Source: Anaerolineae bacterium (GTDB lineage Bacteria; Chloroflexota; Anaerolineae; Anaerolineales; Anaerolineaceae). From it: 64,000 nucleotides of DNA. The position numbers and the translations under genes are program-made. The notes under the pieces were generated by a model. It saw nothing but the letters and a program-made list of their open reading frames with translations. It had not been told where the DNA came from and did no database searches. Location of the stretch: positions 310,001 through 374,000 of the forward strand of contig JABLWW010000002.1 of assembly GCA_013178295.1 (NCBI GenBank). The letters are read 5' to 3'. This document shows positions 1 to 64,000 of this stretch, piece after piece; within the stretch, counting starts at the first letter, position 1, and each line of letters starts with the position of its first letter.

Positions 1-2
1 TT

Positions 3-578
3 GTTTTGGTCACTCTTGGGCCCTTGACGAACATTGCTGTTGCTCTGACAAAGGCTCCGCAATTAGCTGGCATGTTAAAGATGTGCTATGTGATGGGAGG
101 AGCCGCAGCGACACTTGGCAACATCACCCCTGCCGCTGAATATAACATCTGGGTTGACCCGGAGGCAGCGCGCATTGTTTTTCATTCTGGATTGCCCATT
201 CTAATGGTGGGGTGGGAACTATGTCGTGGAGAGGCTAATCTCAGTGAAGAGGAAATGACTTTTGTGCGCTCCATTGGGACACCGTTCGCTGATTTCTGCC
301 TGGATTGCAATCGCCAGGCAATTCAGACCAACCGTGAGTGGCTGCATGAGCCAGCATTATCTTTACCTGATCCGGTTACAATGGCAATTGCTCTTGACCC
401 CAGTGTATGTACGCGCCGTTCCAGACATTTTGTGGAAGTGGAGACCTCCAGCGAGTTGACGCGCGGGATGACGGTTGTGGATGAACGTGGTGTTCTCAAA
501 CGTGAGGCAAACATCGAGGTGTGCTGGCAGATTGATGTTGGAAAGTGGAAGGAAACGCTCTACAAGACGCTGCGTTAG
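3..578 (+). CDS. Nucleoside hydrolase, C-terminal part (5' end outside window)
   Basis: The reading frame is open to the window edge, so the N-terminal part, with the Asp-rich calcium site of the family, is missing. What remains (about 190 residues) has the family landmarks in order: GPLTNIA, then a GG segment, then [11 protein letters not shown] (substrate-binding Asn region), then [15 protein letters not shown], then [10 protein letters not shown] near the end. These match inosine/uridine-preferring nucleoside hydrolases, which split the N-glycosidic bond of ribonucleosides to free base and ribose. Where protozoan enzymes have a catalytic His-Asp pair this protein has Pro-Asp, so specificity cannot be predicted. 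The next gene starts 12 bases after the stop, so it heads or belongs to an operon with two PfkB-like proteins and a SIS protein, consistent with handling a sugar or nucleoside product. Family assignment is firm; the exact substrate is unknown. Confidence 0.85.
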
Positions 579-589
579 GTTACAGGTTG

Positions 590-1513
590 ATGAAACCGGA
601 TTTCATTGCTTTCGGCATTATTCTGGACGATATTGTTTTAGCAGATGGTAGAACTTCTATGGGGGTCCTGGGCGGGGGAGGACCTCAGTCTGCTTTTGGA
701 ATGCGGCTTTGGTCGCCTTATGTTGGTCTTGTTTCAGGAGTGGGGGAGGATTTTCCAGAGGAGGCTGAGCGGTGGATAAAGGACTTTGGCATTGATCAGG
801 CAGGTATTCGTCGAAATCCGGTGCCCACAGCGCGAGCCTGGCAGGTTGTGGAAGAAAATGGCAAGAGAACACAGGTCTGGCGCGTATCTCCAGAAGTGAT
901 TCGCATGCAACTGATGAGGAAGATGGATCGGATACCGGAAAGCTACCGCGATGTGCGGGGAGCGCATATAGGTATACATCCTTTGGATGCTGATTTGGAT
1001 TTTGTGCAAGAAATGCGCGCTTTGGGTTGTCTGATGAGTATTGAAACGTTCAAACCTTCGGAAAGATTGTTGACCCGAGCCGAGGCCCTGCGATTGTTTG
1101 AACAGGCGGATATTTTTTCACCGAATCTTGAAGAGGGTTATTCGATGTTTGGCGGTGATACGCCGCAGGGCTTGCTGAGAAGAATGCTTGACTTGGGCGC
1201 CCGGAGCATTGCGCTGCGTATGGGGCAGGAGGGCTCGCTGCTGGTGCATGGCGGTAGCCGACTGGCGGTGCAAGTGCCTTCTGTTTCGGTTGAGGTGGTT
1301 GACCCGGTCGGCGCTGGGAATGCGTATTGCGGAGGCTTTTTGGTTGGCTGGGTTGAAACGGGAGATTTGATCACGGCAGGGCTTTATGCCGCTGTTTCGG
1401 CTTCCTTCCTGGTGCAGCAAGTTGGTTTACCACCCTTTTATCCTGGTATGGCAGAGGAGGCTAAACTTCGCCTTGAACGCCTGCGCCCTGGAGTCAGAGA
1501 GATAAAACTGTGA
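590..1513 (+). CDS. PfkB/ribokinase-fold protein, MAK32-like, with Asn at the catalytic-base position
   Basis: A 307-residue PfkB-family protein. The N-terminal strand ends in LDDIVLADG, followed by a glycine-rich GGGGPQSAFGMRLW segment; the C-terminal family signature reads DPVGAGNAYCGGF at about residues 238-250. In active PfkB kinases the residue after GAG is an Asp that acts as catalytic base; here it is Asn (about residue 244), confirmed by the codon aat. The GGxG...G-R-L and GAGNA pattern resembles, from memory, the MAK32 branch rather than ribokinase. ATG 590 is chosen because it lies just after the upstream stop and begins the conserved strand; a GTG at 545 would overlap the hydrolase. 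A close paralogue lies two genes downstream. It may bind a nucleoside or sugar ligand or phosphorylate it poorly. Confidence 0.8.
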   Translation: MKPDFIAFGIILDDIVLADGRTSMGVLGGGGPQSAFGMRLWSPYVGLVSGVGEDFPEEAERWIKDFGIDQAGIRRNPVPTARAWQVVEENGKRTQVWRVSPEVIRMQLMRKMDRIPESYRDVRGAHIGIHPLDADLDFVQEMRALGCLMSIETFKPSERLLTRAEALRLFEQADIFSPNLEEGYSMFGGDTPQGLLRRMLDLGARSIALRMGQEGSLLVHGGSRLAVQVPSVSVEVVDPVGAGNAYCGGFLVGWVETGDLITAGLYAAVSASFLVQQVGLPPFYPGMAEEAKLRLERLRPGVREIKL

Positions 1514-1526
1514 GGAGGTTTTTGCC

Positions 1527-2678
1527 ATGAACAGTATGATAGCTCAGGTTCAGAGTCTGCCGGGCTTAATGACCAAATTGATGCCATTGTATCAAGATGC
1601 TGTGAGAGTGGCATTAGACGAATCGTTTTGCAAGTCTATTGAGCGCGTTTTTGTTGTGGGATGCGGTGATTCTCATCATGCGGCGTTGGGATGTGAGCTT
1701 GCATTTGAACATCTTGCCGGATTGCCCTGTGAGCCGATGACCGCTTTGCAGTTTGGGCGGTATGCCGCAGGTTACTTACCTAAGCCATCTCACGGCTCTA
1801 ACCTTGTGATAGGGATTTCCGTCTCCGGGGCGGTAGCGCGCACCATAGAGGCGCTGCGTATGGCAAATCATGCAGGAGCGATGACTATGGCGCTGACGGC
1901 GACGGCGGATAGCCCGATCACCCGCCAGGCGCAAAAGATTCTGTTAAGCGCCACTCCCATATTTCCTGAACCCGAAGGTGTGCATACGCCGGGTGTTCGC
2001 TCTTATCTCGCCAATCAGCTGGCTTTGTTATTGATTGCGCTGCGAATTGGAGAGGCAAGGGAGTATTTGTCGGGCGATGAAGCGGAGAATCTGAGCAAAG
2101 AAATTGGCAATTTGAGCCTGGCGGCGGAGAAAAGCGTGGCAATCTGTACGCAGCTGGCATCTAGCCTGGCAGAAGAATGGAAGGATGCCAAAGAGTTTGT
2201 TTTTGTCGGAGGTGGCCCAAATTATGCCTCTGCGTTGTTTTCTGCTGCAAAGGTGCTGGAAGCTTCTGGAGATTCTGCAATTGGGCAGGAAACAGAAGAA
2301 TGGACACATTTGCAATATTTTTGCCGGGAGCAAAATACCCCCACCTTTTTCATCACTGCGGCGCAGCGCGACTATTCGCGAGCAGTTGAGGCGGCGCTGG
2401 CTGCCAGGACAATCCGGCGGCGCGTGGTGGCAATTGCACCTGAAAACGCCACGTTGTTGAATCAATACGCAGATCGCTGTTTGCCATTTGCCTATGTACG
2501 TGAGATGTTCTCTCCGCTTTTGGCGGCGATTCCGGGGACGTTATTCGCTGCATATCGCGCCGAGGTTCTTGATGAGCCCTTTTTCCGCAACTTTACGGGC
2601 GGCAGAGAACTGACCGATGGCAACGGTATCAGCCGAATCCGCACCAGTGAAATTTGGGAAACTCCCTGGCATGAATAA
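1527..2678 (+). CDS. Double SIS-domain protein (sugar isomerase / aminotransferase-like)
   Basis: A 383-residue protein with two SIS (sugar isomerase) folds. The first (about residues 35-190) has VFVVGCGDSHHAALG and the phosphosugar-binding segment GISVSGAVARTIEALR; the second (about 215-370) begins EFVFVGGGPNYASALFSAAKVLEA and contains EEWTHLQYF. This architecture equals the isomerase half of glucosamine-6-phosphate synthase and of related AgaS/FrlB-type deglycases; no glutaminase domain is present. It starts 13 bases after the PfkB stop with GAGGAGG just upstream of ATG 1527, so it is co-transcribed. Sitting between two PfkB-like proteins and after a nucleoside hydrolase, it probably isomerises or deglycates a phosphosugar. 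The substrate is not determined by the sequence. Confidence 0.8.
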   Translation: MNSMIAQVQSLPGLMTKLMPLYQDAVRVALDESFCKSIERVFVVGCGDSHHAALGCELAFEHLAGLPCEPMTALQFGRYAAGYLPKPSHGSNLVIGISVSGAVARTIEALRMANHAGAMTMALTATADSPITRQAQKILLSATPIFPEPEGVHTPGVRSYLANQLALLLIALRIGEAREYLSGDEAENLSKEIGNLSLAAEKSVAICTQLASSLAEEWKDAKEFVFVGGGPNYASALFSAAKVLEASGDSAIGQETEEWTHLQYFCREQNTPTFFITAAQRDYSRAVEAALAARTIRRRVVAIAPENATLLNQYADRCLPFAYVREMFSPLLAAIPGTLFAAYRAEVLDEPFFRNFTGGRELTDGNGISRIRTSEIWETPWHE

Positions 2679-2696
2679 ACGCGCAGGCGGAAGATT

Positions 2697-3605
2697 TTGT
2701 TTCTCTCAATTGGGTCAATTATTTTAGACGATATTGTGCTGCCCAACGGTGTAACCCGGATGGGTATGCTGGGGGGTGGAAGCCCGCACGCAGCGATGGG
2801 AATGCGTTTGTGGACAGATCATGTGGGGTTGTTGTGCGGGGTAGGAAGCGATTTTCCGCCCGACAATTTGTCTGACCTGCAGGCGGTGTTTGATACGCGC
2901 GGTGTTCTTGTACGCCAAAAGCGTACGCCGCGCGCCTGGCAGCTTTTTGAGACAGACGGCAGCCGTACCGAGATCTTTCGCACGCCGGTGGAAGATCTGG
3001 TGCAAATGGAGGTTTCGCCGGGCGAGTATCCTTTTGGCGATGAGCAGATTCTTGGGGTGCATTTGCAATCGCCAGCGTTTATGGTCATTGACTGGGCAAG
3101 ATTTCTGCGAGCGAAGGGCTGCCGTTTTATCTTGTGGGAACCGTGGGATACGGACTGTACAAGCCAGAACAGGCAAACTTTTTATTCTATTGCCAGTGAG
3201 GTGGATGCTGTTTCGGTGAGTATCAGGGAGGCTCAGCAGGTAACATCCCGCCTGTCTCCACCAGAGATTATCGAGGATTTGTTTATTGGTGGCGCAAAGA
3301 TGGTGGCTTTGAGAATGGGCGGGAAGGGCAGCCTTGTGGCGCAAGTGGGCAAGCCGACAAAGGCAATTGATACGGTGGCGGTACCAAAAATTGTGGACTT
3401 TACAGGAGCAGGCAACGCTTACGGAGGCGGCTTTGTGATTGGTTATTGCCAGAGTGCGGACGCTGGTATAGCCGGGCGTTATGGCGCGGTCTCAGCTTCG
3501 TTTGCGCTGGAACAGTTCGGCGCTTTGTACGCCTTGTCTGATCTTGCGGCGGAGCGCGCCAGACGTTATTGTTTATGTGAGGTGCGAGACATTGACGAAA
3601 AATGA
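2697..3605 (+). CDS. Second MAK32-like PfkB-fold protein (paralogue of 590-1513), also with GAGN
   Basis: A 302-residue paralogue of the PfkB-like protein at 590-1513. Both share IILDDIVL near the N-terminus, a GGG-x-P segment with GMRLW, ALRMG-x-x-GSL, and a C-terminal signature. Here the signature reads DFTGAGNAYGGGF (about residues 234-246), again with Asn (codon aac) where PfkB kinases have the catalytic Asp. The start is a TTG at 2697 preceded by GCGGAAG; no ATG or GTG is available between the upstream stop and the conserved strand. The same substitution in both copies suggests a conserved feature of this subfamily rather than a random lesion. Its 3' end overlaps the next gene by 14 bases. 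Confidence 0.78.
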   Translation: MFLSIGSIILDDIVLPNGVTRMGMLGGGSPHAAMGMRLWTDHVGLLCGVGSDFPPDNLSDLQAVFDTRGVLVRQKRTPRAWQLFETDGSRTEIFRTPVEDLVQMEVSPGEYPFGDEQILGVHLQSPAFMVIDWARFLRAKGCRFILWEPWDTDCTSQNRQTFYSIASEVDAVSVSIREAQQVTSRLSPPEIIEDLFIGGAKMVALRMGGKGSLVAQVGKPTKAIDTVAVPKIVDFTGAGNAYGGGFVIGYCQSADAGIAGRYGAVSASFALEQFGALYALSDLAAERARRYCLCEVRDIDEK

Positions 3606-4302
3606 TCATTTTCAGGAAATTTACCAGCAAAAAGCCGCGCAATATCATCAGATGATTGAAGTGGAGGATGTTGATAGTCATCTTCTGGCGGCGCTTCAAA
3701 GGATAACGGATTTTAGAGGCAAGTTTGTTCTTGATCTGGGCAGTGGTACTGGGCGCATTCCTTTACTTCTTCAGTCCTTGGATGTCAGGATGGCATGTCT
3801 TGATCTTCAGCGGGCGATGTTGCTGGAACAGAAAAATCAGCGGGCAAAAGTAGGAGGCAATTGGGGGATGGTTCAGGGTGATATGCGCGTGCTTCCCCTT
3901 GCTGATAACTGTGCTGATGTCGTGATTGCAGGCTGGGCAATAGGGCATCTGTGTTCGTGGTTTGAAGATAGCTGGCAAGACGAGATAGCCAGGATTTTGT
4001 GTGAGATGCATCGCACTGCACGGTGCGGTGGGGTGTTGGTGATTCTGGAAACAATGACGACGGGCAGTCTGTTTCCCGCACCCCCAACCCCTGAGCTTGC
4101 AAGGTATTATGCCTTTCTGGAAGGAGAATGGGGTTTTGAGCGTGAGGTGATACAGACGGATTATCAGTTTTGTGATGTGCAAGACGCCGTTGCACGAACA
4201 GAGTTCTTCTTTGGGAGCGACTTATCCGAAAAGATACGTCAGCATGGCTGGGCGAGACTGCCTGAGTGGACAGGGGTGTGGAGTAAGCGCCTCACAAATT
4301 AA
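3592..4302 (+). CDS. SAM-dependent class I methyltransferase
   Basis: About 236 residues. The SAM-binding motif I is VLDLGSGTGRIP, followed by an acidic residue in ACLDLQRAML, GDMRVLPLAD (motif II) and DVVIAGWAIGHL. This is the UbiE/methyltransferase-11 type of Rossmann fold. TTG 3592 is preferred because GTGAGGTG lies seven bases upstream and it places the start next to NDHFQEIYQQKAAQYHQ, a typical N-terminus for this family; it overlaps the PfkB gene by 14 bases, suggesting translational coupling. The substrate is unknown. The 3' end overlaps the convergent M42 peptidase gene by 11 bases, with no terminator visible between them. Confidence 0.75.
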   Translation: MTKNDHFQEIYQQKAAQYHQMIEVEDVDSHLLAALQRITDFRGKFVLDLGSGTGRIPLLLQSLDVRMACLDLQRAMLLEQKNQRAKVGGNWGMVQGDMRVLPLADNCADVVIAGWAIGHLCSWFEDSWQDEIARILCEMHRTARCGGVLVILETMTTGSLFPAPPTPELARYYAFLEGEWGFEREVIQTDYQFCDVQDAVARTEFFFGSDLSEKIRQHGWARLPEWTGVWSKRLTN

Positions 4303-5353
4303 GCGGTTGGGAAAGGACACACAGTAAGAGCTTGATGAGATGTTGTACATCCGATAAACAAGCTGTTTCCACAGGTGAATGGTGGTAGCGTATTGGGATA
4401 GAAAGCGCGGCTGTCTTTATACCTTGCTGCGAGAAGGGGATAAGGTTCAGCGCGGTTGTCAAACCTGAGACAATTTCAGTTTGCAAGGGAATGTTTTGTT
4501 GCTGTGCTGTTTTCTGGATGTGCTTTGCCAGCTTCCCGTCAGGCAAGTATGTTGCGCTCTTTCCCCGAATGGCATCCATCCATTTGATAGCTGGTCCATT
4601 GCCTATCTGGATTTCGGTTTGCTGATGGAACACATCGGGGGAGTCGAAAGCCAGAGTGCCGTCAATCCCCAGCGCATAATCGGGGTTTACGGAGCGTATG
4701 ATAGGCAAGGCGCTGTGCGTGGATGTTTCTTCCTGGACAACAAATGCCAGATAGAGATCATAAGGAACGCTGTTTTTTGTGACCAGGTTGGCAAGCGCTA
4801 TCAAGATGTAACAACCCAATCGGTCGTCAAGGGCTTTTGTGCAAACCCAATCATTATCTGTACGCACCAGCGGCGAGTCCCATGTCAACCCATCACCAAT
4901 TTGGATACCCATCTCGCGGGTTTCTTTACCTGAAGCGGCGCCTACGTCAATATATATATCTTTCAGGGCAATAGGGGATTCAGCAGCCAGATGTTGGGGT
5001 GGCAGCCCCACCCAAGCGGGAACGCAGCGGCCGTTGCTCCAAAGACATAGACGATTGCCTGGTAGGGCGGTAATATGCATTCCCCCCAATCTCTCCACTA
5101 ACAAAAACCCTTCGGGTGTAATGCGGCGCACGATCAGGCCGACTTCGTCCATGTGCGCCAGTATCAGCAGTCGGTTTCCCTTGCCGGGCAGATGTGCAAT
5201 CAGGTTTCCGAGAGCATCCTGCTGGGTTTGCCATGGGGAGGGAATATTTTGACGAATGAGAAAAGATATCTCTTCTTCTCTGCCTGGCAAACCTGGCGTT
5301 TTGCAAAGGCTAGCCAGTAATTCTAGATTTACTTCAGGAGATTTTGTGTTCAT
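4292..5353 (-). CDS. M42-family aminopeptidase / deblocking peptidase
   Basis: A 353-residue metallopeptidase of family M42 (tetrahedral aminopeptidase, glutamyl aminopeptidase). All expected residues are visible: AHMDEVG (His67, Asp69), KALDDRLGC (bridging Asp about 176-177), QEET (catalytic and metal Glu 208-209), GIDGT (Asp231) and RYHHSPVE (His about 324-325). Such enzymes are cytosolic, form large oligomers and trim N-terminal residues from short peptides. The gene is last in a - strand series: GntR regulator, GTPase, then this one, with gaps of 36 and 26 bases. There is no signal peptide. Assignment to M42 is firm; the preferred residue is not predictable. Confidence 0.9.
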   Translation of the reverse strand: MNTKSPEVNLELLASLCKTPGLPGREEEISFLIRQNIPSPWQTQQDALGNLIAHLPGKGNRLLILAHMDEVGLIVRRITPEGFLLVERLGGMHITALPGNRLCLWSNGRCVPAWVGLPPQHLAAESPIALKDIYIDVGAASGKETREMGIQIGDGLTWDSPLVRTDNDWVCTKALDDRLGCYILIALANLVTKNSVPYDLYLAFVVQEETSTHSALPIIRSVNPDYALGIDGTLAFDSPDVFHQQTEIQIGNGPAIKWMDAIRGKSATYLPDGKLAKHIQKTAQQQNIPLQTEIVSGLTTALNLIPFSQQGIKTAALSIPIRYHHSPVETACLSDVQHLIKLLLCVLSQPLNL

Positions 5354-5379
5354 GGGAAGATATATCTAGGGAATAGAAG

Positions 5380-6654
5380 TTATATTGAAGGGTCGTCAAT
5401 AATTGGGTCTGTGATTTTTGAAGGTTTTTGCTGACCAGGAGCGCCGGGGAAGGATATATTTTCTAATTCTTCAGCCAGACGGTCTTTCAATTTTTTGCGG
5501 CCGGGTTTTCTTTTTCCAAGCTCTTTCATTGACTTGATCAGTTGACTGGCAATGGAGGAAGTTATGCGCTTGAGAGTGTCGCGGTTGACTTTCTCCCCGC
5601 GCCCAAACCACATAGCAGCCGCATATCCCATTGCCATTGTGGTCGAGGCGGCAATGGCAGCAGCCAGCACCCAGCCGGGCACACCGCCCAATTTGGAAAG
5701 CTCATAGAATAAAGTTCTACCAAGAAAACCCAAACCGAAAGTAACTGCCAGTTCGAATACCCTGGCAAAAGTAATTTTGTAATTATAGATTCTGGCGATG
5801 GCGGTAATCATAATAATTTGCGTGCTGATCAGAGGGATGAAATCAACAATGGGAAGGGGAATCAAACCGATCAGTCCTGCTGCAGTGGCTGCGCTGATTG
5901 TGGTCTGCCATGCCAACTGCCAGCGATATTTGGGGAGAGCACTGCCCAAAGCGGCGGTGATTTCCGGCTTTGCCCTGGCAATGGCGAGGATGATTTTTTC
6001 GACGTTTTTGCCGCTGGTTGCAACGATTGGGATTATCTCTTCGGGTTTCAGCCCGCAGGTGGAAGCAATATGTTGAATCACTTGCTGTTTCTCTTTTTCG
6101 CTTTTAATCAGATCAATTTTGTTCAAAACAAGCAAGTAGGGTTTTCCAAGAGCAACGAACTGATGGAATAACTTTAGCTCCGCATCCTCTATTCCCGGTT
6201 GTGCGGCAAACAGGATAATCAAAAAGTCTGCCTGTGTTGCAGAGGCGAGAGCGCGCTGTTTTTCCTCTTCTCCGATGTTGCCGACAGCGTCGGCGCCGGG
6301 TGTATCAATGATAGAAAAGAGAGCCGCGGAACTCTCCTGGCTTTGCCGCGTTGTGCCAGGAACAGGACTGACGGCAGCGCGTTCATTTTTGTCTGTAATC
6401 AGTTGATTAAAAAGCGTGGACTTGCCCACATTGGCAGGTCCAACAATGGCGATTCTGTTCTCTTTGCCCAGGGCAGTTTTTACTTCTTTTTCCAACAGGT
6501 TGATGACGGTAAAAAGTCTTGAGTCAACGGGTAGCTGCTTGAAGAAAGAGAGGGTCTTGTCTCTTTCGCTCTGGGGCAGTTTATCCCACAAAGCCCGCGC
6601 CGTTTCCTGGGTGCTATCTGGTAATGCTTTGATGAGATCATCAATTTGGGGCAT
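5380..6654 (-). CDS. Era/TrmE-like GTPase with C-terminal DUF697-type membrane domain
   Basis: A 424-residue protein. The G domain has G1 GPANVGKST (residues 72-80), a PGTT G2 motif, G3 DTPG (117-120) and G4 NKID (178-181), followed by an SGKNV G5-like segment. The N-terminal 60 residues look helical. After about residue 240 come several hydrophobic stretches (LIGLIPLPIVDFIPLIS and a later alanine-rich pair), the arrangement of DUF697-type GTPases. The tail is basic (RKPGRKK) and then acidic. A GGAGGAGAA Shine-Dalgarno sits directly before the ATG. It probably acts at the inner face of the membrane; no specific role can be inferred. It is co-transcribed with the upstream GntR-type gene and the downstream M42 peptidase. 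Confidence 0.82.
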   Translation of the reverse strand: MPQIDDLIKALPDSTQETARALWDKLPQSERDKTLSFFKQLPVDSRLFTVINLLEKEVKTALGKENRIAIVGPANVGKSTLFNQLITDKNERAAVSPVPGTTRQSQESSAALFSIIDTPGADAVGNIGEEEKQRALASATQADFLIILFAAQPGIEDAELKLFHQFVALGKPYLLVLNKIDLIKSEKEKQQVIQHIASTCGLKPEEIIPIVATSGKNVEKIILAIARAKPEITAALGSALPKYRWQLAWQTTISAATAAGLIGLIPLPIVDFIPLISTQIIMITAIARIYNYKITFARVFELAVTFGLGFLGRTLFYELSKLGGVPGWVLAAAIAASTTMAMGYAAAMWFGRGEKVNRDTLKRITSSIASQLIKSMKELGKRKPGRKKLKDRLAEELENISFPGAPGQQKPSKITDPIIDDPSI

Positions 6655-6690
6655 TTCTCCTCCACAAGAGATTTGACAACAGGGCAGATA

Positions 6691-7782
6691 CTATGGTACT
6701 GACAGGATATGACCGGTCTGGGTGCATTCGTACCCCCCCAGCGCTTGAATGGCTGCCCTGGTATTGGGTTGCTGCAGAATTTGAATTATTGCTGAAAAGG
6801 CTGGTGTTTGAAGATTCTCTTCGGGGAAGACCAGGTCGTAGGGTTCAATGGTCAGCGGGATAAAATCTAGCCCCAGCGCGGCGGCTACCGATTCAAGCCC
6901 TAGTCCCACATCAGCCTGCTGGTTGAGTATTGCTCGGCAAACATCCGAGTGGGTGAGTTTTTCGTTGTTGTACCCATATATTTGGTGCGGGAAAATACCA
7001 GATTTTTGCAAGGCAATGTCCAACCAGACACGTGTCCCTGAGCCCCGCTGCCGATTGATAAAATGTACATCTGGGCGTGCCAGGTCTGGTAAACCGGTGA
7101 TCCTTTTGGGATTGCCTGGCGCAATAATCAAACCAAGATGGCGGGATGCCAGGCGTACGATGGTCATTTTCCTGCCGGGGAAAAGACGGCGAATAAAAGG
7201 CACATTGTAGGTGTCGCTTTCCACATCCCAAAGGTGGCAGCCAGCTATATTGGCTCTATTTTCAGCCAGTGCAATAAGCCCTCCCAGACTACCGCAGAAA
7301 GCAAGTGGCATACTGAATTGTGGGTATACTGTATGAAAATGGTTTGCCAGCCAGTTGATTGCGCGGTCATGGCTGCCTGAAAAAAGGATGGTGTTCTCGG
7401 GTTTTTGGGGTGAGTTTTGCTCGACCGTTTTCCAACGGTCAAGGGCGATTTGCAAAGATTGTTCGATTTCGGTTGGCGAATAACCGGCTGATAGGGACTC
7501 AAACAAGAAGGTTTCTGTGCGGTTAAGTAGCATTGCCTGCCGCAATGGTGTCTGTTGCGCGGTTGGGGGTTTTGCGACCACATGCGTTCCCTGACCGGGG
7601 CGGCTGGTGACGATACCAGAATGTGCCAGCTGTTTATAAGCGCGCTGGATGGTGCCTGGCGTGCAGTTCCATTTCTGAGTCAAATAGCGAATGGAGGGTA
7701 AGCGGTCTCCAGGTTTTAGGGTGCCGTCCAGTATCTGATCACGGATCGTCTCAGCGATTTTTTTGTACAGGAATTCGCCCAT
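6691..7782 (-). CDS. GntR-family regulator fused to a molybdate-binding-protein-like domain
   Basis: A 363-residue one-component regulator. Residues about 5-72 form a GntR winged helix (QILDGTLKPGDRLPSIRYL and GTIQRAYKQL). After a linker, residues about 130-340 form a periplasmic-binding-protein-like domain with SGSHDRAINWLA, GSLGGL, IAGCHLWD and RQRGSGTR, matching COG1910-type domains that sense molybdate or a related oxyanion. It lacks a signal peptide, so it acts in the cytoplasm. Several molybdenum/tungsten genes lie in the window (XdhC pair, moaA, aldehyde oxidoreductase), but the direct target is unknown. It is first in an operon with the GTPase and the M42 peptidase, and a promoter ends right at its start codon. 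Confidence 0.85.
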   Translation of the reverse strand: MGEFLYKKIAETIRDQILDGTLKPGDRLPSIRYLTQKWNCTPGTIQRAYKQLAHSGIVTSRPGQGTHVVAKPPTAQQTPLRQAMLLNRTETFLFESLSAGYSPTEIEQSLQIALDRWKTVEQNSPQKPENTILFSGSHDRAINWLANHFHTVYPQFSMPLAFCGSLGGLIALAENRANIAGCHLWDVESDTYNVPFIRRLFPGRKMTIVRLASRHLGLIIAPGNPKRITGLPDLARPDVHFINRQRGSGTRVWLDIALQKSGIFPHQIYGYNNEKLTHSDVCRAILNQQADVGLGLESVAAALGLDFIPLTIEPYDLVFPEENLQTPAFSAIIQILQQPNTRAAIQALGGYECTQTGHILSVP

Positions 7783-7789
7783 TGGTAAA

Positions 7790-7818
7790 AGTATATTTGC
7801 AATCCAGTTTTATGACAA
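7790..7818 (-). promoter_or_regulatory. Sigma70-type promoter of the GntR regulator, candidate leaderless start
   Basis: On the - strand a TTGTCA box (7813-7818) and a TATACT box (7790-7795) are separated by exactly 17 bases. The expected transcription start, about seven bases past the -10 box, falls at 7783 or so, and the ATG is at 7782-7780. The transcript would therefore be leaderless or nearly so. No Shine-Dalgarno could be included. Confidence 0.65.
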
Positions 7819-7902
7819 GGCAACTCCCCGTTACCAACTCTGGGAGGAAATGTTCACCCAAGCGGCGCATCTCGTGGTAAGATACCCCTCTCTGAAAATA
7901 TT

Positions 7903-8523
7903 ATGGCGATTTATGATATCACCCTGCAAAATTTGAAGTTGTGTCCTGCGGGTAGCCCGGCGGCTATTTTGATGCGCCATTCGGTGCGCTACCCAATATT
8001 GAGCGTTGAGGAAGTGTATGAAGCACAGTTGACCCCTGAGGGTATGCGCGTTGCTGAAGAATTTGGCGCTGTGCTGGGGAAGATGTTTAAGCGGGGAAGG
8101 ATTTTTTCAAATGCTGTGGAGCGTTGTGTTAACACTGGTATTGCCATTGCAAACGGTGCACGATGGCGAAACAATGTGGCTGTGGATTCGCGGTTAAGTT
8201 ATGCGTATGTAAGCGAAGCCTGGGAAGCCAGACTTGCACAAGAAACGAGCAATGGCATCCCGCCTGAAGTGGTTGAGATTGTTGCGTCTCTATTGAACTT
8301 GAATCACAGGAAACATTCCGTTGACCTGTATATTACCCACGACAGTGTGCTGGCTTGTGTGGTCTCGTATTTGCTGGATATTCGTATAGATGAAGATAAC
8401 TGGCCCGAGTTTTTAGAGGGAGCAGTTTTTTGGCGGGAGGGCGCGGAGGCTTATGTCGCCTGGCGCGGCGAAGCGAACAAGATTACGCAAAAGCTATCCC
8501 GCGTATCGGGGGGATTGCGCTAA
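7903..8523 (+). CDS. Histidine phosphatase superfamily protein
   Basis: A 206-residue protein of the phosphoglycerate mutase/acid phosphatase fold. The catalytic motif reads LMRHSVRYP (Arg25, His26; Ser in place of the usual Gly), a second Arg is in AVERCVNT (Arg74), and the C-terminal catalytic His is in YITHDSVL (His146). Together these form the phosphate pocket and the phospho-histidine site. The GARW and LSYAYVS segments between them are unlike cofactor-dependent phosphoglycerate mutases, so the substrate is unknown. The gene stands alone on the + strand, diverging from the GntR gene and overlapping dcd by four bases at its 3' end. The upstream ribosome-binding sequence is weak. Confidence 0.72.
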
Positions 8524-9074
8524 AGCTTGGGCAAAACGATGGATTGCTGGCTTTGGTATTTGCCTTTTTTGTCGGCGTAGGATATCTCACATTCCTCGTC
8601 TGCCTCGAAGAATAACACCTGGGCAATGCCTTCGTTGGCGTAGATCTTGGCAGGCAGGGGTGTGGTATTCGATATTTCCAACGTTACAAAGCCTTCCCAC
8701 TCTGGCTCAAAAGGGGTAACGTTGACGATAATACCGCAGCGGGCGTAGGTGCTTTTTCCCAAACAGACTGTCAGTACGTTGCGTGGGATGCGGAAGTATT
8801 CCACTGTCCGTGCCAGCGCAAATGAGTTGGGGGGGATGATGCAAACATCTGCATGGAGATCAATCATTGACTTTGGGGAGAAATCTTTGGGGTCAACGAT
8901 GGCAGAATATACATTGGTAAAAATCTTGAATTCATTGGCAACGCGAATGTCATATCCATAGGACGAGACACCATAGGAAATAACGTTTTGTCGTACTTGG
9001 TGATCGGCAAAAGGCTCAATCATTTTATGCTCAAGAGCCATTTTACGTATCCAGTGGTCGGGTTTCAATCCCAT
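8520..9074 (-). CDS. dcd: dCTP deaminase
   Basis: A 184-residue protein matching dCTP deaminase over its whole length, the usual size. Landmarks are [12 protein letters not shown], the PKD segment, [44 protein letters not shown] (containing the catalytic Glu) and the trimer-contact tail with GKYQSQQ. The enzyme deaminates dCTP to dUTP, or directly to dUMP in bifunctional versions; I cannot separate the two here. It supplies dTTP synthesis in the cytosol. A GAGGAGAAAAACA ribosome-binding region precedes the ATG. It is the last gene of a run ftcD, CapA-like, dcd with gaps of 15 and 30 bases. Confidence 0.92.
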
Positions 9075-9104
9075 TGTTTTTCTCCTCAGTTGGGTATGTT
9101 TATT

Positions 9105-10778
9105 TCACCATCCGCTGGCTTTAAACACAGTGGTTAGGAGTTGCTGTCGTTCTTCTTCAGTCATCGGGCGCGGACGGGCAAAATCAATAAAATACATGGT
9201 CAATAGTTCTGTGCTGATGTGGCGGTTGTTGTAGAAAATGTGGCGGTCAACGAATGCCTGGCGTTGAGGTTCCCCTTCCTTGACCTGGTCGAAAAAGAGA
9301 TTGCCCAGCCCGTAGTGCAAGAGGGCGCCGTTAAAGAACTCGAGCGCGTGGGGCTGATGCGCCTGGCTACCACTGACAATGACTGCACCGGCTTCGGCTA
9401 CGTTGCGAAAATCGTTTTGTAGGATCGGGTGTGCCTGATAGGAGTAATATTCCAGATGCTGGAAGGTAACGATGGGAAGGTACCCTTCTTTTCTCAACTT
9501 ACCAATTTGCTCATTGAGGTAAGCAAAATCACAGTGCACTGCTCCGGGGGATGTATCGTTAGCGCCTGAGTAACCTTTTTCCTTTGCATTGCATCCGATA
9601 AAGGCTATTTTATTGCCATTGTGTTCAATTAACAGCGGTTTTCGACCATCCTCGAGGTTAATTCCCCCGCCGTAATATTTCCAACCCTCTTTTTTATACA
9701 GGTCAATGGTGTAGAGCATCGCGTCTGCGCCCCAATCCTGAAAATGGTCGCCGCTCAGCTCAACCACATCGGTGCCAATGTCTTCGAGCAGTTCAATATA
9801 TTGTGGGCGACTGCAAAAGACGAGATCACGCTGATCAGAAAATGGGAGCGGACATTTGGGGGAAAATGGAATTTCATTGCTGATGTGCAATATATCAGCA
9901 TTGATCAGCCAATCGCGAATATCTGTTGCTGGATATGTCATACCGCGGGTTTCCATGTAGTGTGCAGTGCCGCGCACAAGGGCAGTGACGCCGGTCAGTA
10001 CCACGCTGGTTATTTTCTGCGGGTCATAATTTGAAGTGTTCGGTAGTAATTTTCCCTTGTCTGTGGTATCGAGAAAAGTCTGCGCTGATGGATTTTTAAC
10101 TTCAATGGACACAGGCATGGTTAAGGCATAGTCTTTGGGAGAAAAGTTCTTGTCGAGTGGTGAGATTCCGTCTATCCGAATCACTTTCCACTTGGGGGCA
10201 AGACTCTCAAATGGAACAATTGCCCATGTTGAGGCGTTCTGCCAGGTAGTTTCCAGGAGATCTTTGGACGGTGTGATGGTTACATTTGCTTTGGAAGGTC
10301 TGCCCCAGTATTGGGATAGGGCTTCATAAGTGTCCTTAGAAACCAGCAGACGGTGATTGTAAAACGTGCCTGATGGGCTACCTCGCCAGATTGCCAGCAG
10401 ATCCTGGGTGGTGATGGTATCTGTGAGTGTGGGAAACGGAGCAGCCAGAGCGAACACCCAGTAGTATATGGGGTCGCTTTTGCTAATGGCAATGTGCACA
10501 TCGGCTGAGTCGTTTTCCTGTGCAAGTACAAAGTTATCCGGTAGCGTGATGGATTCTGTGAGTTCTTTGGGCAAATATGCGGCGACCCATAGATGAAACG
10601 GCGGGGACGTGGGTGTTTTTGAGGGGGAAGGTGAAACACTCGGGGTGACTGTTTTGGTTTTGGTGGCTGTGATGGCAACCGGGCTCGTGGTGGCGGATGG
10701 TGCGCCAGTGCATCCCAGTACCAGAGACAAAGCAATAAGGGCAAGAGTGAAGCCAATTAGATGGTTCTTGGATGTCAT
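9105..10778 (-). CDS. CapA-like lipoprotein (PGA_cap metallophosphoesterase-type domain)
   Basis: A 557-residue exported lipoprotein. The N-terminus is a signal sequence ending in the lipobox LVLGC (Cys about 23), followed by a Thr/Ser/Pro-rich linker. Residues about 60-260 resemble a solute-binding-protein-like module with weak similarity only. The C-terminal half (about 270-530) has the CapA pattern: VELSGDHFQDWG, GINLEDGRKPLLIE, IAFIGCNAK, TFQHLEYYSYQAHP, VSGSQAHQPHALEFF and LLHYGLGNLFFDQ. CapA-type domains occur in poly-gamma-glutamate export and in other envelope polymers. No capB/C-like partner is in the window, so polymer synthesis cannot be claimed. It lies between ftcD and dcd in a - strand run, probably co-transcribed by proximity rather than shared function. 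Confidence 0.82.
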   Translation of the reverse strand: MTSKNHLIGFTLALIALSLVLGCTGAPSATTSPVAITATKTKTVTPSVSPSPSKTPTSPPFHLWVAAYLPKELTESITLPDNFVLAQENDSADVHIAISKSDPIYYWVFALAAPFPTLTDTITTQDLLAIWRGSPSGTFYNHRLLVSKDTYEALSQYWGRPSKANVTITPSKDLLETTWQNASTWAIVPFESLAPKWKVIRIDGISPLDKNFSPKDYALTMPVSIEVKNPSAQTFLDTTDKGKLLPNTSNYDPQKITSVVLTGVTALVRGTAHYMETRGMTYPATDIRDWLINADILHISNEIPFSPKCPLPFSDQRDLVFCSRPQYIELLEDIGTDVVELSGDHFQDWGADAMLYTIDLYKKEGWKYYGGGINLEDGRKPLLIEHNGNKIAFIGCNAKEKGYSGANDTSPGAVHCDFAYLNEQIGKLRKEGYLPIVTFQHLEYYSYQAHPILQNDFRNVAEAGAVIVSGSQAHQPHALEFFNGALLHYGLGNLFFDQVKEGEPQRQAFVDRHIFYNNRHISTELLTMYFIDFARPRPMTEEERQQLLTTVFKASGW

Positions 10779-10793
10779 ATTGCTGGTATCTGC

Positions 10794-12248
10794 CTAGTAG
10801 AGAGAGATATTGCCGCGTTCTAAGAGGGCGGACTGGACATCGTTTCTGAATCCTTCAATTTGCTGCTGAGAATCTTGTATCTTTTGGCGGATTTCTTGTG
10901 CCTGCTGCTGGTCAGTTGTCTGATTGAGCAGACGTTGCAGACTGGTAATTATGCTTGAAAAAGCGGCCGAAGCCAGAGATGTGGCACAGGCGATGTCCGC
11001 AAGAATTGGCTCGTACCCAAATTCGGCGTTTGTTTGGATAGTTTTGAAAAGCGCGAGGAGATCATTGATCATTTTTATGAAATGAGTGATAGAAAGCTGG
11101 GGAGGCGGATGGTGGGCGGTCTGGAAAAAGCAAGTATGTAATTCTTCTGCCTTTTTAAGGGCTGCCTCTAACCATTGTTCGTTACCATTGGGCGCCTTAT
11201 CCAAAGAGATACGCGCTGCTCTGGCAGACAGAGCGCACGCAGTAGCTGCTGTCAGAGCGGCTGCAGTGTCGCTGCCAGAAGGCGGGTAACCGCTGGCTAT
11301 TTGTTCGAGTAGATTTTGTTCGGCAGGTGGGGTTTCGGAGGAGATGGTGGCAATGATTTCGTGAAGGTGATGCTCGAAGATTTGTTGCGGGTGAATCTCT
11401 TCAAGCTGCAAATACCATGCTGCGGCATCGGCAAGCGCTTGTTGAGGGATCAGCCCTACCAGCTCGCTGTGGTGGATAGAAGTGCCATAGCGCTCAGCTT
11501 CACGGCGGATGGTCTCTACAACTCGCGCCAAGGGCGTTAGGCGGTAGTTGGTAAAATTCATCGAGACCTGGGCGCGCCCTTCTACCATGAAGCCTTTTGA
11601 TTTGAGGTAACGCCATCCCCCAGAGGAATGACGGATAGCTTTGGCGATTTTATGGGCAACGCGGATATCGTCCGTGTTGAGGAACACATTGAAAGCGACC
11701 AGAAACTGGCGGGCTCCAATGACTGTGGCACCCGCCGGGCCAAGTTTGCTTGGACCGAAGTCAGGTTTTCTGTCGGGGTCAATGCCAATTTCTTCTTTGA
11801 GACGCTCGTACTGCCCACGGCGGATATTTTCCAGGTCTTTGCGTTCTTGCCGTGTGGCAGCATCTTCATAGAGATATACGGGGATGCCGAGCTCTGTTCC
11901 AACCCGTTCACCGAGAATTCTGGCAAGCTCTACACATTCCTGCATCGAGATATTGCGGATTGGGATAAGAGGTACGACATCTGTAGCGCCGATGCGGGGG
12001 TGCTCTCCGCGGTGCAGGTTCAGATCAATGAGCTTGCTGGCTGTGGAGATTGCCTGGAAAGCAGCTTCGATGACGGCATTTGGATTGCCAACAAAGGTGA
12101 TAACGGTACGATTGTGGTCGATATCGGAGTGACGGTCAAGGATATAGACACCGGGGATGTCTCGTATGCTCTTTAGAATATCTTCGATGACTTCTGGGCG
12201 GCGGGCTTCTGAGAAATTCGGCACACACTCAACGATGCGAGATAGCAT
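10794..12248 (-). CDS. ftcD: Bifunctional glutamate formimidoyltransferase / formiminotetrahydrofolate cyclodeaminase
   Basis: About 484 residues with both domains fused. The N-terminal part (1-300) has IVECVPNFSEAR, DRHSDIDHNRTVITFVG, HRGEHPRIGATDVVPLIPI (with the catalytic His), YLYEDAA and KPDFGPSKLGPAGATVIGAR, all typical of the formimidoyltransferase. The last 180 residues are helical, with GYPPSGSDTAAALTAATACALS matching the nucleotide-binding turn of the cyclodeaminase. The protein moves the formimino group of formiminoglutamate, from histidine breakdown, to tetrahydrofolate and then releases ammonia. No other hut genes are present here. ATG 12248 is preferred to an upstream start at 12278 because it has AAGGGA in good position and starts at the conserved MLSRIVEC. 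Confidence 0.9.
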   Translation of the reverse strand: MLSRIVECVPNFSEARRPEVIEDILKSIRDIPGVYILDRHSDIDHNRTVITFVGNPNAVIEAAFQAISTASKLIDLNLHRGEHPRIGATDVVPLIPIRNISMQECVELARILGERVGTELGIPVYLYEDAATRQERKDLENIRRGQYERLKEEIGIDPDRKPDFGPSKLGPAGATVIGARQFLVAFNVFLNTDDIRVAHKIAKAIRHSSGGWRYLKSKGFMVEGRAQVSMNFTNYRLTPLARVVETIRREAERYGTSIHHSELVGLIPQQALADAAAWYLQLEEIHPQQIFEHHLHEIIATISSETPPAEQNLLEQIASGYPPSGSDTAAALTAATACALSARAARISLDKAPNGNEQWLEAALKKAEELHTCFFQTAHHPPPQLSITHFIKMINDLLALFKTIQTNAEFGYEPILADIACATSLASAAFSSIITSLQRLLNQTTDQQQAQEIRQKIQDSQQQIEGFRNDVQSALLERGNISLY

Positions 12249-12333
12249 AAACGTCCCTTGAAGAAGTAATGATGGCAATTATAATCCTGTTATACGATAA
12301 TGTATAATGATTTATATCATTGGCGGTTTTTTT
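12249..12333. promoter_or_regulatory. Divergent promoter region between ftcD and the SRAP gene
   Basis: This 85-base gap between divergent genes is very AT-rich. It carries TATAAT at 12280-12285 and 12303-12308 on the + strand, and TATAAT on the - strand at 12283-12278. No convincing -35 boxes accompany them, so which are used is uncertain. Confidence 0.4.
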
Positions 12334-12999
12334 ATGTGCGGGCGTTATACGCTGGCGCGCCAAGCGTCTGAACTACAAAAGACATTTCTGCTGGAGGAGT
12401 TTCCTGCGGATTGGGCACCGCGTTATAACATTGCGCCTGGTCAGATGGTGCCGGTAGTTACCAATGAAGCGCCGTGCCGCGCTCAGATGTTTCGCTGGGG
12501 TTTAATTCCTTTTTGGGCAAAGGATATGGAGATTGGCTGGCGGTTGATCAACGCCAGAAGCGAAACCATAGGCGAGAAACCAGCTTATCGGGCTGCGTTT
12601 CAGAAACGCCGATGTTTGATACTGGCGGATGGTTTTTTTGAGTGGCAGCATCCGGTAGATAAAAAGGGGAAGGGCGTTCCGTATTACTTTCGCTTGACAA
12701 ATGAATTGCCCTTTGCTTTTGCCGGTTTATGGGAGATTTGGCAGTCGTCTCAGGGGGAAATTTTCTCCTGTACCATCATAACCACTGAAGCGAATGATCA
12801 GGTTCGTTATGTGCATGAACGTATGCCGGTTATTTTGCTGCCGGAAAGCTACCAGCTATGGCTTGATCCGTTGCCACCCGCCCAGCACATGCAACTCTTA
12901 AGACCCTTGCGCTCTGATCTGATGATGTCGTATCCTGTAACGCAATTGGTCAATCGAGCAGACCAGGATATTCCCCAGTGTATTGAACCATTACAGTAA
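12334..12999 (+). CDS. SRAP-domain protein (YedK/HMCES family, abasic-site DNA-protein crosslinker)
   Basis: About 221 residues starting MCGRYTL; the start at 12334 is fixed by the requirement for Cys2, which becomes the N-terminal nucleophile after Met removal. An upstream in-frame ATG at 12307 would bury it. Other family landmarks are PRYNIAPGQMVPVV, FRWGLIPFWA, INARSETIGEKPAYR, RRCLILADGFFEWQ (active-site Glu), FAGLWEIW, TIITTEAN and HERMPVILLPE (conserved His). The family forms a thiazolidine bond with abasic sites in single-stranded DNA and shields them. The gene is monocistronic, followed by a separately transcribed tRNA. Confidence 0.92.
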   Translation: MCGRYTLARQASELQKTFLLEEFPADWAPRYNIAPGQMVPVVTNEAPCRAQMFRWGLIPFWAKDMEIGWRLINARSETIGEKPAYRAAFQKRRCLILADGFFEWQHPVDKKGKGVPYYFRLTNELPFAFAGLWEIWQSSQGEIFSCTIITTEANDQVRYVHERMPVILLPESYQLWLDPLPPAQHMQLLRPLRSDLMMSYPVTQLVNRADQDIPQCIEPLQ

Positions 13000-13020
13000 A
13001 AAAGCAGTTTTCAAAATAGC

Positions 13021-13050
13021 TTGACCCGTTTTGTATGAGCATGGTAAAAT
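13021..13050 (+). promoter_or_regulatory. Promoter of tRNA-Glu
   Basis: TTGACC (13021-13026) and TAAAAT (13045-13050) are separated by 18 bases. The predicted start is at about 13057, four bases before the mature tRNA 5' end. Confidence 0.7.
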
Positions 13051-13060
13051 ACAACCCGTT

Positions 13061-13132
13061 GCCCCCATGGTCTAGTGGTTAGGACACAGCCCTTTCAAGG
13101 CTATAACAGGAGTTCGAATCTCCTTGGGGGCA
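13061..13132 (+). tRNA. tRNA-Glu (anticodon TTC)
   Basis: A 72-base cloverleaf. The acceptor stem GCCCCCA pairs with TGGGGGC and the discriminator base is A. The D loop contains AGTGGTTAGGA, the anticodon loop is CTTTCAA with anticodon TTC, and the T arm is GTTCGAATC. CCA is not encoded. It is flanked by its own promoter and terminator. Confidence 0.95.
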
Positions 13133-13137
13133 CAATG

Positions 13138-13160
13138 ACCGCCAAGAGGCGGTTTTTTTT
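13138..13160 (+). terminator. Rho-independent terminator after tRNA-Glu
   Basis: Six-base stem ACCGCC / GGCGGT with an AAGA loop followed by a run of eight T residues (13153-13160). The T run overlaps the stop codon of the convergent TPR gene. Confidence 0.85.
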
Positions 13161-13767
13161 AATTCTTGGATTTCATTTTTTCCAGGGCTTTCTCGGCGCG
13201 GCGAGCATAGAGCGAGGCTGGAAGAAGATCAATTACCTGGTTGTACTCTGCAATGGCTTTACTTTCCATTTTGAGACAACGATATGCTGAAGCCAGATTG
13301 TAATGCGCGGCTGCCTCATGTTTTAGGCCCAGAAAGCTTTGGTTTTCGTTTTGAAGCACCTTATTCAGAATATCAATGGCTTGCTGTGGGTTTCCCTGGT
13401 TGAGATATGCGGCAGCCTGATTAACCTGGATGATTGCCAAATTGGTGCGATCTGGAAAGAGGTGGTTGGCAAAGCGGTAAAGCGCATGCGCATTTTCGTG
13501 CTGATTTCGTTTAGCCAGTGAATTTGCGACATCAACAAGCAAACGGATACGCATTGTGGACAGATACAGAATGATGAGGAAAAAGATGGGCTGAATTGGA
13601 TACAACGAAAAGAAATCCAATCCTGTAGCAACCAGCGTAATGATTATGGATTCAACTGCAAAGTGTGTGGAGAGTCCCTCGCGCCGCAACAGAGAGAGAC
13701 CGCCGAAAATGAGTGTGTAAAGAATTCCAAGTAACAGAAGGATAAAAGATGAGTTCATATATTGCAT
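13159..13767 (-). CDS. Membrane-anchored TPR-repeat protein
   Basis: About 202 residues. Two or three hydrophobic segments occupy roughly residues 4-25, 40-55 and 58-75, followed by a soluble C-terminal part with tetratricopeptide-type helices: NQHENAHALYRFANHLFP, NQAAAYLNQGNPQQAIDILNKVL, and AAHYNLASAYRCLKMESKAIAEYNQVIDLLP. TPR domains are protein-interaction scaffolds; here one would face the cytosol or the outside depending on topology. The specific role is unknown. A second possible start is the Met at 13758 (MNSSF). The gene stands alone between tRNA-Glu and cstA. Confidence 0.7.
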   Translation of the reverse strand: MQYMNSSFILLLLGILYTLIFGGLSLLRREGLSTHFAVESIIITLVATGLDFFSLYPIQPIFFLIILYLSTMRIRLLVDVANSLAKRNQHENAHALYRFANHLFPDRTNLAIIQVNQAAAYLNQGNPQQAIDILNKVLQNENQSFLGLKHEAAAHYNLASAYRCLKMESKAIAEYNQVIDLLPASLYARRAEKALEKMKSKN

Positions 13768-13837
13768 CCATTCGGAAGTCTAAATACTTCTATGATTAGG
13801 TATGACAAAAATATTGACATAATCTTACATTTATCGC

Positions 13838-13866
13838 TTGTTATAACTGGCCACCCTAATTATAAT
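13838..13866 (+). promoter_or_regulatory. Promoter of cstA with about 200-base leader
   Basis: TTGTTA (13838-13843) and TATAAT (13861-13866) are separated by 17 bases. The implied transcript begins near 13873 and has a leader of about 200 bases before the cstA ATG at 14071. Apart from this promoter and a tiny leader frame (next entry), the gap 13768-14070 shows nothing else I can name. Confidence 0.65.
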
Positions 13867-13982
13867 GGGAATCTGGAGTCTGAAAGATTTACTACTGGTT
13901 GAAGGGGGAGTGGTAGAAAAACGGAATGGTTGTGTTGGAGATTGCGTAATGGTTATGGGGACAGTGTAAAAGCTGTAAGTGG

Positions 13983-14030
13983 AAGGAGGTGATCCTATTG
14001 GGGAAGGGTGAATTTGTGCTATCTAAATAA
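13983..14030 (+). promoter_or_regulatory. Perfect extended Shine-Dalgarno with 10-codon leader reading frame upstream of cstA
   Basis: AAGGAGGTGATCC at 13983-13995 is fully complementary to the 3' end of bacterial 16S rRNA. Seven bases after AGGAGGT is a TTG (13998) that opens a 10-codon frame, MGKGEFVLSK, ending in TAA at 14028-14030, 40 bases before the cstA start. It could be a translated leader peptide, a ribosome standby site, or coincidence. Confidence 0.35.
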
Positions 14031-14070
14031 ATTAAGTTGGTCGGTTTAATCGCGTTGTTAGGAGGATCAT

Positions 14071-15846
14071 ATGAATTCAATACTGATTTTGCTAATAGGC
14101 ATCGTGGCAATCATTGTAGGATACTTTGTTTATGCTAAATCCATCAATGTGAATGTTCTTCAACCGGATGATAAGAAAGCAACGCCGGCAAAGATGTATA
14201 TGGACGGGGTTGATTTTACCCCAGCAAACCGCAATGTCCTTTTTGGTTATCAATTTAAATCAATTGCCGCGTTGGGGCCTATTTTGGGTCCAATTGTGGC
14301 GGTTCAATGGGGATGGTTACCTGCTTTGTTATGGATTGTTTTGGGAACTTTCTTCATTGGATGGGTGCAGGATTATAGTAGCATTATGCTGGGGGTGCGC
14401 GAGGAAGGTCAAAGCTTTGGGGCGCTCAGCTACCGTCTGATCTCTCCACGCTCGCGTTCAATATTGATCACATTTATCTACTTTTACCTGTTGCTTATCA
14501 TGGGCGCCTTTGGGGTGCAGGTAGGATTTAGCCTTCTTACTAACCCTGCGGTTCCGCTGGGAGTGATTGTGGTAATTCTGGTGGGTATTCTAGCTGGGCA
14601 AATGACGTACAAGTGGAAAGTGGATATCATTCTGACCAGTGTTATCACAGTCGTTCTGGCGTTTGTTGCAATCTGGCTTGGGACACAGCCTTTTGCCAAA
14701 ACCTTTTTCTCCAATCTATTTGCTTACACCAAAGATGCTGACGGCAAGCTGGTCAGCCCGACGCTGTTTTTGGCGGTAACGCAAGCCAAGTTCATAGGCA
14801 GTTTGCTGGTAGTGATTATCTGCTACTTTGGGGCTGTCCTGCCTATCTGGCGGTGGGCACAGCCAATCAATTACGTGGCATTTTGGATTGTATCTCTGGG
14901 GATCCTGGGCGGCGTGGTTGGTCTGCTGATCGCGCGCCCTGGCATGGGAGATTTTCCAGCCTATACAAAGTTCACCATTGGGATAGGTCCGCTGTGGCCA
15001 ATGTTGTTTGTTACCATTGCCTGTGGCGCCATTTCTGGCTGGCATAGTCTGGTGTCCTCTTCGGGTACTGCCCGTCAGATTGAGAAAGAAAGCGATGCCC
15101 TGTTTGTTGGCGGCGGTGCGATGTTTTTTGAGATGATTTTTGCCATTGTGGCTTTTCTGACAGCAACGGCAGCGTTTGGCAGTTTTCAGGGGTACCAGGA
15201 TGCTGGCGGGGGAGCAGCGGCAGCAGCGGTATTCTCGAAGGGGCTTTCGGCTTTCATGAATCAATGGGGGCTTGACCGGATGCTTGGGGAAGGGTTTGGT
15301 ACAGCGTACGGCTCTGTATTTTTGACACTGATGGCATTGACGATCATGTATCTGGTGGTGCGTTTTATGCGCGTAGCCAGTGCGGAAGCCCTTGGTGATT
15401 CAATTCCGCTGTTCCGTAATGTGCATGTTGGTTCAGTGGTCGCGTTGCTGCTCACGCTGGTTCTGATCTGGCTGGTTCCCTTCTTGCAAATTTGGGCGGT
15501 GTTTGGTGCGGCAAACCAGCTTATGGCTTCTCTGGCATTGTTGTTGGTAACCGTGTGGTTAAAATCTAAGGGGAAGAAGTATCAATGGACTTTCTGGCCC
15601 TTTGTATTTATGTTTGTCACAACCATCGGTGCATTGCTGTATAAAGCGTACGAGGCTTTCTTCATCAACCTGCCCAAGACAGCAGACCCGGTTGCTAATA
15701 AGATTGCCAGCGTTGGGCAATTTACACTGGCACAAGTCATTATTGGCGGCGTGTCATTAGTATTGGTCGTCGCTGCTTTGCTGCTTGCCTGGGATGCTTT
15801 GAAGGTGTTGCAGGGTTCAAAGGCTCCAGCGAAAGCAGAGGCGTAG
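14071..15846 (+). CDS. cstA: Carbon-starvation protein CstA-family transporter
   Basis: A 591-residue polytopic membrane protein with more than a dozen hydrophobic segments. CstA-family landmarks include the early YFVYAKSI, DGVDFTPANRNVLFGYQFKSIAALGPILGP, WVQDYSSIMLGVREEGQSFGAL, SGWHSLVSSSGTARQIEKESDA (the longest conserved block) and FGAANQLMASLALL near the C-terminus. CstA proteins import peptides and, in Escherichia coli, pyruvate during carbon limitation. The C-terminus lacks any fused regulatory domain. AGGAGGATC precedes the ATG at close spacing. It is preceded by a clear promoter and a long leader and followed by a strong hairpin. The substrate here is inferred only from the family. 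Confidence 0.92.
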   Translation: MNSILILLIGIVAIIVGYFVYAKSINVNVLQPDDKKATPAKMYMDGVDFTPANRNVLFGYQFKSIAALGPILGPIVAVQWGWLPALLWIVLGTFFIGWVQDYSSIMLGVREEGQSFGALSYRLISPRSRSILITFIYFYLLLIMGAFGVQVGFSLLTNPAVPLGVIVVILVGILAGQMTYKWKVDIILTSVITVVLAFVAIWLGTQPFAKTFFSNLFAYTKDADGKLVSPTLFLAVTQAKFIGSLLVVIICYFGAVLPIWRWAQPINYVAFWIVSLGILGGVVGLLIARPGMGDFPAYTKFTIGIGPLWPMLFVTIACGAISGWHSLVSSSGTARQIEKESDALFVGGGAMFFEMIFAIVAFLTATAAFGSFQGYQDAGGGAAAAAVFSKGLSAFMNQWGLDRMLGEGFGTAYGSVFLTLMALTIMYLVVRFMRVASAEALGDSIPLFRNVHVGSVVALLLTLVLIWLVPFLQIWAVFGAANQLMASLALLLVTVWLKSKGKKYQWTFWPFVFMFVTTIGALLYKAYEAFFINLPKTADPVANKIASVGQFTLAQVIIGGVSLVLVVAALLLAWDALKVLQGSKAPAKAEA

Positions 15847-15859
15847 CTGGCATGTATTT

Positions 15860-15910
15860 ATGTATGCGACGCGCTGTCTTGCTGTGCGCGTCGCATACAT
15901 TTAGCTATTT
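15860..15910 (+). terminator. 15-bp perfect inverted repeat after cstA, probable terminator
   Basis: ATGTATGCGACGCGC (15860-15874) pairs perfectly with GCGCGTCGCATACAT (15886-15900) around an 11-base loop, followed by TTAGCTATTTTT. It ends cstA transcription or forms an operator/attenuator just 15 bases before the next gene. The imperfect T run leaves room for read-through. Confidence 0.7.
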
Positions 15911-15915
15911 TTCCA

Positions 15916-16302
15916 GTGAAAAGAGTTCTTGTTGATGTAATTACCCCCATACCCAAAAACTGGGGACTTTGTGAAAGCTGTCAGATGATTCTTTCACAAC
16001 TTGAACGTCTTGATCGGTCTCAAGATTATGCTTTTGAAGAGTTTCCCCCAGATTGGATGGAGGAATATCGTTCGCTGCTGAAAATAGTTTATGAGTTGGC
16101 TGAGCAGTTTGGCGATTCAATTCTGTTCCGTTTTTACGACCCGCGCTCTTTTCAAGGTGTTCTCCGTTCGTTACGATATGGTGTTCGCCGTTATCCTACC
16201 TTTGTTGTCAATGGCAGTGATAAAATTGTCGGCGTAGAAAATAGTTCTTTGCTAAGAGAGAAGGTGGTTAACAGCTTGTCTGATAAAAGGTATATTGAAT
16301 GA
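15916..16302 (+). CDS. Thioredoxin-like protein with CxxC motif, first gene of the ArsA cassette
   Basis: A 128-residue soluble protein not matching a named family. It has a CESC motif (Cys19, Cys22) near the N-terminus after a strand (RVLVDVITPIP), helical middle parts, and a thioredoxin-like end RYPTFVVNGSDKIVGV containing the cis-Pro and a final beta pair. This looks like a thioredoxin fold, possibly a redox or metal-binding partner. The start is a GTG at 15916 with no Shine-Dalgarno; a weak TTGCTG-N17-TAGCTA promoter (15879-15907) would make it leaderless. It overlaps the next gene by four bases (ATGA), so it is translationally coupled to the small hydrophobic protein and, through it, to the two ArsA-type ATPases. 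Confidence 0.65.
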   Translation: MKRVLVDVITPIPKNWGLCESCQMILSQLERLDRSQDYAFEEFPPDWMEEYRSLLKIVYELAEQFGDSILFRFYDPRSFQGVLRSLRYGVRRYPTFVVNGSDKIVGVENSSLLREKVVNSLSDKRYIE

Positions 16303-16595
16303 TTAATCATGTTGACAAGCTGAGGCGATATCTGAGAAGGTTGGTTAAAGCGGCTCTGGAGATGTTGTATGGTGCGACTGTGTATGAAATGGTTCGCGAT
16401 CTGCATAAGGAGCGCGCTCAGCTTGAACACATGTTTATTTTGGTTGTGTTTGGAGATATTCTTGGAATACCCGTTTTGCCGCCGTACTACACGCTTAGGC
16501 TATTACCTTATGTAGCACCGTGCATTGGTGGCTGGAAACGTACCCTTTTGCGCGAAAGAGATATAACAGATTTGTGCGATCAGGAAATTACATAA
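16299..16595 (+). CDS. Small conserved hydrophobic protein A of the ArsA cassette
   Basis: A 98-residue protein, paralogous to the next one. Residues about 43-90 read LEHMFILVVFGDILGIPVLPPYY..., then LRLLPYVAPCIGGWKR and LLRERDITDL. The same pattern, with some 60% identity by eye over this block, occurs in the following gene. The block has one hydrophobic helix, a Gly-Ile-Pro turn and a basic end; it could be a membrane anchor or amphipathic segment. The N-terminal 40 residues are basic and unrelated to those of the paralogue except for a MLYGATVYEM / ILYGMAGHDM echo. No known family is recognised. It is coupled by ATGA overlap to the CxxC protein. Confidence 0.6.
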   Translation: MINHVDKLRRYLRRLVKAALEMLYGATVYEMVRDLHKERAQLEHMFILVVFGDILGIPVLPPYYTLRLLPYVAPCIGGWKRTLLRERDITDLCDQEIT

Positions 16596-16634
16596 GCTTT
16601 AAACACTTTTCATTATGATAAGGAGTTTCATATT

Positions 16635-16904
16635 ATGGCAGACGAAGAAAAAAAACCTGGTTTTTTTGCAAACTTTAAGAGCATTCTTTATGGCATGGCG
16701 GGGCATGATATGGCGCGCTATGCCCTTAAGACGCGTGGGAGTATGGAGCATCTGTTTATCCTGATCACCATGGGTGATTTGTTGGGTATCCCCATCCTGC
16801 CGCCTTATTATAGCTTGCGTCTGTTGCCTTACGTGGTTCCGCAGATCAGCACCTGGAAACGGCGCATGCTACGTGAAAAAGATCTCACTGATGCTTTGGC
16901 ATGA
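16635..16904 (+). CDS. Small conserved hydrophobic protein B of the ArsA cassette
   Basis: An 89-residue paralogue of the previous protein. The shared block is MEHLFILITMGDLLGIPILPPYY..., then LRLLPYVVPQISTWKRRMLREKDLTD. The start is ATG 16635 with AAGGAG eleven to fifteen bases upstream. Its stop lies 16 bases before the first ArsA-type ATPase. The pair of near-identical blocks next to two ArsA-type ATPases invites the idea that each ATPase handles or is recruited by one of these proteins. That is inference; the sequence itself shows only duplication, hydrophobicity and operon context. Confidence 0.68.
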   Translation: MADEEKKPGFFANFKSILYGMAGHDMARYALKTRGSMEHLFILITMGDLLGIPILPPYYSLRLLPYVVPQISTWKRRMLREKDLTDALA

Positions 16905-16920
16905 CCCCAGGAGGAATACG

Positions 16921-17901
16921 ATGTCTTTACGCGATTTTTTTGAAAAGTATCCGGAACGTCGTTATTTGATGTTTGGCGGCAAAGGGGGGCTGGGAAAAAC
17001 TACGTTTAGTGCAACAACGGCTTACTGGTTAGCGAAGCAAGGGTATAAAGTGCTTGTTTTCTCGGTAGATCCTCAGGCAAGTTTGTCGGATATCTTCAAA
17101 CGCGATATTTTTGGCAAAGGCGCTGTGGAAATTATGCCCAATCTGTATGCCCAGGAGGTTGATGCCGATCAGCGTATTAAAGCCTATCAGCAGGAAATTC
17201 GCCAGAAGATTCTGGATATGTATGGACTGGATGAGGTGCCTGAGGAAATCGAAAACTACATTCAGGCCGCGGCAGCTGAACCAGCAATGGAAGAGAGCGC
17301 TATCTTTGACGCGGTGGTTGACATTGTTGTAAGCGGTGAGTATGACTACTACATTTATGATTTGGTGCCTCTGGGGCACGCCTTGTATTATTTGAGCATG
17401 GCGTCGGTATATGATGAATGGATTGATAAAATCACTGCCCTGCGTGCCGAAATGGAGGAATATAGCAAAGTCGCCGCTGTGATGCAACGAAGCAAAGAGA
17501 GTGAAGAAGATAAAATTCTGAAAGAATTACAATATATCAAGCAACGAATCAACACCTCTTCGGGTATTTTGACGGATAAACAGCGTACTGCGTTTTTCTT
17601 TGTACTCATACCAGAGGAGATGATCATTTTGGATACGCAAAAGGCGGCGGGGTTGTTTGCCAAGTATAATGTGCCGCTTTCAGGTTATGTTGTCAACCGG
17701 GTGATACCCCGCGAGCTTGCCCAGCAAAACATTCCCGATTACTTGCGCAATCGGCTGGAGATGCAAAAGGGATATCTTGAAAAGATTGAGAACACCTTTG
17801 GAAATGAGGTTCATGCCTGGGTGCCCGAATTTGAGCGCGATATTACCGGTTTGCCGATGATTGAGCGTATGGCAGAGGTCGTTTTTGGAGGTGTGTCGTG
17901 A
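16921..17901 (+). CDS. ArsA/Get3-type ATPase 1, altered DTAP switch
   Basis: A 326-residue ATPase of the ArsA (anion-transporting/tail-anchor targeting) branch of deviant Walker A proteins. FGGKGGLGKTT (P loop, residues 18-28) has the signature Lys, and VLVFSVDPQASLSDIF follows as in ArsA. The second signature, DTAPTGHTLR in ArsA, is replaced by DLVPLGHALYY at about residues 147-157, so a key switch region differs. A coiled, charged middle part (about 180-220) and a C-terminal FFFVLIPEEMIILDT / YVVNRVIP block complete the fold. The start at 16921 follows a GGAGGAATACG Shine-Dalgarno. It overlaps ATPase 2 by four bases. The client is unknown; arsenic-efflux genes are absent. Confidence 0.85.
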   Translation: MSLRDFFEKYPERRYLMFGGKGGLGKTTFSATTAYWLAKQGYKVLVFSVDPQASLSDIFKRDIFGKGAVEIMPNLYAQEVDADQRIKAYQQEIRQKILDMYGLDEVPEEIENYIQAAAAEPAMEESAIFDAVVDIVVSGEYDYYIYDLVPLGHALYYLSMASVYDEWIDKITALRAEMEEYSKVAAVMQRSKESEEDKILKELQYIKQRINTSSGILTDKQRTAFFFVLIPEEMIILDTQKAAGLFAKYNVPLSGYVVNRVIPRELAQQNIPDYLRNRLEMQKGYLEKIENTFGNEVHAWVPEFERDITGLPMIERMAEVVFGGVS

Positions 17902-18875
17902 TCACTATGTCAATGAAACAATACTTGGAGAACAATCCTAATCTCAAATATATCTTTTTTGGCGGCAAAGGCGGGGTTGGGAAAACCGTGCTGGCAGGTA
18001 CTGCGGCGCTTTGGGCAGCGAATCAAGGGAAAAAGACGCTTCTGGCTTCTACCAACCCTGTACATTCGCTTTCCAGTATGCTGGATATGAATGTCTTTGG
18101 TAAGCCTACGGCAATACCTGGTGTACCAAATCTTGAGGCGTATGAAATTGACACTCGCGAAACGATTGAAAAATCGAAACGTGAGATTCGCGAGAAGATT
18201 GAATGGTTTCTCAAGTTTGCTGAGATTAAGACAAAAGCAGATGAGTTTGTTGAGTCTGCTACGATGAACCCCTCGTTTGAAGAATCCGCCATGTTCGAGA
18301 ACATGATTGATTTGATGTTTGAGAATAAGTATGAGGTCTATGTGTTTGACACGGCGCCAACTGCAAATGCGCGAAGATTGTTGGGCATGTCGGGGGTCTA
18401 TTCCATGTGGGTTAATAAAATGGTAAAGAGCCGTGAAGAGGCGATGTCCCTAAAGGATCTGCTCTCATACTCGAAGAAAAAGAAGGAAAAAGATCCCCTG
18501 ATGGAATATTTGCTCAACCTCAGGGAGCGCATGGCGCATGCGAAACAGCTGCTGACTGATGCAAATTTGACCTCGTTTTTCTTTGTAACTCTGCCTGAAG
18601 CCTTACCCATTGCCGTGATTACACGGTTTATCAAGTGGTTTGATGACTTTGGCATTCCGGTTGGTGGTGTTATTGTGAATATGAAAATTGATGAGAAAAG
18701 CGTTGGGGCGGACGCGCCTGATTTTGTCAAGAATCGTGTTGCGATGCAAGCCGAGTATATGCAGCAAATAGAGAAACTCTTTGATGGAAATGTGCGCGCA
18801 ATTTTGCCATTGCTTGAGACCGAGGTGAGAGGAGTTAATATGTTGCAGAGAATGTCAGAGCTACTGTTTGGTTGA
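17898..18875 (+). CDS. ArsA/Get3-type ATPase 2, intact motifs
   Basis: A 325-residue paralogue of the preceding ATPase. It keeps the deviant Walker A FGGKGGVGKT (about residues 21-30), ASTNPVHSLSSML, and the switch FDTAPTANARRLLGM (Asp about 151). N-termini of the two paralogues align (SLRDFFEKYPERRYLMF against SMKQYLENNPNLKYIFF). GTG 17898 is preferred to ATG 17907 because GGAGGTG lies at optimal distance and the GTGA overlap with the upstream stop suggests coupling. The pair may form a heterodimer in which only this copy has a standard switch; that is an inference from the motif difference. A terminator follows. Confidence 0.87.
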   Translation: MITMSMKQYLENNPNLKYIFFGGKGGVGKTVLAGTAALWAANQGKKTLLASTNPVHSLSSMLDMNVFGKPTAIPGVPNLEAYEIDTRETIEKSKREIREKIEWFLKFAEIKTKADEFVESATMNPSFEESAMFENMIDLMFENKYEVYVFDTAPTANARRLLGMSGVYSMWVNKMVKSREEAMSLKDLLSYSKKKKEKDPLMEYLLNLRERMAHAKQLLTDANLTSFFFVTLPEALPIAVITRFIKWFDDFGIPVGGVIVNMKIDEKSVGADAPDFVKNRVAMQAEYMQQIEKLFDGNVRAILPLLETEVRGVNMLQRMSELLFG

Positions 18876-18909
18876 AAGCTCTGTGTGGAAATGGCAAGCT
18901 GCTCACAGG

Positions 18910-18945
18910 AACAGGCGATGAAGTTAATCGCCTGTTTTGATTTTT
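18910..18945 (+). terminator. Rho-independent terminator after the ArsA cassette
   Basis: Stem AACAGGCGAT (18910-18919) / ATCGCCTGTT (18927-18936) with a seven-base loop, followed by TTGATTTTT. It closes the five-gene cassette and has no T run on the other strand. Confidence 0.8.
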
Positions 18946-19609
18946 AGGGGGCTATCTTTTTTTCTTTTGTGATCAGCGAAGACCACAGATTGGAGAGTGC
19001 CAGGAGAACCTCTTTGGAGCTTTGGGCTGTGGAAAGGGAGAAGGAGGCTCTCATTGAAAGGTGAGGCTCAGATTTTTGAATGGTTATATTTGAAAAGTGA
19101 TTTCCAGTTTTGTCAATAAAGTCTTTCAGAGCCTGCAAAAAGGTCTCGTTAACAGTTTGGGTTGAATAAAAATCGAAGTCATGATATGTCTCAAGAAATT
19201 GAAGCGCTTGAGATTGATAGTTTTGTCTTTCTACAGAAACTCTATCTCCCCTGCGGATGATTTGAAAGTTGGTGTCAGGTAGATGATGGGCTTTTGCTTG
19301 AAAGAGGATTGTGTCCCTTTTACCCATTAGAAGCTGATACGCCCATAATGGCAGGTTTTCACGCCTTTGCAGGATGAAAATGGCATCAAAAACCTTAAAG
19401 GGAAATGGTTTCTGTTTAATGCTCAAACGTAACCCGATTGATGCAGGGTTGATATAGGCAGGTTTGCTGACATCCCCCATCTGCTCCAGCCCGTTGCGAA
19501 ACCATGCGTCGAGCGACTTAATTCGTGCTCGATTGGCTAGCCATCCAAGCACAAAGCTCGCGCCAATCAGCACGCTGATGATGATCACAATGACTTGTTC
19601 TTTGCTCAT
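18944..19609 (-). CDS. Hypothetical protein with N-terminal membrane anchor, in XdhC operon
   Basis: A 221-residue protein. Residues about 5-24 form one hydrophobic helix, followed by a basic stretch and a soluble domain with no family I recognise (SIGLRLSIKQKPFPF, FILQRRENLPLWAYQLLMGKRDTI). It starts with ATGA overlapping the stop of the XdhC-C gene, so it is translated with it. A link to molybdenum enzyme maturation is suggested only by this context. Confidence 0.6.
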   Translation of the reverse strand: MSKEQVIVIIISVLIGASFVLGWLANRARIKSLDAWFRNGLEQMGDVSKPAYINPASIGLRLSIKQKPFPFKVFDAIFILQRRENLPLWAYQLLMGKRDTILFQAKAHHLPDTNFQIIRRGDRVSVERQNYQSQALQFLETYHDFDFYSTQTVNETFLQALKDFIDKTGNHFSNITIQKSEPHLSMRASFSLSTAQSSKEVLLALSNLWSSLITKEKKIAP

Positions 19610-20355
19610 GAGCCAATAGTTTTTATGAGTTTATTGCGCTTGACCGCTAAAATTTCAGCGATAATTGTCAGGGCAATTTCTGCTGCTCCAACTGCGCCTA
19701 AATCCAGCCCGATGGGGGAGTGGATGCGTTGAAAGAGTTTTTCATCCACTCCTATTTCTTTAAGTTCTGCGAGCCGACCTTCGTGTGTCTTTCGAGAACC
19801 GAGGATGCCGATATATCGCGCGGGGCTTTGTAGCGCCACTTGCAGGGCGGGCACATCGAATTTGTTGTCGTGGCTCAGGATAGTTACAAATGTAGAAACA
19901 TCAATGCCCAAACGCGCCATGGCGTCTGCTGGCCATTCGAGGATTAACTCGTCGGCGTGTGGGAAACGCTCGCGATTTGCAAAGGCTTTGCGAGGATCAA
20001 TGACAATCGTATAGAATCCGAGAGGTTTTGCGTATGTAACCAGCGGAATGGCAATGTGTACCGCGCCAACAATCATCAGTCGCGGGGGAGGCGGAAAGAC
20101 GTCAACAAAGACGGGGGTTTCTGTTTCTTTCAGTTTGATCGTAATTTGGGAAGGGGTTTGAGCCTTCATTTGCTCAAGGAGATGCGCTTGTACGGTTTGG
20201 TTTATCTCCGATGAGCCAAGATCACCAAGCAGCGTCCCATCCTGCAACAATAAAAGCTTTTTCCCCAACGCTGAGCCAGAAAGGACTGTTGCCAGAGCAC
20301 AGATTTGACGATTTTCGATAGCGGTTTTTAGAGCGTCAAATAAAAGAGTATTCAT
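19606..20355 (-). CDS. XdhC-family protein, Rossmann (XdhC_C) domain form
   Basis: A 249-residue protein. The N-terminal part (about 1-100) is a short CoxI-like region (ICALATVLSGSALGKKLLLL), and residues about 105-240 form the XdhC Rossmann domain with PRLMIVGAVHIAIPLVTYAKPLGF, VIDPRKAFANRERFP, SHDNKFDVPAL, YIGILGSRKTHEGR and SPIGLDLGAVGAAEIALTI. XdhC proteins bind and sulfurate the molybdenum cofactor before insertion into xanthine-dehydrogenase-type enzymes. No such dehydrogenase is encoded in the window. The gene starts six bases after the preceding XdhC_N-like protein, so the usual single polypeptide is spread over two. Confidence 0.82.
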   Translation of the reverse strand: MNTLLFDALKTAIENRQICALATVLSGSALGKKLLLLQDGTLLGDLGSSEINQTVQAHLLEQMKAQTPSQITIKLKETETPVFVDVFPPPPRLMIVGAVHIAIPLVTYAKPLGFYTIVIDPRKAFANRERFPHADELILEWPADAMARLGIDVSTFVTILSHDNKFDVPALQVALQSPARYIGILGSRKTHEGRLAELKEIGVDEKLFQRIHSPIGLDLGAVGAAEIALTIIAEILAVKRNKLIKTIGS

Positions 20356-20361
20356 CAGATG

Positions 20362-20676
20362 TCACCAATTTAGAGCCTCTACATAAACCTGAACCGAACC
20401 GCCACAAGCCAGCCCAATATCCCACGCCTGATTGTTTGATATACCGTAGTCAAGCAATTTGGGGACGCCTGTCTTCATGACGTTGAGTGCTTCTTCTATC
20501 ACTGCCCCTTCAATACAGCCGCCACTGACGGATCCGGCAAAATCGCCTGTTGAAGATATTACCATCTTTGAACCCAGCGGGCGAGGTGCCGATCCATAAG
20601 CCTGAACAATTGTAGCGAGGGCAATTTGTTTTCCTTCTTGTTTCCATTTCTCGATAGTAGGTAAAAGTTCACGCAT
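20362..20676 (-). CDS. XdhC/CoxI N-terminal-domain protein (stand-alone)
   Basis: A 104-residue protein equal to the N-terminal XdhC/CoxI domain: ALATIVQAYGSAPRPLGSKMVIS, GSVSGGCIEGAVIEEA and a terminal IGLACGGSVQVYVE. The conserved Cys residues in SGGCIEG and LACGG are intact. It is first in the three-gene - strand unit. Splitting into a domain of this size and a separate Rossmann protein is known in several anaerobes; both halves here are complete, so this is not a frameshift. Confidence 0.82.
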   Translation of the reverse strand: MRELLPTIEKWKQEGKQIALATIVQAYGSAPRPLGSKMVISSTGDFAGSVSGGCIEGAVIEEALNVMKTGVPKLLDYGISNNQAWDIGLACGGSVQVYVEALNW

Positions 20677-20794
20677 CGCTTTTCATCCTTTGGAACACTA
20701 AGGATATAAAAAAGAGTTTCAGATTCTCCAAGCAATTATACTTGCTTTGAAGGGATTTTTGCTGGTTATGATAGAATAGCTGGGTGAGGTATAT

Positions 20795-21781
20795 ATGCTG
20801 CAGGATGCCTATGGTCGCCCAATAACGTATTTGCGAGTTTCTATTACTGATCGCTGTAATTTGCGCTGTGTCTATTGCATGCCTGAAGAGGGTGTTCCAT
20901 GGCAGTCACATGAAAATATCCTGCGGTTTGAGGAAATTGTTGCAGTGGTTCGTGTTATGGCTGAGCAGGGGATACGCTCGGTGCGTTTAACAGGAGGGGA
21001 GCCTCTGGTGCGCAAAGGGGTGGTGGATTTGGTGCGGATGATAGCTGATATTCCGGGTATTGAGGATGTCAGCTTGACAACCAATGGTATTCTGTTAGAG
21101 AAATATGCTGCTGATTTAGCTAAAGCAGGATTGAAAAGGGTTAATGTGAGCTTAGATACACTTCAGGCCGAGAAGTTTGCCAGGATTACGCGCGGCGGTT
21201 GTGTCGAAAAGGTGTGGCGAGGGATTCAAGCTGCCGAGTCGCATGGTTTGCAACCGGTAAAGATCAATGTGGTTGTGATGCGCTCTGTTAATGACGAAGA
21301 GTTGCTGGATATGGCTCGCCTGACCCAAGTACACCCTTGGCATATTCGTTTTATTGAGTTAATGCCAGTGAACAATCGTTACTTTTGGGGCCCGGGTTAT
21401 CCTATGCCAGACGATGCTTATTTTTCGATTGGTGAGATGTTGTCTGTTTTACAGCCTTTAGGTTTGCAACGTATCCCGAAGTCAGTAGGGAGTGGGCCAG
21501 CGCGTGAATATTGCATTCCTGGGGCGCCGGGCAAAATTGGTTTTATTTCACCGTTGGGTGAACATTTTTGTGAGAACTGTAACCGCTTGCGCCTGACCGC
21601 AGATGGCTGCCTGCGCCCGTGTCTGTTAAGCGATACAGAGGTTGCGGTGCGTGAAGTTCTGCGGGCAGGCGGCGATATCCTGCCACACATTCAGCAAGCA
21701 GTTGCTTTGAAACCTGAAGGACACGAACTGGCGCTCGAACATTTGCCGAACCGGCGCTGTATGCGTGATATTGGCGGATAG
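20795..21781 (+). CDS. moaA: GTP 3',8-cyclase MoaA (molybdenum cofactor biosynthesis)
   Basis: A 328-residue radical-SAM enzyme of the usual length. The N-terminal cluster is DRCNLRCVYCMP (Cys21, Cys25, Cys28), followed by LRFEEIVAVV, RLTGGEPLVRKG, SLTTNGILL and RVNVSLDTL. The C-terminal cluster that binds substrate is FCENCNRLRLTADGCLRPC (Cys259, Cys262, Cys276). The chain ends in GG, needed in this family. It converts GTP to 3',8-cyclo-7,8-dihydro-GTP, the first step of pterin cofactor synthesis, in the cytosol. It diverges from the XdhC operon, with a weak TTGCTT/TATGAT promoter (20742-20772). Other moa/moe genes are not in the window. Confidence 0.95.
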   Translation: MLQDAYGRPITYLRVSITDRCNLRCVYCMPEEGVPWQSHENILRFEEIVAVVRVMAEQGIRSVRLTGGEPLVRKGVVDLVRMIADIPGIEDVSLTTNGILLEKYAADLAKAGLKRVNVSLDTLQAEKFARITRGGCVEKVWRGIQAAESHGLQPVKINVVVMRSVNDEELLDMARLTQVHPWHIRFIELMPVNNRYFWGPGYPMPDDAYFSIGEMLSVLQPLGLQRIPKSVGSGPAREYCIPGAPGKIGFISPLGEHFCENCNRLRLTADGCLRPCLLSDTEVAVREVLRAGGDILPHIQQAVALKPEGHELALEHLPNRRCMRDIGG

Positions 21782-21805
21782 GCGCATATTTGATGGCAGA
21801 GCGGT

Positions 21806-22657
21806 TCAGGCAATTTCAGTCTGGCTCTTTTTCATATAGAGAATACCAATGGTGTTTGGCCCACAGTGACTTGAGATGGTGGCGCCTGCCTGAGTGATGA
21901 GGATTTCTCCAATTGGAGCGATTTCGAGAAGACCATCGCGAAGATAAAGATAATCTTCAGACATGCAATGCGTGATGAAAACATGTTGCAGGTCAATTTC
22001 TGCAAGATTTGAGCGAAAATCTTCCAGCATATAGTCGAGAGCTTTTTGACGAGATCCGCGTATTTTGCCCTTTATTCCAAGAGTCCCGTCGGGGCGCACC
22101 TCAATCACAGGACGAATTTTGAGCAGGCTGCCTACTATATTTTGCATGGCTGAGCAGCGTCCTCCCATATAGAGGTATTCGAGCGTATCAATGACAAAGG
22201 AGGTGCGCACCAGTGGTACCATCTCCTTGATGCGCTGTTCGATTTCATCTATGGCTTTCCCTTGATCGCGCAGTATAGCGGCTTTTATCGCCAGTAACCC
22301 AATACCTGTTGAAAGGTTTGCCGAGTCGATGATGCGAATCTTGCGGTCAGTAATCTCCTGAGCAGCAAGAGAGGCGTTTTGATAGGTGGCGGAAAGTTTT
22401 GAGCCAATGGTAATGAGGATATGATCGCCGGGAATGCTTTTGAAGAAGTCTGTAAACTCTGCAACAGAAGGGGCAGATGTTTTAGGAAGTTTCCCTGTTC
22501 TGGAAACTTCTTCAAAAAGCTGGGCAGTGTTGATGTCAATGCCGTCGCGATAGGTTTTTTCTGCAATGACCACTGTCAGCGGGATTGAGAAAATATTGTA
22601 TCTTACCAGCAACTCTGTACCAAGGTCGGCGCAACTGTCTGTAAGGATATTAACCAT
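21806..22657 (-). CDS. DegV family protein (fatty-acid-binding)
   Basis: A 283-residue protein with DegV landmarks: ILTDSCADL near the start, IPLTVVIAEKTYRDGIDI, KTSAPSVAEF (lipid headgroup site), ILITIGSKLSATYQNA, IIDSANLSTGIGLLA, YLYMGGRCSAM and a C-terminal ITQAGATISSHCGPNTIGI. DegV proteins bind a fatty acid and, as FakB, present it to a fatty acid kinase FakA; no fakA is in the window. It stands alone, convergent with moaA and divergent from endonuclease V. Confidence 0.88.
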   Translation of the reverse strand: MVNILTDSCADLGTELLVRYNIFSIPLTVVIAEKTYRDGIDINTAQLFEEVSRTGKLPKTSAPSVAEFTDFFKSIPGDHILITIGSKLSATYQNASLAAQEITDRKIRIIDSANLSTGIGLLAIKAAILRDQGKAIDEIEQRIKEMVPLVRTSFVIDTLEYLYMGGRCSAMQNIVGSLLKIRPVIEVRPDGTLGIKGKIRGSRQKALDYMLEDFRSNLAEIDLQHVFITHCMSEDYLYLRDGLLEIAPIGEILITQAGATISSHCGPNTIGILYMKKSQTEIA

Positions 22658-22779
22658 AGAGCATCCCCAAGAGTTGTAAGATGGAAGTGTGTTATTATTT
22701 TAATCAGAAATACCATTATCGTGTTGTATCATTTTAGATCAATTTATCAGAACCAAGTCTTAAAGCAATCAAGGGACAG

Positions 22780-23475
22780 TTGAAATTTAGTTTAGATTGT
22801 CTTCATTCCTGGAATCTTGAACCGAACCAGGCGGTTGCCTTGCAGCAGAGTTTGCGCGGGCGGGTACGCGCTGAACCTTTTTGGGATGATGTTGCTTCGA
22901 TAGGCGGCGTGGATGTGGGTATATTGAATGGAATGGGGCGTGCGGCAGTGGTGAGACTCGATTATGTCAGCTTGCAGCCTCTTGAAGTTGCTGTTGCCAC
23001 GGAGCAAATCTCTTTCCCGTATATACCTGGTTTGCTTTCCTTTCGTGAGATGCCAGTTATTTTGAAGGCGCTTGAGAAGTTAAGTGGGCTGCCGGATGTT
23101 TTTATTGTTGATGGGCATGGTATAGCGCACCCGCGCCGCTTTGGGATTGCTTCTCATTTGGGGGTTATCTTAGATAAGCCTACAATTGGGTGTGCAAAGT
23201 CGATTTTGGTGGGTAGTTATCAATATTTGGCGGAGGAGGTAGGAAGTCAGGCAGATTTGGTCGCTGAAGGAGAGGTTGTCGGCGTAGCCTTGCGCACCCG
23301 GCGGGGTTGTAAACCGGTGATTGTGTCTGTTGGGCATCGGGTAGACCTGCTGTCAGCTGTCAGGTTGATCATGACAACTGTTCGCGGTTATCGGCTGCCA
23401 GAACCATGTCGGCTCGCGCACCGTTTTGCATCGAGGGTCTCACAGCATTATGACAAAGATATTAAGATAAAATGA
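22780..23475 (+). CDS. nfi: Endonuclease V (deoxyinosine 3' endonuclease)
   Basis: A 231-residue enzyme. GGVDVG carries Asp45, FPYIPGLLSFRE carries Glu90 and VDGHGIAHPRR carries Asp111, corresponding to the metal-binding triad of characterised endonuclease V proteins. IGCAKSILVG and GVALRTRRGCKPVIVSVGHRVDL are further conserved blocks. It nicks DNA one base 3' of deoxyinosine. The start is a TTG with AAGGGA just upstream; no ATG is nearby. It probably has a transcript of its own. Confidence 0.93.
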   Translation: MKFSLDCLHSWNLEPNQAVALQQSLRGRVRAEPFWDDVASIGGVDVGILNGMGRAAVVRLDYVSLQPLEVAVATEQISFPYIPGLLSFREMPVILKALEKLSGLPDVFIVDGHGIAHPRRFGIASHLGVILDKPTIGCAKSILVGSYQYLAEEVGSQADLVAEGEVVGVALRTRRGCKPVIVSVGHRVDLLSAVRLIMTTVRGYRLPEPCRLAHRFASRVSQHYDKDIKIK

Positions 23476-23485
23476 TAATTGCCAA

Positions 23486-23514
23486 TTGAAACAGGGGTAG
23501 CCTTTCCCCATAAT
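23486..23514 (+). promoter_or_regulatory. Promoter of the ferredoxin gene
   Basis: TTGAAA (23486-23491) and CATAAT (23509-23514) with a 17-base spacer that contains a small GGGG/CCCC inverted repeat. The start would be near 23521, 34 bases before the ATG. Confidence 0.5.
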
Positions 23515-23554
23515 AAAAGCGTCGTTTATATTTTTATTCAGGAGAAAAAATACT

Positions 23555-23743
23555 ATGGCAATGAAAATTGGTGAAGATTGTATTTCGTGTGGTGCGTGTG
23601 AGCCGGAATGCCCTGTGCAGGCAATCAGTGCGGGCGATTCGATCTATATCATTGACCCGAACGTATGTGTTGAATGCGTTGGGTATCATGACGCGCCGCA
23701 GTGTGCTGCTGTTTGCCCAGTTGATTGCATCAGTAAGGCTTAG
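23555..23743 (+). CDS. 2[4Fe-4S] ferredoxin
   Basis: A 62-residue ferredoxin with two cluster motifs: Cys9, Cys12, Cys15, Cys19-Pro and Cys38, Cys41, Cys50, Cys54-Pro, plus Cys58. The eight-residue gap between the second and third Cys of the second motif marks the Alvin/YfhL-like type. It is a cytosolic low-potential electron carrier, a plausible partner for the aldehyde:ferredoxin oxidoreductase at the window end, though nothing in the sequence proves it. It is flanked by a promoter and a terminator, so is transcribed alone. Confidence 0.93.
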   Translation: MAMKIGEDCISCGACEPECPVQAISAGDSIYIIDPNVCVECVGYHDAPQCAAVCPVDCISKA

Positions 23744-23770
23744 GCAAAGGGACATGTGTTATAGGAGTTG

Positions 23771-23798
23771 CCCCCACTCTGTGGGGGTGTTTTTATTT
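23771..23798 (+). terminator. Rho-independent terminator after ferredoxin
   Basis: Stem CCCCCAC (23771-23777) / GTGGGGG (23781-23787), TCT loop, then TGTTTTTATTT. A strong GC stem with a T run. Confidence 0.88.
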
Positions 23799-23815
23799 GA
23801 AGAGAGGAGTGTTTT

Positions 23816-24103
23816 ATGTCAGCTTATGTCATTGTTGATATCGAAGTAAAAGACGCAGAGGGGTACGAAGCGTATAAAAAGCTTGCTGCGCCAGCTGTGA
23901 TTGCTTGCGGGGGAAAGTATTTGGCGCGTGGCGGCAGGGTTGAGGTTTTAGAAGGGGAATGGTTGCCAAAGCGTTTAGTGATTCTGGAATTTGAAACAAT
24001 GCAAAAGGCAAAAGACTGGCTAAACTCAGCTGAGTATGCCCCCGCAAAAGCTTTACGGCATAAGTATGCGGCAACCAACATGGTGGTTGTAGAAGGTGTT
24101 TAA
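23816..24103 (+). CDS. DUF1330 family protein
   Basis: A 95-residue protein covering the DUF1330 fold: AYVIVDIEVKDAEGYEAYKKLAAPAV, GGKYLARGGRVEVLEG, PKRLVILEFETMQKAKDWLNSAEYAP. It is a dimeric ferredoxin-like alpha-beta barrel family of unknown function. GAGAGGAG lies upstream of the ATG. It lies between the ferredoxin terminator and a protein kinase gene, with its own probable transcript. Confidence 0.85.
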   Translation: MSAYVIVDIEVKDAEGYEAYKKLAAPAVIACGGKYLARGGRVEVLEGEWLPKRLVILEFETMQKAKDWLNSAEYAPAKALRHKYAATNMVVVEGV

Positions 24104-24182
24104 CGCTGATTCTGCTAAAATGCTTTTAAGAGTTTGTATATATTGCTGATTTTACGCGGTGAGACAAAGAGGAGGCGGTGCC

Positions 24183-25268
24183 ATGGAGAACTACATTGGG
24201 AAAAGGTTGGGGCGTTATGAGATTGTCGAACAGCTGGGCGAGGGCGGCATGGCGACGGTTTATAAAGCGTTTGACGCCCGCTTAAATCGTTTTGTAGCCG
24301 TTAAGGTGATTCTGCCAATTCAACAGGATCGCGCCCAGTTTCTTGCTCGTTTTGAGCGTGAAGCCAGGTCTCTTGCACAATTGTCGCACCCTAATATTGT
24401 AAAAGTGTTGGATTATGGTGAAGAGCAGGGGACAACGTACTTGGTTATGGAGTATCTGCCTGGGGGTACGTTGAAAGATAAATTAGGGCAGCCGATGGAA
24501 TGGCAACAGGCAGCGCGTTTGCTTGTGCCTATTGCGCGAGCTCTCGAATATGCGCATCAGAGGAATCTTGTCCACCGTGATGTCAAGCCAGCAAACATAC
24601 TTCTCACCGAAAGTGCACAGCCCATGCTGACTGATTTTGGGATTGCCAAGCTTTTGACAGGGGATGAAACCCAATTGACTCGCACCGGTGTTGGGATTGG
24701 TACGCCAGCTTACATGGCGCCGGAGCAAGGAAGGGGGGAAGTTGATCATCGCTCCGACATCTATTCTCTGGGAATAGTTTTCTATGAGATGATAACTGGC
24801 TGTCAGCCATACCGGGCTGATACCCCCATGGCGGTGATTATCAAGCACATGAATGAGCCGTTGCCGCCGCCCAGAAAGTTTGTGACTGAGTTGCCCGAGG
24901 TTGTTGAACGTGTGTTGTATAAAGCTCTGGCTAAACAGCCAGAAGAGCGTTTTCAGGACATGGGTGCCTTTGCGGATGCATTGGAGGTTTTGGCTTTAGG
25001 TAGCGGCGAAAAGAAACTCAAAGATTTATCTGTGCCAGCGGTTAAGAGCAGAAAAAAAGTGCTGTATATTGTGCTGGCAGTTATTCTGGGGCTTTTGTTG
25101 CTTTGTTGCGTTCTCCCGTGGCTTCTGTATGTTTTGGATGTCTGTTTACCTGCTGGCCCATGGCCATCATTCCCATGGTGTAATGTTCATATCCCTGAGA
25201 ATCATAATCGTCTTATTTGCCCCCCTCCTGGCCCATGGATTCAGCCGCCATGGTGCTTAGGAGGGTAG
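24183..25268 (+). CDS. PknB-type Ser/Thr protein kinase with Trp/Pro/Cys-rich extracytoplasmic tail
   Basis: A 361-residue protein. The kinase domain (about 10-275) is complete: GEGGMATVYKA glycine loop, VAVKV (Lys41), HRDVKPAN (catalytic Asp133), DFGIAK (Asp151), GTPAYMAPEQ and HRSDIYSLG. Residues about 292-317 form one membrane helix (VLYIVLAVILGLLLLCCVLPW). Instead of PASTA repeats, the 44-residue outer tail has two copies of C-x-P-x-G-P-W-x3-P-W-C, at about 321-333 and 346-358, separated by 12 residues. It could be a cell-wall or metal sensor, but that is guesswork. The start at 24183 is preferred over 24159 because it follows AGGAGGCGGTGCC. Confidence 0.85.
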   Translation: MENYIGKRLGRYEIVEQLGEGGMATVYKAFDARLNRFVAVKVILPIQQDRAQFLARFEREARSLAQLSHPNIVKVLDYGEEQGTTYLVMEYLPGGTLKDKLGQPMEWQQAARLLVPIARALEYAHQRNLVHRDVKPANILLTESAQPMLTDFGIAKLLTGDETQLTRTGVGIGTPAYMAPEQGRGEVDHRSDIYSLGIVFYEMITGCQPYRADTPMAVIIKHMNEPLPPPRKFVTELPEVVERVLYKALAKQPEERFQDMGAFADALEVLALGSGEKKLKDLSVPAVKSRKKVLYIVLAVILGLLLLCCVLPWLLYVLDVCLPAGPWPSFPWCNVHIPENHNRLICPPPGPWIQPPWCLGG

Positions 25269-25289
25269 GATTTGTAATATCTTGCATTT

Positions 25290-26696
25290 TCAGCTTTGAT
25301 GGTTAGAAAGTATCCAGCTGATTGTGTGGATAAATGAAATTGCACCAAAGGAAATGAGCAGAGCGGGTTTTTGCTCGATACTTGGGGTATTTAGCACGTT
25401 ATACCAGACCCATAGCGAAAGTGTTATTGCACAATTGGCAAAAAGATTCCAGTCATTATAAATTCCTATTTGGGCTTTCCAGAGGAAGAATAATAGCATC
25501 ATAAAGATCGTAGAGATCATCATAAAGCTATTGAAGCGGTTGGAAGCTACATGGCGATAGACTATGGGGATGAGGAGAAGGAAGTAAAATGGAAATAGCA
25601 GCGCGAGCAGATTGATTTGTCCCCAAAAATACTCCCAGGAAGGGGTGATGATCTTTTCAAGGTAATTCCCGCCGCTGCCAAGTGCATGGCTGGAAAAGAT
25701 TTTAGCCAAAGGTAACACGCCGGATATGTCCAGCAAAATCAACACGCTTGACAAGATGCTTGCGATTGTTATCATACTGAGGAAAGCGCTGACGAATTTT
25801 CGTCTTTTCATCTCTAAATAGCCAAGATAGAGGAGAGAGGGGAGCAAAAACCCCGCCAGTAGATGGAAGGACATTGCGGCTGCCAGCAGTATACTGGGCA
25901 GGATCAGAGGCACGCTCCCTTTTATGTGTAGTAGGGCACACAAATAATATGCCATTATCAGGGTGGTGGTCAGGGTATAATTTTCGACATCCCCAAAGAA
26001 CAGCTGCATGTAGCCGCCCACGATGACCAGGATGAAGAATGGGAGTGACTTTTTGGGAAGTGCAATAGTGCAGAAATCCCATAACAGAAGAATAAAAATG
26101 CCGCCAGCTGCCGCAGACAACACCTGATATGAGGTGATCACACTCCAGCCAAATAGTCGGTTGGTAACATACCAGAAACGTGAATGAAAGTAGAGCTCCA
26201 TCATCTCGTCATGTGTTACATGAGCACCGAGAGTTGCAACATCACCAGGAATTTTTTCGATTAGCCCATAACCATCAGGATTAAGCGTGTTGTTTCTAAA
26301 AATGAAGAACACAATGCTGAATCCCAGTACCATGCTCAAACGCCAAAGAAATCTCTTTTGCAGGCAACTTGTTATCTTGCTTGAGAGATCACAAAGGATA
26401 AGAGGATGCCTTTGAGCTAGGATGATGATGGTGATTGTTATTACCAACCAGAGAATTATCCAGTAGAAATACAGATGTTTAAGCTGACTGACACCAAAGC
26501 TAAAGATGGTACGAATGGTTTCCGCAATATCTTGAGGGATGTGTGGCAACAAGCGCGGCAGGACAAATCTGCAAAGTAGGTAGAGAATAGCTACCAACGC
26601 GGTGGAAGCATAGTAGAAGAATAACTCTGTTTGCTCACAGATGCTGCCGGACCGCTGTTTTTCCATGTCTGTTGTTTTGACAATGTTGTTGTCCAA
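25290..26696 (-). CDS. Polytopic membrane protein, possible GT-C-type glycosyltransferase
   Basis: A 468-residue protein with about ten hydrophobic helices. A first outer loop has NPDGYGLIEKIPGD and HDEMMELYFHSRFWY, and a later one has GGYMQLFFGDVENYTL, the sort of acidic loop residues found in GT-C lipid-linked sugar transferases, but I cannot name a family. It is last in the long signalling operon, 18 bases after an alpha/beta hydrolase gene. Its own role could be envelope polysaccharide or glycoprotein synthesis. No signal peptide other than the first helix. Confidence 0.6.
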   Translation of the reverse strand: MDNNIVKTTDMEKQRSGSICEQTELFFYYASTALVAILYLLCRFVLPRLLPHIPQDIAETIRTIFSFGVSQLKHLYFYWIILWLVITITIIILAQRHPLILCDLSSKITSCLQKRFLWRLSMVLGFSIVFFIFRNNTLNPDGYGLIEKIPGDVATLGAHVTHDEMMELYFHSRFWYVTNRLFGWSVITSYQVLSAAAGGIFILLLWDFCTIALPKKSLPFFILVIVGGYMQLFFGDVENYTLTTTLIMAYYLCALLHIKGSVPLILPSILLAAAMSFHLLAGFLLPSLLYLGYLEMKRRKFVSAFLSMITIASILSSVLILLDISGVLPLAKIFSSHALGSGGNYLEKIITPSWEYFWGQINLLALLFPFYFLLLIPIVYRHVASNRFNSFMMISTIFMMLLFFLWKAQIGIYNDWNLFANCAITLSLWVWYNVLNTPSIEQKPALLISFGAISFIHTISWILSNHQS

Positions 26697-26714
26697 TGTT
26701 TAACGTTGCCGCGA

Positions 26715-27503
26715 TTATCGGATGCGGCGTTTCCATTCATCTTTAAGTTGCAATTGCTTGGGGTTTGCATCCGATGGCAAGGAGAGAAAGTCTGTTAGTA
26801 GTCTGCTAAACTTGGAGGTCTCATCCAGCATGGGAAAATGTCCGGATTGTTCAAAAGTGATCGTGTGGGATTTTTCAGAAAGAAGCAGGTGTTGTTCGAG
26901 GTCAGGGGGGACAATAGCTGCGTCGGTGTTGCCGTACACTTGTAGACAGGGGATATCAATAGATTTCCAGTTTTCCCACAGTTCTTGATTTGCCAGATCA
27001 TCCAGAGATGACCGTATTGCCGCGGGATCTGCTTTGAGAGCATCGGCGCGAATCGGTTCAAAATCCGGGACGCGCTTTAGCAGCCAGTCGCAAAGTTCGG
27101 CGGGGGTGTCAGATCTCAGCCGGTTATTGACCATGCTTGCTCTAAGCGGCAAGCCAACCAACAGGATACGATCTATCATTTCCGGGTAACGCCATGCAAA
27201 CAGTATACCGACCGTGGCGCCAAGTCCATGCCCAACCAGAGCAATTTTCAGGATACCCATTTGGTCAAGGAAGTTGTAAAGAAGCTCTACCTGGGAATCC
27301 AGTTTGTAACGCTCCTGGTTTTTTGCAGTATCACCGAAGCCCCATAAATCGATAGCGTAGGTTCGGTATAAAGCCGAAGCAGATTGCATGATTGGCACCC
27401 AGTAACGCCATGAGCCGACCCAGCTGTGCAGGAAGACCAAAGGGCGTCCGCGCCCAAGGACTTCATAATGTACTGCTCTGGATTCTATCAGTATGATGCT
27501 CAT
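26715..27503 (-). CDS. Alpha/beta hydrolase fold protein lacking the nucleophile Ser (GHGLG)
   Basis: A 262-residue alpha/beta hydrolase. It aligns without gaps over its first 100 residues with the paralogue at 37687-38475: VHYEVxGRG, FLHSWVGSW, YRTYAIDLWGFGD. At the nucleophile elbow the paralogue has GHSMG (Ser93) and this protein has GHGLG (Gly93, codon gga). The terminal His is kept in EQSGHFPMLDE. Without the Ser it is unlikely to act as an esterase or lipase; it may be a binding or scaffold protein. It lies nine bases downstream of a single-domain response regulator gene in the signalling operon. Confidence 0.82.
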   Translation of the reverse strand: MSIILIESRAVHYEVLGRGRPLVFLHSWVGSWRYWVPIMQSASALYRTYAIDLWGFGDTAKNQERYKLDSQVELLYNFLDQMGILKIALVGHGLGATVGILFAWRYPEMIDRILLVGLPLRASMVNNRLRSDTPAELCDWLLKRVPDFEPIRADALKADPAAIRSSLDDLANQELWENWKSIDIPCLQVYGNTDAAIVPPDLEQHLLLSEKSHTITFEQSGHFPMLDETSKFSRLLTDFLSLPSDANPKQLQLKDEWKRRIR

Positions 27504-27512
27504 GTGAGAGAG

Positions 27513-27890
27513 TTATTGTCCTGAGTTTGTTTGTAGTATTTGGTCAATGCGTTTAACGAGATCATCTGGCGCAAAGGGCTTGAGAAGGTATTCTGTGGCG
27601 CCCAAATTGAGTCCGGTTTGTATTTCAGCCTCTTGCCCTTTGGCAGAAAGAAACACTACAGGTATATGAGCGATGCGGGCATCGGCTTTCATTTTCTCGC
27701 ATGCTTCATAACCTGTCATTCGAGGCATCCGTACGTCCATTAGAATAAGATCAGGCATTTCCTGTAAGGCAGTTGTATAGGCTTCTTCACCGTTTGTTGC
27801 GGTTATCACTTCGTGTCCTGCAAAGCGTAAGGTAAAGGCTACCAGTTCGCGAATATCTGGCTCATCGTCTGTGACAAGAATTTTCGCCAT
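27513..27890 (-). CDS. Single-domain response regulator (CheY-like)
   Basis: A 125-residue receiver domain with no output. The acidic pocket is TDDEPD (Asp8-Asp9), the phospho-acceptor is LILMDVRMPR (Asp52), and the Thr/Ser and Lys positions are FLSAKGQ (Ser82) and LLKPF (Lys104). It starts four bases after the stop of the giant histidine kinase, so it is its probable phospho-partner. Without an output domain it would act by protein contact, perhaps with the hydrolase-fold protein encoded next. Confidence 0.9.
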   Translation of the reverse strand: MAKILVTDDEPDIRELVAFTLRFAGHEVITATNGEEAYTTALQEMPDLILMDVRMPRMTGYEACEKMKADARIAHIPVVFLSAKGQEAEIQTGLNLGATEYLLKPFAPDDLVKRIDQILQTNSGQ

Positions 27891-27893
27891 GCT

Positions 27894-30800
27894 TTACTTC
27901 TCCTGTTGGTAGATAGGCAGCGTGAAGAAAAAGGTGCTGCCTTTGCCGGGAATGCCATCGCTTTCAAACCAAATAGATCCCTGGTGCATTTCGATAATAA
28001 TTTTTGAGATAGCCAACCCAAGACCGGTGCCAGCAGAAGCCAGCACTAGCGGATCTTCACCTCTATAAAAGCGCTCGAAAATGCGCGGGTGGTCTTCAGG
28101 GGCAATACCAATTCCGTTGTCCTGGATGGCAATTTGAATCTGGTCGTTGACCATTTTGCCGTGAATTTGTATTTTGCCGCCTGGGGGAGTGTAATTGTAG
28201 CTGTTGCTGAGCAGGCTGTTAACGACTTGCCGGATCCGTGCCTGATCGCCAAATGCTCTTGGCAGATCATCTTCAATCATGATCTTATATGTCATGGGTT
28301 TGTTCTCTTGTTCAGACCTTTTGGTAAATTCCAGGACGGACTCTTCGCAGAGTGCTTTGATATCAATGGCTGTCATGAAAAGGGTAATATGCCCTGACTC
28401 TAGTCTGGAGATATCCAGGAGATCATCAACAAGCACTTCTAAGCGGTTGATGTTATTTTTAACAATGCTCAAGAAATCTTCCTGCGCCGAGTTCAGTTCG
28501 CCAGCTGCCTTCATCAGCAACAGGTCAACGTACCCTTTGACCGATGTCATGGGTGTGCGTAATTCGTGGCTGACATTGGCAACAAATTCTGATTTGAGTC
28601 GGTCCACCTGAACTTCATGCGTAATATCCCGAAAAATGGAAACTGTACCCAGAAAATTAACACCCAGGATAACGGGCGAGAGATGTACCAGGACGATGTG
28701 TCCATTATCCAGCGTGATACGTTCGGAATACGTTTCTCCTGGATGGTGAGACAGGGGCTCCTCAGACCAGCGCTGAATGGTTTTGATCCACGAAAGCGCC
28801 GAATTACCAAACAGTCCCAGAAATCTGTCTAATGGGTGCCCGGTTACCTCTGATGCTTTTAGCCCCAGTATCTTTTCGGCTGATGCATTGAATAATGTGA
28901 TCGTTTTGTTAGCGTCGGTTACCAGAACTCCATCTGCCACGGCTTCCAAAATAGCAAGTGAGCGGCTGGCTTCGATTTCCTGGTCGCGCAACATGCCTAT
29001 CAATCTCTCGGATTGATCACTGGTAATGTCGTACAGTGTGGCGTTGTTGATGGTGATGCTAATTTGCCGTGCAACAGCTTCAGCCAAGTCAATTTGATCC
29101 TGTTGGAAATAGTAGGATTCTCGGTGCAAAAGCAACAGGGTTCCAAGGATGTGTTCGCCCAAGATGAGCGGGAAGCCCAGTACACTGTGATATGGAATTT
29201 TTTCGGGATGTGGGAACTTCCAACGGGGATCAGTGACAATGTTATCAATGAGGACAGATTCTCTGTGTTTTATAATCCATCCGGAGATTTCCTGCTCTGG
29301 GGGCATTTCAAGGATGGGCTGTTCGGATGGGATAATCAGCGGGATTCCGACCTGGTAATATGCTGATGTGCCATCCGCCATCAAAATGAGACTTTGTTCG
29401 GCGCCAAGGGATTCATTCAAGATGGCCATGGCGTTTTTAAGTACTTCATCGAGCTCCAGGCTGGCGGAAAGCTCTGAAATGATACGCAACAGGGTTTGGG
29501 TATTTTCATGTTCTTTTTTGAGGTCTGCTGTACGCTCTTCCACCCTGCGTTCCAGGTCCTCAGTCAGGCGGCGGGTCTCTTCAAACGAGATGGCATTTTG
29601 AACAGCCAGTGCAGCCTGATTGGCAATGGTGCGTGCCATTTCAATTTCGGTTGCCGAGTAGCGATATGGGGTTGTGTTCAGCAGCCATAACCAGCCATAT
29701 AAGCGCATACCTGTAACCAGTGGGATGGACAAGACAGAGCGCGCTTCGCGGATTTGGAAGAAGTTTTGCAAGGAAAATAAATCTGGGTCTTCCAATACAT
29801 CACTGGAACTAAACACGCCTTGCGTTTCTGATAATCGCTGCAATAGAGCTGTTTTATGGAGATTCTGTGGGAGAAAGTCTTCGGTTGGGGGTGTTTCTGT
29901 ACGCAGAATGTAGTGCCCCTTGTTGCCGATGATGATCGAGCTGACACGATCACCTCCCAGAGCATTAAGCAGCCGCTCAGAAGTTACCTGAAGAATGTGA
30001 TCAATATCCAGTGAGGTGCCCAGATCGTGTGATAGCTGGTTTAATATGGTAAGACGCTGGGAGCGCAGATCGAGTTCAATGGCACGTATTTTGCTTTCTT
30101 CAAACAAAAGTGCATTTTCAAGGGCAATTGCTGCCTGGCTAGCAAAAGTTTTTGTAATCTGTATCAGTTCAGGCGTATAAAAACCGGCTTCTTTTTTTTC
30201 AAGAGCAATTAGCCCGTTAAGCCTTGATTTAGAAATGAGAGGTATTCCTAACCAGGATAGACAATCGGGTTCTAACAATGATGGAAACCGGGCATCATGG
30301 CGAACATCTTCTATGGAAAGTGTCTCGCCAGTGAGCGAGATTTCCTGAAACAAGACACTGTCTTCTACGGTTGTGAATATTCCGATCCGGCTTTCATTGT
30401 CCGGGAATCCTTTGGCATCCGCAATAATTAGCCTTTCGTCCTCTCTCAGCCAAAGGGTGGCCGTGTCATAGGCTACGATGGTGTGCAATTCATCCAAAAG
30501 CGAGCTGATTAACTCTTTACTTTCGATTCGAGAGGCAATTGCCCCAGACGCATGAGTTAGTGCCTGAAGCTGTGCGCTCCGATTCTCAGCAGCCTGATAT
30601 AGCTGAGCGCTTTCAAGCGCCAGGGCTGCCTGCTGGGTTAGAGAAAGTGCCAGACGTTCATCCTGTTCACTGAAGGCGGCGGGATGTTGAAAGTTATTGA
30701 GAACAAGAAGACCAAATTTATTTTCTCCACGTTTCAGGGGAATAAGCAAGCTGGAAACAGGTAGACGCCCGGCGGTCGCTTTGCGGTAAAGCTCCAGGTG

Positions 30801-33800
30801 TTCGGCTGAAAGGTTGTAATCGCGAGGAAAATCCAATTCATCTATTCTGCAAATGTTACCGGATAGGTAAACTCGCCAGGCGAGGATGCTGGCGGCGCCT
30901 GTTACAGATGGTTCAGCAAAGTTAATTTTCATCAAGCTCTCGGCATCGTTATAGCCAAACGATGCCTTGGGAGAGAGACGTTGCTCGCTCGCGTCCCACA
31001 TGCCTACCCATCCAGCCTGTGCCCCTGGAATAACTTTTGAAGCGGTTTCAAGCAACGCCTCAAAAATGGCAACAGGATTTAAGCTTCCTATCTTGCGGCT
31101 GAATTCCAGCAAAAGGTCAACCTCTTGGAGACGTTGACGGGTTTCGTTAAGCAACCGTTGATTTTGCAAACTGATGCTTGCCTGACGCGCGAGCTGGAAA
31201 AACATTTGTTGGTCATCTTCACTGAATGCTGCGACAGGCTTTTTGCCAATGAGCATAAAACAGATATGCTCTGTTTCGCTGACGGTTGTGAGAAGACAGA
31301 TAAAACTTTTTGCCCTCAACGCATTCAGCAGGGCATTACTTCTCCAAAAAGAAGAATTATCTAAATTTTCGACCAAGATAGGGCGCCGATCCTTGAGAAT
31401 TGCCTGAAAGGGCGTATATTGGCCCAAAAAAGCTTCGGGGTTTGTGTTGTTGGGAATGTCTCCTAATGTCTCCACCAGTTTTAGTCCAGCAGGAGTTATG
31501 TTCGCGATCAACACACAGTTCATTTGAAAGCGCGTTAGCATTTCTGTTGCAAGGGACTTGATAAACGCATGCATATCTCTTTGCTGCCCACTCAGCAAGG
31601 CGATTTCAATTCCATTGCGTGCCCTGTCCAGATGACGCAACAGTTTTTGTATGGTGGCCGTCTGCTCGAGGTCTTTACGGAGAAGAACGGGCAATTGTTT
31701 TTGTGTGTGAGATAGTGCCTGTTTCAGGCGGTTACTTTCCTCTTCCATTTCGGCCAGGTTTGTGACCAGTGTATTGAAATGTCTGTGGCTCTCAATGACA
31801 AAGCCAATTTGAGGCAAAAACAGTTCAAGCGACTCGATTGCTTGAGACTGAGGAATGTGCTCTTTTTGGTATTGGGAAAGCAAGATAAGTGCAAGTGGTG
31901 CTCCGCTGCTCCCGGCGATGGGAAGCAGAAAGACATCTTCAGGTTTCCAAACAGCACTGTTGTTGTCTCCTGAGGATACCCGGTATGCTTTGCCCACAAT
32001 GGAGCTTTTGCGCATCAGGCCTTGTAAGACTGACCAGGAAACACTCGATTCGTTCAATTCGACTTGCTGCAACGTGACGAGATCACCGGCTGCCTTTCGC
32101 ACCAGCTGGGTAACAGGGTCAAATAGACCTATCCATACACTTGCAAAACCCGTTGCCAGTTTGATTTTGGCGCAGAGGTTGGATAAGATCTCTTGCAGAG
32201 AATGGTTAGGCTGGAGTACTGCAGGTGTGTCTTGGAACAGATGTTTGATGATTTCCAATTTGGAGATTAATAATTGCTCTTCAGCCAATATGCGTTCAAG
32301 TTCGAGCGCATCATACAATGTGGGAGCAACCTGATTGGCGAGCATCTGGCAGGTTTCAACAGCATCTTTGTCGAACGAATCCGGTTCTTTGGCGTGGAGA
32401 ATAAGCAATCCTACTGGGCGTTCCAAATGGATAATAGGGGCAATCAGGATTGAGGTAATATCTTGATGAGATTGAGATGTGCTGGAGAGATTTGTCCCTG
32501 AAATGACTTGTGGGGAACCGGTTTCAAGAACTTTAAGTTCTTTAGGGCTTATTGAAATTGGCGGAGGATCGCCAGCATAGGCACGAATGGAAAAGCTGTC
32601 TTCTTGAGAAAACGATTTGAAGAGCAGTATTGTGCCGCAGGTTGCCCTCAACAGACGCAGTGCTGCGTCGTATATCATTTGCAGTAGCGTTGGCACATCC
32701 CACGTAGTACATAACTCCCGATTGAGCCTGCTCATAGAGGTCAATTGGTCAACGCGGGTGCGTAATACCTTATCTGTTTCTGCGCTTAAACGATTTTGTT
32801 CGATAACGCCGGTAAGGAGACTGGCAACTGTGGTCAGGAATAACAAATCGGCTTGCTGGAAATAATTCCGTTGCTGGTTGGTAATCCAGATTTCGCCGAT
32901 GCTGAGGTCTTTAGTGGTCAAAGGCGCGCAAATCGCCGATTCTGCCTGGATTTCTGAAAACAGTTTCTGGTAAAAGGGAATGAGAGCCTTTTCTTGCGAC
33001 AGATTGCCACAAATGAGGGCAATCTGCCGCCCGCTTACCGAGAATAGGTATTGGGCATCATCCAGCCGAAGTGAGGCACTGGTATAAGAAACGGGCAAGG
33101 GGGAAACCAATGACTGGGTGTGAAATTGCAACTCGCCAAGAGCGTGATTGATAAGGAGGAGGAAGCATGCGTTGGTTTTGTAGAGCTTGGCTATTTCTTG
33201 CAAAGAGATGCGTGTGATGTCATTCAGCGGCATGGATGAACTGGCGAGATTTGCTATTCGGCGCAGCGTTTCGGATCTCATCGCGCGCAGCTTATTTTGC
33301 CGGGCGAGATAATTGTTTTCAATCAGCGGTGCCACCAGCTTGGCTATGATAGAAATTAGTTCCAGTTCTTGGGAGTCAAAAGTCCTGTATCCTCCAGAAT
33401 GGTTGGACGCTTGAAGATAACCAAGCATGTGCCCGCCAGATGTGATTGGCTGAAGGATTGTCTCGCGTAGGCTGGCTGCCATTGCAAGCGAGTTCAAGCC
33501 CAACAGTTCCCAGGTGTGGTCTTCCGCCGCGTTTTCGGTGATAATTGTTTTTTGGTCAAGGATGACCTGTTCTGCCGCGTTGTTTTGGATTGCAATGCGG
33601 TACAGCTCTATAAATTGGGGTGGCAGCCCGTGAAATGGCAGTTGCCCTTCCAGGGTGTGTTCTGTGTTGTTGTATGTGATAAACCCCAAGACTTCTACGT
33701 GCAAAAGGGGCACAATAATTTGAACAAGATCCGAAAACAGGTTATCGGGGTCTTTAATGGCTGAGATGGACTGACTTAAGCGGGCAATTGTGGATAGTAA

Positions 33801-34781
33801 TGAGACCTGATCTTTTTCTAATTGACGGCTCAGGCTGTTCTGCAGTGCGATTGAAACGGTGCTGGCAATAAGTTGTAGAAAGTCCAGGTCGGTCTTCTGA
33901 AAAAAACCAGCGGTTAGGGAGCGAAGTTCCAGTACAGCGATTAAGTCACCATCGGTTTGTAGCGGCAAGCCCAGATAGGAACGGTACGTCGTGGTTGCTG
34001 GAAGCAACATGTTGTCAGGTATCTGATCTTGTTGTTGGATATCTGCTATCCATATAGGCTGTTTTTGCTGTGCAAGGTAACTGGCAAAGCCGTCGCGTTG
34101 CAGGTAGGAAGACTGACTGACTTCAACAGCATGTTCTTGGTCTGAAGAGCCAATTAGATGATAGGGTGTCAATTGCTGTGTTGCCGAATCCCACAACGAT
34201 AATTGGATATCGTCTGCTGGTATTGTTTTTTCGATGTTGCCCAGGATGGCACACAGGGTCGAATGTAGCTCTGTGCTGGCAAGCAACTCTTTGCTTAGGT
34301 TGAGAATGGCTTGTTGTCTCTGGGCGATATGCTCATTTTCAAGGGCTGTTTCCTGTTCCTGCTCGGGTTGGTGGAATGTAACCACCATCATGGGCATTGG
34401 TTGTAGGGTAATCTGGTATGAGGTGGCAAGAACTACTTTACCAGAAACCAAGAGCTGGGCTTTTCCCTCAGAGGAACAAAGCTTTAGCAACCCTTCAGCA
34501 GGGCGAACGCTGCGGGAGAGTTTCTCAAGGTTGGCTGCTTCGGAAGAGGATAGGTTAAACATGTGCCGCAGCGAGTCGTTTGCAAAAGCTACCCGTCCGC
34601 CTGTTTGAATGACCAGGACGGCGTCATTGGATTTGAGGCTGTCACCCTCGATGGGAAATTCTGGTTTGGGAAAAGAGAGAGATTTTGCGGATGATGGGAT
34701 GATGCGCACGAGCAGGCGGGTTACCAGGAAAAGCAGGGCTCCTGCTGTTACAAGTACAATGCCCAGCGCAATGGCATCCAT
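27894..34781 (-). CDS. Giant sensor histidine kinase with about ten GAF domains
   Basis: A 2295-residue protein with one N-terminal membrane helix (about 4-28) and a PAS-like region (about 50-130). About ten GAF-like units follow, each ending in a helix such as ASTVSIALQNSLSRQ or FASQAAIALENALLF, at roughly 175-320, 340-495, 515-660, 685-830, 855-1020, 1085-1235, 1250-1420, 1440-1595, 1610-1765 and 1800-1920. After a PAS domain (about 1940-2060) come HisKA with SHELRTPMTS (His2072), and the ATPase domain with an N box (NSLLSNSYNYTPPGG), DNGIGIAPEDHPRIFERFYRG and GTGLGLAISK. The GAFs are divergent from each other and lack obvious bilin Cys. The protein would read many small-molecule or protein cues in the cytosol. 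A response regulator lies on either side. Confidence 0.92.
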   Translation of the reverse strand: MDAIALGIVLVTAGALLFLVTRLLVRIIPSSAKSLSFPKPEFPIEGDSLKSNDAVLVIQTGGRVAFANDSLRHMFNLSSSEAANLEKLSRSVRPAEGLLKLCSSEGKAQLLVSGKVVLATSYQITLQPMPMMVVTFHQPEQEQETALENEHIAQRQQAILNLSKELLASTELHSTLCAILGNIEKTIPADDIQLSLWDSATQQLTPYHLIGSSDQEHAVEVSQSSYLQRDGFASYLAQQKQPIWIADIQQQDQIPDNMLLPATTTYRSYLGLPLQTDGDLIAVLELRSLTAGFFQKTDLDFLQLIASTVSIALQNSLSRQLEKDQVSLLSTIARLSQSISAIKDPDNLFSDLVQIIVPLLHVEVLGFITYNNTEHTLEGQLPFHGLPPQFIELYRIAIQNNAAEQVILDQKTIITENAAEDHTWELLGLNSLAMAASLRETILQPITSGGHMLGYLQASNHSGGYRTFDSQELELISIIAKLVAPLIENNYLARQNKLRAMRSETLRRIANLASSSMPLNDITRISLQEIAKLYKTNACFLLLINHALGELQFHTQSLVSPLPVSYTSASLRLDDAQYLFSVSGRQIALICGNLSQEKALIPFYQKLFSEIQAESAICAPLTTKDLSIGEIWITNQQRNYFQQADLLFLTTVASLLTGVIEQNRLSAETDKVLRTRVDQLTSMSRLNRELCTTWDVPTLLQMIYDAALRLLRATCGTILLFKSFSQEDSFSIRAYAGDPPPISISPKELKVLETGSPQVISGTNLSSTSQSHQDITSILIAPIIHLERPVGLLILHAKEPDSFDKDAVETCQMLANQVAPTLYDALELERILAEEQLLISKLEIIKHLFQDTPAVLQPNHSLQEILSNLCAKIKLATGFASVWIGLFDPVTQLVRKAAGDLVTLQQVELNESSVSWSVLQGLMRKSSIVGKAYRVSSGDNNSAVWKPEDVFLLPIAGSSGAPLALILLSQYQKEHIPQSQAIESLELFLPQIGFVIESHRHFNTLVTNLAEMEEESNRLKQALSHTQKQLPVLLRKDLEQTATIQKLLRHLDRARNGIEIALLSGQQRDMHAFIKSLATEMLTRFQMNCVLIANITPAGLKLVETLGDIPNNTNPEAFLGQYTPFQAILKDRRPILVENLDNSSFWRSNALLNALRAKSFICLLTTVSETEHICFMLIGKKPVAAFSEDDQQMFFQLARQASISLQNQRLLNETRQRLQEVDLLLEFSRKIGSLNPVAIFEALLETASKVIPGAQAGWVGMWDASEQRLSPKASFGYNDAESLMKINFAEPSVTGAASILAWRVYLSGNICRIDELDFPRDYNLSAEHLELYRKATAGRLPVSSLLIPLKRGENKFGLLVLNNFQHPAAFSEQDERLALSLTQQAALALESAQLYQAAENRSAQLQALTHASGAIASRIESKELISSLLDELHTIVAYDTATLWLREDERLIIADAKGFPDNESRIGIFTTVEDSVLFQEISLTGETLSIEDVRHDARFPSLLEPDCLSWLGIPLISKSRLNGLIALEKKEAGFYTPELIQITKTFASQAAIALENALLFEESKIRAIELDLRSQRLTILNQLSHDLGTSLDIDHILQVTSERLLNALGGDRVSSIIIGNKGHYILRTETPPTEDFLPQNLHKTALLQRLSETQGVFSSSDVLEDPDLFSLQNFFQIREARSVLSIPLVTGMRLYGWLWLLNTTPYRYSATEIEMARTIANQAALAVQNAISFEETRRLTEDLERRVEERTADLKKEHENTQTLLRIISELSASLELDEVLKNAMAILNESLGAEQSLILMADGTSAYYQVGIPLIIPSEQPILEMPPEQEISGWIIKHRESVLIDNIVTDPRWKFPHPEKIPYHSVLGFPLILGEHILGTLLLLHRESYYFQQDQIDLAEAVARQISITINNATLYDITSDQSERLIGMLRDQEIEASRSLAILEAVADGVLVTDANKTITLFNASAEKILGLKASEVTGHPLDRFLGLFGNSALSWIKTIQRWSEEPLSHHPGETYSERITLDNGHIVLVHLSPVILGVNFLGTVSIFRDITHEVQVDRLKSEFVANVSHELRTPMTSVKGYVDLLLMKAAGELNSAQEDFLSIVKNNINRLEVLVDDLLDISRLESGHITLFMTAIDIKALCEESVLEFTKRSEQENKPMTYKIMIEDDLPRAFGDQARIRQVVNSLLSNSYNYTPPGGKIQIHGKMVNDQIQIAIQDNGIGIAPEDHPRIFERFYRGEDPLVLASAGTGLGLAISKIIIEMHQGSIWFESDGIPGKGSTFFFTLPIYQQEK

Positions 34782-34801
34782 AATGTGATTGACCTGAAGA
34801 C

Positions 34802-35695
34802 CTAAGCGTTCGCGTCCCGACGACGTTCCTCAGCAGCTAATTCTGTGATTTCGCGTATATCGGAAAAAGAGTGTGTGCTTGGAGTAACTACCCCGATTGA
34901 CATGGTCATTAATGCCGTCTTTTGCAATTGACCGTTTTGATCGGGCGCCATGATATACCCCTGTTCGCGATCGGTGAAGGTGTAATGTGCCAGCACACTT
35001 TCAGCAAAGCGCTCTTGCAGTTTTTGCTTCAACGCTGGCGCAATATCCTCGCTGCTGATGATAACGAAGTTGTTTCCTCCTGCATGGCCTATGAAGCTAT
35101 CTGCCTGCCCAAAGCTGTCTGCCACTTCTCCCAACAATTGGGCAGTCGTTCGCAGCATGTCATTTGCTGCAATAAACCCATACACATTCTTAAAAGCATC
35201 AAATTGGTTTAGCTGAATGTCCATGAATGCCCAGCCTTTTTGTCGGATGATGCGCCGTAATTGATCTTCAATCAAGCGCCCGGCGGGCAACCCGGATTGA
35301 GGGTCGGTTAGACTTTCACGCTCGGAGCGCGAAATGGCATTTTGAACGCGCAGTCGAAGTTCGTCAATATCGAAAGGTTTGGTGATGTAGTCATCTGCCC
35401 CTAGCTCTAGCCCTTGCAACTTATCGCTGCGTTCGTCTTTTTGGGTTAGAAAGATTACAGGGATGTGGCTGGTACGCAGGTTGGTGCGTAATTGGCGGCA
35501 GACCTCATAGCCGTCAATATCGGGCAGCATGATATCCAGAATAATGAGGTGTGGCATTACCTGGCGCGTTTTTTCCAGGGCATCATTTCCGCGGGTAGCT
35601 ATATCTACGTTGTAGCCAAGATTCTTGAAGAAAAGCTGCAACATATTTGAAATATCAGCATCATCTTCTACGACGAGCAGGCGAGCATTATTCAT
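34802..35695 (-). CDS. Response regulator with degenerate GGDEF domain (GGNNF)
   Basis: A 297-residue protein. The receiver (1-120) has EDD (10-12), LIILDIMLPD (Asp54), FLTQK and ITKPF (Lys107 region). The second domain has the start of a diguanylate cyclase (LTDPQSGLPAGR, then FMDIQLNQFDAFKNVYGF), but the active-site loop is GGNNF at about 206-210 instead of GGDEF, and one metal-binding Asp is Gln. It therefore should not make cyclic di-GMP; it may bind GTP or a nucleotide, or be structural. It lies 20 bases upstream of the giant kinase and is transcribed from a local promoter as well as the long operon. Confidence 0.85.
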   Translation of the reverse strand: MNNARLLVVEDDADISNMLQLFFKNLGYNVDIATRGNDALEKTRQVMPHLIILDIMLPDIDGYEVCRQLRTNLRTSHIPVIFLTQKDERSDKLQGLELGADDYITKPFDIDELRLRVQNAISRSERESLTDPQSGLPAGRLIEDQLRRIIRQKGWAFMDIQLNQFDAFKNVYGFIAANDMLRTTAQLLGEVADSFGQADSFIGHAGGNNFVIISSEDIAPALKQKLQERFAESVLAHYTFTDREQGYIMAPDQNGQLQKTALMTMSIGVVTPSTHSFSDIREITELAAEERRRDANA

Positions 35696-35774
35696 TGTTG
35701 CCTCCTGAAAGGCTTGTTTGGCAATTTATCAAAAAACCTTTTTGGATATGAGTATTTAAAAAAGACGCTAATTA

Positions 35775-35803
35775 ATGATACGCGAAAGTCAGTTTTGTGT
35801 AAA
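35775..35803 (-). promoter_or_regulatory. Internal promoter ahead of the response regulator / giant kinase genes
   Basis: On the - strand TTTACA (35803-35798) and TATCAT (35780-35775) are separated by 17 bases, inside the 114-base gap after the hexapeptide-repeat gene. It would allow the two-component genes to be expressed without the upstream half of the operon. Confidence 0.55.
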
Positions 35804-35809
35804 CAGTTT

Positions 35810-37096
35810 TTACCAGGTGGCTTCGTTAGCTTCGCCGGGGCGCGGGTATAGGCGTTTGTGTAAGGTGGCGTTTGGCAATTTGTGGTGATCGCTGTCTTCA
35901 TAACGGATATCACAGTCTATCACTCGCCGTTCGTGGCTGGCAATCAAGACGACGTCCGATTCTATCATCCTTGCAGGGTAAACGATCATCCCGGCTCCCA
36001 GGCGGCAGTTGTGCCCAACACAGCCGCCCAGCACGTGGCGATTTGACTCCTGCAAATTGCCGTGAACATCTCGCGCTTTAATCGGGGCAGAAAGAAGATT
36101 AAAATCGGTGAACGTTGACCCAGCGCCGATGAAGGCGTTGCGTCCCACAACACACATTTGGAGGCATGTATTTTGGGCTACCATGCTGTTGTCCATCATG
36201 GTTGTCATAAACAGAGAAGCACGAAAGGGCAAAAAACAACTGTCACCAACCACTGACAGCATTAGTTGGCAGCCTTGCGAGATGTTTACATTATCCCCTA
36301 TGATACAGTTTTCGATGACAACGCCAGCCCCGATGGTAACATTATCTCCGATAGTTGTTGGACCATGAATGACAGCGGTAGGGTCAATTGTACAATTGCG
36401 ACCTATCCTGACAACACGTGAGCATTCCAGCACTTGTTTGCCTTCGTACAGGGCACTGCCAAGCACTTTAAGCATAAACCACGGGTCATGTTTTGATCGT
36501 TCCTCAAAACGTGCTCCACGCCCAAACAAACCAAAGACAATATCGGCAATGAAGATATGGACCCACGTGTCAATCGCTATTAGACTGCGTAGCGGCACCT
36601 GGTAAATTAGCTCCCCAGAGATTCCTGCCATGTACGTCGGGATATGATAGTAGCCGAGTTCTCTGGCTTGCAGGTCAATAACCAATGGCAACGCTTCAGT
36701 TTGTCCTTCAGTTCCCTGTGGATAGTACCAGAGATTTGCCAGGTATAGCCCGTCGTCTGTTTTTGTGTAGGAGGCTGATAAGGGCAGGCAGTGTTCTCGA
36801 AACGCCGCATCTTTGATGGAAAAGGCTGCCTGGCTGGCAGTTTTTCTTTTTTGAGCTTCCTGAATGAAGGCGTTTATGTAGTTTTCGTCAAAGAAAAGGT
36901 TATCCTGATACACCAGGCAAGGTTCGTGAGTTGGGGGCAAAGGGGCTGTAGCAGGCAGTTCGATTTCGCGGGTTGTGTATCGAGAAAGCACGTCGCGTTG
37001 AGCAAGCCAGAGAGGCTTGTTTTGCAGACGCAGATCGCGTGCCCTTTCGTTGAATGGCTCCAGGTAATGAGGATGCTGAAGGATGATCTTATCCAT
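35810..37096 (-). CDS. Left-handed beta-helix (hexapeptide repeat) protein of signalling operon
   Basis: A 428-residue protein. The first 220 residues are of mixed fold with no recognised family (LSRYTTREIELPATAPLPPTH). From about 228 to 385 there are hexapeptide repeats of the acyltransferase/nucleotidyltransferase beta-helix type: RIGRNCTIDPTAVIHGPTTIG, then DNVTIGAGVVIENCIIGDNVNIS, VVGDSCFLPF, VVGRNAFIGAGSTFT, GHNCRLGAGMIVYPA. No clear nucleotidyltransferase signature (GxGxR) is present, so it may be a non-enzymatic beta-helix or an acetyltransferase-like protein. It sits between a V4R-like protein and a receiver protein. Confidence 0.75.
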   Translation of the reverse strand: MDKIILQHPHYLEPFNERARDLRLQNKPLWLAQRDVLSRYTTREIELPATAPLPPTHEPCLVYQDNLFFDENYINAFIQEAQKRKTASQAAFSIKDAAFREHCLPLSASYTKTDDGLYLANLWYYPQGTEGQTEALPLVIDLQARELGYYHIPTYMAGISGELIYQVPLRSLIAIDTWVHIFIADIVFGLFGRGARFEERSKHDPWFMLKVLGSALYEGKQVLECSRVVRIGRNCTIDPTAVIHGPTTIGDNVTIGAGVVIENCIIGDNVNISQGCQLMLSVVGDSCFLPFRASLFMTTMMDNSMVAQNTCLQMCVVGRNAFIGAGSTFTDFNLLSAPIKARDVHGNLQESNRHVLGGCVGHNCRLGAGMIVYPARMIESDVVLIASHERRVIDCDIRYEDSDHHKLPNATLHKRLYPRPGEANEATW

Positions 37097-37116
37097 AGCG
37101 CATTTCTCTACCCTAA

Positions 37117-37683
37117 CTATGGTTTCATTACCTCAATTTTGCATGAAAGACTAGTGTTCATGATCGTGGTGCTATTTGTAATGATGTGGGTTTTCTCGCC
37201 TGTTGCCCAGCTAATATAGGCTTTGATTAAGCCTGCGAGGAAAAAGCAGGGAGGATAGAATTGCGTTCGTGAGGTGTCATCGCGGGGTAAAAGAGTGTGC
37301 CAGTACCATCCCTCTTCGTTTTTGCTTGTCTCGATGTCTATACTAAGCAAGTTACCGATGTTATTTGCCAGTATTAGCAAACCATTGTAAATGCGCTGAC
37401 TGGTTGGCAGCGTACGATATTCTAAGCGCAGCAATCCCATTTGCTTTCCTTTTTTGCGGATCAAATCTTCGAAGAAGATTTTGCCAGCCCTGAACGCAAT
37501 CCCTGCTACAACTTGTTCGGAGTAAAGTTTTTCTAGCGGAAGGAAAAGTTCATTTAGGCACAGCGAGGAAGGTTTTTGTGGGTATATATCGCCCATATCT
37601 TGTTTTCCAAGAATATCCTGGATAGCCAGAAATAATATTCTGGTGACTTTCTTGGTAGGGAGGCTACGCGTATTTGTTAACAT
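37117..37683 (-). CDS. V4R-like small ligand-binding domain protein (tentative)
   Basis: A 188-residue protein with a fold hint only. TRILFLAIQDILGKQDMGDIY at the start, GIAFRAGKIFFEDLIRKKG in the middle and a final strand pair resemble the V4R (4-vinyl reductase) domain as found next to small GTPases and Roadblock-type genes in some bacteria, but the usual Cys/His cluster cannot be seen clearly. V4R domains bind hydrocarbons or ligands. It starts four bases after the stop of the preceding hydrolase gene, so is translated with it. Confidence 0.5.
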   Translation of the reverse strand: MLTNTRSLPTKKVTRILFLAIQDILGKQDMGDIYPQKPSSLCLNELFLPLEKLYSEQVVAGIAFRAGKIFFEDLIRKKGKQMGLLRLEYRTLPTSQRIYNGLLILANNIGNLLSIDIETSKNEEGWYWHTLLPRDDTSRTQFYPPCFFLAGLIKAYISWATGEKTHIITNSTTIMNTSLSCKIEVMKP

Positions 37684-37686
37684 TCT

Positions 37687-38475
37687 TTAATTGGATGTGT
37701 CAAGGAAATCTTTAAGGGTTGCAAGGAAGCGCTGATGTTCATCAAGCATGACAAAGTGGGCAGACTTTTCGAAAAGCTCAATGCGTGAAGAGGGTAGTTC
37801 CTTTTGCAGGATGCGATATTGTTTTGGGTTGACAATGTTATCTTGCAGCCCGTATATCCCCATCACGGGTACGCGCACCTGATGAAGATTGGGACGCAAG
37901 TCGGTTTTTCGCAGGGTTGCAATACTGATTAGGAAGGATTCAAGCGTAGTACTTGAAAGATCACGATCCATCATGGTTGGAAACCTTGGGTCGCGGCATA
38001 TTGTGGGGGAGGCAATACGCATTGCGAGGCGGAAGAGACCCATCAAGTTGAATAACATGAATGCAATCGGGCGATAACCAGCCAGCTTGAGGGCGGGGGC
38101 TAGTGAAGAGCCCACGATAGGCGATCCAATAACAACAACTTTTTGCACGCGGTTGGGATAATGGATGGCCACGTTCAGGCTAACTGTTCCACCCATGCTG
38201 TGGCCAACCAGAGGGGCTTCGGCGATTCCAAGCCTGTCCATAAATTGGTCGACCAGGCTTGTAAAGTCCTGAACAGCGTAGGTGCTTCGCTTTTTGCCTG
38301 ATTCACCAAAACCCCAGAAATCGAGGGCATACGTGCGGTAAGATTGCCCCAAGTGGGTCATGGTTTGTTGCCAGAGTGCCCAGGAGCCTAGCCAGCCATG
38401 CAAAAGAATAATGGGAAGCCCGCGCCCGTACACTTCATAGTGAACAATGCCTTGATCTGTAGCGATCGAGGACAT
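37687..38475 (-). CDS. Alpha/beta hydrolase with intact GHSMG nucleophile
   Basis: A 262-residue alpha/beta hydrolase: LLHGWLGSW (oxyanion hole), ALDFWGFGESG, VGHSMGGTVSL (nucleophile Ser93), an Asp in IYGLQDNIV and His in EKSAHFVMLDE. It is similar throughout to the hydrolase at 26715-27503, which lacks the Ser. Substrate unknown; esterase, lipase or C-C hydrolase are possible. It lies between the MglA-like GTPase and the V4R-like gene in the operon, so hydrolase activity might be switched by the GTPase or kinase. Confidence 0.85.
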   Translation of the reverse strand: MSSIATDQGIVHYEVYGRGLPIILLHGWLGSWALWQQTMTHLGQSYRTYALDFWGFGESGKKRSTYAVQDFTSLVDQFMDRLGIAEAPLVGHSMGGTVSLNVAIHYPNRVQKVVVIGSPIVGSSLAPALKLAGYRPIAFMLFNLMGLFRLAMRIASPTICRDPRFPTMMDRDLSSTTLESFLISIATLRKTDLRPNLHQVRVPVMGIYGLQDNIVNPKQYRILQKELPSSRIELFEKSAHFVMLDEHQRFLATLKDFLDTSN

Positions 38476-38510
38476 GATAATGTTAACTAGCTCGGCTTAA
38501 GCGACAACGG

Positions 38511-39053
38511 CTATTCCGAGCTTTTCTCCATTTCACCCAGGATTTCGTATAGCAATTCAAGTAAAACATTTTTTACCGATTCTTTGTTTGTGGCAACACA
38601 TGGCAACAGTTTTATTTTGGGGTCGAGGCGTAATGCCAGACGTATGTCCTCCACACTCCAGGCATCTTCGCAATCTTGTTTATTGGCTGCCAGAACATAG
38701 GGTGTTGGTGCGTAAATTTTGAAGGTTTGCAATATTCCACGTGCTTCTCGGTATGTTTCTGGACGTGTGCTGTCAATCAAGACAATGAACCCCAGCATAC
38801 CTTCGGAAAGTATTTCCCACATAAAGTCAAATCGCTTTTGTCCTGGGGTCCCAAAGAGGTATAGAACCAGGTCGTCATCCACAGAGATGCGTCCAAAGTC
38901 CATTGCTACAGTGGTTGTTTCTTTTAATCGCATTTCCTCCCCAGTTGAGATTTTCCGCTCGGTTGAAACAACTTCTATTTCACTGATAGATCGAATGAAC
39001 TCGGTCTTGCCGGCGTTGAAAGGGCCTGTGACCACAATTTTTACATTTTGCAT
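38511..39053 (-). CDS. MglA/Rup-type small GTPase
   Basis: A 180-residue GTPase of the MglA-like bacterial small GTPase group: KIVVTGPFNAGKTEFI (P loop, residues 10-17), STGEEMRLKETTTVAMDFG (G2, Thr), LFGTPGQKRF (G3 at about 67-72, Gly-Thr-Pro-Gly rather than DxxG), VLAANKQD (G4, 124-127) and CVATNKESV (G5-like). These proteins act as polarity or signalling switches; several are encoded beside DUF4388 or Roadblock proteins. It follows the DUF4388 gene by 15 bases. Its activating protein is not visible unless the DUF4388 or V4R-like protein serves that role. Confidence 0.85.
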   Translation of the reverse strand: MQNVKIVVTGPFNAGKTEFIRSISEIEVVSTERKISTGEEMRLKETTTVAMDFGRISVDDDLVLYLFGTPGQKRFDFMWEILSEGMLGFIVLIDSTRPETYREARGILQTFKIYAPTPYVLAANKQDCEDAWSVEDIRLALRLDPKIKLLPCVATNKESVKNVLLELLYEILGEMEKSSE

Positions 39054-39068
39054 TGTCTATTCCTTTCC

Positions 39069-39887
39069 CTAAGCAACCCGGATGCGATTGATCAATCGGT
39101 TGACCAAGGAAACCTGGGCTTCTCTTTCCTGTGGAGTAGTTATCCGATTAATGATACCAACAACAGGCATGTCGGTGGGGCGCGTCAATTCGACCACTCC
39201 CGCTTGTAACAATGAGAATACAACGCGGCGTATTTCGAGGTCGTTCATTTTCGTGGCTTCGGCAATCTGCTTGATGGTGTTTTTGGGGTTGATGAATTTT
39301 ACAACACGCCATTCCTCTACACTGAGATTTAGTTTGCGCATGTTGGCGTCTGGGCGGTCTGCAAACTTTAGAGACATTTCCAGGCTGGGGATTTCTTCTT
39401 GCAGTTGTTCCCATTCGCGAATCTGCCTGGAGCCTTCGATGATGAGGTTTTCAAGGTCTATACGGATAGGAATGCGATCGTCAGGCGGCGGAAGGCTGGC
39501 GTCAAAGTGGAAGAAGCCATCCACCCATGTAAAGAGTCTTCTTACAACAGAGATTAGATATTGTTGCAAGCTGTTGAGGATGTCCGCCTGTGTTATGTAT
39601 CCGGCGTTGATCAACAGCAGCCCCAGTTCTTTATCTGTCATATTTGCTGCACGCGATTGGATCACTTGATATTGATTGTGAGAGATCTTTTTGCTGCGCT
39701 GTAATATTGCGGGAAGGCTGTTATCCTCGCTGGATAACTGGGCATAGGCAAGCTTGCCTTCACGGAAGTTGACACGAGCGACTTCGGATGACCGTTCGAT
39801 GGTTAGTGTGCCCGTTTTTTTGGCAAGATTGATTAGATTAAAGAGCTGGGTAACTGAAAAGTCGCGTAGATTGCCCTTAAGTGCCAT
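39069..39887 (-). CDS. DUF4388 (PATAN-type) protein, first gene of the signalling operon
   Basis: A 272-residue protein. The N-terminal 130 residues form a DUF4388 domain (MALKGNLRDFSVTQLFNLINLAKKTGTLTIERS, VNFREGKLAYAQ, ILNSLQQYLISVVRRLFTWVDGFFHF). The C-terminal part (about 180-255) looks like a winged helix (NLSVEEWRVVKFINPKNTIKQIAEATKMNDLEIRRVVFSLLQAGVV). DUF4388 proteins often accompany GTPase and two-component systems. It is first after the operon promoter and sits 15 bases from the small GTPase, so probably works with it. Confidence 0.88.
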   Translation of the reverse strand: MALKGNLRDFSVTQLFNLINLAKKTGTLTIERSSEVARVNFREGKLAYAQLSSEDNSLPAILQRSKKISHNQYQVIQSRAANMTDKELGLLLINAGYITQADILNSLQQYLISVVRRLFTWVDGFFHFDASLPPPDDRIPIRIDLENLIIEGSRQIREWEQLQEEIPSLEMSLKFADRPDANMRKLNLSVEEWRVVKFINPKNTIKQIAEATKMNDLEIRRVVFSLLQAGVVELTRPTDMPVVGIINRITTPQEREAQVSLVNRLINRIRVA

Positions 39888-39926
39888 CCGTTTACCTCGC
39901 TAGCTTTTACCAGGGAACACAAAAAG

Positions 39927-39955
39927 ATTATACATGTAAGCATATTATGCGTCAA
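39927..39955 (-). promoter_or_regulatory. Strong sigma70 promoter of the ten-gene signalling operon
   Basis: On the - strand TTGACG (39955-39950) and TATAAT (39932-39927) are exactly 17 bases apart, near consensus. The start is expected at about 39920, 33 bases before the DUF4388 ATG. Together with the + strand promoter below it accounts for the 460-base gap 39888-40347; nothing else is recognised there except the leader frame. Confidence 0.8.
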
Positions 39956-40065
39956 CAAAATGTGGAAGAAAAGACACACGATTTTCACAAAGTCAAATCG
40001 TTAATTGCGAGACGCAATGACCGGTTCTTTGAGTGACAATTCTTTAATAAGTTGCTGGCTTTGAA

Positions 40066-40094
40066 TTGGCGATTTCTTAAATCTGGTATATAAT
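40066..40094 (+). promoter_or_regulatory. Promoter of the methyltransferase/GH3/HD-GYP operon
   Basis: TTGGCG (40066-40071) and TATAAT (40089-40094), 17 bases apart. The transcript would have a leader of about 245 bases before the methyltransferase start. Confidence 0.65.
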
Positions 40095-40119
40095 GCGGAG
40101 GGGCAACTGTATTCCGACT

Positions 40120-40167
40120 GAGGAGGTATTCGCAGTATTGCACATGCCTGGCTCAGGTTCTGTCTGA
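40120..40167 (+). promoter_or_regulatory. Leader with strong Shine-Dalgarno and short reading frame
   Basis: GAGGAGGT (40120-40127) is followed by TTG 40138 opening MHMPGSGSV and TGA at 40165-40167. Like the cstA leader, this is a short frame behind an unusually good ribosome-binding site. It may be a leader peptide; alternatively the motif is fortuitous. Confidence 0.3.
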
Positions 40168-40347
40168 TGTGAGCAGCTTGTGGTTTTCAGGGGAATTTCT
40201 TGTTATCAAACTAAGCGATTATAAAGATAAACAGCGGTTTTACAATCTTTTTATTCGCGATAGCTAAAGACACAGGACGAAACAAAGTTATTGTTCTGTG
40301 TTTACATTAACGAAGTGTTGCTTTTGGCAGATGGGCAAAAGATTGAT

Positions 40348-41061
40348 ATGATGGATGATAAGACGATCCTGCAGGAAGCATTTACTGAGATGGCGCCGCG
40401 TTATGAAACGCTGGTTGACGGTGAGTTGAATCGATTCTGGGGGTGGCGTTATGATCAATTTATCAATCGTTTGCTTGAGGAAGTCGATATTGTTGATGGG
40501 CTAAGTGTTCTGGATGTAGCAACCGGTACTGCGATGATACCGAAGAAGCTTATTGGGCGTTATGGCGATTCGATACGCATTGTGGGGTTGGATATTACGC
40601 TGGCTATGTTACGGCGCGGTAAAAAGTTGTTAGACGACCCCAATGTGCGTCTGGTTTGTGGCTCAGCAATGACAATGCCATACGGAACGTGTTCTTTTGA
40701 TGTGGTTTTGTGTGGTCTTGCTACGCATCACATGGATATCCCTGTGTTGATTTCGGAGATAAGAAGGACGCTCAAACCAGGTGGAAAACTTACCATAGCT
40801 GATGTTGGTGGAAGCGCGGTATGGCGTATGCCGATTGTGCGGTTTTTTCTGAAGGTGATGGCTTTTATCTATTTTCTCACTGTTGAAAATGCCGCCAGAG
40901 CGTGGGCAGAAGCGGATGGCGTTTCTAATGTCCTGTGTGCCGAAGATTGGGCGAATTTACTTTCTCAAATGGGGTTTAAGGGGGTGACGGTTGTTGAACT
41001 CCCTTCTAAGTTCAAATGGATACCAAGTCCGTTATTAATAAAAGCAACCAGAGGAGGATAA
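40348..41061 (+). CDS. UbiE/COQ5-like SAM-dependent methyltransferase
   Basis: About 237 residues: MDDKTILQEAFTEMAPRYE at the start, motif I VLDVATGTAMIPKKL, IVGLDITLAMLRRG, VCGSAMTMPYGTCSFDVVLCGLATHHM and LKPGGKLTIADVGG. This matches the UbiE-like family acting on quinones or other lipid-like compounds. An alternative start is the TTG at 40291, which adds an unconserved hydrophobic N-terminus; 40348 or 40351 is more likely. The stop lies directly before the GH3-like start, so the methyltransferase and the GH3-like enzyme may act on related compounds. Confidence 0.75.
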   Translation: MMDDKTILQEAFTEMAPRYETLVDGELNRFWGWRYDQFINRLLEEVDIVDGLSVLDVATGTAMIPKKLIGRYGDSIRIVGLDITLAMLRRGKKLLDDPNVRLVCGSAMTMPYGTCSFDVVLCGLATHHMDIPVLISEIRRTLKPGGKLTIADVGGSAVWRMPIVRFFLKVMAFIYFLTVENAARAWAEADGVSNVLCAEDWANLLSQMGFKGVTVVELPSKFKWIPSPLLIKATRGG

Positions 41062-41063
41062 GA

Positions 41064-42659
41064 ATGACTTCAACAACACAAATGCTTGAGCAGGGGAGGA
41101 AAGCAGAAATATGGACAAAGTATTGTGGCTTTTTCGACCTCAGCGTTGATGATTTTATGGAGATTCAGAATCGTTTGTTGCTGGAGCAGCTGTACATATT
41201 GCATGGCAGCCAGATAGGAAAGAAATTGCTTGGCGAAAAGACGCCAAAAAGCATTGAGGAATTCAGATGTAATGTGCCATTGACCAAGTATGGAGATTAT
41301 GCGGATTTCCTGTTGGAAAGAAGGGAAGATGGCTTGCCTGTTAAACCATTTATGTGGTCGCGCACGTCTGGAAGATCAGGCGAATATGAGTGTAAATGGG
41401 TGCCCTATACGCGGGAGATGTACGATCATCTTGGAGAAATTACGGTAGGGGCTATGATATTGGCTTCTTGTAAGTATAAGGGGGATGTATCCCTTGCTGT
41501 GAACGACAGGGTGCTTCTGGCGACGGCTCCGCCGCCGTATGTTTCTGGTTTGCTTAGTCGTTCAACGGAGGAGCAAATGGCGTTGAAGTTTCTGCCCCCC
41601 ATTGCTGTTGGCGAAAAGATGGACTATGCCGAAAGGATAGCGCTTGGCTTTAAACTGGCGTTGCGCGAAGGGATGGATTATTTTTATGGGATTGCCAGTG
41701 TACTTGTGCGCATGGGGCAGCAGTTTGAGCAAGGCTCGGGTAAGACTAAGTTTTCGCTAGATATGCTTCATCCCAGTGTCCTTAGCAGGGTTTTGCGTGG
41801 TGCAGCAATTGCCCGACTGAATAAACGCGCCATGCTCCCGCGTGATATTTGGAGCCTGAAAGGAATTATGACAGGGGGAACGGATACGGTAGTCTATAAG
41901 GATAAGATAGAATACTATTGGGGAAGGAAACCGTTGGAAGGGTATGCCTGTACGGAAGGGGGTACCATGGCGATGCAGGCATGGAATTGTAAAGGGATGA
42001 CGTTTGTTCCCGATGCAGTTTTTTTGGAGTTTATTCCCTACTCAGAATATCAAAAGAATAAGCTTGACCCTTCTTATCAGCCCTCTACACGTCTGATGAG
42101 CGAGCTTGAACCGGGAATCTACGAGCTGGTGTTTACGAATTTTTATGGTGGGGTTTTTACCCGCTACCGTGTAGGTGATCTGTTTGAAGTGATCGCTATG
42201 CGTGATGATGAGTTAGGGGTTGCGTTGCCGCAGTTTCGATTTTACTCGCGCGCAGACGATATTATTGATCTGAGCGGTTTTGCGAGATTGACCGAGAAGG
42301 CAATCTGGCAATCCATTCAAATGACAGGGCTCAGTTATCAGGACTGGGTGGCGCGCAAAGAGGTGGTAAATGGCAAGTCAGTTCTGCATTTGTATATCGA
42401 ATTAAAGGCGCAACAAGATGTTGTGGAAAAGGATGAAGTAATCGAAGGTATTAAGCAAGGACTTCGCAATATTATTCCAGAGGTAAATGATCTTGAAAAT
42501 ATTTTAGGAAACAATTATTTGCTGATTACCTGGCTGCCGCCTGATAGTTTTGCAAACTATATGAAAGCGCAACAGCTTGCTGGTGCTGACTTGGCACATA
42601 TAAAACCCCCTCATATGCAGCCTTCGGATAAAATTATGCAGAGGCTTCTTCCTGTGTAG
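41064..42659 (+). CDS. GH3-like acyl-amido synthetase (ANL-type adenylating enzyme)
   Basis: About 531 residues. Landmarks of GH3 proteins are FRCNVPLTKYGDYADFL, SRTSGRSGEYECKWVPYT (phosphate loop), ARLNKRAMLPRDIWSLKGIMTGGT, the adenylate-binding YACTEGGTMAMQAW, LEPGIYELVFTNFYGGVFTRYRVGDLFEV and a C-terminal FYSRADDIIDLSGFARLTEKAI. GH3 enzymes adenylate a carboxylate (indole-3-acetate or jasmonate in plants) and join it to an amino acid. Bacterial members are of unknown substrate. ATG 41064 follows GAGGAGGATAAGA. It lies two bases downstream of the methyltransferase stop and 16 bases before the HD-GYP gene. Confidence 0.85.
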   Translation: MTSTTQMLEQGRKAEIWTKYCGFFDLSVDDFMEIQNRLLLEQLYILHGSQIGKKLLGEKTPKSIEEFRCNVPLTKYGDYADFLLERREDGLPVKPFMWSRTSGRSGEYECKWVPYTREMYDHLGEITVGAMILASCKYKGDVSLAVNDRVLLATAPPPYVSGLLSRSTEEQMALKFLPPIAVGEKMDYAERIALGFKLALREGMDYFYGIASVLVRMGQQFEQGSGKTKFSLDMLHPSVLSRVLRGAAIARLNKRAMLPRDIWSLKGIMTGGTDTVVYKDKIEYYWGRKPLEGYACTEGGTMAMQAWNCKGMTFVPDAVFLEFIPYSEYQKNKLDPSYQPSTRLMSELEPGIYELVFTNFYGGVFTRYRVGDLFEVIAMRDDELGVALPQFRFYSRADDIIDLSGFARLTEKAIWQSIQMTGLSYQDWVARKEVVNGKSVLHLYIELKAQQDVVEKDEVIEGIKQGLRNIIPEVNDLENILGNNYLLITWLPPDSFANYMKAQQLAGADLAHIKPPHMQPSDKIMQRLLPV

Positions 42660-42675
42660 CCGCGCTTTGCTTTAA

Positions 42676-45126
42676 ATGATCTTCAATATCAATTCCCTGG
42701 TCACGTTGCTGGCTTTTGTAAATTATGGGGTTCTGTTTATGCTTGTAGCAACTAGCCGGCCGCAGACCAGGGAGCGCCGGCAGTTTCGTTGGTATTTGCT
42801 GGCAATGTCTTTATGGTCTGCAAGTGCCTCACTGGTGTTCATTGACATTGAGCGCACGGGCTTGTGGTTTCATATCATGATCTCGGCGGCTGTAAGTTCA
42901 ATGGTCTGGATATTTTTCTTTGTTCAGACGGTGGTGGGGCAAAAGAGAAGATGGGCGGAGTGGGTATACTGGTATGCTGGTATAGCCGTTTTTTTCATCC
43001 TCTTTACAGACTGGGTTGTTCGCTCTGCTTATGTGGAGGGGGGCGTTATCCATTATGAATTTACCCCGGCGATTATCTTTGTGGCGGGGCCAGGTTATGG
43101 GTTGACACTGTATAGCCTGCTCGAACTGGCAAAAGGGTATCGTAGGACAAAGAATGAAACCGAAAAAAATCGCCTGCGGTATCTTGTGTTGGGGCTGGCA
43201 ATTGTTGTCGTTGCTTCGCTGATTAATTGGACGCCGTTGGGCAAATATCCTATAGACGTTGCGGGAAATGGTATCAGCGCTCTGCTGATTGCTTATGCGA
43301 TTTTGCGCCATAAATTGCTCGACATTTCTGTTGTCATTCGAAAAGGGCTTCTTTACTCGATCCCCACTACAATAGTGGGGGCAGTTTATTTTCTCATCAT
43401 CTCCTTATCTTTGAATGTGCTCAGGCTTTATACAGGAAGTTTTTCGGGATTTAAGTTATTCCTTGTCTCTCTGTTCGTGGCGGTCTTGACTGCGTTGATT
43501 GCTCAGCCGTTTCATCAGCGGGCACAGTTGTGGATAGACAGACTGTTCTTTCGCGAAAAGTACGATCTCAATCTCATGTTGCGCAGGGTCAGTGCTGCAA
43601 CTGCCCTGGTTGTTGATCTGGATAAGCTGGTTTCTATCATTCTCGATGATATTACCAGTTCATTGCATCTGCGCAGAACAGTGTTGCTTTTGAAGCGCGG
43701 GGCAAGCGGCGAGTACTCGATGATTGCCTCTAGAGGCTTGGAGCATTCGGAGAGCTTAAGTTTGCGGCATAATCACCCGGTTGTTATCTGGCTGGAGAAT
43801 GAGAAAAGCACATTGTCGCGCAATGATCTGGATGTTCTTCCCTTCTTTCGCTCTCTATGGGGAGACGAGAAAGGGGAACTGGAGCGCTTTGGCGCAGAAT
43901 TGTTTGTGCCTTTGTACGGCAAAGGGAGTCTGCTGGGCATTTTTGTCTTTGGGGCTAAGCTTTCTGAGGAGAGCTATACCAATGATGACTGTATTGCGTT
44001 AATGACATTGGCAAATCAGACTGCTGTGGCGATACAGAATGCATTGATGTTCTCGGAAATTAATGATGCCTTGAAACGCGAGCAACAGTTGAGCGAAGTT
44101 GCGCAAACGTTAAGCAGCGCTTTAGATTTGAATACGATCTTGTCTCGAGTTACCCGTTTGGCGGCAGAGATGGTCTATGCTGACGCGTCTATCACGTATC
44201 TTGACAGCATCAATATTAGTGACTCATCGCGGAGGGTGTTTGATTTTTATCAAAAAGGCTTTGATGAAAGCATCCGCTCAGAGGTTCAAGAATTATCGCA
44301 ACAGGTGCTTGCCAGCGGCAAGTCAATGGTCATCTCAAGGTATTTATCATCTGGTTCGTCGGCATTTATCTGGAAGGAAAGCGGGCTGCGGGATGGGCTT
44401 TGTGTCCCTCTGGTTGCTAGCGAGAGGGTGATTGGTACGCTGTCGCTGATCAGCAATTCGCGTGAGGTAGAGTTTGGCAGTCGCGATCTGGCATTGGCGG
44501 AGGCAATTGGTCGCCTGGCTGGTGTTGCAATTCAGAACGCAATGCTTTATGAAGAACTGCGTGATTCATTTATTCAAACTATTTCGGCGCTTGCCAACGC
44601 GATGGAAGTGCGGGATAACTATACACAACAACACAGTGATACGATGGTGCGTTGGGCAGTGGAGACCGGTCGTTTGCTGGGGTGTAATGAGGAGCAGCTG
44701 GATTTGCTGTCCTGGGCGGCGCTGCTACATGATATTGGCAAGATCGGGGTGCCAGATGAAATTTTACACAAACCCCAGAAATTGACCCAGCAGGAGATGA
44801 ATGTGGTGTATATGCACCCAGTATTTGGGGCAAATATTATCCAGCCTGTGAGGAGATTGGAGAAAGTTGCCCCAATTGTACGGGCGCACCATGAGCGTTA
44901 TGATGGTAATGGCTACCCGGACCGGCTGCGCGGCGAGAATATTCCCCTGGAGGCAAGAATATTAAGCGCCGTAGATGCCTACAGCGCCATGATAGACGAG
45001 AGAATTTACCGAAAGGCGTATACCCAAGCGGAAGCTATTGCAGAATTGCAACGTTGCGCTGGGACTCAATTTGACCCGCTGGTGGTGAAAGCTTTGATTG
45101 CAGTATTAGGTTCTCAAACAGAATGA
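42676..45126 (+). CDS. 7TM-GAF-GAF-HD-GYP signalling protein
   Basis: An 816-residue membrane protein. About 7 helices in the first 250 residues form a 7TM-type sensor; two GAF-like regions follow (about 310-460 and 475-620). The C-terminal HD-GYP domain (about 630-810) has intact residues: HDIGKIGVPD (His685, Asp686), HPVFG, HHERYDGNGYP (His738, His739, GYP about 746-748) and DAYSAM. HD-GYP proteins hydrolyse cyclic di-GMP, so this is a probable phosphodiesterase controlled by an external signal. ATG is preceded by no strong Shine-Dalgarno. It is third in the methyltransferase-GH3 operon. Confidence 0.9.
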   Translation: MIFNINSLVTLLAFVNYGVLFMLVATSRPQTRERRQFRWYLLAMSLWSASASLVFIDIERTGLWFHIMISAAVSSMVWIFFFVQTVVGQKRRWAEWVYWYAGIAVFFILFTDWVVRSAYVEGGVIHYEFTPAIIFVAGPGYGLTLYSLLELAKGYRRTKNETEKNRLRYLVLGLAIVVVASLINWTPLGKYPIDVAGNGISALLIAYAILRHKLLDISVVIRKGLLYSIPTTIVGAVYFLIISLSLNVLRLYTGSFSGFKLFLVSLFVAVLTALIAQPFHQRAQLWIDRLFFREKYDLNLMLRRVSAATALVVDLDKLVSIILDDITSSLHLRRTVLLLKRGASGEYSMIASRGLEHSESLSLRHNHPVVIWLENEKSTLSRNDLDVLPFFRSLWGDEKGELERFGAELFVPLYGKGSLLGIFVFGAKLSEESYTNDDCIALMTLANQTAVAIQNALMFSEINDALKREQQLSEVAQTLSSALDLNTILSRVTRLAAEMVYADASITYLDSINISDSSRRVFDFYQKGFDESIRSEVQELSQQVLASGKSMVISRYLSSGSSAFIWKESGLRDGLCVPLVASERVIGTLSLISNSREVEFGSRDLALAEAIGRLAGVAIQNAMLYEELRDSFIQTISALANAMEVRDNYTQQHSDTMVRWAVETGRLLGCNEEQLDLLSWAALLHDIGKIGVPDEILHKPQKLTQQEMNVVYMHPVFGANIIQPVRRLEKVAPIVRAHHERYDGNGYPDRLRGENIPLEARILSAVDAYSAMIDERIYRKAYTQAEAIAELQRCAGTQFDPLVVKALIAVLGSQTE

Positions 45127-45135
45127 GGTAATGCT

Positions 45136-45276
45136 TCAGAACAAAAAGAGCACAGTGATGAGGAGCGAGGTTAGCACTACCGCAGCGATGCCAACTTTAT
45201 AAACTACCTTGGCTGGCCATTGAATTTGTCCCACCAGTTTTTCGATTACTTGATTGTCAATGTATGTCTCGAACAT
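45136..45276 (-). CDS. Small single-span membrane protein
   Basis: A 46-residue protein beginning MFETYIDNQVIEKLVGQI with a membrane helix VGIAAVVLTSLLITVLFLF at the end. AAAGAGGGAACC directly precedes the ATG, which makes 45276 a better start than 45330. Only the frame, the ribosome-binding site and the helix support it. Function unknown. Confidence 0.5.
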   Translation of the reverse strand: MFETYIDNQVIEKLVGQIQWPAKVVYKVGIAAVVLTSLLITVLFLF

Positions 45277-45429
45277 GGTTCCCTCTTTGCGGATATTTGG
45301 ATGAAAAAAGAACTTTAGAGATTGAGGCAATATCCATTGTAAGATAAAAGAGGTATTTTTGAATTAACAGAATTGTTAGGTGTGGTGTTTGTGGACCTTT
45401 TTGCCGGGGGCTTATGCAACAGAATTCGA

Positions 45430-45457
45430 TTGACATGAATAGGTTCTCAAGTATAAT
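45430..45457 (+). promoter_or_regulatory. Consensus promoter of tRNA-Arg(TCG)
   Basis: TTGACA (45430-45435) and TATAAT (45452-45457) with a 16-base spacer, start about 45464, five bases before the tRNA. Confidence 0.8.
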
Positions 45458-45468
45458 GGAGCTTGATA

Positions 45469-45541
45469 GCCCCCGTAGCTCAATGGACAGAGCGCCTGAC
45501 TTCGAATCAGTAGGTTCAGAGTTCGAATCTCTGCGGGGGCG
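45469..45541 (+). tRNA. tRNA-Arg (anticodon TCG)
   Basis: A 73-base cloverleaf: acceptor GCCCCCG / CGGGGGC with discriminator G, D arm GCTC...GAGC, anticodon loop CTTCGAA giving TCG, T arm CAGAG TTCGAAT CTCTG. The outermost pair of the anticodon stem is a C-T mismatch. No CCA is encoded. Confidence 0.93.
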
Positions 45542-45607
45542 CTGAGAAATAGCTTGCGGCTGCCAGAAAAGCGCGTGTATGGCTTGTTGCGCGTTTGGAG
45601 GCTATTT

Positions 45608-45817
45608 ATGTTTGCCCTTCCTAATTTTCTTACGATCCAAGAAGCTGCCCGCAAACATGGGTTGGATGAAGCCCGCCGTCATAGAGGTATTACGCTTCCC
45701 GCAGCGGTTCTACCGGTGTCTCGCTTGCGGTTGGTGTGCGCGAGGGCAGGCGTGTGGGGGGTGATGGTGGGAGATGTGGTAGGGGCGGGTTGTGTGGGCG
45801 TGAGCGTTACCAAATAG
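45608..45817 (+). CDS. Small frame with excisionase-like helix-turn-helix start (possible remnant)
   Basis: A 69-residue frame between the two tRNA-Arg genes. GGAGG sits eight bases before ATG. The first 30 residues include FLTIQEAARKHGLDEARRH, reminiscent of the excisionase/HTH_17 type, while the rest (G/V-rich) does not look like protein of any family and the frame may be shifted. It could be a degraded DNA-binding gene from a mobile element that used the tRNA region, or simply chance. The rest of the gap 45542-45893 shows nothing. Confidence 0.25.
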   Translation: MFALPNFLTIQEAARKHGLDEARRHRGITLPAAVLPVSRLRLVCARAGVWGVMVGDVVGAGCVGVSVTK

Positions 45818-45893
45818 CATTCCACACCGTATGTACAAAAGCCCCCGTGTGATCCTGACGGGTGTGGTTTGTTTGACGTGTTACTGGTGAGAG

Positions 45894-45965
45894 CGCGCCT
45901 GCCGAGACTCGAACTCGGGCCTCTGCCTCCGGAGGGCAACGTGATGTCCACTTCACTACAGGCGC
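45894..45965 (-). tRNA. tRNA-Arg (anticodon CCG)
   Basis: A 72-base cloverleaf on the - strand: acceptor GCGCCTG / CAGGCGC, discriminator G, anticodon loop CTCCGGA giving CCG, T loop TTCGAGT. CCA is not encoded. Confidence 0.93.
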
Positions 45966-45975
45966 AGTTGCGATT

Positions 45976-45984
45976 ATTGTATCA
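45976..45984 (-). promoter_or_regulatory. Extended -10 element ahead of tRNA-Arg(CCG)
   Basis: On the - strand TGATACAAT fits the TGnTATAAT pattern; the start would be near 45969, four bases before the tRNA. There is no good -35 box, as is usual for extended -10 promoters. Confidence 0.45.
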
Positions 45985-46824
45985 CAAGTTGTGTATTTGT
46001 TCTTCGATCCAGGTACGCACAAAGTCTAATACCTGGATTTTTTCGGGTTCGTTGTGCAGTTCGTGATACATGTCTTCCCATAACTTGAACGTTACCATCC
46101 CAGCAGCATTCTTTGCAAATTGGATGGTGGCTTGCGGGTTGATCACCCGGTCGGCACTGCCTTGTTGCAATAACAGGGGGATATCAAAATGCATTGGTTT
46201 TGCCAGCAACTCCTGCCCTGAACGGATGATATCCAGCCCTAGTCTGGCGGAGACCTGCGTGTGATACAGCCTGTCCTCGCGGACGGCTTTGAGGATTTGG
46301 TCATCTTTGGATAAACCGCTGAGGTCAAGGCCGTTGTTCATGGAAAAAGCGGGCAAAAGGTTATACAGCACTTTTGCCAATGTCATTTTCCAGTCTGGCA
46401 CCAGCTGTGCGGGTGCCAGCCCTGGGGATGAAGCAATGATCCCAGCCAGGTTGGTTGGTCGGCGTTTTTGGTAATAGTAGAGCACCAGGTTGCCACCCAT
46501 ACTGTGTCCATAGAGAAAAACCGGTTTAGCGGCAAAATCGCGCTTTGCGAGATCAATCATACATTGGATATCATCCAGAATCTGCATAAAAGAGACGGCG
46601 TGTCCACGCGCTCCGGGTGTGTTTCCATGCCCACGCAGGTCGAAAGCTAACATGGTCATACCATGCTGCGTAAAGTACTGTGCCACATGCTGGTAGCGGC
46701 TGCTATGCTCTCCCAAACCATGCACCAGGATAATTACGGCGCGTGCATCTGTTTCGCTATCCCATCTCTGGGTAAACAGTTTCATTCCGTCGGTGGATTG
46801 GATTGTGCCGGTGGTATGTTTCAT
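45982..46824 (-). CDS. Monoacylglycerol-lipase-like alpha/beta hydrolase
   Basis: A 280-residue hydrolase of the lysophospholipase/monoacylglycerol lipase group: VHGLGEHSSRY (oxyanion loop), FDLRGHGNTPGARGH, YGHSMGGNL (nucleophile Ser), QQGSADRVINP (Asp), MYHELHNEPEK (His). All catalytic residues are present. There is no signal peptide, so it is probably cytosolic, acting on acyl esters of glycerol or lysolipids. The start at 46824 follows AGGGAGAAATTGTT; the in-frame start at 46872 has no ribosome-binding site and an unconserved N-terminus. Confidence 0.87.
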   Translation of the reverse strand: MKHTTGTIQSTDGMKLFTQRWDSETDARAVIILVHGLGEHSSRYQHVAQYFTQHGMTMLAFDLRGHGNTPGARGHAVSFMQILDDIQCMIDLAKRDFAAKPVFLYGHSMGGNLVLYYYQKRRPTNLAGIIASSPGLAPAQLVPDWKMTLAKVLYNLLPAFSMNNGLDLSGLSKDDQILKAVREDRLYHTQVSARLGLDIIRSGQELLAKPMHFDIPLLLQQGSADRVINPQATIQFAKNAAGMVTFKLWEDMYHELHNEPEKIQVLDFVRTWIEEQIHNL

Positions 46825-46902
46825 AACAATTTCTCCCTGTGTGGAAATTCGAGATTTGACACGATTATACATGGAATTTGGGTTTACTTTGGTAGCAAGG
46901 GA

Positions 46903-46940
46903 TAAAAAATCCCCAGGGATATGGTCGTTTTCCCTGGGGG
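46903..46940 (-). terminator. Rho-independent terminator after the ABC operon
   Basis: Stem CCCCAGGGA / TCCCTGGGG (46939-46931 and 46919-46911 on the - strand) with an 11-base loop, followed by ATTTTTT. It ends the NEW3-ABC operon. Confidence 0.88.
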
Positions 46941-46967
46941 AGTAGTGAATCTTATGATGAGGATGGT

Positions 46968-47954
46968 CTAAGCTCGTATTTCCTGCCGCTGGAAAAGAAC
47001 ATACCCAAGCGCAAAGAGCAGGATGGTGGCAGCGATCAATCCGGTCAACTGCGGCCAGATGAGAATGAGGCTCTGGTCAAGTGGAAGGGGAGTGCCGAGG
47101 ATGGCGCCCTGGAGCTGGATGGGGGTTACAAAGCCAAGCGAACGCACCGCCGGGTTGAGCAGGGCAATCATCGATTCGGCGTACAGTGTGGTTGGTGAGA
47201 AGCGCGAGAGCGTAAGACCAATGATGGATTGACGCAGTATCTCTTCTTGGAAGCCGTAATAGACGGGCGACAGAATTTGCGCCAGGATGCCGGCGATGAT
47301 TTCCCAGAAGACCATGAAGAAGAGCCAGACAGCAATGGAAGCTAATGCGGCAGTGGCAGTCTGGCGGAAGATGGTAGAAAAGACCATAGAAAGCGCCAGC
47401 CAGATGCCGCCATAGAATATCGTTGCAATCAGGAAAATGAGGCTGCGCGCCACTTCTTCGGTGCTGGGTGGCAGACCCAGCCCAAGTATTCCCAGCCCGA
47501 TAATCAGCAGCCAGATAGCGGTATAAACCAGCGCCTGGGTGAAAAAGCCCGCCAGAAATTTTCCCAGCAGAAGAGCGTCCCTGTAAATGGGTTGCGCCAG
47601 GATGCGGGACATGGTGCGGCGGCTGAACTCGCCGTTAATGGAATCAAAAGCCAGCGCAATGGCGATCAACGGGACAAGAAATCCGAGAAATCCCACAAAC
47701 GCCGGCAGAGGTTCGCGTGCGGCAGTGAACAGCTTGAGAAACAGAAAGCGGTCTTCGCTGACCGAATCGCGCAGGTTCTGCATGGCAGCATAGACAGTGC
47801 CAGCGGCGGTAAGCACAATTAGAATCTCAAGAATGCGCATACGGGCGCTGGTCAGATGATCTGCCATTTCTTTGGCGATGACAGCGCCCAGTCCTGTCCA
47901 GGGGGATCCGGAGCGCGCACGTTGTTTTGGTATGGAACTTTCAGGCAGAGACAT
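46968..47954 (-). CDS. ABC-2 type transporter permease
   Basis: A 328-residue protein with about six hydrophobic helices, starting after a soluble N-terminus ([25 protein letters not shown]). It has [21 protein letters not shown] at the first cytoplasmic loop, which is the common ABC-2 signature, and an outer loop of about 60 residues before the last helix pair. It partners the ATPase whose gene overlaps its start by 14 bases. The substrate is unknown; export of a lipid, drug or polymer is typical. Confidence 0.88.
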
Positions 47955-48891
47955 GTTCCACCTCCTTGAAATATTGGGTGTAAATGGCGTCCAGGCTCTG
48001 CATTTCCATGCTCAGGCGAATAATCCTGCCGCCAGCGGAGATTGCAGCGCTGAGGGCTTCTGTGCGCAGGTCGTTTTGTGCTTCGATTTCATAGACATTT
48101 GCGCGGGGCAGTGATACCTTGACGGCACCCGGCAAACTTTGCAAAGCGGCTTCGATTTTGGGTGTCGATTGGTCAACCTCAATTTGAATGCGGTAGGCGC
48201 CTCCAAGAATGCGCCTGGCAAGTTCATCAACGCTGCCTTCGAGAACCATTTTGCCGCGATGAAAGAGCCCGACCCGGTCACAGGTCTCCTGTACCTGATG
48301 GAGCAAGTGAGAAGATAGGAGCAGGGTGATTCCCTCTTCTTTTCGCAATGAGCGGATCATATCCAGAAACTCATGCGCTCCTTCCGGATCAAGCCCTTGT
48401 GTGGGCTCATCCATGATAATTACTTTGGGTTGCTTGATAAGAACATCGGCAACGCCAAGACGCTGACGCATTCCTCTCGAGAAGGTGCCCACGCGTTTTT
48501 CGGATAGTTTGTGCAGCCCAACGCGTTGCAGCACAGCATCAATGCGTTTATAAGCTTCCTGACGTGGTATACCGTTTAACTTGGCAATATACATCAAGTT
48601 CTCCCAAGCGGTCAGTTCGTCATAAAAACCGACCTGATCGGGCATGTAGCCAACACGGGCTTTCACACCCAAAGGGTCCCGGGAAGGGTCAACTCCGAGT
48701 ACATTGACAGTGCCCGATGTTGGTTCGGTAAGACCTAATAGCATCAGAATGGTGGTGGTCTTCCCAGCGCCATTTGGTCCAAGCAGCCCAAAAATTTCAC
48801 CTTGTTTGATAGACAGGTTCAGGGCGTCGACAGCGGTGAAACTGCCATATTTTTTTGTCAGATCTCTGGTCTCAATAACAAGATCGTTCAT
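47941..48891 (-). CDS. ABC transporter ATP-binding protein
   Basis: A 316-residue ATPase: Walker [10 protein letters not shown] (38-46), Q loop [12 protein letters not shown], signature FSRGMRQRL (about 137-145), Walker [16 protein letters not shown] (Asp161, Glu162) and a His switch [13 protein letters not shown]. After about 215 the C-terminal extension (about 100 residues) is of the type found in exporter ATPases of the DrrA/CcmA kind. It is second in the operon with a NEW3-domain protein and the permease. Confidence 0.93.
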
Positions 48892-48927
48892 ACCCTGTCC
48901 TCCTTTTGTGGCAGGTGCTCAAATAGA

Positions 48928-50103
48928 TTAGCGCCGCCCAAAGCGGAAGACAGCCAGAGCGACCACACCTACTGCGATGGCAATCAAAACGATCCCGACA
49001 ACACCCCACAGCGTGGAGGTAAGCACGGTGATGCGGAAGTCGGTTGACTGTGATGGACCTTCGGCTGGTTGAGCCCGCAATGTAAGCATGTAGTCACCTG
49101 CCACTGCCTTGTCAGAGGGACGCACTTTGGCAGTAACTTCTATTTGCTGATTTGCGGGCAGTTCCTCAACGGTTTTGGGTTCGAATTCAATGTTCCAGCC
49201 CGTGGTGCCAGAAGCGCTCAACTGAATGGCGCGGGCAGTCGCTGTACCTTTGTTGACCAGAAGGATCTTGAGCGGCGTTTCGCGACCAGCATAGGCCTGC
49301 CCAGAAAGTCTGCCATCGGGTGCGGTGATGCTTAACTGAGGTTGTCCGGTGACCTCAGCGGTCAAGTCCAGCGAAGCATCGGCACTGCCGCCCTGTGCAT
49401 TGATTTTGATAGGGTATGTGCCGGCCGGGATGTCGCCCAGGGGCTGTGCTTCGATGCTGAGGCGTTTGGACTCGTTGGCATTGACAGGCAAGTTGGTAAT
49501 TTCCTGTCCGCTTAGTTTAACTTTGATGAGAAAGAAATTAGGAGCCTCAGCCAGGATATTAACGGAGAGGTCTTCATCTCCCTCATTTTTGAGGGTCACA
49601 TCGTAGCGGAAGGTTGTGGTCGGAGTGCCTTTCAGCACAGGCAGTTCCGTGTCAAATGTCAGGCGGGGTGGGGTTTTTGCCTTGACAGTGAGGGTGATAG
49701 GCAGTTCGGCTGTTATGCCATTGCTGCTGGCAACGACAACAAACCGGTACGTTTCGGCAGCGACCTGCGTGGGCGGCTCAAGCCGCAAATCTACGGAAGC
49801 ATCTGTGCCAGCTTCGGCATATACCGATTGCACGATTCTGCCGGCGCCTTTGAAAGAAGCATCCCATCCTTCTGGTAGTTGCTTCATTTCCAGTTTGACC
49901 GTAGCTGCGCCGCTTTCCAGACGCACTTTGAGGGGGATGTTTACTGTTTCACCTAGCCCAATGACTTGATCAGGGTAGGTAGTAAAAACGGTAAGCCCTG
50001 ATACGCTTCCAACAGGCGGCGTGTCTTCTGCAGATGCTGGCAAAGCGGGCATAGCAACCAGCAGGACTAACAGAACGGTTAAAGCAATAAAAAACTTCCT
50101 CAT
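48928..50103 (-). CDS. Exported NEW3-domain protein, C-terminal membrane helix
   Basis: A 391-residue protein. An N-terminal signal peptide (MRKFFIALTVLLVLLVAMPALPASA) is followed by three or so Ig-like beta-domains of the NEW3/NPCBM-associated type (TFRYDVTLKNEGDEDLSV, NVPLPVN-like, LSGQAYAGRETPLKILLVNKGTATARAIQLSASGTTGWNIEFEP). The C-terminus is a single helix (WGVVGIVLIAIAVGVVALAVF) and RFGRR. It is anchored outside the membrane next to its ABC partners; it may bind a polymer or deliver substrate. First gene of the operon. Confidence 0.85.
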   Translation of the reverse strand: MRKFFIALTVLLVLLVAMPALPASAEDTPPVGSVSGLTVFTTYPDQVIGLGETVNIPLKVRLESGAATVKLEMKQLPEGWDASFKGAGRIVQSVYAEAGTDASVDLRLEPPTQVAAETYRFVVVASSNGITAELPITLTVKAKTPPRLTFDTELPVLKGTPTTTFRYDVTLKNEGDEDLSVNILAEAPNFFLIKVKLSGQEITNLPVNANESKRLSIEAQPLGDIPAGTYPIKINAQGGSADASLDLTAEVTGQPQLSITAPDGRLSGQAYAGRETPLKILLVNKGTATARAIQLSASGTTGWNIEFEPKTVEELPANQQIEVTAKVRPSDKAVAGDYMLTLRAQPAEGPSQSTDFRITVLTSTLWGVVGIVLIAIAVGVVALAVFRFGRR

Positions 50104-50339
50104 TTCAACCTCCTTGATGATGAAAAGAGTTTTAAGAATAATTTTGAATATTTTTCAGCAGATAATCAGAAATATGACGAGCCAAGAATGTTAGCATCCT
50201 GTTTTCTTTAGAACATTTATGAGATGCCTTACATGAAGCAGAGTTTCGAGAGCAATCTTATCGCTAAACCATTAAATTTAGATTAGAATTTTTAAAGAGA
50301 ATCATTAGAAAATGAGATATGAGTAATTTGGGCATGTTT
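50104..50339. other. Intergenic stretch between divergent ABC operon and ECF sigma factor
   Basis: AT-rich, about 235 bases, no open frame of interest. It should hold the ABC-operon promoter but I could not pick convincing boxes. The + strand extended -10 element is listed separately. Confidence 0.4.
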
Positions 50340-50348
50340 TGTTATAAT
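50340..50348 (+). promoter_or_regulatory. Extended -10 promoter of the ECF sigma factor gene
   Basis: TGTTATAAT fits TGnTATAAT exactly; a -35 box is poor. The start would be near 50355, leaving about 85 bases before the ATG. Confidence 0.5.
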
Positions 50349-50439
50349 GGTGCATGTTTCCGCAGTAAAAGTTGTTTTGAAACCCTTATGGCAGGTGCGA
50401 ATTCAGCGTTTATATCCTCTTAATCTATAAAGTCAACGG

Positions 50440-51045
50440 ATGTATCAAACGGATCACTCTAGCGAAGCAATTGATGATGAGCAACAAATTGTTCTGAGGG
50501 CAACCAATGGTGATGCCGAGGCATTTACCATTTTATATGAACGATATGTTCATCGGATTTACAACTATCTGTTTTATCGCACCGGGAATGCGCTTGAAGC
50601 TGAAGATTTAACTGCGCGCGTGTTTTATCGTGCATTGGGGCGCATTGCGTCTTATCGTCATAAAGGTATTCCTTTTTCTGCCTGGTTGTATCGGATTGCA
50701 CATAATTTGGTGGCAAACTGGTATCGGGATAACAGTCGGAAACGTGAGGTTCCACTGGAGGAACATGGGCAGATGCGTACGCACGTTGAGCATCCTGAGG
50801 TGACGATTATGCAAAATTTTGATAATGAGAAGCTGATTAAAGCGATACGCAAACTGTCCCCTGACCGCCAGCAGTTGATCATTTTAAAGTTTGTTGAGCA
50901 CATGTCCAACGCGGAGATAGCGGTGATTATGAGACGCAGCGAGGGGGCTATCAAGAGTTTTTATCACCGGACTTTGATTGCATTACGCGATGAGGTGCAT
51001 CGTATAGAGGAAGCACAGGAGAAACATGTTAAAAAGCGTGACTAG
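50440..51045 (+). CDS. ECF-type RNA polymerase sigma factor
   Basis: A 201-residue sigma factor. Region 2 has AFTILYERYVHRIYNYLFYRTGNALEAEDLTARVFYRAL and the -10-recognising SAWLYRIAHNLVANWYRD; region 4 has LSPDRQQLIILKFVEHMSNAEIAVIMRRSEGAIKSFYHRTLIALRDE, the helix-turn-helix for -35 binding. It has no C-terminal extension. A 86-residue membrane protein follows, a possible anti-sigma factor. Which genes it controls cannot be told from this window. Confidence 0.92.
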   Translation: MYQTDHSSEAIDDEQQIVLRATNGDAEAFTILYERYVHRIYNYLFYRTGNALEAEDLTARVFYRALGRIASYRHKGIPFSAWLYRIAHNLVANWYRDNSRKREVPLEEHGQMRTHVEHPEVTIMQNFDNEKLIKAIRKLSPDRQQLIILKFVEHMSNAEIAVIMRRSEGAIKSFYHRTLIALRDEVHRIEEAQEKHVKKRD

Positions 51046-51090
51046 CGCGACGTCGTTTTATTGATTGGGTTATAGATATGGTGAGAGAGC

Positions 51091-51213
51091 ATGTCAAATG
51101 GAAGCCAGGTAAATATGGCAATAGTTGATGTGGCTGATTTTTCAGTAGCAAGAGATATTTTGCGTAAATTGTGGCTTACAGTGTTGATGAGGAGGGGATA
51201 TGATTGCGCTTGA
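51091..51213 (+). CDS. Possible 40-residue peptide between ECF sigma factor and its partner
   Basis: An in-frame ATG with GGTGAGAGAGC upstream opens a 40-codon frame (MSNGSQVNMAIVDVADF...) that overlaps the next gene by 14 bases. It is short and unmatched. Whether it is translated is uncertain; the overlap would permit coupling. Confidence 0.22.
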   Translation: MSNGSQVNMAIVDVADFSVARDILRKLWLTVLMRRGYDCA

Positions 51214-51460
51214 TTTGTCCAGTCTGGCAAAGACCGATTCGGTTGAAACGCTAGAGACTTTTTTGCAGGAACATTTACGCCCGGTTAAACCGGATCCTGA
51301 TTTTATCCAGGACCTTCATCGCCGTCTGAACAATCCTCCCCCAGTTTGGGTAGAGCACCGCAGAGGAGCTCAGGTGTATCTGGTTGTTATTTTTGGATTG
51401 TTGTCAGGGGTATGTTTGTTTTGGTTGATACGCCGGGTGCGGAGGATGTTTTCCAGCTAA
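51200..51460 (+). CDS. Small single-span membrane protein, probable anti-sigma partner
   Basis: An 86-residue protein with a soluble N-terminus (ALDLSSLAKTDSVETLETFLQEHLRPVKPDPDFIQDLHRRL) and one membrane helix about 61-79 (VYLVVIFGLLSGVCLFWLI), ending in a basic stretch. GAGGAGGGGAT precedes the ATG. It sits after an ECF sigma gene where anti-sigma factors normally are, but lacks the usual HxxxCxxC zinc motif. It could hold the sigma factor at the membrane; it is also possible that it has nothing to do with it. It overlaps the convergent glutaredoxin gene by four bases. Confidence 0.6.
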   Translation: MIALDLSSLAKTDSVETLETFLQEHLRPVKPDPDFIQDLHRRLNNPPPVWVEHRRGAQVYLVVIFGLLSGVCLFWLIRRVRRMFSS

Positions 51461-51711
51461 ACCCCTAGTTTTTTGGCAAGCTCTGAGGTAGAAGGCTCAA
51501 CCAAAATACTTCCGTCGGGGAAAACGATGGTTGGGACGCTGCGAAAGCCGTTGTTCACCTTCTCAACGAACTTGCGTGCCTCGGGGTCTTTGTCAATGTC
51601 AATCCATGTGTAGGCGACTTTTTTTTGATCCAGAAAGGATTTTGCGCGGGTGGAGTCGGGACACCAGCGGGTGCCATAGACGGTGATTTGTTGTGGGGTT
51701 GACGTTTCCAA
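51457..51711 (-). CDS. Glutaredoxin-like protein with CPDS active site
   Basis: An 84-residue glutaredoxin/mycoredoxin-like fold: ITVYGTRWCPDSTRAKSFLD (Cys17 with Ser20 in place of the second Cys), VPTIVFPDGSILVEPS (cis-Pro and the second conserved block). As a monothiol type it could act in deglutathionylation or mycothiol-like reactions, or iron-sulfur transfer. No partner gene is nearby. It is convergent with the small membrane gene. Confidence 0.82.
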   Translation of the reverse strand: METSTPQQITVYGTRWCPDSTRAKSFLDQKKVAYTWIDIDKDPEARKFVEKVNNGFRSVPTIVFPDGSILVEPSTSELAKKLGV

Positions 51712-51810
51712 TGGATACCTCCAAACAATAGGGAGCTGTATGACTATTATTGTACCTGATTTAGCTTATAATTTGAATGCTTTGCCCATTTTACCAATAG
51801 GGATTTATAC

Positions 51811-53517
51811 ATGAAAGAGAATTTCAAGGGTAGCAGTATGAGCTGGGGAAAGTGGGGCGAAATTTTTTTGGTTCTCGCCGGTTTTGTTGCGATATATATC
51901 TGGATTGTTGACCACGCGGGGGGGCCTCTATTTAAGGATGAGCTTTTGTATATGAAGGCTGCCCTTTTCCCTGGCAAGTATGCCTTCATTATCAACCGTT
52001 ATTTTCACATTTACATGATGATGCCGTTTTTTAAGATGGCGGGAGGGGCTTTGCAGGGGGTGAAAGTCTTTTGGGGGTTTGTTGTTTGTCTGACCGTAGT
52101 GTTGGTGTATGTGAATGCTCGTTTGCTGTCCAGGTCTGTTCCGGTTGGTTTGCTGGCAGTGGTTTTGTTTGCGTCACAATCATTGATTTTCTTTTACCCT
52201 GGGGTGGTTTGGACGGATTACACCGTCATGCTGCTATCTGCAATTGCATTGCTCATTTATCTGCTTCTCCCGTTGTCGGCACGCTACAGAAAGTTGATGC
52301 TGATAGGGTTGGGGATGTTGTTTTATTTCTTGTATCGCACGAAGGAGACAGGGTTTCCACTGCTGATTTTGCTGGTCGGATTGGGTTTTCTTTCGGGAGA
52401 GAAATTTGATTGGAAATCCGCCTTGTACTCCGCTGTTTGGGTGTTTGCCGGGGGGGCAGCTGGCATTGTGTTAATGATGCTGGCTGACCAAGCCGTTTTG
52501 GGCGATGCCTTGTTTGCATGGCGACTGGAAACGATAAGAGAAAACTTGAGGTTCAATATCACCAGCCAGGTGGACAAAAATTTTGCTTTTAATTACTATC
52601 AAATATTTGCCGATCGTCTGGATGTTTTTACAGTAGGTCTGTTTTATCTGGTGAGCTTTTTTACGGTTGGCAAAACGCAGAGTAATTTTATTAAGGTGGT
52701 TTGGCTGTTTCCGCTTGCAACGATCGTTTTTCTGGTTTTAACTTTGTTGAGAGGACCTGGGGTGATTGTGGATCGCTACTTGATCCCGATCTTGCCATAC
52801 TATTGTGTGCTGGCGGCGCAGAACTTCAGACTGGAGGAAGAATACTCGAAGAAGAAATATCTTGCAGCGGTTGGCGTTGTGATTAGCGCGCTGGCATTGG
52901 TATATGTATCCAGGATATTGGTGGTACGGGTATCACTGCGGTATGGAATTGATAAATGGGATGAGGTAAGCTATTTCAGCGCGTTTGTGTATCCCATTGT
53001 GTTTTCAGTATGGGTGGGGCTGTTGTTGTTTTTTCGCAGACAAAATGTTCTGGTGTGGGCAATCTCGCTGAGCGTTGTGCTCATGATGTCATACCCCCCA
53101 TTGCTGACAAACTGGGAACGTTTGACAACCAGATGGGCGGCAGAGAATAGTATGCGCCGTTTTTACCCGCTGGCAGTTTATCAGAACCAGATCAGCTACT
53201 CGTCAGATATGAAGATGTTTGTCTCAAACAGTTTGCCACAGTATGATCCCTCCAAACCGGACTATGGCATGTTGGATGGCGATGCGGCAAATGTCTCGAC
53301 GCTTTTCAGTCTTTTCTTTGGGCAGATGTCATCCCCTGAGCAGTTCATTCGTGGTGAACCAGAGGCGTACGTGGATCAATATGATCAGGTAGATTATGCG
53401 TTTTTGACTCCAGAGGACTGGAGATATTTGCCACCCGAAGTGTCTGCAAGAATAGAAGGGATGTATGATGTGCAAACAGACCCACAGGGCGTTGTTGTAT
53501 TTGTTCGAAGAAAGTGA
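51811..53517 (+). CDS. Polytopic glycosyltransferase-like membrane protein (GT-C type)
   Basis: A 568-residue protein with about eleven hydrophobic helices. The first outer loop has HAGGPLFKDELLYMKAA, with an acidic pair typical of GT-C enzymes, followed by NRYFHIYMMM. The C-terminal 100 residues (after about 465) form a soluble domain. It may move a sugar from a lipid carrier to an acceptor on the outer side of the membrane. No other glycan genes are adjacent. The start at 51811 is preceded by AGGGAT; no clear promoter boxes could be fixed. Confidence 0.65.
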   Translation: MKENFKGSSMSWGKWGEIFLVLAGFVAIYIWIVDHAGGPLFKDELLYMKAALFPGKYAFIINRYFHIYMMMPFFKMAGGALQGVKVFWGFVVCLTVVLVYVNARLLSRSVPVGLLAVVLFASQSLIFFYPGVVWTDYTVMLLSAIALLIYLLLPLSARYRKLMLIGLGMLFYFLYRTKETGFPLLILLVGLGFLSGEKFDWKSALYSAVWVFAGGAAGIVLMMLADQAVLGDALFAWRLETIRENLRFNITSQVDKNFAFNYYQIFADRLDVFTVGLFYLVSFFTVGKTQSNFIKVVWLFPLATIVFLVLTLLRGPGVIVDRYLIPILPYYCVLAAQNFRLEEEYSKKKYLAAVGVVISALALVYVSRILVVRVSLRYGIDKWDEVSYFSAFVYPIVFSVWVGLLLFFRRQNVLVWAISLSVVLMMSYPPLLTNWERLTTRWAAENSMRRFYPLAVYQNQISYSSDMKMFVSNSLPQYDPSKPDYGMLDGDAANVSTLFSLFFGQMSSPEQFIRGEPEAYVDQYDQVDYAFLTPEDWRYLPPEVSARIEGMYDVQTDPQGVVVFVRRK

Positions 53518-53543
53518 AGGAGTCCTTACCGCTCTACAGATTA

Positions 53544-53575
53544 GAAAAAGCCCCCTTCTCTGGGTAGGAAGGGGG
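53544..53575 (-). terminator. Rho-independent terminator after the DUF4870 genes
   Basis: On the - strand CCCCCTTC / GAAGGGGG stem (53575-53568, 53558-53551), nine-base loop, then CTTTTTC. It closes the ackA-to-DUF4870 operon. Confidence 0.85.
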
Positions 53576-53608
53576 TAAATCTTTGGGGTTATGTAACGAA
53601 GGTCTAAG

Positions 53609-53941
53609 CTACGCCCAGCCCTGTTTCTTAACAAAATCGGTGATGACAGGGATGTTAATATACTCACCCTGATAGGCTTTCACGCCGTACACAATGAGGA
53701 GAATAAGCGTCAGAACAGAGGTTATACAACCAATAAACACAAAACTGAGGACAAAATTGATCACCCAGAGTGCTACACCAAGAACAAGCGCTTGCATATA
53801 GTGAGCTTTGATGAAGGGGCGATTCTTCTTATCCTCCAGCAACAGGATGATAATGGGAACAATAGGGGTAAGAATATAGGATAGCAAACTCCATAATTTA
53901 TCATCGCTACTGATGTCAGCAGGGGGGGTTGCCTGGCTCAT
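53609..53941 (-). CDS. DUF4870-family membrane protein 1
   Basis: A 110-residue protein: SSDDKLWSLLSYILTPIVPIIILLLEDKKNRPFIKAHYMQALVLG, then two further helices. It belongs to the DUF4870 group of small multispan proteins of unknown function. A paralogue lies 48 bases upstream in the same operon. It is the last gene before the terminator. Confidence 0.8.
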   Translation of the reverse strand: MSQATPPADISSDDKLWSLLSYILTPIVPIIILLLEDKKNRPFIKAHYMQALVLGVALWVINFVLSFVFIGCITSVLTLILLIVYGVKAYQGEYINIPVITDFVKKQGWA

Positions 53942-53989
53942 AGGGTAATCTCCTTTTCAAGAAATGAATGAATATAGAGTTATTATATG

Positions 53990-54319
53990 TTAATAGGAGG
54001 GGTAAATCAAGCCCATCTGTTCTTTAATAACATTTGTTAACAAAGGAATTTTTGTGTAGTTGCCGCGATACGCTGTATAAGCCAGATAGGGGATACAAAG
54101 CCATACAACGATGCCCAAGCCAAAGGTGAAAAACAGTAGAGGTGTGCCTAAGAAGAATAGAAGAAATGCTGTGCAAAGAGCATGGATGCTGTGATAGCGG
54201 ATAAAAGGGCGGGTTCTTTTTTCTGGCATCAAAAAGATACAAAGGGGCGCCAGCGGCAGAAACAAATATGCGACTGCTGCCCAGATTTTGTCATCGCTGG
54301 TGATAAGGGTATCGGACAT
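53990..54319 (-). CDS. DUF4870-family membrane protein 2
   Basis: A 109-residue paralogue of the DUF4870 protein at 53609: TSDDKIWAAVAYLFLPLAPLCIFLMPEKRTRPFIRYHSIHAL, then two or three helices. The two copies keep the DDKxW start and the RPFI-H core. Unknown function; it lies 30 bases after the pseudo acetate kinase gene. Confidence 0.8.
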   Translation of the reverse strand: MSDTLITSDDKIWAAVAYLFLPLAPLCIFLMPEKRTRPFIRYHSIHALCTAFLLFFLGTPLLFFTFGLGIVVWLCIPYLAYTAYRGNYTKIPLLTNVIKEQMGLIYPSY

Positions 54320-54349
54320 TTGCTTTCTCCCTTTTGGGTTTGATCACAG

Positions 54350-55396
54350 CTATTCCGAGGAATAGCACATATTGAAAATAGCGTGTGCCAAGCGGTACTC
54401 GCTTGCGATGATCTTGATGGGGGAGTCTGGTGCGTTTAGCTCGAGGTTGGTCTTGCTCGCATTATCGTTTGGGAGTGTTGTTTTTATTCCTGTGAAGGAG
54501 AATTGATTGCAAATTTCTCTGATAGATGGCAACATCTCACTGAGACCAACACAGTTAAAAACAAGTATATCGGCGCCATTCATAGCAGCCATGCAGGCTC
54601 CAATGGCTTTTATCAGGTTGTTAAGGATAATTTCTCTTGCCAACTTTTGTGGATGCGATGGGCTTTGCAGGAGTTCAGCAAGCGACATGGGTGTCCCTAC
54701 CAGATTATTCCATCCGCTTTGCCGCGCCAGCAGATATTCAACGCTGGTGGCGGACATGTCTGCGCGCATCAATTCCAATGGAATCGTTGGGTCAATGCTG
54801 CCACAACCGGTTGCGGATGGTATACCTTCCAAGCAGGAAAAGCCCAAGCTGGTCTCGACAGGATTGCCATTGGCAATTGCGGCGACATTGGGATTTTCGT
54901 GCAGGTTGATGCTGATTAGCCGCTGACAGCCAGGATGTTTTTCTTGAACGATTTCCCATGTCCACTGATGATATAGCCCGTCCCCGCCAAAGCGGTTTAT
55001 CCCTTTTTGGGTCAACTCATAGGGGAGGGCATAATATTTTGCGTATGGTGGTAAGCCGTAAAAGAAAGCGGTGTTACAGCAGATATACTGTGGTATATGA
55101 GCGAACAGGTCTAACCCCGTACATGCCAGCCGATAGGTTGTGTTGTTGGCATCGTAATGATATGGGACGACCTTTTCTAGGTTTTCAAGATGCTCAGGCG
55201 TCAGCGGGACAACAGGTTGATTGAAAAGAGAGCCACCATTTTGGAGGATGTAACTTACACACGTGGCCTGGCTGATTAATTTCGTGGCAATGCGCATCAC
55301 CTCGTTAAAGGAAGTGTTGAATTCGCCACTGTTGAGTTGGTAACCGTCATACGTCATCCAGCGAACACGGTCGTTGCAAGGTTCAAAGATCAGCAT
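54350..55396 (-). CDS. Degenerate acetate-kinase paralogue (pseudo-kinase)
   Basis: A 348-residue protein aligning with acetate kinase along much of its length: ALPYELTQKGINRFGGDG (kinase: PF...KKYGFRKYGFHG), VAAIANGNPVETSLGFSCLEGIPSATGCGSIDP (kinase: ITAIQKGKSIDTSMGYSPLPGLVMSTRTGDLDP). Catalytic positions are lost: kinase Arg88 is Ile50, Asp145 is Asn108, His177 is Asp139, Arg239 is Gly197, and the first NCGSSSLNYK block is missing. It cannot be a normal phosphotransferase. Its start overlaps the stop of ackA by seven bases, so it is translated together with it. It may be a regulatory subunit or allosteric partner of the kinase. Confidence 0.75.
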   Translation of the reverse strand: MLIFEPCNDRVRWMTYDGYQLNSGEFNTSFNEVMRIATKLISQATCVSYILQNGGSLFNQPVVPLTPEHLENLEKVVPYHYDANNTTYRLACTGLDLFAHIPQYICCNTAFFYGLPPYAKYYALPYELTQKGINRFGGDGLYHQWTWEIVQEKHPGCQRLISINLHENPNVAAIANGNPVETSLGFSCLEGIPSATGCGSIDPTIPLELMRADMSATSVEYLLARQSGWNNLVGTPMSLAELLQSPSHPQKLAREIILNNLIKAIGACMAAMNGADILVFNCVGLSEMLPSIREICNQFSFTGIKTTLPNDNASKTNLELNAPDSPIKIIASEYRLAHAIFNMCYSSE

Positions 55397-56607
55397 GAGC
55401 GGTCTCCAAGGGGGGGGAATAATTTTATCCCTTCAAGGGCGATCATTTTTTCTTCGTCCGTTGGCATAGAAAATATTTTTACGCTTGACTCGGGCGCATC
55501 AAGCCGATTCAGTTGGTGTGATGCTGCTGCTTTGTTCTTTTCAATGTCAAGAGCGATACCGCACCATGTCATGTTCTGGCAAACGCTTTGGCGCAGTTGC
55601 CAGTTCTGTGCGCCAATGTCATCGGTAAAGACCAACGCGCCAAAGCCATTTAGCAGGGCGGCGTAGCATCCGATGTACTTGCGTACTCGATGGACATATA
55701 TCTCCCACGCGAGAACAGCTCTTTGGTCTTTATCCTCTTCTACTTTTTTGAGGATATCGCGAAGGTCGCTTGAGAAACCTGCGATGCCAAGCAGACCGCT
55801 TTTTTTGTTGAATATGTCTGTCAATTGTTCGGGGTTCAGATGAAACATGCTCGAGAGAAAAGGGGGAAGAAGAGGGTCTAAATCACCAGTGCGGGTACTC
55901 ATGACCAGTCCGGGAAGGGGGGAGTACCCCATTGAGGTATCTATGGATTTACCTTTTTGTATGGCGGTGATACTGGCGCCGCCTGTTCCCAAATGACAGA
56001 CGATCAAGTCGAGCTTTTCGGGAGGCTGGTTGAGATGTTTGGCGATTTCAAGCGTTACATATTGGTAAGACAAGCCATGAAAGCCGTATTTTCGGAAGCC
56101 GTATTTTTTTATGATGCTGAAAGGAAGAAGATAAGTGTAGGCACTTTCTGGCAGCGAAGCATGGAAAGATGTATCAAAGGTAACATATTGTGGTTTTTTG
56201 GGGAAGACATTCTGGCAAGTTTCAATGACGCTCAGCGAGTTCGGGTTATGGATGGGGGCAAGCGGAAGACAGGTCTTCAGCGCATCGAGCTTTTGAGGAG
56301 TGAGGATCGTGGATTGCTGAAAACGATCCCCACCATGCACAAAACGATGTCCGATGATGTCAAAAGGTTGATTAGCGCGTATCAGGTGATCTAGGATATG
56401 CTGGGCTGCCTGTTGGTGGTTCTCAATGGGGGTTGTGATGCGCTCATCGCTGCCCTTGATATGGTGTTCTATGAAAGAGGGTTCGTTACCTTTTGTGCCG
56501 ACTCGGTGTGCTTTTCCGTGATTGACGAGATGTATTTGTGTGTTGTCAAAATAGTACACTTTGTAATTGAGCGAAGAGCTGCCACAATTGAAAACGAGAA
56601 TGTTCAA
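55390..56607 (-). CDS. ackA: Acetate kinase
   Basis: A 405-residue acetokinase-family enzyme: FNCGSSSLNYKVY (phosphate loop), HRFVHGG (Arg88), PLAPIHNP, TFDTSFHASLP (Asp145), YGFHGLSYQYV (His177), CHLGTGGASI, STRTGDLDP (Arg239) and SGLLGIAGFSSDLRD. The C-terminal loop reads VFTDDIGAQN where most acetate kinases have GIGEN, so the usual Glu is missing. It makes ATP from acetyl phosphate, or the reverse. No phosphotransacetylase is in the window. Propionate or butyrate kinase cannot be excluded. It heads an operon with a pseudo-kinase and two DUF4870 proteins. Confidence 0.88.
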   Translation of the reverse strand: MNILVFNCGSSSLNYKVYYFDNTQIHLVNHGKAHRVGTKGNEPSFIEHHIKGSDERITTPIENHQQAAQHILDHLIRANQPFDIIGHRFVHGGDRFQQSTILTPQKLDALKTCLPLAPIHNPNSLSVIETCQNVFPKKPQYVTFDTSFHASLPESAYTYLLPFSIIKKYGFRKYGFHGLSYQYVTLEIAKHLNQPPEKLDLIVCHLGTGGASITAIQKGKSIDTSMGYSPLPGLVMSTRTGDLDPLLPPFLSSMFHLNPEQLTDIFNKKSGLLGIAGFSSDLRDILKKVEEDKDQRAVLAWEIYVHRVRKYIGCYAALLNGFGALVFTDDIGAQNWQLRQSVCQNMTWCGIALDIEKNKAAASHQLNRLDAPESSVKIFSMPTDEEKMIALEGIKLFPPLGDRSC

Positions 56608-56704
56608 AAATGCCTCCGTGCCGTTTCTTTAAAAGTTTTCGCTGGAATCCTATCACCAGCAAGCAAATATATCAAGTCAAAAACTGGGATACCAACGGAG
56701 GATG

Positions 56705-56713
56705 TGCTAGAAT
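56705..56713 (+). promoter_or_regulatory. Extended -10 promoter of fmt, candidate leaderless start
   Basis: TGCTAGAAT fits the extended -10 pattern. The predicted start, about 56720, coincides with the fmt ATG at 56721, and no Shine-Dalgarno precedes that ATG. Confidence 0.4.
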
Positions 56714-56720
56714 TGACCTC

Positions 56721-57635
56721 ATGAAGGCAAGAATTGTGTTTATGGGATCGCCGGAATTCTCGCTGCCGGTGTTGCAGATGTTGGCACGGGAATATAAGGT
56801 GGTGGGGGTTGTTACGCAGCCCGACCGCCCCTCCGGGCGCGGGCGGGCAATGACGCCGCCGCCGGTTAAACAGCTAGCGCTCTCACTGGGGATACCGGTG
56901 ATTCAACCGGAAAAGTTGAAGCAACCTGAAAACATGGCACAGCTTGCGGCATGGAAACCGGACTTGATTGTTGTAGCGGCGTTTGGTCAGATTTTGCGTC
57001 AAAATGTGCTTGACCTTCCACCGTTTGGTTGTGTTAATGTGCATGCCTCTTTGCTGCCGCTCTGGCGGGGTGCCTCCCCGATTCAGGCTGCAATATTGCA
57101 TGGTGACCAGGTTACCGGGGTTACCATTATGAAAATGGACGCTGGAGTGGACACCGGGGCAATATTGGCGCAACGCGAGGTTGAAATTTTACCTGATGAT
57201 ACCACTGAGACGTTGAGCGAAAGGCTTTCGCTTGAGGGTGCAGAGTTGCTCAAGGAAACTCTTCCCGCTTATTTATCAGGCAGGTTGTCCCCCGTCGAAC
57301 AGGACTCCTCTTGCGCAACGTATGCCCCTATGCTTAAGAAAGAGGATGGCTTGTTGTCATTCGATTTGACGGCTCAGGAGTTGGTGCGCAGGGTGAGAGG
57401 ATTGAGACCGTGGCCTGGTGCTTATTTTTTCTGGGGTGATACAGTGTTGAAAGTACATCGAGCGAGTGCTTTGGCTGCGCAGGACGCTGTGCCGGGTCAG
57501 AGGTCAGTGCAAGGGGCATTACCGGCTGTTGGGACGGCTTCAGGATGGCTGGTTTTGGATGAGGTGCAGCCTGCTGGAAAAAAATCTATGTCTGGAGAAG
57601 AGTTTTTGCGCGGGGCGCGTCATTGGGTTTCGTGA
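56721..57635 (+). CDS. fmt: Methionyl-tRNA formyltransferase
   Basis: A 304-residue enzyme: RIVFMGSPEFSLPVLQML, QPDRPSGRGRAMTPPPVK, VNVHASLLPLWRGASPI (Asn106, His108), KMDAGVDTGAIL (Asp144), then a C-terminal barrel domain (RVRGLRPWPGAYF). It formylates initiator Met-tRNA with 10-formyl-tetrahydrofolate. The start at 56721 is chosen because the longer frame at 56610 adds a non-conserved 37 residues. def and rsmB are not adjacent. It is followed 18 bases later by panE. Confidence 0.95.
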   Translation: MKARIVFMGSPEFSLPVLQMLAREYKVVGVVTQPDRPSGRGRAMTPPPVKQLALSLGIPVIQPEKLKQPENMAQLAAWKPDLIVVAAFGQILRQNVLDLPPFGCVNVHASLLPLWRGASPIQAAILHGDQVTGVTIMKMDAGVDTGAILAQREVEILPDDTTETLSERLSLEGAELLKETLPAYLSGRLSPVEQDSSCATYAPMLKKEDGLLSFDLTAQELVRRVRGLRPWPGAYFFWGDTVLKVHRASALAAQDAVPGQRSVQGALPAVGTASGWLVLDEVQPAGKKSMSGEEFLRGARHWVS

Positions 57636-57653
57636 TTCTTGTGAGCGAGTGCG

Positions 57654-58682
57654 ATGCAATTTATTTGTTTTGGCCTTGGTGCGGTCGGCACGTATATTGG
57701 TGGCAGCCTGATAAAGGCTGGATATAAGGGCGTTTTTATTGAACGCCCGGTTGTCGCCGAAAAAGTTCTGCAAAGCGGTCTCCGACTGCACTTATCGGAT
57801 GGTTTGCACCTGATACCACAGGTGGAAGTTGTCTCTAGCATTGATGAGGCTTTGCAGCAGGGGGATTTTGACATTGCAATTCTGGCGGTAAAGTCTTATG
57901 ATACCGAAGCTGTGGCTCAGGCTATTTCCCCATATCGGCATGTATTTCCTCCTGTGTTTTGTCTGCAGAATGGGGTTGAAAATGAGGGTGTCTTGAAGAA
58001 AGTTCTTGGGGAAGAAAAAGTAATTCCTGGTACGTTGACCAGCGCGATTGGGAGAGGTGTGGAAGGGGAGATATTTTTAGAGCGTCTCCGCGGCGTTGGG
58101 CTTATCTCGGCGCATCCGCTGGCGTCTGTGCTTTATAAGGCGTTGCAGACTTCTGGATTAAAGCCCTGTTACTGCCACAGCGCGGATGGTATGAAGTGGA
58201 CGAAGATGATGACCAATTTGACAGCCAATGCCACCTCCGCCATTTTGAGTATGACTCCAGCCGAAATCTTTGACCATCCCGGTTTGTATTGGCTGGAGAT
58301 AGAGCAGCTACGTGAGTGTCTGCGTGTCATGCGTAGACAAAAAATACCGGTGGTGAATTTGCCAGGGGTTCCCTCTGTGTTGCTTGGTATTGTGGTCAGG
58401 TATTTCCCGATTGCTTTGAGCCGGGTCTTTCTGCGCAAGGCGGTTGGGAAGGGCAGGGGCGCAAAGATGCCTTCCTTCCACATTGACCTGTATTCAGGAA
58501 AAGGGAAAAGCGAGGTGGATTATTTGAACGGGGCAGTAGTGCGTTTTGGAAAACAGTGCGGCGTTAAGACGCCAGTTAATGCCATGCTGACCCGCGTTTT
58601 GCTGGCTATGACGACGGGGGAGATATCCAGCAGTACGTACGCTAGGAAGCCGGAAAAGCTACTTGCGTTATTAGATCAATGA
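57654..58682 (+). CDS. panE: 2-dehydropantoate 2-reductase (ApbA/PanE family)
   Basis: A 342-residue oxidoreductase: FICFGLGAVGTYIGG (NADP loop), AILAVKSYDTEAV, CLQNGVENEG, GMKWTKMMTNLTANA (catalytic Lys and Asn), PSFHIDLYSGKGKSEVDYLNG (Ser/Glu pocket) and a final TPVNAMLTRVL. It reduces 2-dehydropantoate to pantoate in coenzyme A synthesis. It overlaps the convergent mutS gene by seven bases. A related ketopantoate-reductase-like role cannot be excluded, since family members differ in substrate. Confidence 0.85.
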   Translation: MQFICFGLGAVGTYIGGSLIKAGYKGVFIERPVVAEKVLQSGLRLHLSDGLHLIPQVEVVSSIDEALQQGDFDIAILAVKSYDTEAVAQAISPYRHVFPPVFCLQNGVENEGVLKKVLGEEKVIPGTLTSAIGRGVEGEIFLERLRGVGLISAHPLASVLYKALQTSGLKPCYCHSADGMKWTKMMTNLTANATSAILSMTPAEIFDHPGLYWLEIEQLRECLRVMRRQKIPVVNLPGVPSVLLGIVVRYFPIALSRVFLRKAVGKGRGAKMPSFHIDLYSGKGKSEVDYLNGAVVRFGKQCGVKTPVNAMLTRVLLAMTTGEISSSTYARKPEKLLALLDQ

Positions 58683-61255
58683 GGCAGAATATACTTGCGT
58701 TGCCATTCGTATAGTTTGTTGAATGCCTCGATTGGGGTCAGGGTGTTGATATCCAGCGCTTTAAGGTCTTCCAGGAGTGGGTTGGTTTCGGGGAACAGTG
58801 CCATTTGCTGAGCAGGAAGTGGGGTGAGGTCAACCGCTTTGCCTGAAGTGATCTCCAGCTGTTTTAGAATTTCAGTGGCGCGCTGAACAACCGGGCGCGG
58901 CAAACCTGCGAGCTGGGCAACATGAATTCCGTACGATCGGTCTGATCCCCCCGGGACAATCTTATGGAGGAACACAACCTTGCCTTCCGATTCTGTTACG
59001 GCGACGTTGAAGTTTCTCACGCCGGGGAGCAGCTGGCTTAGCTGGGTGAGCTCGTGGTAATGTGTGGCAAAAAGCGTGCGTGCGCGCAGTTGGGGGTGAT
59101 TGTGAATGTATTCAACCACTGACCAGGCAATTGAGACACCGTCGTATGTGCTGGTGCCTCTACCAATTTCATCCAGGATCAGCAGACTGCGTTCGGTGGC
59201 ATGTCGCAGGATATTGGCGGTTTCGATCATCTCGACCATAAAGGTGGATTGTCCGCTGTGGATTTCATCTTGGGCGCCAATCCGTGTAAAAATGCGATCT
59301 ACCAGCCCAATATGCGCTGAGGCGGCTGGCACAAAGCTTCCCATTTGTGCCATCAGCACAATTAATGCTACCTGGCGGAGAAAGGTGGATTTTCCGCTCA
59401 TATTTGGGCCGGTGATAATGCGGATGATTTCGCCCTCTTCAAACACGGCATCATTGGGCACAAAACGCTCACCTTTTAGCGTGCGTTCTACAACCGGATG
59501 GCGGCTGTCGATGAGTTCAAGACTTTTGTCTTCGGTGATGTTGGGACGGGTGTAGCCGTTGAGCGCAGCGACCTCTGCCAGAGAAGCCAGCACGTCCAGT
59601 TCTGCCAACCCGCGTGCGGTTTCCAGGAGTGTTTTGGCTGATGCGGCAAGTTGAGCACAGACTTGACGGAAGACGCGCATCTCGATTTCGCGGATACGCT
59701 CTTCGGCGTTGAGCACCAGCGTTTCGTACTCTTTCATCTCTGGGGTGATATATCGTTCTGCATTGACCAGAGTTTGCTTACGGATATAGTCTGGAGGAAC
59801 CAGGCTGGTGCTGCTGTTAGTCACTTCGATGTAGTAACCAAATACTTTGTTGTAGCCCACCTTCAGGTTTTTGATCCCGGTTCTTTCGCGTTCCACAGCT
59901 TCGAGGTTGGCAATCCATTCACGGGCATGACGCGAGGATTCGATCACGGCATCAAGCTCGCCGGAGTAACCGGCACGGATAACGCCGGAAGTTTGCAGGG
60001 TTGAGGGTGGGTCATCTGCAATAGAAGCTTCAAGCAGTTTGAGTTCATCTTTACAAGGGTGGATACTGCTGACGATTTCTTGCAGGGGGGTATTATTCTG
60101 TGGCAGCAGAGGGATCAGGCGTGAAATTGTGCGCAGGGTGGAGCGGAGAGCGACCATGTCTCTGGGTAAGGCATTGGAGGCTATAAGGCGGTTGGTTAGT
60201 CTTTCCAGATCTCCCAGGGCATGCAGATTTGAACGAAGTTCCGCACGCAGTATGCCGTTTTCAACCAGGAAAGCAACGTTATCTAGACGCTTTTGAATCC
60301 GTACAATGTTTAGCAGGGGTTTTGAAATCCATTGACGTATTAAACGGTTTCCCATTGGGGTAACCGTATGATCCAGAACACTGAGAAGTGAGCCTTTGAC
60401 CTCGCCCTGACGGATTGTCTCTACCAGTTCGAGATTGCGGAAAGTGGCAGCATCAAGGATCATGTAGTCGTTGAGTGTGTACGTTTTTATATTGTCGAGC
60501 AGCTTTAGGGCGGTTGGTTGAACTTCGGTGATGTATTGGATAATCGAAGCAGCCGTCGCGACGCAGAGCGGCTTGCCGCGCAGGTCAAACCCATCCAGGG
60601 ATGCTACCTGAAAATGCTTTTGCAGTATTTCCATGCAGCGTGCTTGTTCGAAGCGCCATGGGGGTAAAGGGGTGAAATGAGCGGGAATGTTTTCGGGGGG
60701 AGGAGTGTTTTCGGGGTATAAAACTTCAGCGGGCTTGAGCCGCAGCAACTCACTTCGTACAAAGAGGTTAACATCCTCGCCGGAAAGCTCGGCGGTCAGA
60801 AATTCGCCAGTGGTGATATCCGCAAAAGAAATTCCTGCTTTGTCGCCGCGTATCAGAATGCTTGCCAGGTAGTTATTCTGGTTGCCCTTAAGCAGTTCTG
60901 GCTCTACAACGGTGCCGGGGGTTACCACGCGAACAACCTGGCGCGGGAAGAGACCTTTAATGGGTTGTTCTCCGACCTGTTCGCAAATGGCAACGTGATA
61001 ACCCTTTTCAATCAGACGGGAGAGGTAGTTTTCAACTGCATGATATGGAATTCCTGCCATGGGGACACGCACACCTTTGGCAACATTGCGCGAGGTCAGC
61101 ACGATGTCCAATTCTTGTGAGGTAATCTCAGCATCTTTATCAAAGGTCTCGTAAAAATCACCAAGACGAAAAAAGAGGATGGCGTTGGGATATTGGCGTT
61201 TGATTTCGAGGTATTGTTGGCGGATAGGGGTTACGTCTTCGGGTGGGTTTATCAT
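58676..61255 (-). CDS. mutS: DNA mismatch repair protein MutS
   Basis: An 859-residue MutS1: N-terminal mismatch-binding domain with FFRLGDFYETFDKDAE (Phe and Glu of the F-x-E motif region), MAGIPYHAVENYLSRLIEKGYHVAICEQ, connector, lever and clamp domains, and an ATPase with TGPNMSGKSTFLRQ (Walker A), LILDEIGRGTSTYDGVSIA (Walker B) and TLFATHYHELT. It recognises base mismatches and loops; the C-terminus carries a short ALDINTLTPIEAFNKLYEW tail. mutL is not in the window. The upstream MFS gene is 33 bases away on the same strand. Confidence 0.96.
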   Translation of the reverse strand: MINPPEDVTPIRQQYLEIKRQYPNAILFFRLGDFYETFDKDAEITSQELDIVLTSRNVAKGVRVPMAGIPYHAVENYLSRLIEKGYHVAICEQVGEQPIKGLFPRQVVRVVTPGTVVEPELLKGNQNNYLASILIRGDKAGISFADITTGEFLTAELSGEDVNLFVRSELLRLKPAEVLYPENTPPPENIPAHFTPLPPWRFEQARCMEILQKHFQVASLDGFDLRGKPLCVATAASIIQYITEVQPTALKLLDNIKTYTLNDYMILDAATFRNLELVETIRQGEVKGSLLSVLDHTVTPMGNRLIRQWISKPLLNIVRIQKRLDNVAFLVENGILRAELRSNLHALGDLERLTNRLIASNALPRDMVALRSTLRTISRLIPLLPQNNTPLQEIVSSIHPCKDELKLLEASIADDPPSTLQTSGVIRAGYSGELDAVIESSRHAREWIANLEAVERERTGIKNLKVGYNKVFGYYIEVTNSSTSLVPPDYIRKQTLVNAERYITPEMKEYETLVLNAEERIREIEMRVFRQVCAQLAASAKTLLETARGLAELDVLASLAEVAALNGYTRPNITEDKSLELIDSRHPVVERTLKGERFVPNDAVFEEGEIIRIITGPNMSGKSTFLRQVALIVLMAQMGSFVPAASAHIGLVDRIFTRIGAQDEIHSGQSTFMVEMIETANILRHATERSLLILDEIGRGTSTYDGVSIAWSVVEYIHNHPQLRARTLFATHYHELTQLSQLLPGVRNFNVAVTESEGKVVFLHKIVPGGSDRSYGIHVAQLAGLPRPVVQRATEILKQLEITSGKAVDLTPLPAQQMALFPETNPLLEDLKALDINTLTPIEAFNKLYEWQRKYILPH

Positions 61256-61288
61256 AGCGTACCTTCCGGGATTTATTATGATGACACC

Positions 61289-62578
61289 TTAAGGGGCTGC
61301 CTGAAACCTGGCGGGTTTTGTCAGCGCAAAGAGCGCCGATGCAGACAACCTGATGATGCCGCTGATGACCAGAGCAATGCCAATGCCCAGGGATTCTGAC
61401 AACATGGAGGCGATAATGGGGGCAACAATACTGGCAAAGTGTTGCATGCTTTGAGCAAGAGAGACAAATGTGGCACTGTATGCTGGGGGGATGGTTTTCA
61501 TCAACTCGTCAAAAAAGACCAGGTCAATACCTGCCTGGAATACCCCAGCAAAGCCAGCGTATATCAGGATGGGGTAAGTGACGGGTGTGATGGCGGTAAG
61601 AATTGGGTAAGCAGACATGCCGAGTGTGGTGATCGCCAGGACAATCCGCGATCCTCGCTTTCGGGATAGTTGTGCCCAAAAGAAGTATCCGGCGATCATC
61701 AGTGATGTTTGGATGGTGTTGACTGTGGCGATCCAACTGTCCGAGACGTGTAACTGACGCACAAAGAATAGCGGAAACAGGGGCAAACCCATTGAGAAGC
61801 CAAAAAGGTAGATAAAACGCTTGAGCGAAAAACTGATAAATGCTTTTTGAAGCAGAATGGGTTGGACGTAATTTGTGATTTTAACCCTTAAGGTTTTTGG
61901 GGGAGCGACGACGGGGGGGGATGAGGCTGGCTGCGCTTTTGGCAGATCAAGTTGGGAGGAAAAGTAATAGCTCACAAAGCCACCCAAAGAGAGAGCAAGA
62001 AAGACGATTTGATAATTTAATGGGAAGACCACCCGATCGAGAAATTTACCAATTACGAAAACGGTGACAGCGGTGGTGATTCCCATGATTGACCAGCGGC
62101 GGGTAAGCAGTTCATAACGTCCCCGCGGACCAGCAACGGCATTCATAACAACCGAAAATGTAATGGTAAGCAGTGTTTGGGGTATGGTTGCAATTGCCCA
62201 AACGCTCAGGATGGAAGCCACCAGACGGTTAGGAGGGATGAAAAAAGCCATCAATCCGATGATTGCGTAGCTCAGGATATAAAATAGACGGGCAAGACTG
62301 AACCATCGAACAATGTTAGACCGTTTTTGCAGGAACACTCCCAGAAAAATTGAAAATGCAAGGCCTGCCATAGCAGGCATCGAGGTTAATAGACTCACCT
62401 CGTAGCTGCTGGCACCCAGGCGTGTCAGAAAGACAGGCAGAAATGGCGCGGCACCGTTTGCCAATCCTACGCCAATGGCATCAACCTGGACATTGATGAA
62501 GTTGCTTTTTTTTATGTCCGAGGAACTATTGGGGGTTGTTAACCAGTGGACGATGCTCTTGAAGTGGATGATCCGCAT
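61289..62578 (-). CDS. MFS-type transporter
   Basis: About 429 residues with twelve hydrophobic helices. The N-terminal half has NGAAPFLPVFLTRLGASSYEVSLLTSMPAMAGLAFSI, and the centre loop is a proline-rich cytosolic segment (AQPASSPPVVAPPKTLRVK). No binding residues can be tied to a substrate. ATG 62578 is preferred: the longer frame to 62644 would begin inside the terminator hairpin of the upstream oxidoreductase, and TATAAT lies just upstream. It probably continues into mutS. Confidence 0.8.
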   Translation of the reverse strand: MRIIHFKSIVHWLTTPNSSSDIKKSNFINVQVDAIGVGLANGAAPFLPVFLTRLGASSYEVSLLTSMPAMAGLAFSIFLGVFLQKRSNIVRWFSLARLFYILSYAIIGLMAFFIPPNRLVASILSVWAIATIPQTLLTITFSVVMNAVAGPRGRYELLTRRWSIMGITTAVTVFVIGKFLDRVVFPLNYQIVFLALSLGGFVSYYFSSQLDLPKAQPASSPPVVAPPKTLRVKITNYVQPILLQKAFISFSLKRFIYLFGFSMGLPLFPLFFVRQLHVSDSWIATVNTIQTSLMIAGYFFWAQLSRKRGSRIVLAITTLGMSAYPILTAITPVTYPILIYAGFAGVFQAGIDLVFFDELMKTIPPAYSATFVSLAQSMQHFASIVAPIIASMLSESLGIGIALVISGIIRLSASALFALTKPARFQAAP

Positions 62579-62590
62579 AACCTGAGGTGA

Positions 62591-62596
62591 ATTATA
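62591..62596 (-). promoter_or_regulatory. -10 box of the MFS-mutS transcript, very short leader
   Basis: TATAAT on the - strand (62596-62591), 12 bases before the ATG at 62578. The start near 62584 would leave a leader of about five bases. No good -35 box is visible. Confidence 0.4.
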
Positions 62597-62610
62597 GCCG
62601 ATTCTTGATA

Positions 62611-62653
62611 GGAAAACGGAAAGACTGGCTGGGTGTTGCACCAAGCCAGTCTT
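62611..62653 (-). terminator. Rho-independent terminator after the aldehyde oxidoreductase
   Basis: On the - strand AAGACTGGCT / AGCCAGTCTT (62653-62644, 62630-62621) with an inner GGTG/CACC continuation, then TTCCGTTTTCC. It separates the oxidoreductase from the MFS gene. Confidence 0.8.
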
Positions 62654-62678
62654 ATGCGTGGTAGTGAGGTACTACGGG

Positions 62679-64000
62679 TTACAGTTCAATCCACTCGAGA
62701 CCAAGTTCCTTGAGTTTGGCAGGTGTGGGGTTGCCCGTGTTTACATCCCATCCGGCGAGCTGGTAATAGACATCTTTGTAGCGCTCCATCTCCTGCTCGT
62801 TTAATGCCACCCCGGCGGTAGCGCCGCTGCCCTGCAGTGGTTTGAATAACTTCTTGGGCAGCTTGTCGTGTTGGCGGTTAAAGCCTTCGCGAGCATTGTA
62901 AGCGCGCATCATGTTGAGTCTCCGTTCACCGACTTTCATGTACTCATCCAGGGTGAAGTCCCATCCGGTGGCGGCTTTGATCATGGCTACGGTTTCGTCC
63001 GGGCCGTATAAACACCAGGCAGGCCCATGCACGAATTGGCAGAGGCAGAAGGTGTCCATGGCGGAATAATATAGTTCGCCTAAATAGCAGAAGCGCACTT
63101 TTTCTTCATTCATCGCGCCTGCTGGCTGCACTTTATCGAGTCCAATCTGTGCCAGACGGGTGTAGTAGTAATCTGCACCGCCTTCTTCGTACATGGGGTC
63201 GTGCTCGCCAGATTGATGATCGGCGCCGAATGGGTTAACCATGTAGAGAACAGCCAGCGATTTCTTTGCCTGGGGCATGTGCGCTGGCAGCTCATTACCC
63301 TTTACAGCGACGACAAAATCGGATGCATTTTTGCCGATTTTCGCAGCTGCTTTTGCTGATCCTTCGGCAAGGATATCACCAAAGCCCTCGCGTTTGGCAA
63401 TTTTTTGTAGCATGGCAAGCATGGCATCTGCGTTGCCAAATTTCAGTTCAATACCACCAGTGTCGGCTGTTGTGATGAGCCCATTTTCAAAACATTCCAT
63501 GGCGAAGGCGATGGTTGCGCCACAGCTGATTGTATCAATACCGTACATATTGCAAATCTGGTTTGCCAGGGCGACGGCGTTCATGTCGGCAATGCCGCAA
63601 TAACTGCCGAACGTGGCTAAGGTTTCATATTCCGGGCCGCCATATTTGGGGTCAACTTTTTGACCCTTGTATTCGGTTTCCACTACCCGCTTGCAACGCA
63701 CGGTGCAGGCATAACAGGTATCGCGCTTTACAAGGATAGTGTCTGCCATTTTTTCGCCTGTCAGTTCTTCAAAGCTTTCAAAGTGCCCCTCGTTGTAATT
63801 GCGCGTAGGCAATGAGCCAATACTATCCTGAAAGGCGACGACACTGGCGGTGCCATATTTGCCGCAACCATCCACGTCGGCGTTGTTCTTGATGTTTTGT
63901 GTTCCCGTTTTGTGAAGTTCGGCGATTTTTTGTGGGTCAGCTGGCTCGACTTTTTTGCTAGGGCGCACAACGACAGCTTTGAGTAGTTTGGAGCCCATGA
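62679..64000 (-). CDS. Aldehyde:ferredoxin oxidoreductase, C-terminal 440 residues (5' end outside window)
   Basis: The frame runs off the window. The visible part begins at an AOR-typical GSKLLKAVVVR, then RDTCYACTVRCKRVVE (three of the [4Fe-4S] ligands), KYGGPEYETLATFGSYCGI, NMYGIDTISCGATIAFAMECFE, KGNELPAHMPQ, VNPFGADHQSGEHDPMYEEGG, DTFCLCQFVHG (fourth cluster ligand region) and ATGWDFTLDEYMKVGERRLNMMRAYNAREGFNR. This is the tungsten-pterin family of aldehyde:ferredoxin oxidoreductases, which oxidise aldehydes to acids with ferredoxin as acceptor in anaerobes. The first 180 or so residues, holding the pterin-binding start, are missing. A terminator follows; the MoaA and molybdate-type regulator in the window may serve it. 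Confidence 0.93.
   Translation of the reverse strand, partial: MGSKLLKAVVVRPSKKVEPADPQKIAELHKTGTQNIKNNADVDGCGKYGTASVVAFQDSIGSLPTRNYNEGHFESFEELTGEKMADTILVKRDTCYACTVRCKRVVETEYKGQKVDPKYGGPEYETLATFGSYCGIADMNAVALANQICNMYGIDTISCGATIAFAMECFENGLITTADTGGIELKFGNADAMLAMLQKIAKREGFGDILAEGSAKAAAKIGKNASDFVVAVKGNELPAHMPQAKKSLAVLYMVNPFGADHQSGEHDPMYEEGGADYYYTRLAQIGLDKVQPAGAMNEEKVRFCYLGELYYSAMDTFCLCQFVHGPAWCLYGPDETVAMIKAATGWDFTLDEYMKVGERRLNMMRAYNAREGFNRQHDKLPKKLFKPLQGSGATAGVALNEQEMERYKDVYYQLAGWDVNTGNPTPAKLKELGLEWIEL

Follow-up and report, generated by a model that had tools for sequence, protein, structure and literature searches.

To our knowledge, bacterial relatives of Get3 and ArsA have few known roles outside arsenic resistance. 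The closest described systems are the CstA-CstX-ArsA systems already predicted by Castillo and Saier (2010) from 26 gene clusters (PMC2963123). Excerpts of that paper indicate that single-domain ArsAs may be homodimers, that adjacent ArsA pairs occur in two organisms, that the aspartate of the single-domain SXD motif is replaced only by asparagine and that a further component, CstY, is found only in archaea. According to excerpts of a second study, uptake by Escherichia coli CstA depends on a small partner, YbdD (PMC5847655). For Get3, the excerpted text reports that a D57N change traps the protein with ATP (PMC12506534).

We have analysed a 64,000-nucleotide stretch of DNA from an Anaerolineae bacterium ('the window'). 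The initial annotation described five tightly coupled ORFs with ATGA and GTGA overlaps, and these are present in the sequence: TRX and S1 overlap at 16299-16302 (ATGA), and A1 and A2 at 17898-17901 (GTGA). The five-gene cassette belongs to a larger unit, together with the upstream CstA gene and the downstream MEM gene on the opposite strand (Table 1). A terminator had also been proposed at the cassette end and a hairpin with a T tail does occur there, although a terminator scan of positions 13700-19700 found no excess (6 found compared with a shuffle mean of 7.0). The hairpin in the gap between cstA and the cassette (-27.6 kcal/mol, z -5.72; equally low in 0 of 200 shuffles) is missing from the consensus terminator scan, whose loop limit is smaller than its loop.

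Table 1. Positions in the window of the genes and hairpins of the CstA-associated unit
Feature	Coordinates	Strand	Remarks
TPR membrane protein	13159-13767	-	TPR Pfam matches; doubtful member of the unit
CstA-family transporter, 591 aa	14071-15846	+	PF02554, E 4e-118
15-bp hairpin then T-rich run, in the cstA/cassette gap	15860-15900	+	Terminator- or attenuator-like
TRX, 128 aa, GTG start	15916-16302	+	Predicted thioredoxin fold, CxxC, YPTF cis-Pro-like loop
S1, CstX-like small protein 1, 98 aa	16299-16595	+	Variable paralogue, one hydrophobic segment
S2, CstX-like small protein 2, 89 aa	16635-16904	+	Extremely conserved paralogue
A1, Get3/ArsA-type ATPase, 326 aa from ATG 16921	16921-17901	+	PF02374, E 8e-71
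A2, Get3/ArsA-type ATPase, 325 aa	17898-18875	+	PF02374, E 3e-68
Terminator-like hairpin, cassette end	18908-18938	+	12 pairs then GATTTTT
MEM, 221 aa, convergent to the cassette	18944-19609	-	Single N-terminal TM and cytosolic alpha/beta domain

The unit resembles the systems of Castillo and Saier (PMC2963123, excerpts) in having a nearby cstA gene, single-domain ArsA homologues some 330 aa long and no adjoining ars genes. The small proteins, compared by description, may also correspond to CstX (about 90 aa, one TM). It differs in that the excerpts do not assign D to one member of an ArsA pair and N to the other, and report neither a thioredoxin-like cst-cluster member nor a CCDC47-like fold. 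The remark in the initial annotation that no named system has this layout was therefore only partly right: CstA-CstX-ArsA had been predicted, and a family, NF041419, had been named, although the small proteins are only distant kin of it. Like E. coli CstA-YbdD, the window combines CstA with a small partner protein; unlike the window system, that pyruvate transporter has no ATPase described.

A simple Kyte-Doolittle count gives the window CstA at least 13 hydrophobic segments; to judge by its family only, the protein may transport pyruvate-like substrates or peptides. Among 400 Chloroflexota genomes, 37 contain both the ATPase pair and CstA, 2 the ATPases only, 3 CstA only and 358 neither; CstA is present in 40 and an A2-type gene in 39 (Fisher p 3e-46, with genomes treated as independent). 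The association between the ATPases and CstA persists in genomes where the genes lie far apart. For example, G208 is a single contig in which CstA and TRX map close to 3.30 Mb, the S-S-A1-A2 genes to 0.68 Mb and MEM to 1.68 Mb, unlinked yet retained. CstA was also found elsewhere in 8 of 12 further genomes that lack it at the S locus. In the class of G400, a second group, A1 and A2 occur together in 7 of 55 genomes, and in 6 of these the contig that carries them also has CstA; no CstA was found in the seventh (G435), whose contig starts just before the system. In the second class, 17 of the 23 CstA genomes are without the A1/A2 pair. There are other exceptions. G002, G435, G463, G464 and G468 have S or the ATPases with no CstA match, some of the contigs being cut at the system; in G233 (89% complete), two A1/A2 sets are present without a CstA match; and G089 and G170 carry CstA, with S, A2, TRX and MEM all not found. 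As judged by sequence comparison, CstA, the CstX-like small proteins and the A1/A2 pair are inherited together in Chloroflexota, and TRX and MEM are frequent extra members of the CstA system. The client of the ATPase pair is very likely CstA.

S1 and S2, recognised initially as two paralogous proteins of about 90 residues, are 58% identical over 71 aa. Each has one hydrophobic segment, which lies near residues 42-60 in S1 and is marginal in S2 (KD19 1.61). The last 57 residues of S2 are identical (57/57) in a MAG labelled Acidobacteriota, and 53-54 of the 57 are shared with Desulfarculus and a Deltaproteobacteria MAG; structure prediction for S2 was unsuccessful (pLDDT 58). Both proteins are distant kin of NCBIfam NF041419, cory-CC-star (S1: E 7e-8, 32.4 bits; S2: E 3e-8, 33.4 bits), below its curated cut-off of 80 bits, which was exceeded in none of the 400 genomes. 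A C-terminal Cys-Cys, a criterion that we read from the family name, was found in 0 of 86 small proteins from the window and loci L033-L080: the window proteins end QEIT and DALA, while the Cytobacillus cory-CC-star protein and YbdD both end RCC. PF04328 (YbdD/YjiX) matched neither S1 and S2 (E up to 1) nor two cory proteins (E up to 5) and is not among the families listed for 36 A7 members; YbdD itself was found in 0 of 42 genomes tested. Asterix is the partner of CCDC47, and its Pfam family gave no match to the small proteins.

The initial annotation had argued that the cassette would be a chance arrangement if the small proteins occurred widely without ATPases. This mostly fails. The gene order S-A1-A2 is seen again in the other mapped loci, usually with S in two copies, and CstA is a conserved neighbour. 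Where a small protein is orphaned (8 Chloroflexota loci) an A2-type ATPase is present elsewhere in the genomes of all 8. L127, a WOR-3 MAG, is the opposite case: CstA and S2 are followed by an unrelated permease-like gene in place of A1, with no ATPase adjoining.

The two ATPases, correctly described as ArsA-type, are 33% identical over 324 aa, and PF02374 spans nearly the whole length of both, making them single-domain proteins, unlike the ArsA arsenite pump. Their switch I motifs differ: A1 (SVDPQASL; switch II DLVPLGH) keeps the catalytic Asp, which is replaced by Asn in A2 (STNPVHSL; switch II DTAPTAN). All 102 unique A1 sequences have the Asp; of the 99 unique A2 sequences, 98 have the Asn (98 of 98 readable ones, the other being a gap in a fragment). 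A1 and A2 each form one side of a branch with support of 100/98 and 100/99 (midpoint root, with a long-branch warning), and A1 retains the catalytic residues examined. The pair is thus fixed in complementary active-site states, a feature newly described here, in which A1 seems able to hydrolyse ATP and A2 only to hold it.

The best PDB match of the ATPases is 3ug6 (E 9e-62, with A1), which we take to be an archaeal Get3; the two-domain algal ArsA1 (5zme, E 2e-51) and E. coli ArsA (1f48, E 2e-32) are both weaker. A1 and A2 pass the 135-bit cut-off of TIGR00345 with 233.6 and 219.1 bits, and reach just 91 and 111 bits with the ArsA model TIGR04291 (cut-off 650 bits). Like Get3/TRC40 they have a single-domain ATPase fold, the deviant P-loop GKGG(V/L)GKT and an expected dimeric state. 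They differ from it in being a pair with one site naturally changed from D to N, in their tie to one transporter and in lacking the CxxC zinc motif: the window A1 and A2 contain no Cys at all, while archaeal 3ug6 and 3zq6 have CxFC at the aligned place. The mycobacterial BagA/BagB (Rv3679/Rv3680) are likewise two different ATPases of ArsA/Get3 fold, and there are weak NCBIfam matches to both, far weaker than to Get3 (A1: E 8.6e-12 for BagA compared with 3.6e-69 for TIGR00345).

In TRX, the thioredoxin-like CxxC noted initially is borne out: C19 and C22 (C19-x-x-C22), together with P94, do not vary among the 17 relatives aligned. Its profile matches the PDB thioredoxin 4knd (E 1.1e-5) over positions 43-120 of 127 only, a range that does not cover the CxxC. 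TRX occurs in 34 of the 400 Chloroflexota genomes, all 34 being CstA genomes, and in 45 of the 80 related loci whose flanks were examined, so that it is not universal. We regard it as a probable thioredoxin-fold redox partner of the CstA system, new relative to the published predictions.

CCDC47 is a eukaryotic membrane-protein chaperone and a subunit of the PAT complex; TtfA is a mycobacterial protein. The AF2 model of MEM (pLDDT 87.7, pTM 0.82) matches 7tm3_4 with a VIA Z of 16.7 over 215 residues, 9i78_4 (CCDC47) with 15.2 and TtfA (6t84) with 11.2. The model thus predicts that MEM shares the whole CCDC47/TtfA fold, an N-terminal TM helix and a cytosolic alpha/beta domain, which is new for cst clusters; sequence identity to these proteins is about 7-13%, below the Pfam cut-off. 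Matches to PF07946 (CCDC47) are weak and limited to 2 of 22 MEM members (best E 0.014); the window MEM has none and, across 22 genomes, none was above the cut-off and none at the MEM positions. MEM was found in 33 of 42 genomes with the system or CstA compared with 0 of 38 without the system, and in 28 of the 80 related loci with examined flanks. In 14 deltaproteobacterial-type loci checked it is absent, and the core may therefore work there without a CCDC47-like part. From its length and TM count (221 compared with about 210 aa, one TM each), MEM is possibly CstY.

Beyond Chloroflexota, MAGs with labels such as Desulfobacterota, Acidobacteriota and Gemmatimonadota also contain relatives. The form in Bacillota and Alphaproteobacteria has one ATPase and consists of CstA, a single cory-CC-star protein and a single ArsA; it is annotated in Cytobacillus, Paracoccus and Pseudochrobactrum, with S-profile E values from 1e-11 to 2e-7. 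In plasmid records with a cory match, CstA is also present in 6 of 6.

The suggestion in the initial annotation of a Get3-like insertion or metal/redox system holds as regards the Get3/ArsA ATPases and the redox partner; it overlooked the membership of CstA and MEM. On the sequence evidence, an asymmetric Get3-like heterodimer most likely acts on CstA via the small proteins. Our joint best explanation, to which we give an even chance, is that the cassette encodes cytosolic and membrane partners of CstA, with A1 and A2 forming a heterodimer that drives CstX-CstA assembly. ATP would be hydrolysed at the A1 site only, the A2 site staying ATP-loaded; S1 and S2 would dock the heterodimer at the membrane, MEM would scaffold the complex and TRX might tie it to the thiol state. 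For the assembly step itself, a Get3/PAT-like cycle that would load or assemble CstX onto CstA, our analysis puts the chances just short of even. Active CstA would therefore form only with plentiful ATP. Several observations go against this explanation: TtfA, with the same fold as MEM, is a transport partner rather than an assembly factor; a single-client biogenesis factor is unusual; the Get3 zinc motif is absent from the window ATPases; MEM and TRX are not universal; and some genomes, listed above, have the ATPases or CstA without the other. Rather unlikely, and offered tentatively, is the wider idea of a putative bacterial membrane-protein assembly machine with CstA as its single client. 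This would combine a Get3-type heterodimer with a naturally hydrolysis-dead site, a CCDC47-fold, PAT-complex-like scaffold and tiny, extremely conserved adaptors, a prokaryotic counterpart of GET and PAT in one neighbourhood.

Castillo and Saier proposed, from gene clusters and co-evolution, that CstX connects the ArsA homologues with CstA, and that these ATPases make an ATP-driven pump of a carrier otherwise powered by protons, in the way that ArsA acts on ArsB (PMC2963123, excerpts). The strong tie of the ATPases to one transporter agrees with this, as does the MEM fold, which is also that of TtfA, needed for MmpL3 transport (PMC6593404, excerpts). However, protonophores abolish or reduce uptake by E. 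coli CstA, indicating a proton-gradient drive (excerpts of PMC7730263), with apparently no role for an ATPase; and the window ATPases are nearer to single-domain archaeal 3ug6 than to E. coli ArsA, with 5zme in between, and are without any cysteine. We consider energised transport possible and somewhat improbable. Less probable again is an ATP- or redox-sensing switch, in which the A1/A2 dimer with its one ATP-locked site would bind CstX/CstA and gate transport according to energy and thiol state. PII proteins gate AmtB in an analogous way. A single fixed non-hydrolytic site would suit a sensor or timer, and the conserved CxxC partner and the stationary-phase expression of E. coli cstA (PMC7730263, excerpts) fit, but no sensory domain was seen and A1 keeps those catalytic residues that were checked.

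The initial proposal of one small protein per ATPase, S1 and S2 each pairing with one, agrees with most Chloroflexota loci, which have two of each. Copy numbers disfavour strict pairing: among 78 loci with an A1-type gene, 24 have one small protein within 3.5 kb, 49 have two and 5 have three (some loci being cut by contig ends). The ratio is 1:2 in many deltaproteobacterial-type MAGs, 3:2 in certain relatives within the same order and 1:1 in Bacillota and Alphaproteobacteria, and we think such pairing very improbable. Least credible, and already unlikely, is an arsenic, metal or general tail-anchored-protein system that is independent of cstA and merely adjoins it. ArsA/Get3 homology, the thioredoxin-like neighbour and the few genomes with ATPases and no CstA match could be read in this way. 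Against it are the co-inheritance with CstA even when unlinked, the CstA-small protein-ArsA trio in Bacillota and Alphaproteobacteria and, as the initial annotation had stated, the lack of arsenic genes: no ars gene was found among the six window neighbours scanned.

The system bears on the role of non-arsenic ArsA/Get3 ATPases in bacteria, on the need of CstA-family transporters for small partner proteins and on the question of prokaryotic relatives of CCDC47-type chaperones. The very likely client, the catalytic-Asp asymmetry and the CCDC47-fold partner all come together at one locus and these three questions are therefore directly testable. From the fixed D/N split one would expect A1 and A2 to be obligate heterodimer partners with only one ATPase site at work, much like a naturally occurring D57N trap of Get3, and the system provides a testable model of how a CstA-type (pyruvate-type, carbon-starvation) transporter is built or powered. 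Finally, a homologue of the TPR membrane protein is a frequent neighbour, occurring in 34 of the 80 related loci.

The initial annotation described five tightly packed ORFs. All are present and overlap at 16299-16302 and at 17898-17901; at the cassette end, where it placed a terminator, there is a terminator-like hairpin. The two small CstX-like proteins (S1 and S2) are indeed paralogous, with 58% identity over 71 amino acids, and the two ATPases (A1 and A2; mutual identity 33%) are both full single-domain ArsA/Get3 proteins. The gene at the front (TRX), thought to be thioredoxin-like from its CxxC motif, encodes a thioredoxin-fold protein: the CxxC and the YPTF-loop proline are invariant in 17 relatives, and the TRX profile matches a PDB thioredoxin (E 1.1e-5) over its C-terminal two thirds. 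The unit is larger than five genes. A CstA-family transporter gene is added upstream and often, beyond A2 on the opposite strand, MEM, which encodes a CCDC47/TtfA-like protein with a single transmembrane (TM) helix. The strong hairpin between cstA and the cassette could act in termination, attenuation or protection of the cstA transcript.

Features of the CstA-associated unit and its flanks (window positions)
Feature	Position	Strand	Remarks
tRNA gene	13061-13132	+	RF00005, 67.7 bits
Membrane TPR protein	13159-13767	-	frequent neighbour
CstA-family transporter	14071-15846	+	PF02554 E 4e-118; upstream of cassette
Hairpin	15860-15900		15 bp, then T-rich run
TRX	15916-16302	+	CxxC thioredoxin-fold protein
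S1	16299-16595	+	CstX-like small protein
S2	16635-16904	+	CstX-like small protein
A1	16921-17901	+	ArsA/Get3-type ATPase
A2	17898-18875	+	ArsA/Get3-type ATPase
Hairpin	18908-18938		terminator-like; cassette end
MEM	18944-19609	-	single-TM protein
XdhC-family aldehyde-oxidoreductase maturation factor	19606-20676	-	two adjoining ORFs matching N- and C-terminal parts

The order CstA, TRX, S, S, A1, A2 recurs in the mapped Chloroflexota loci (L033-L080), often joined by MEM on the opposite strand. A scan of a genome collection gave 388 matches, of which the best 80 were taken as related loci. Among these best 80 of 388 matches, A1 adjoins S in 77 loci, CstA is present in 67, and A1, A2 and CstA occur together in 60. 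The metagenome-assembled genome (MAG) labels include Acidobacteria, Gemmatimonadetes, Methylomirabilota, Actinomycetes, WOR-3 and several deltaproteobacterial groups. Thirteen of the 80 loci have no CstA beside S; 10 of these begin no more than about 600 bases from a contig end, the exceptions being L111, L125 and L150. The genome carrying L111 (G192) has its CstA on another contig. For the other 12 genomes, CstA lies elsewhere in 8, and the CstA search gave no match in G463, G464, G468 and G435 (loci L093, L100, L115 and L147). A1 is absent beside S in L104 and L130, which both stop at a contig end, and in L127 (a WOR-3 MAG), which does not. L127 carries CstA and S2 with no adjacent ATPase, an absence that refers to the locus only, and a permease-like gene (1936-2898; named by eye) replaces the ATPases.

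The TPR gene is present in 34 of these best 80 of 388 matches, either on the opposite strand upstream of cstA or soon after A2. Orphan extra copies of S lie away from the cassette in L034, L035, L036, L047, L049, L051, L054 and L068; in genomes G208 and G276 an orphan S and MEM are some 3 kb apart. In a diverged branch (L056, L061, L063 and L073), a single S precedes A1/A2, and a second, very different one lies beyond the ATPases; this second S ends in IH or LH and is on the opposite strand in L056 and L073. A2 of this branch contains SLNP.

To follow co-inheritance, each part was searched for in the same set of 400 Chloroflexota genomes, drawn once. CstA was found in 40 genomes and TRX in 34, all 34 of them CstA genomes. 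S was found in 38, after removal from 42 of four genomes (G262, G295, G371 and G393; E 7e-4 to 7e-3) lacking confirmation by our own S profile, and the A2-type ATPase in 39, after removal from 40 of G321 (180 bits compared with 430 or more for the rest). CstA and A2 occur together in 37 genomes, A2 only in 2, CstA only in 3 and neither in 358; a Fisher p value for this co-occurrence assumes independent genomes, which these are not. CstA matches are spread over 34 of the 225 genera in the draw. The MEM search covered 80 of the 400 genomes, and MEM was found in 33 of the 42 with the system or CstA compared with none of the 38 without the system. Several genomes hold the parts at separate places, so the association is not one of gene order alone: in G208, for example, CstA and TRX lie close to 3.30 Mb, S-S-A1-A2 is located at 0.68 Mb and MEM near 1.68 Mb.

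The ATPase or S occurs without CstA in two of the 400 genomes, G002 (73% complete) and G233 (89% complete). G233 contains two A1/A2 sets with no CstA match and counts against the CstA link. CstA genomes without S are G089, G105, G170 and G199, with A2 present in G105 and G199; G137 has CstA and S, and its A1 runs off the contig end. In a second group (the class of G400, 55 genomes), seven genomes have A1 and A2, six of them with CstA on the same contig; no CstA was found in the seventh, where the contig starts just before the system. Since 17 of the 23 CstA genomes of this group lack the A1/A2 pair, only some CstA proteins accompany it.

The two ATPases differ in a fixed manner. In a tree of 43 ATPase sequences (midpoint root, with long branches flagged by the program), A1 and A2 are each set apart on one side of a branch with strong support, and the three single ATPases lie outside. 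The switch-I residue is Asp in all 102 unique A1 sequences and Asn in 98 of 99 unique A2 sequences, the remaining one being a gap in a fragment. Switch II retains Gly-His in 102/102 A1 and has Ala-Asn in 99/99 A2. The A2 Asn aligns with the Asp of the archaeal structures 3ug6 and 3zq6, a position that, from the motif, we take to be yeast D57. D57 is described as essential for hydrolysis, and D57N binds ATP without hydrolysing it (PMC12506534). Castillo and Saier noted that in single-domain proteins the motif D is replaced only by N (PMC2963123, section 22); we found no connection of this difference with paired genes in the accessible text of that paper. A1 and A2 probably form a heterodimer in which a single site is functional.

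MEM gave a confident AF2 model (pLDDT 87.7, pTM 0.82), in which one long helix at the N terminus is combined with a cytosolic alpha/beta domain. Among solved structures it best matches 7tm3_4, 9i78_4 and 6w6l_7, all from ER translocons, as well as TtfA (Foldseek E between 5.5e-7 and 8.6e-4; VIA Z 16.7, 15.2, 11.2 and 11.2, with the next row at 6.8). 9i78_4 is labelled CCDC47 and CCDC47 has been described in the 6w6l complex (PMC7505659); 7tm3_4 and 6w6l_7 are presumably CCDC47 too. Among Pfam families, CCDC47 (PF07946) is also the one matched by the largest number of MEM members, although weakly (2 of 22; best E 0.014). When PF07946 was searched for in 22 of the 42 genomes, two matches with internal stops lay elsewhere, and matches in two control genomes were at chance level. 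The MEM sequence profile found no real match in the PDB: 9i78 CCDC47 reaches no better than E 5, with the alignment covering the TM helix, and is outranked by antibody chains through chance. The case for CCDC47 consists of the fold match together with the weak PF07946 matches.

We have established the parts of the system, their co-inheritance and a fixed difference between the active sites. A1/A2 would dock at the membrane via S, and the A1 ATPase cycle may assemble or activate CstA. Castillo and Saier proposed instead a direct role of the ATPases in CstA transport (PMC2963123). The close tie of the ATPases to one transporter speaks for such a role, as does the TtfA match of MEM; TtfA, with an N-terminal TM helix and its C terminus in the cytoplasm, is needed with MmpL3 for lipid transport (PMC6593404). 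The MEM fold and the kinship with Get3 speak for assembly, towards which we lean, only slightly. The CstA-CstX-ArsA association, the idea of CstX as a linker and adjacent ArsA pairs have been in print since 2010 (PMC2963123). In the portions of the literature available to us, we found no report of an Asp/Asn split between paired ATPases, of a TRX member in cst clusters, or of a CCDC47-like member.

AF2 modelled S2 poorly (pLDDT 58, pTM 0.31). The last 57 residues of S2, a block partly selected by the scan pattern itself, have an exact counterpart in a MAG labelled Acidobacteria and show 1 to 9 differences in the six other MAGs compared (L160, L150, L148, L132, L127 and L154); this conservation may stem partly from lateral transfer or binning errors. 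Homology of the small proteins to the Asterix family was also considered, and that family is missing from the Pfam listing of 36 members. A weak SaoT match of TRX (E 0.1) raised a Sao selenoprotein-type system, which we dropped, as the Sao proteins are described as ABC-transporter and other parts, with CstA not among them (PMC13188914).

A related, simpler form with one ATPase is annotated on Cytobacillus, Paracoccus and Pseudochrobactrum plasmids, where CstA, cory-CC-star (NF041419) and one ArsA-family ATPase lie close together, with one hypothetical gene intervening in Cytobacillus. The S profile matches their cory proteins (E 1.4e-11, 1.8e-7 and 3.4e-9), and the single ATPases retain the usual STDP and DTAPTGH. 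The Cytobacillus hypothetical protein, between CstA and cory-CC-star (L161, 5338-5625), has a DPR-F stretch as in TRX and no CxxC, and the TRX profile does not match it. A plasmid search with S2 gave no match and one with CstA gave 128 records, which include all six plasmid records with a cory match. The S profile found a cory relative in none of 7 chosen records of these 128, so CstA commonly occurs without cory and ArsA. E. coli CstA has a small partner, YbdD; no YbdD was found in the 42 genomes that have the system or CstA, and its family PF04328 did not match the small proteins at any E tried; by eye, cory-CC-star and YbdD have a similar RCC terminus.
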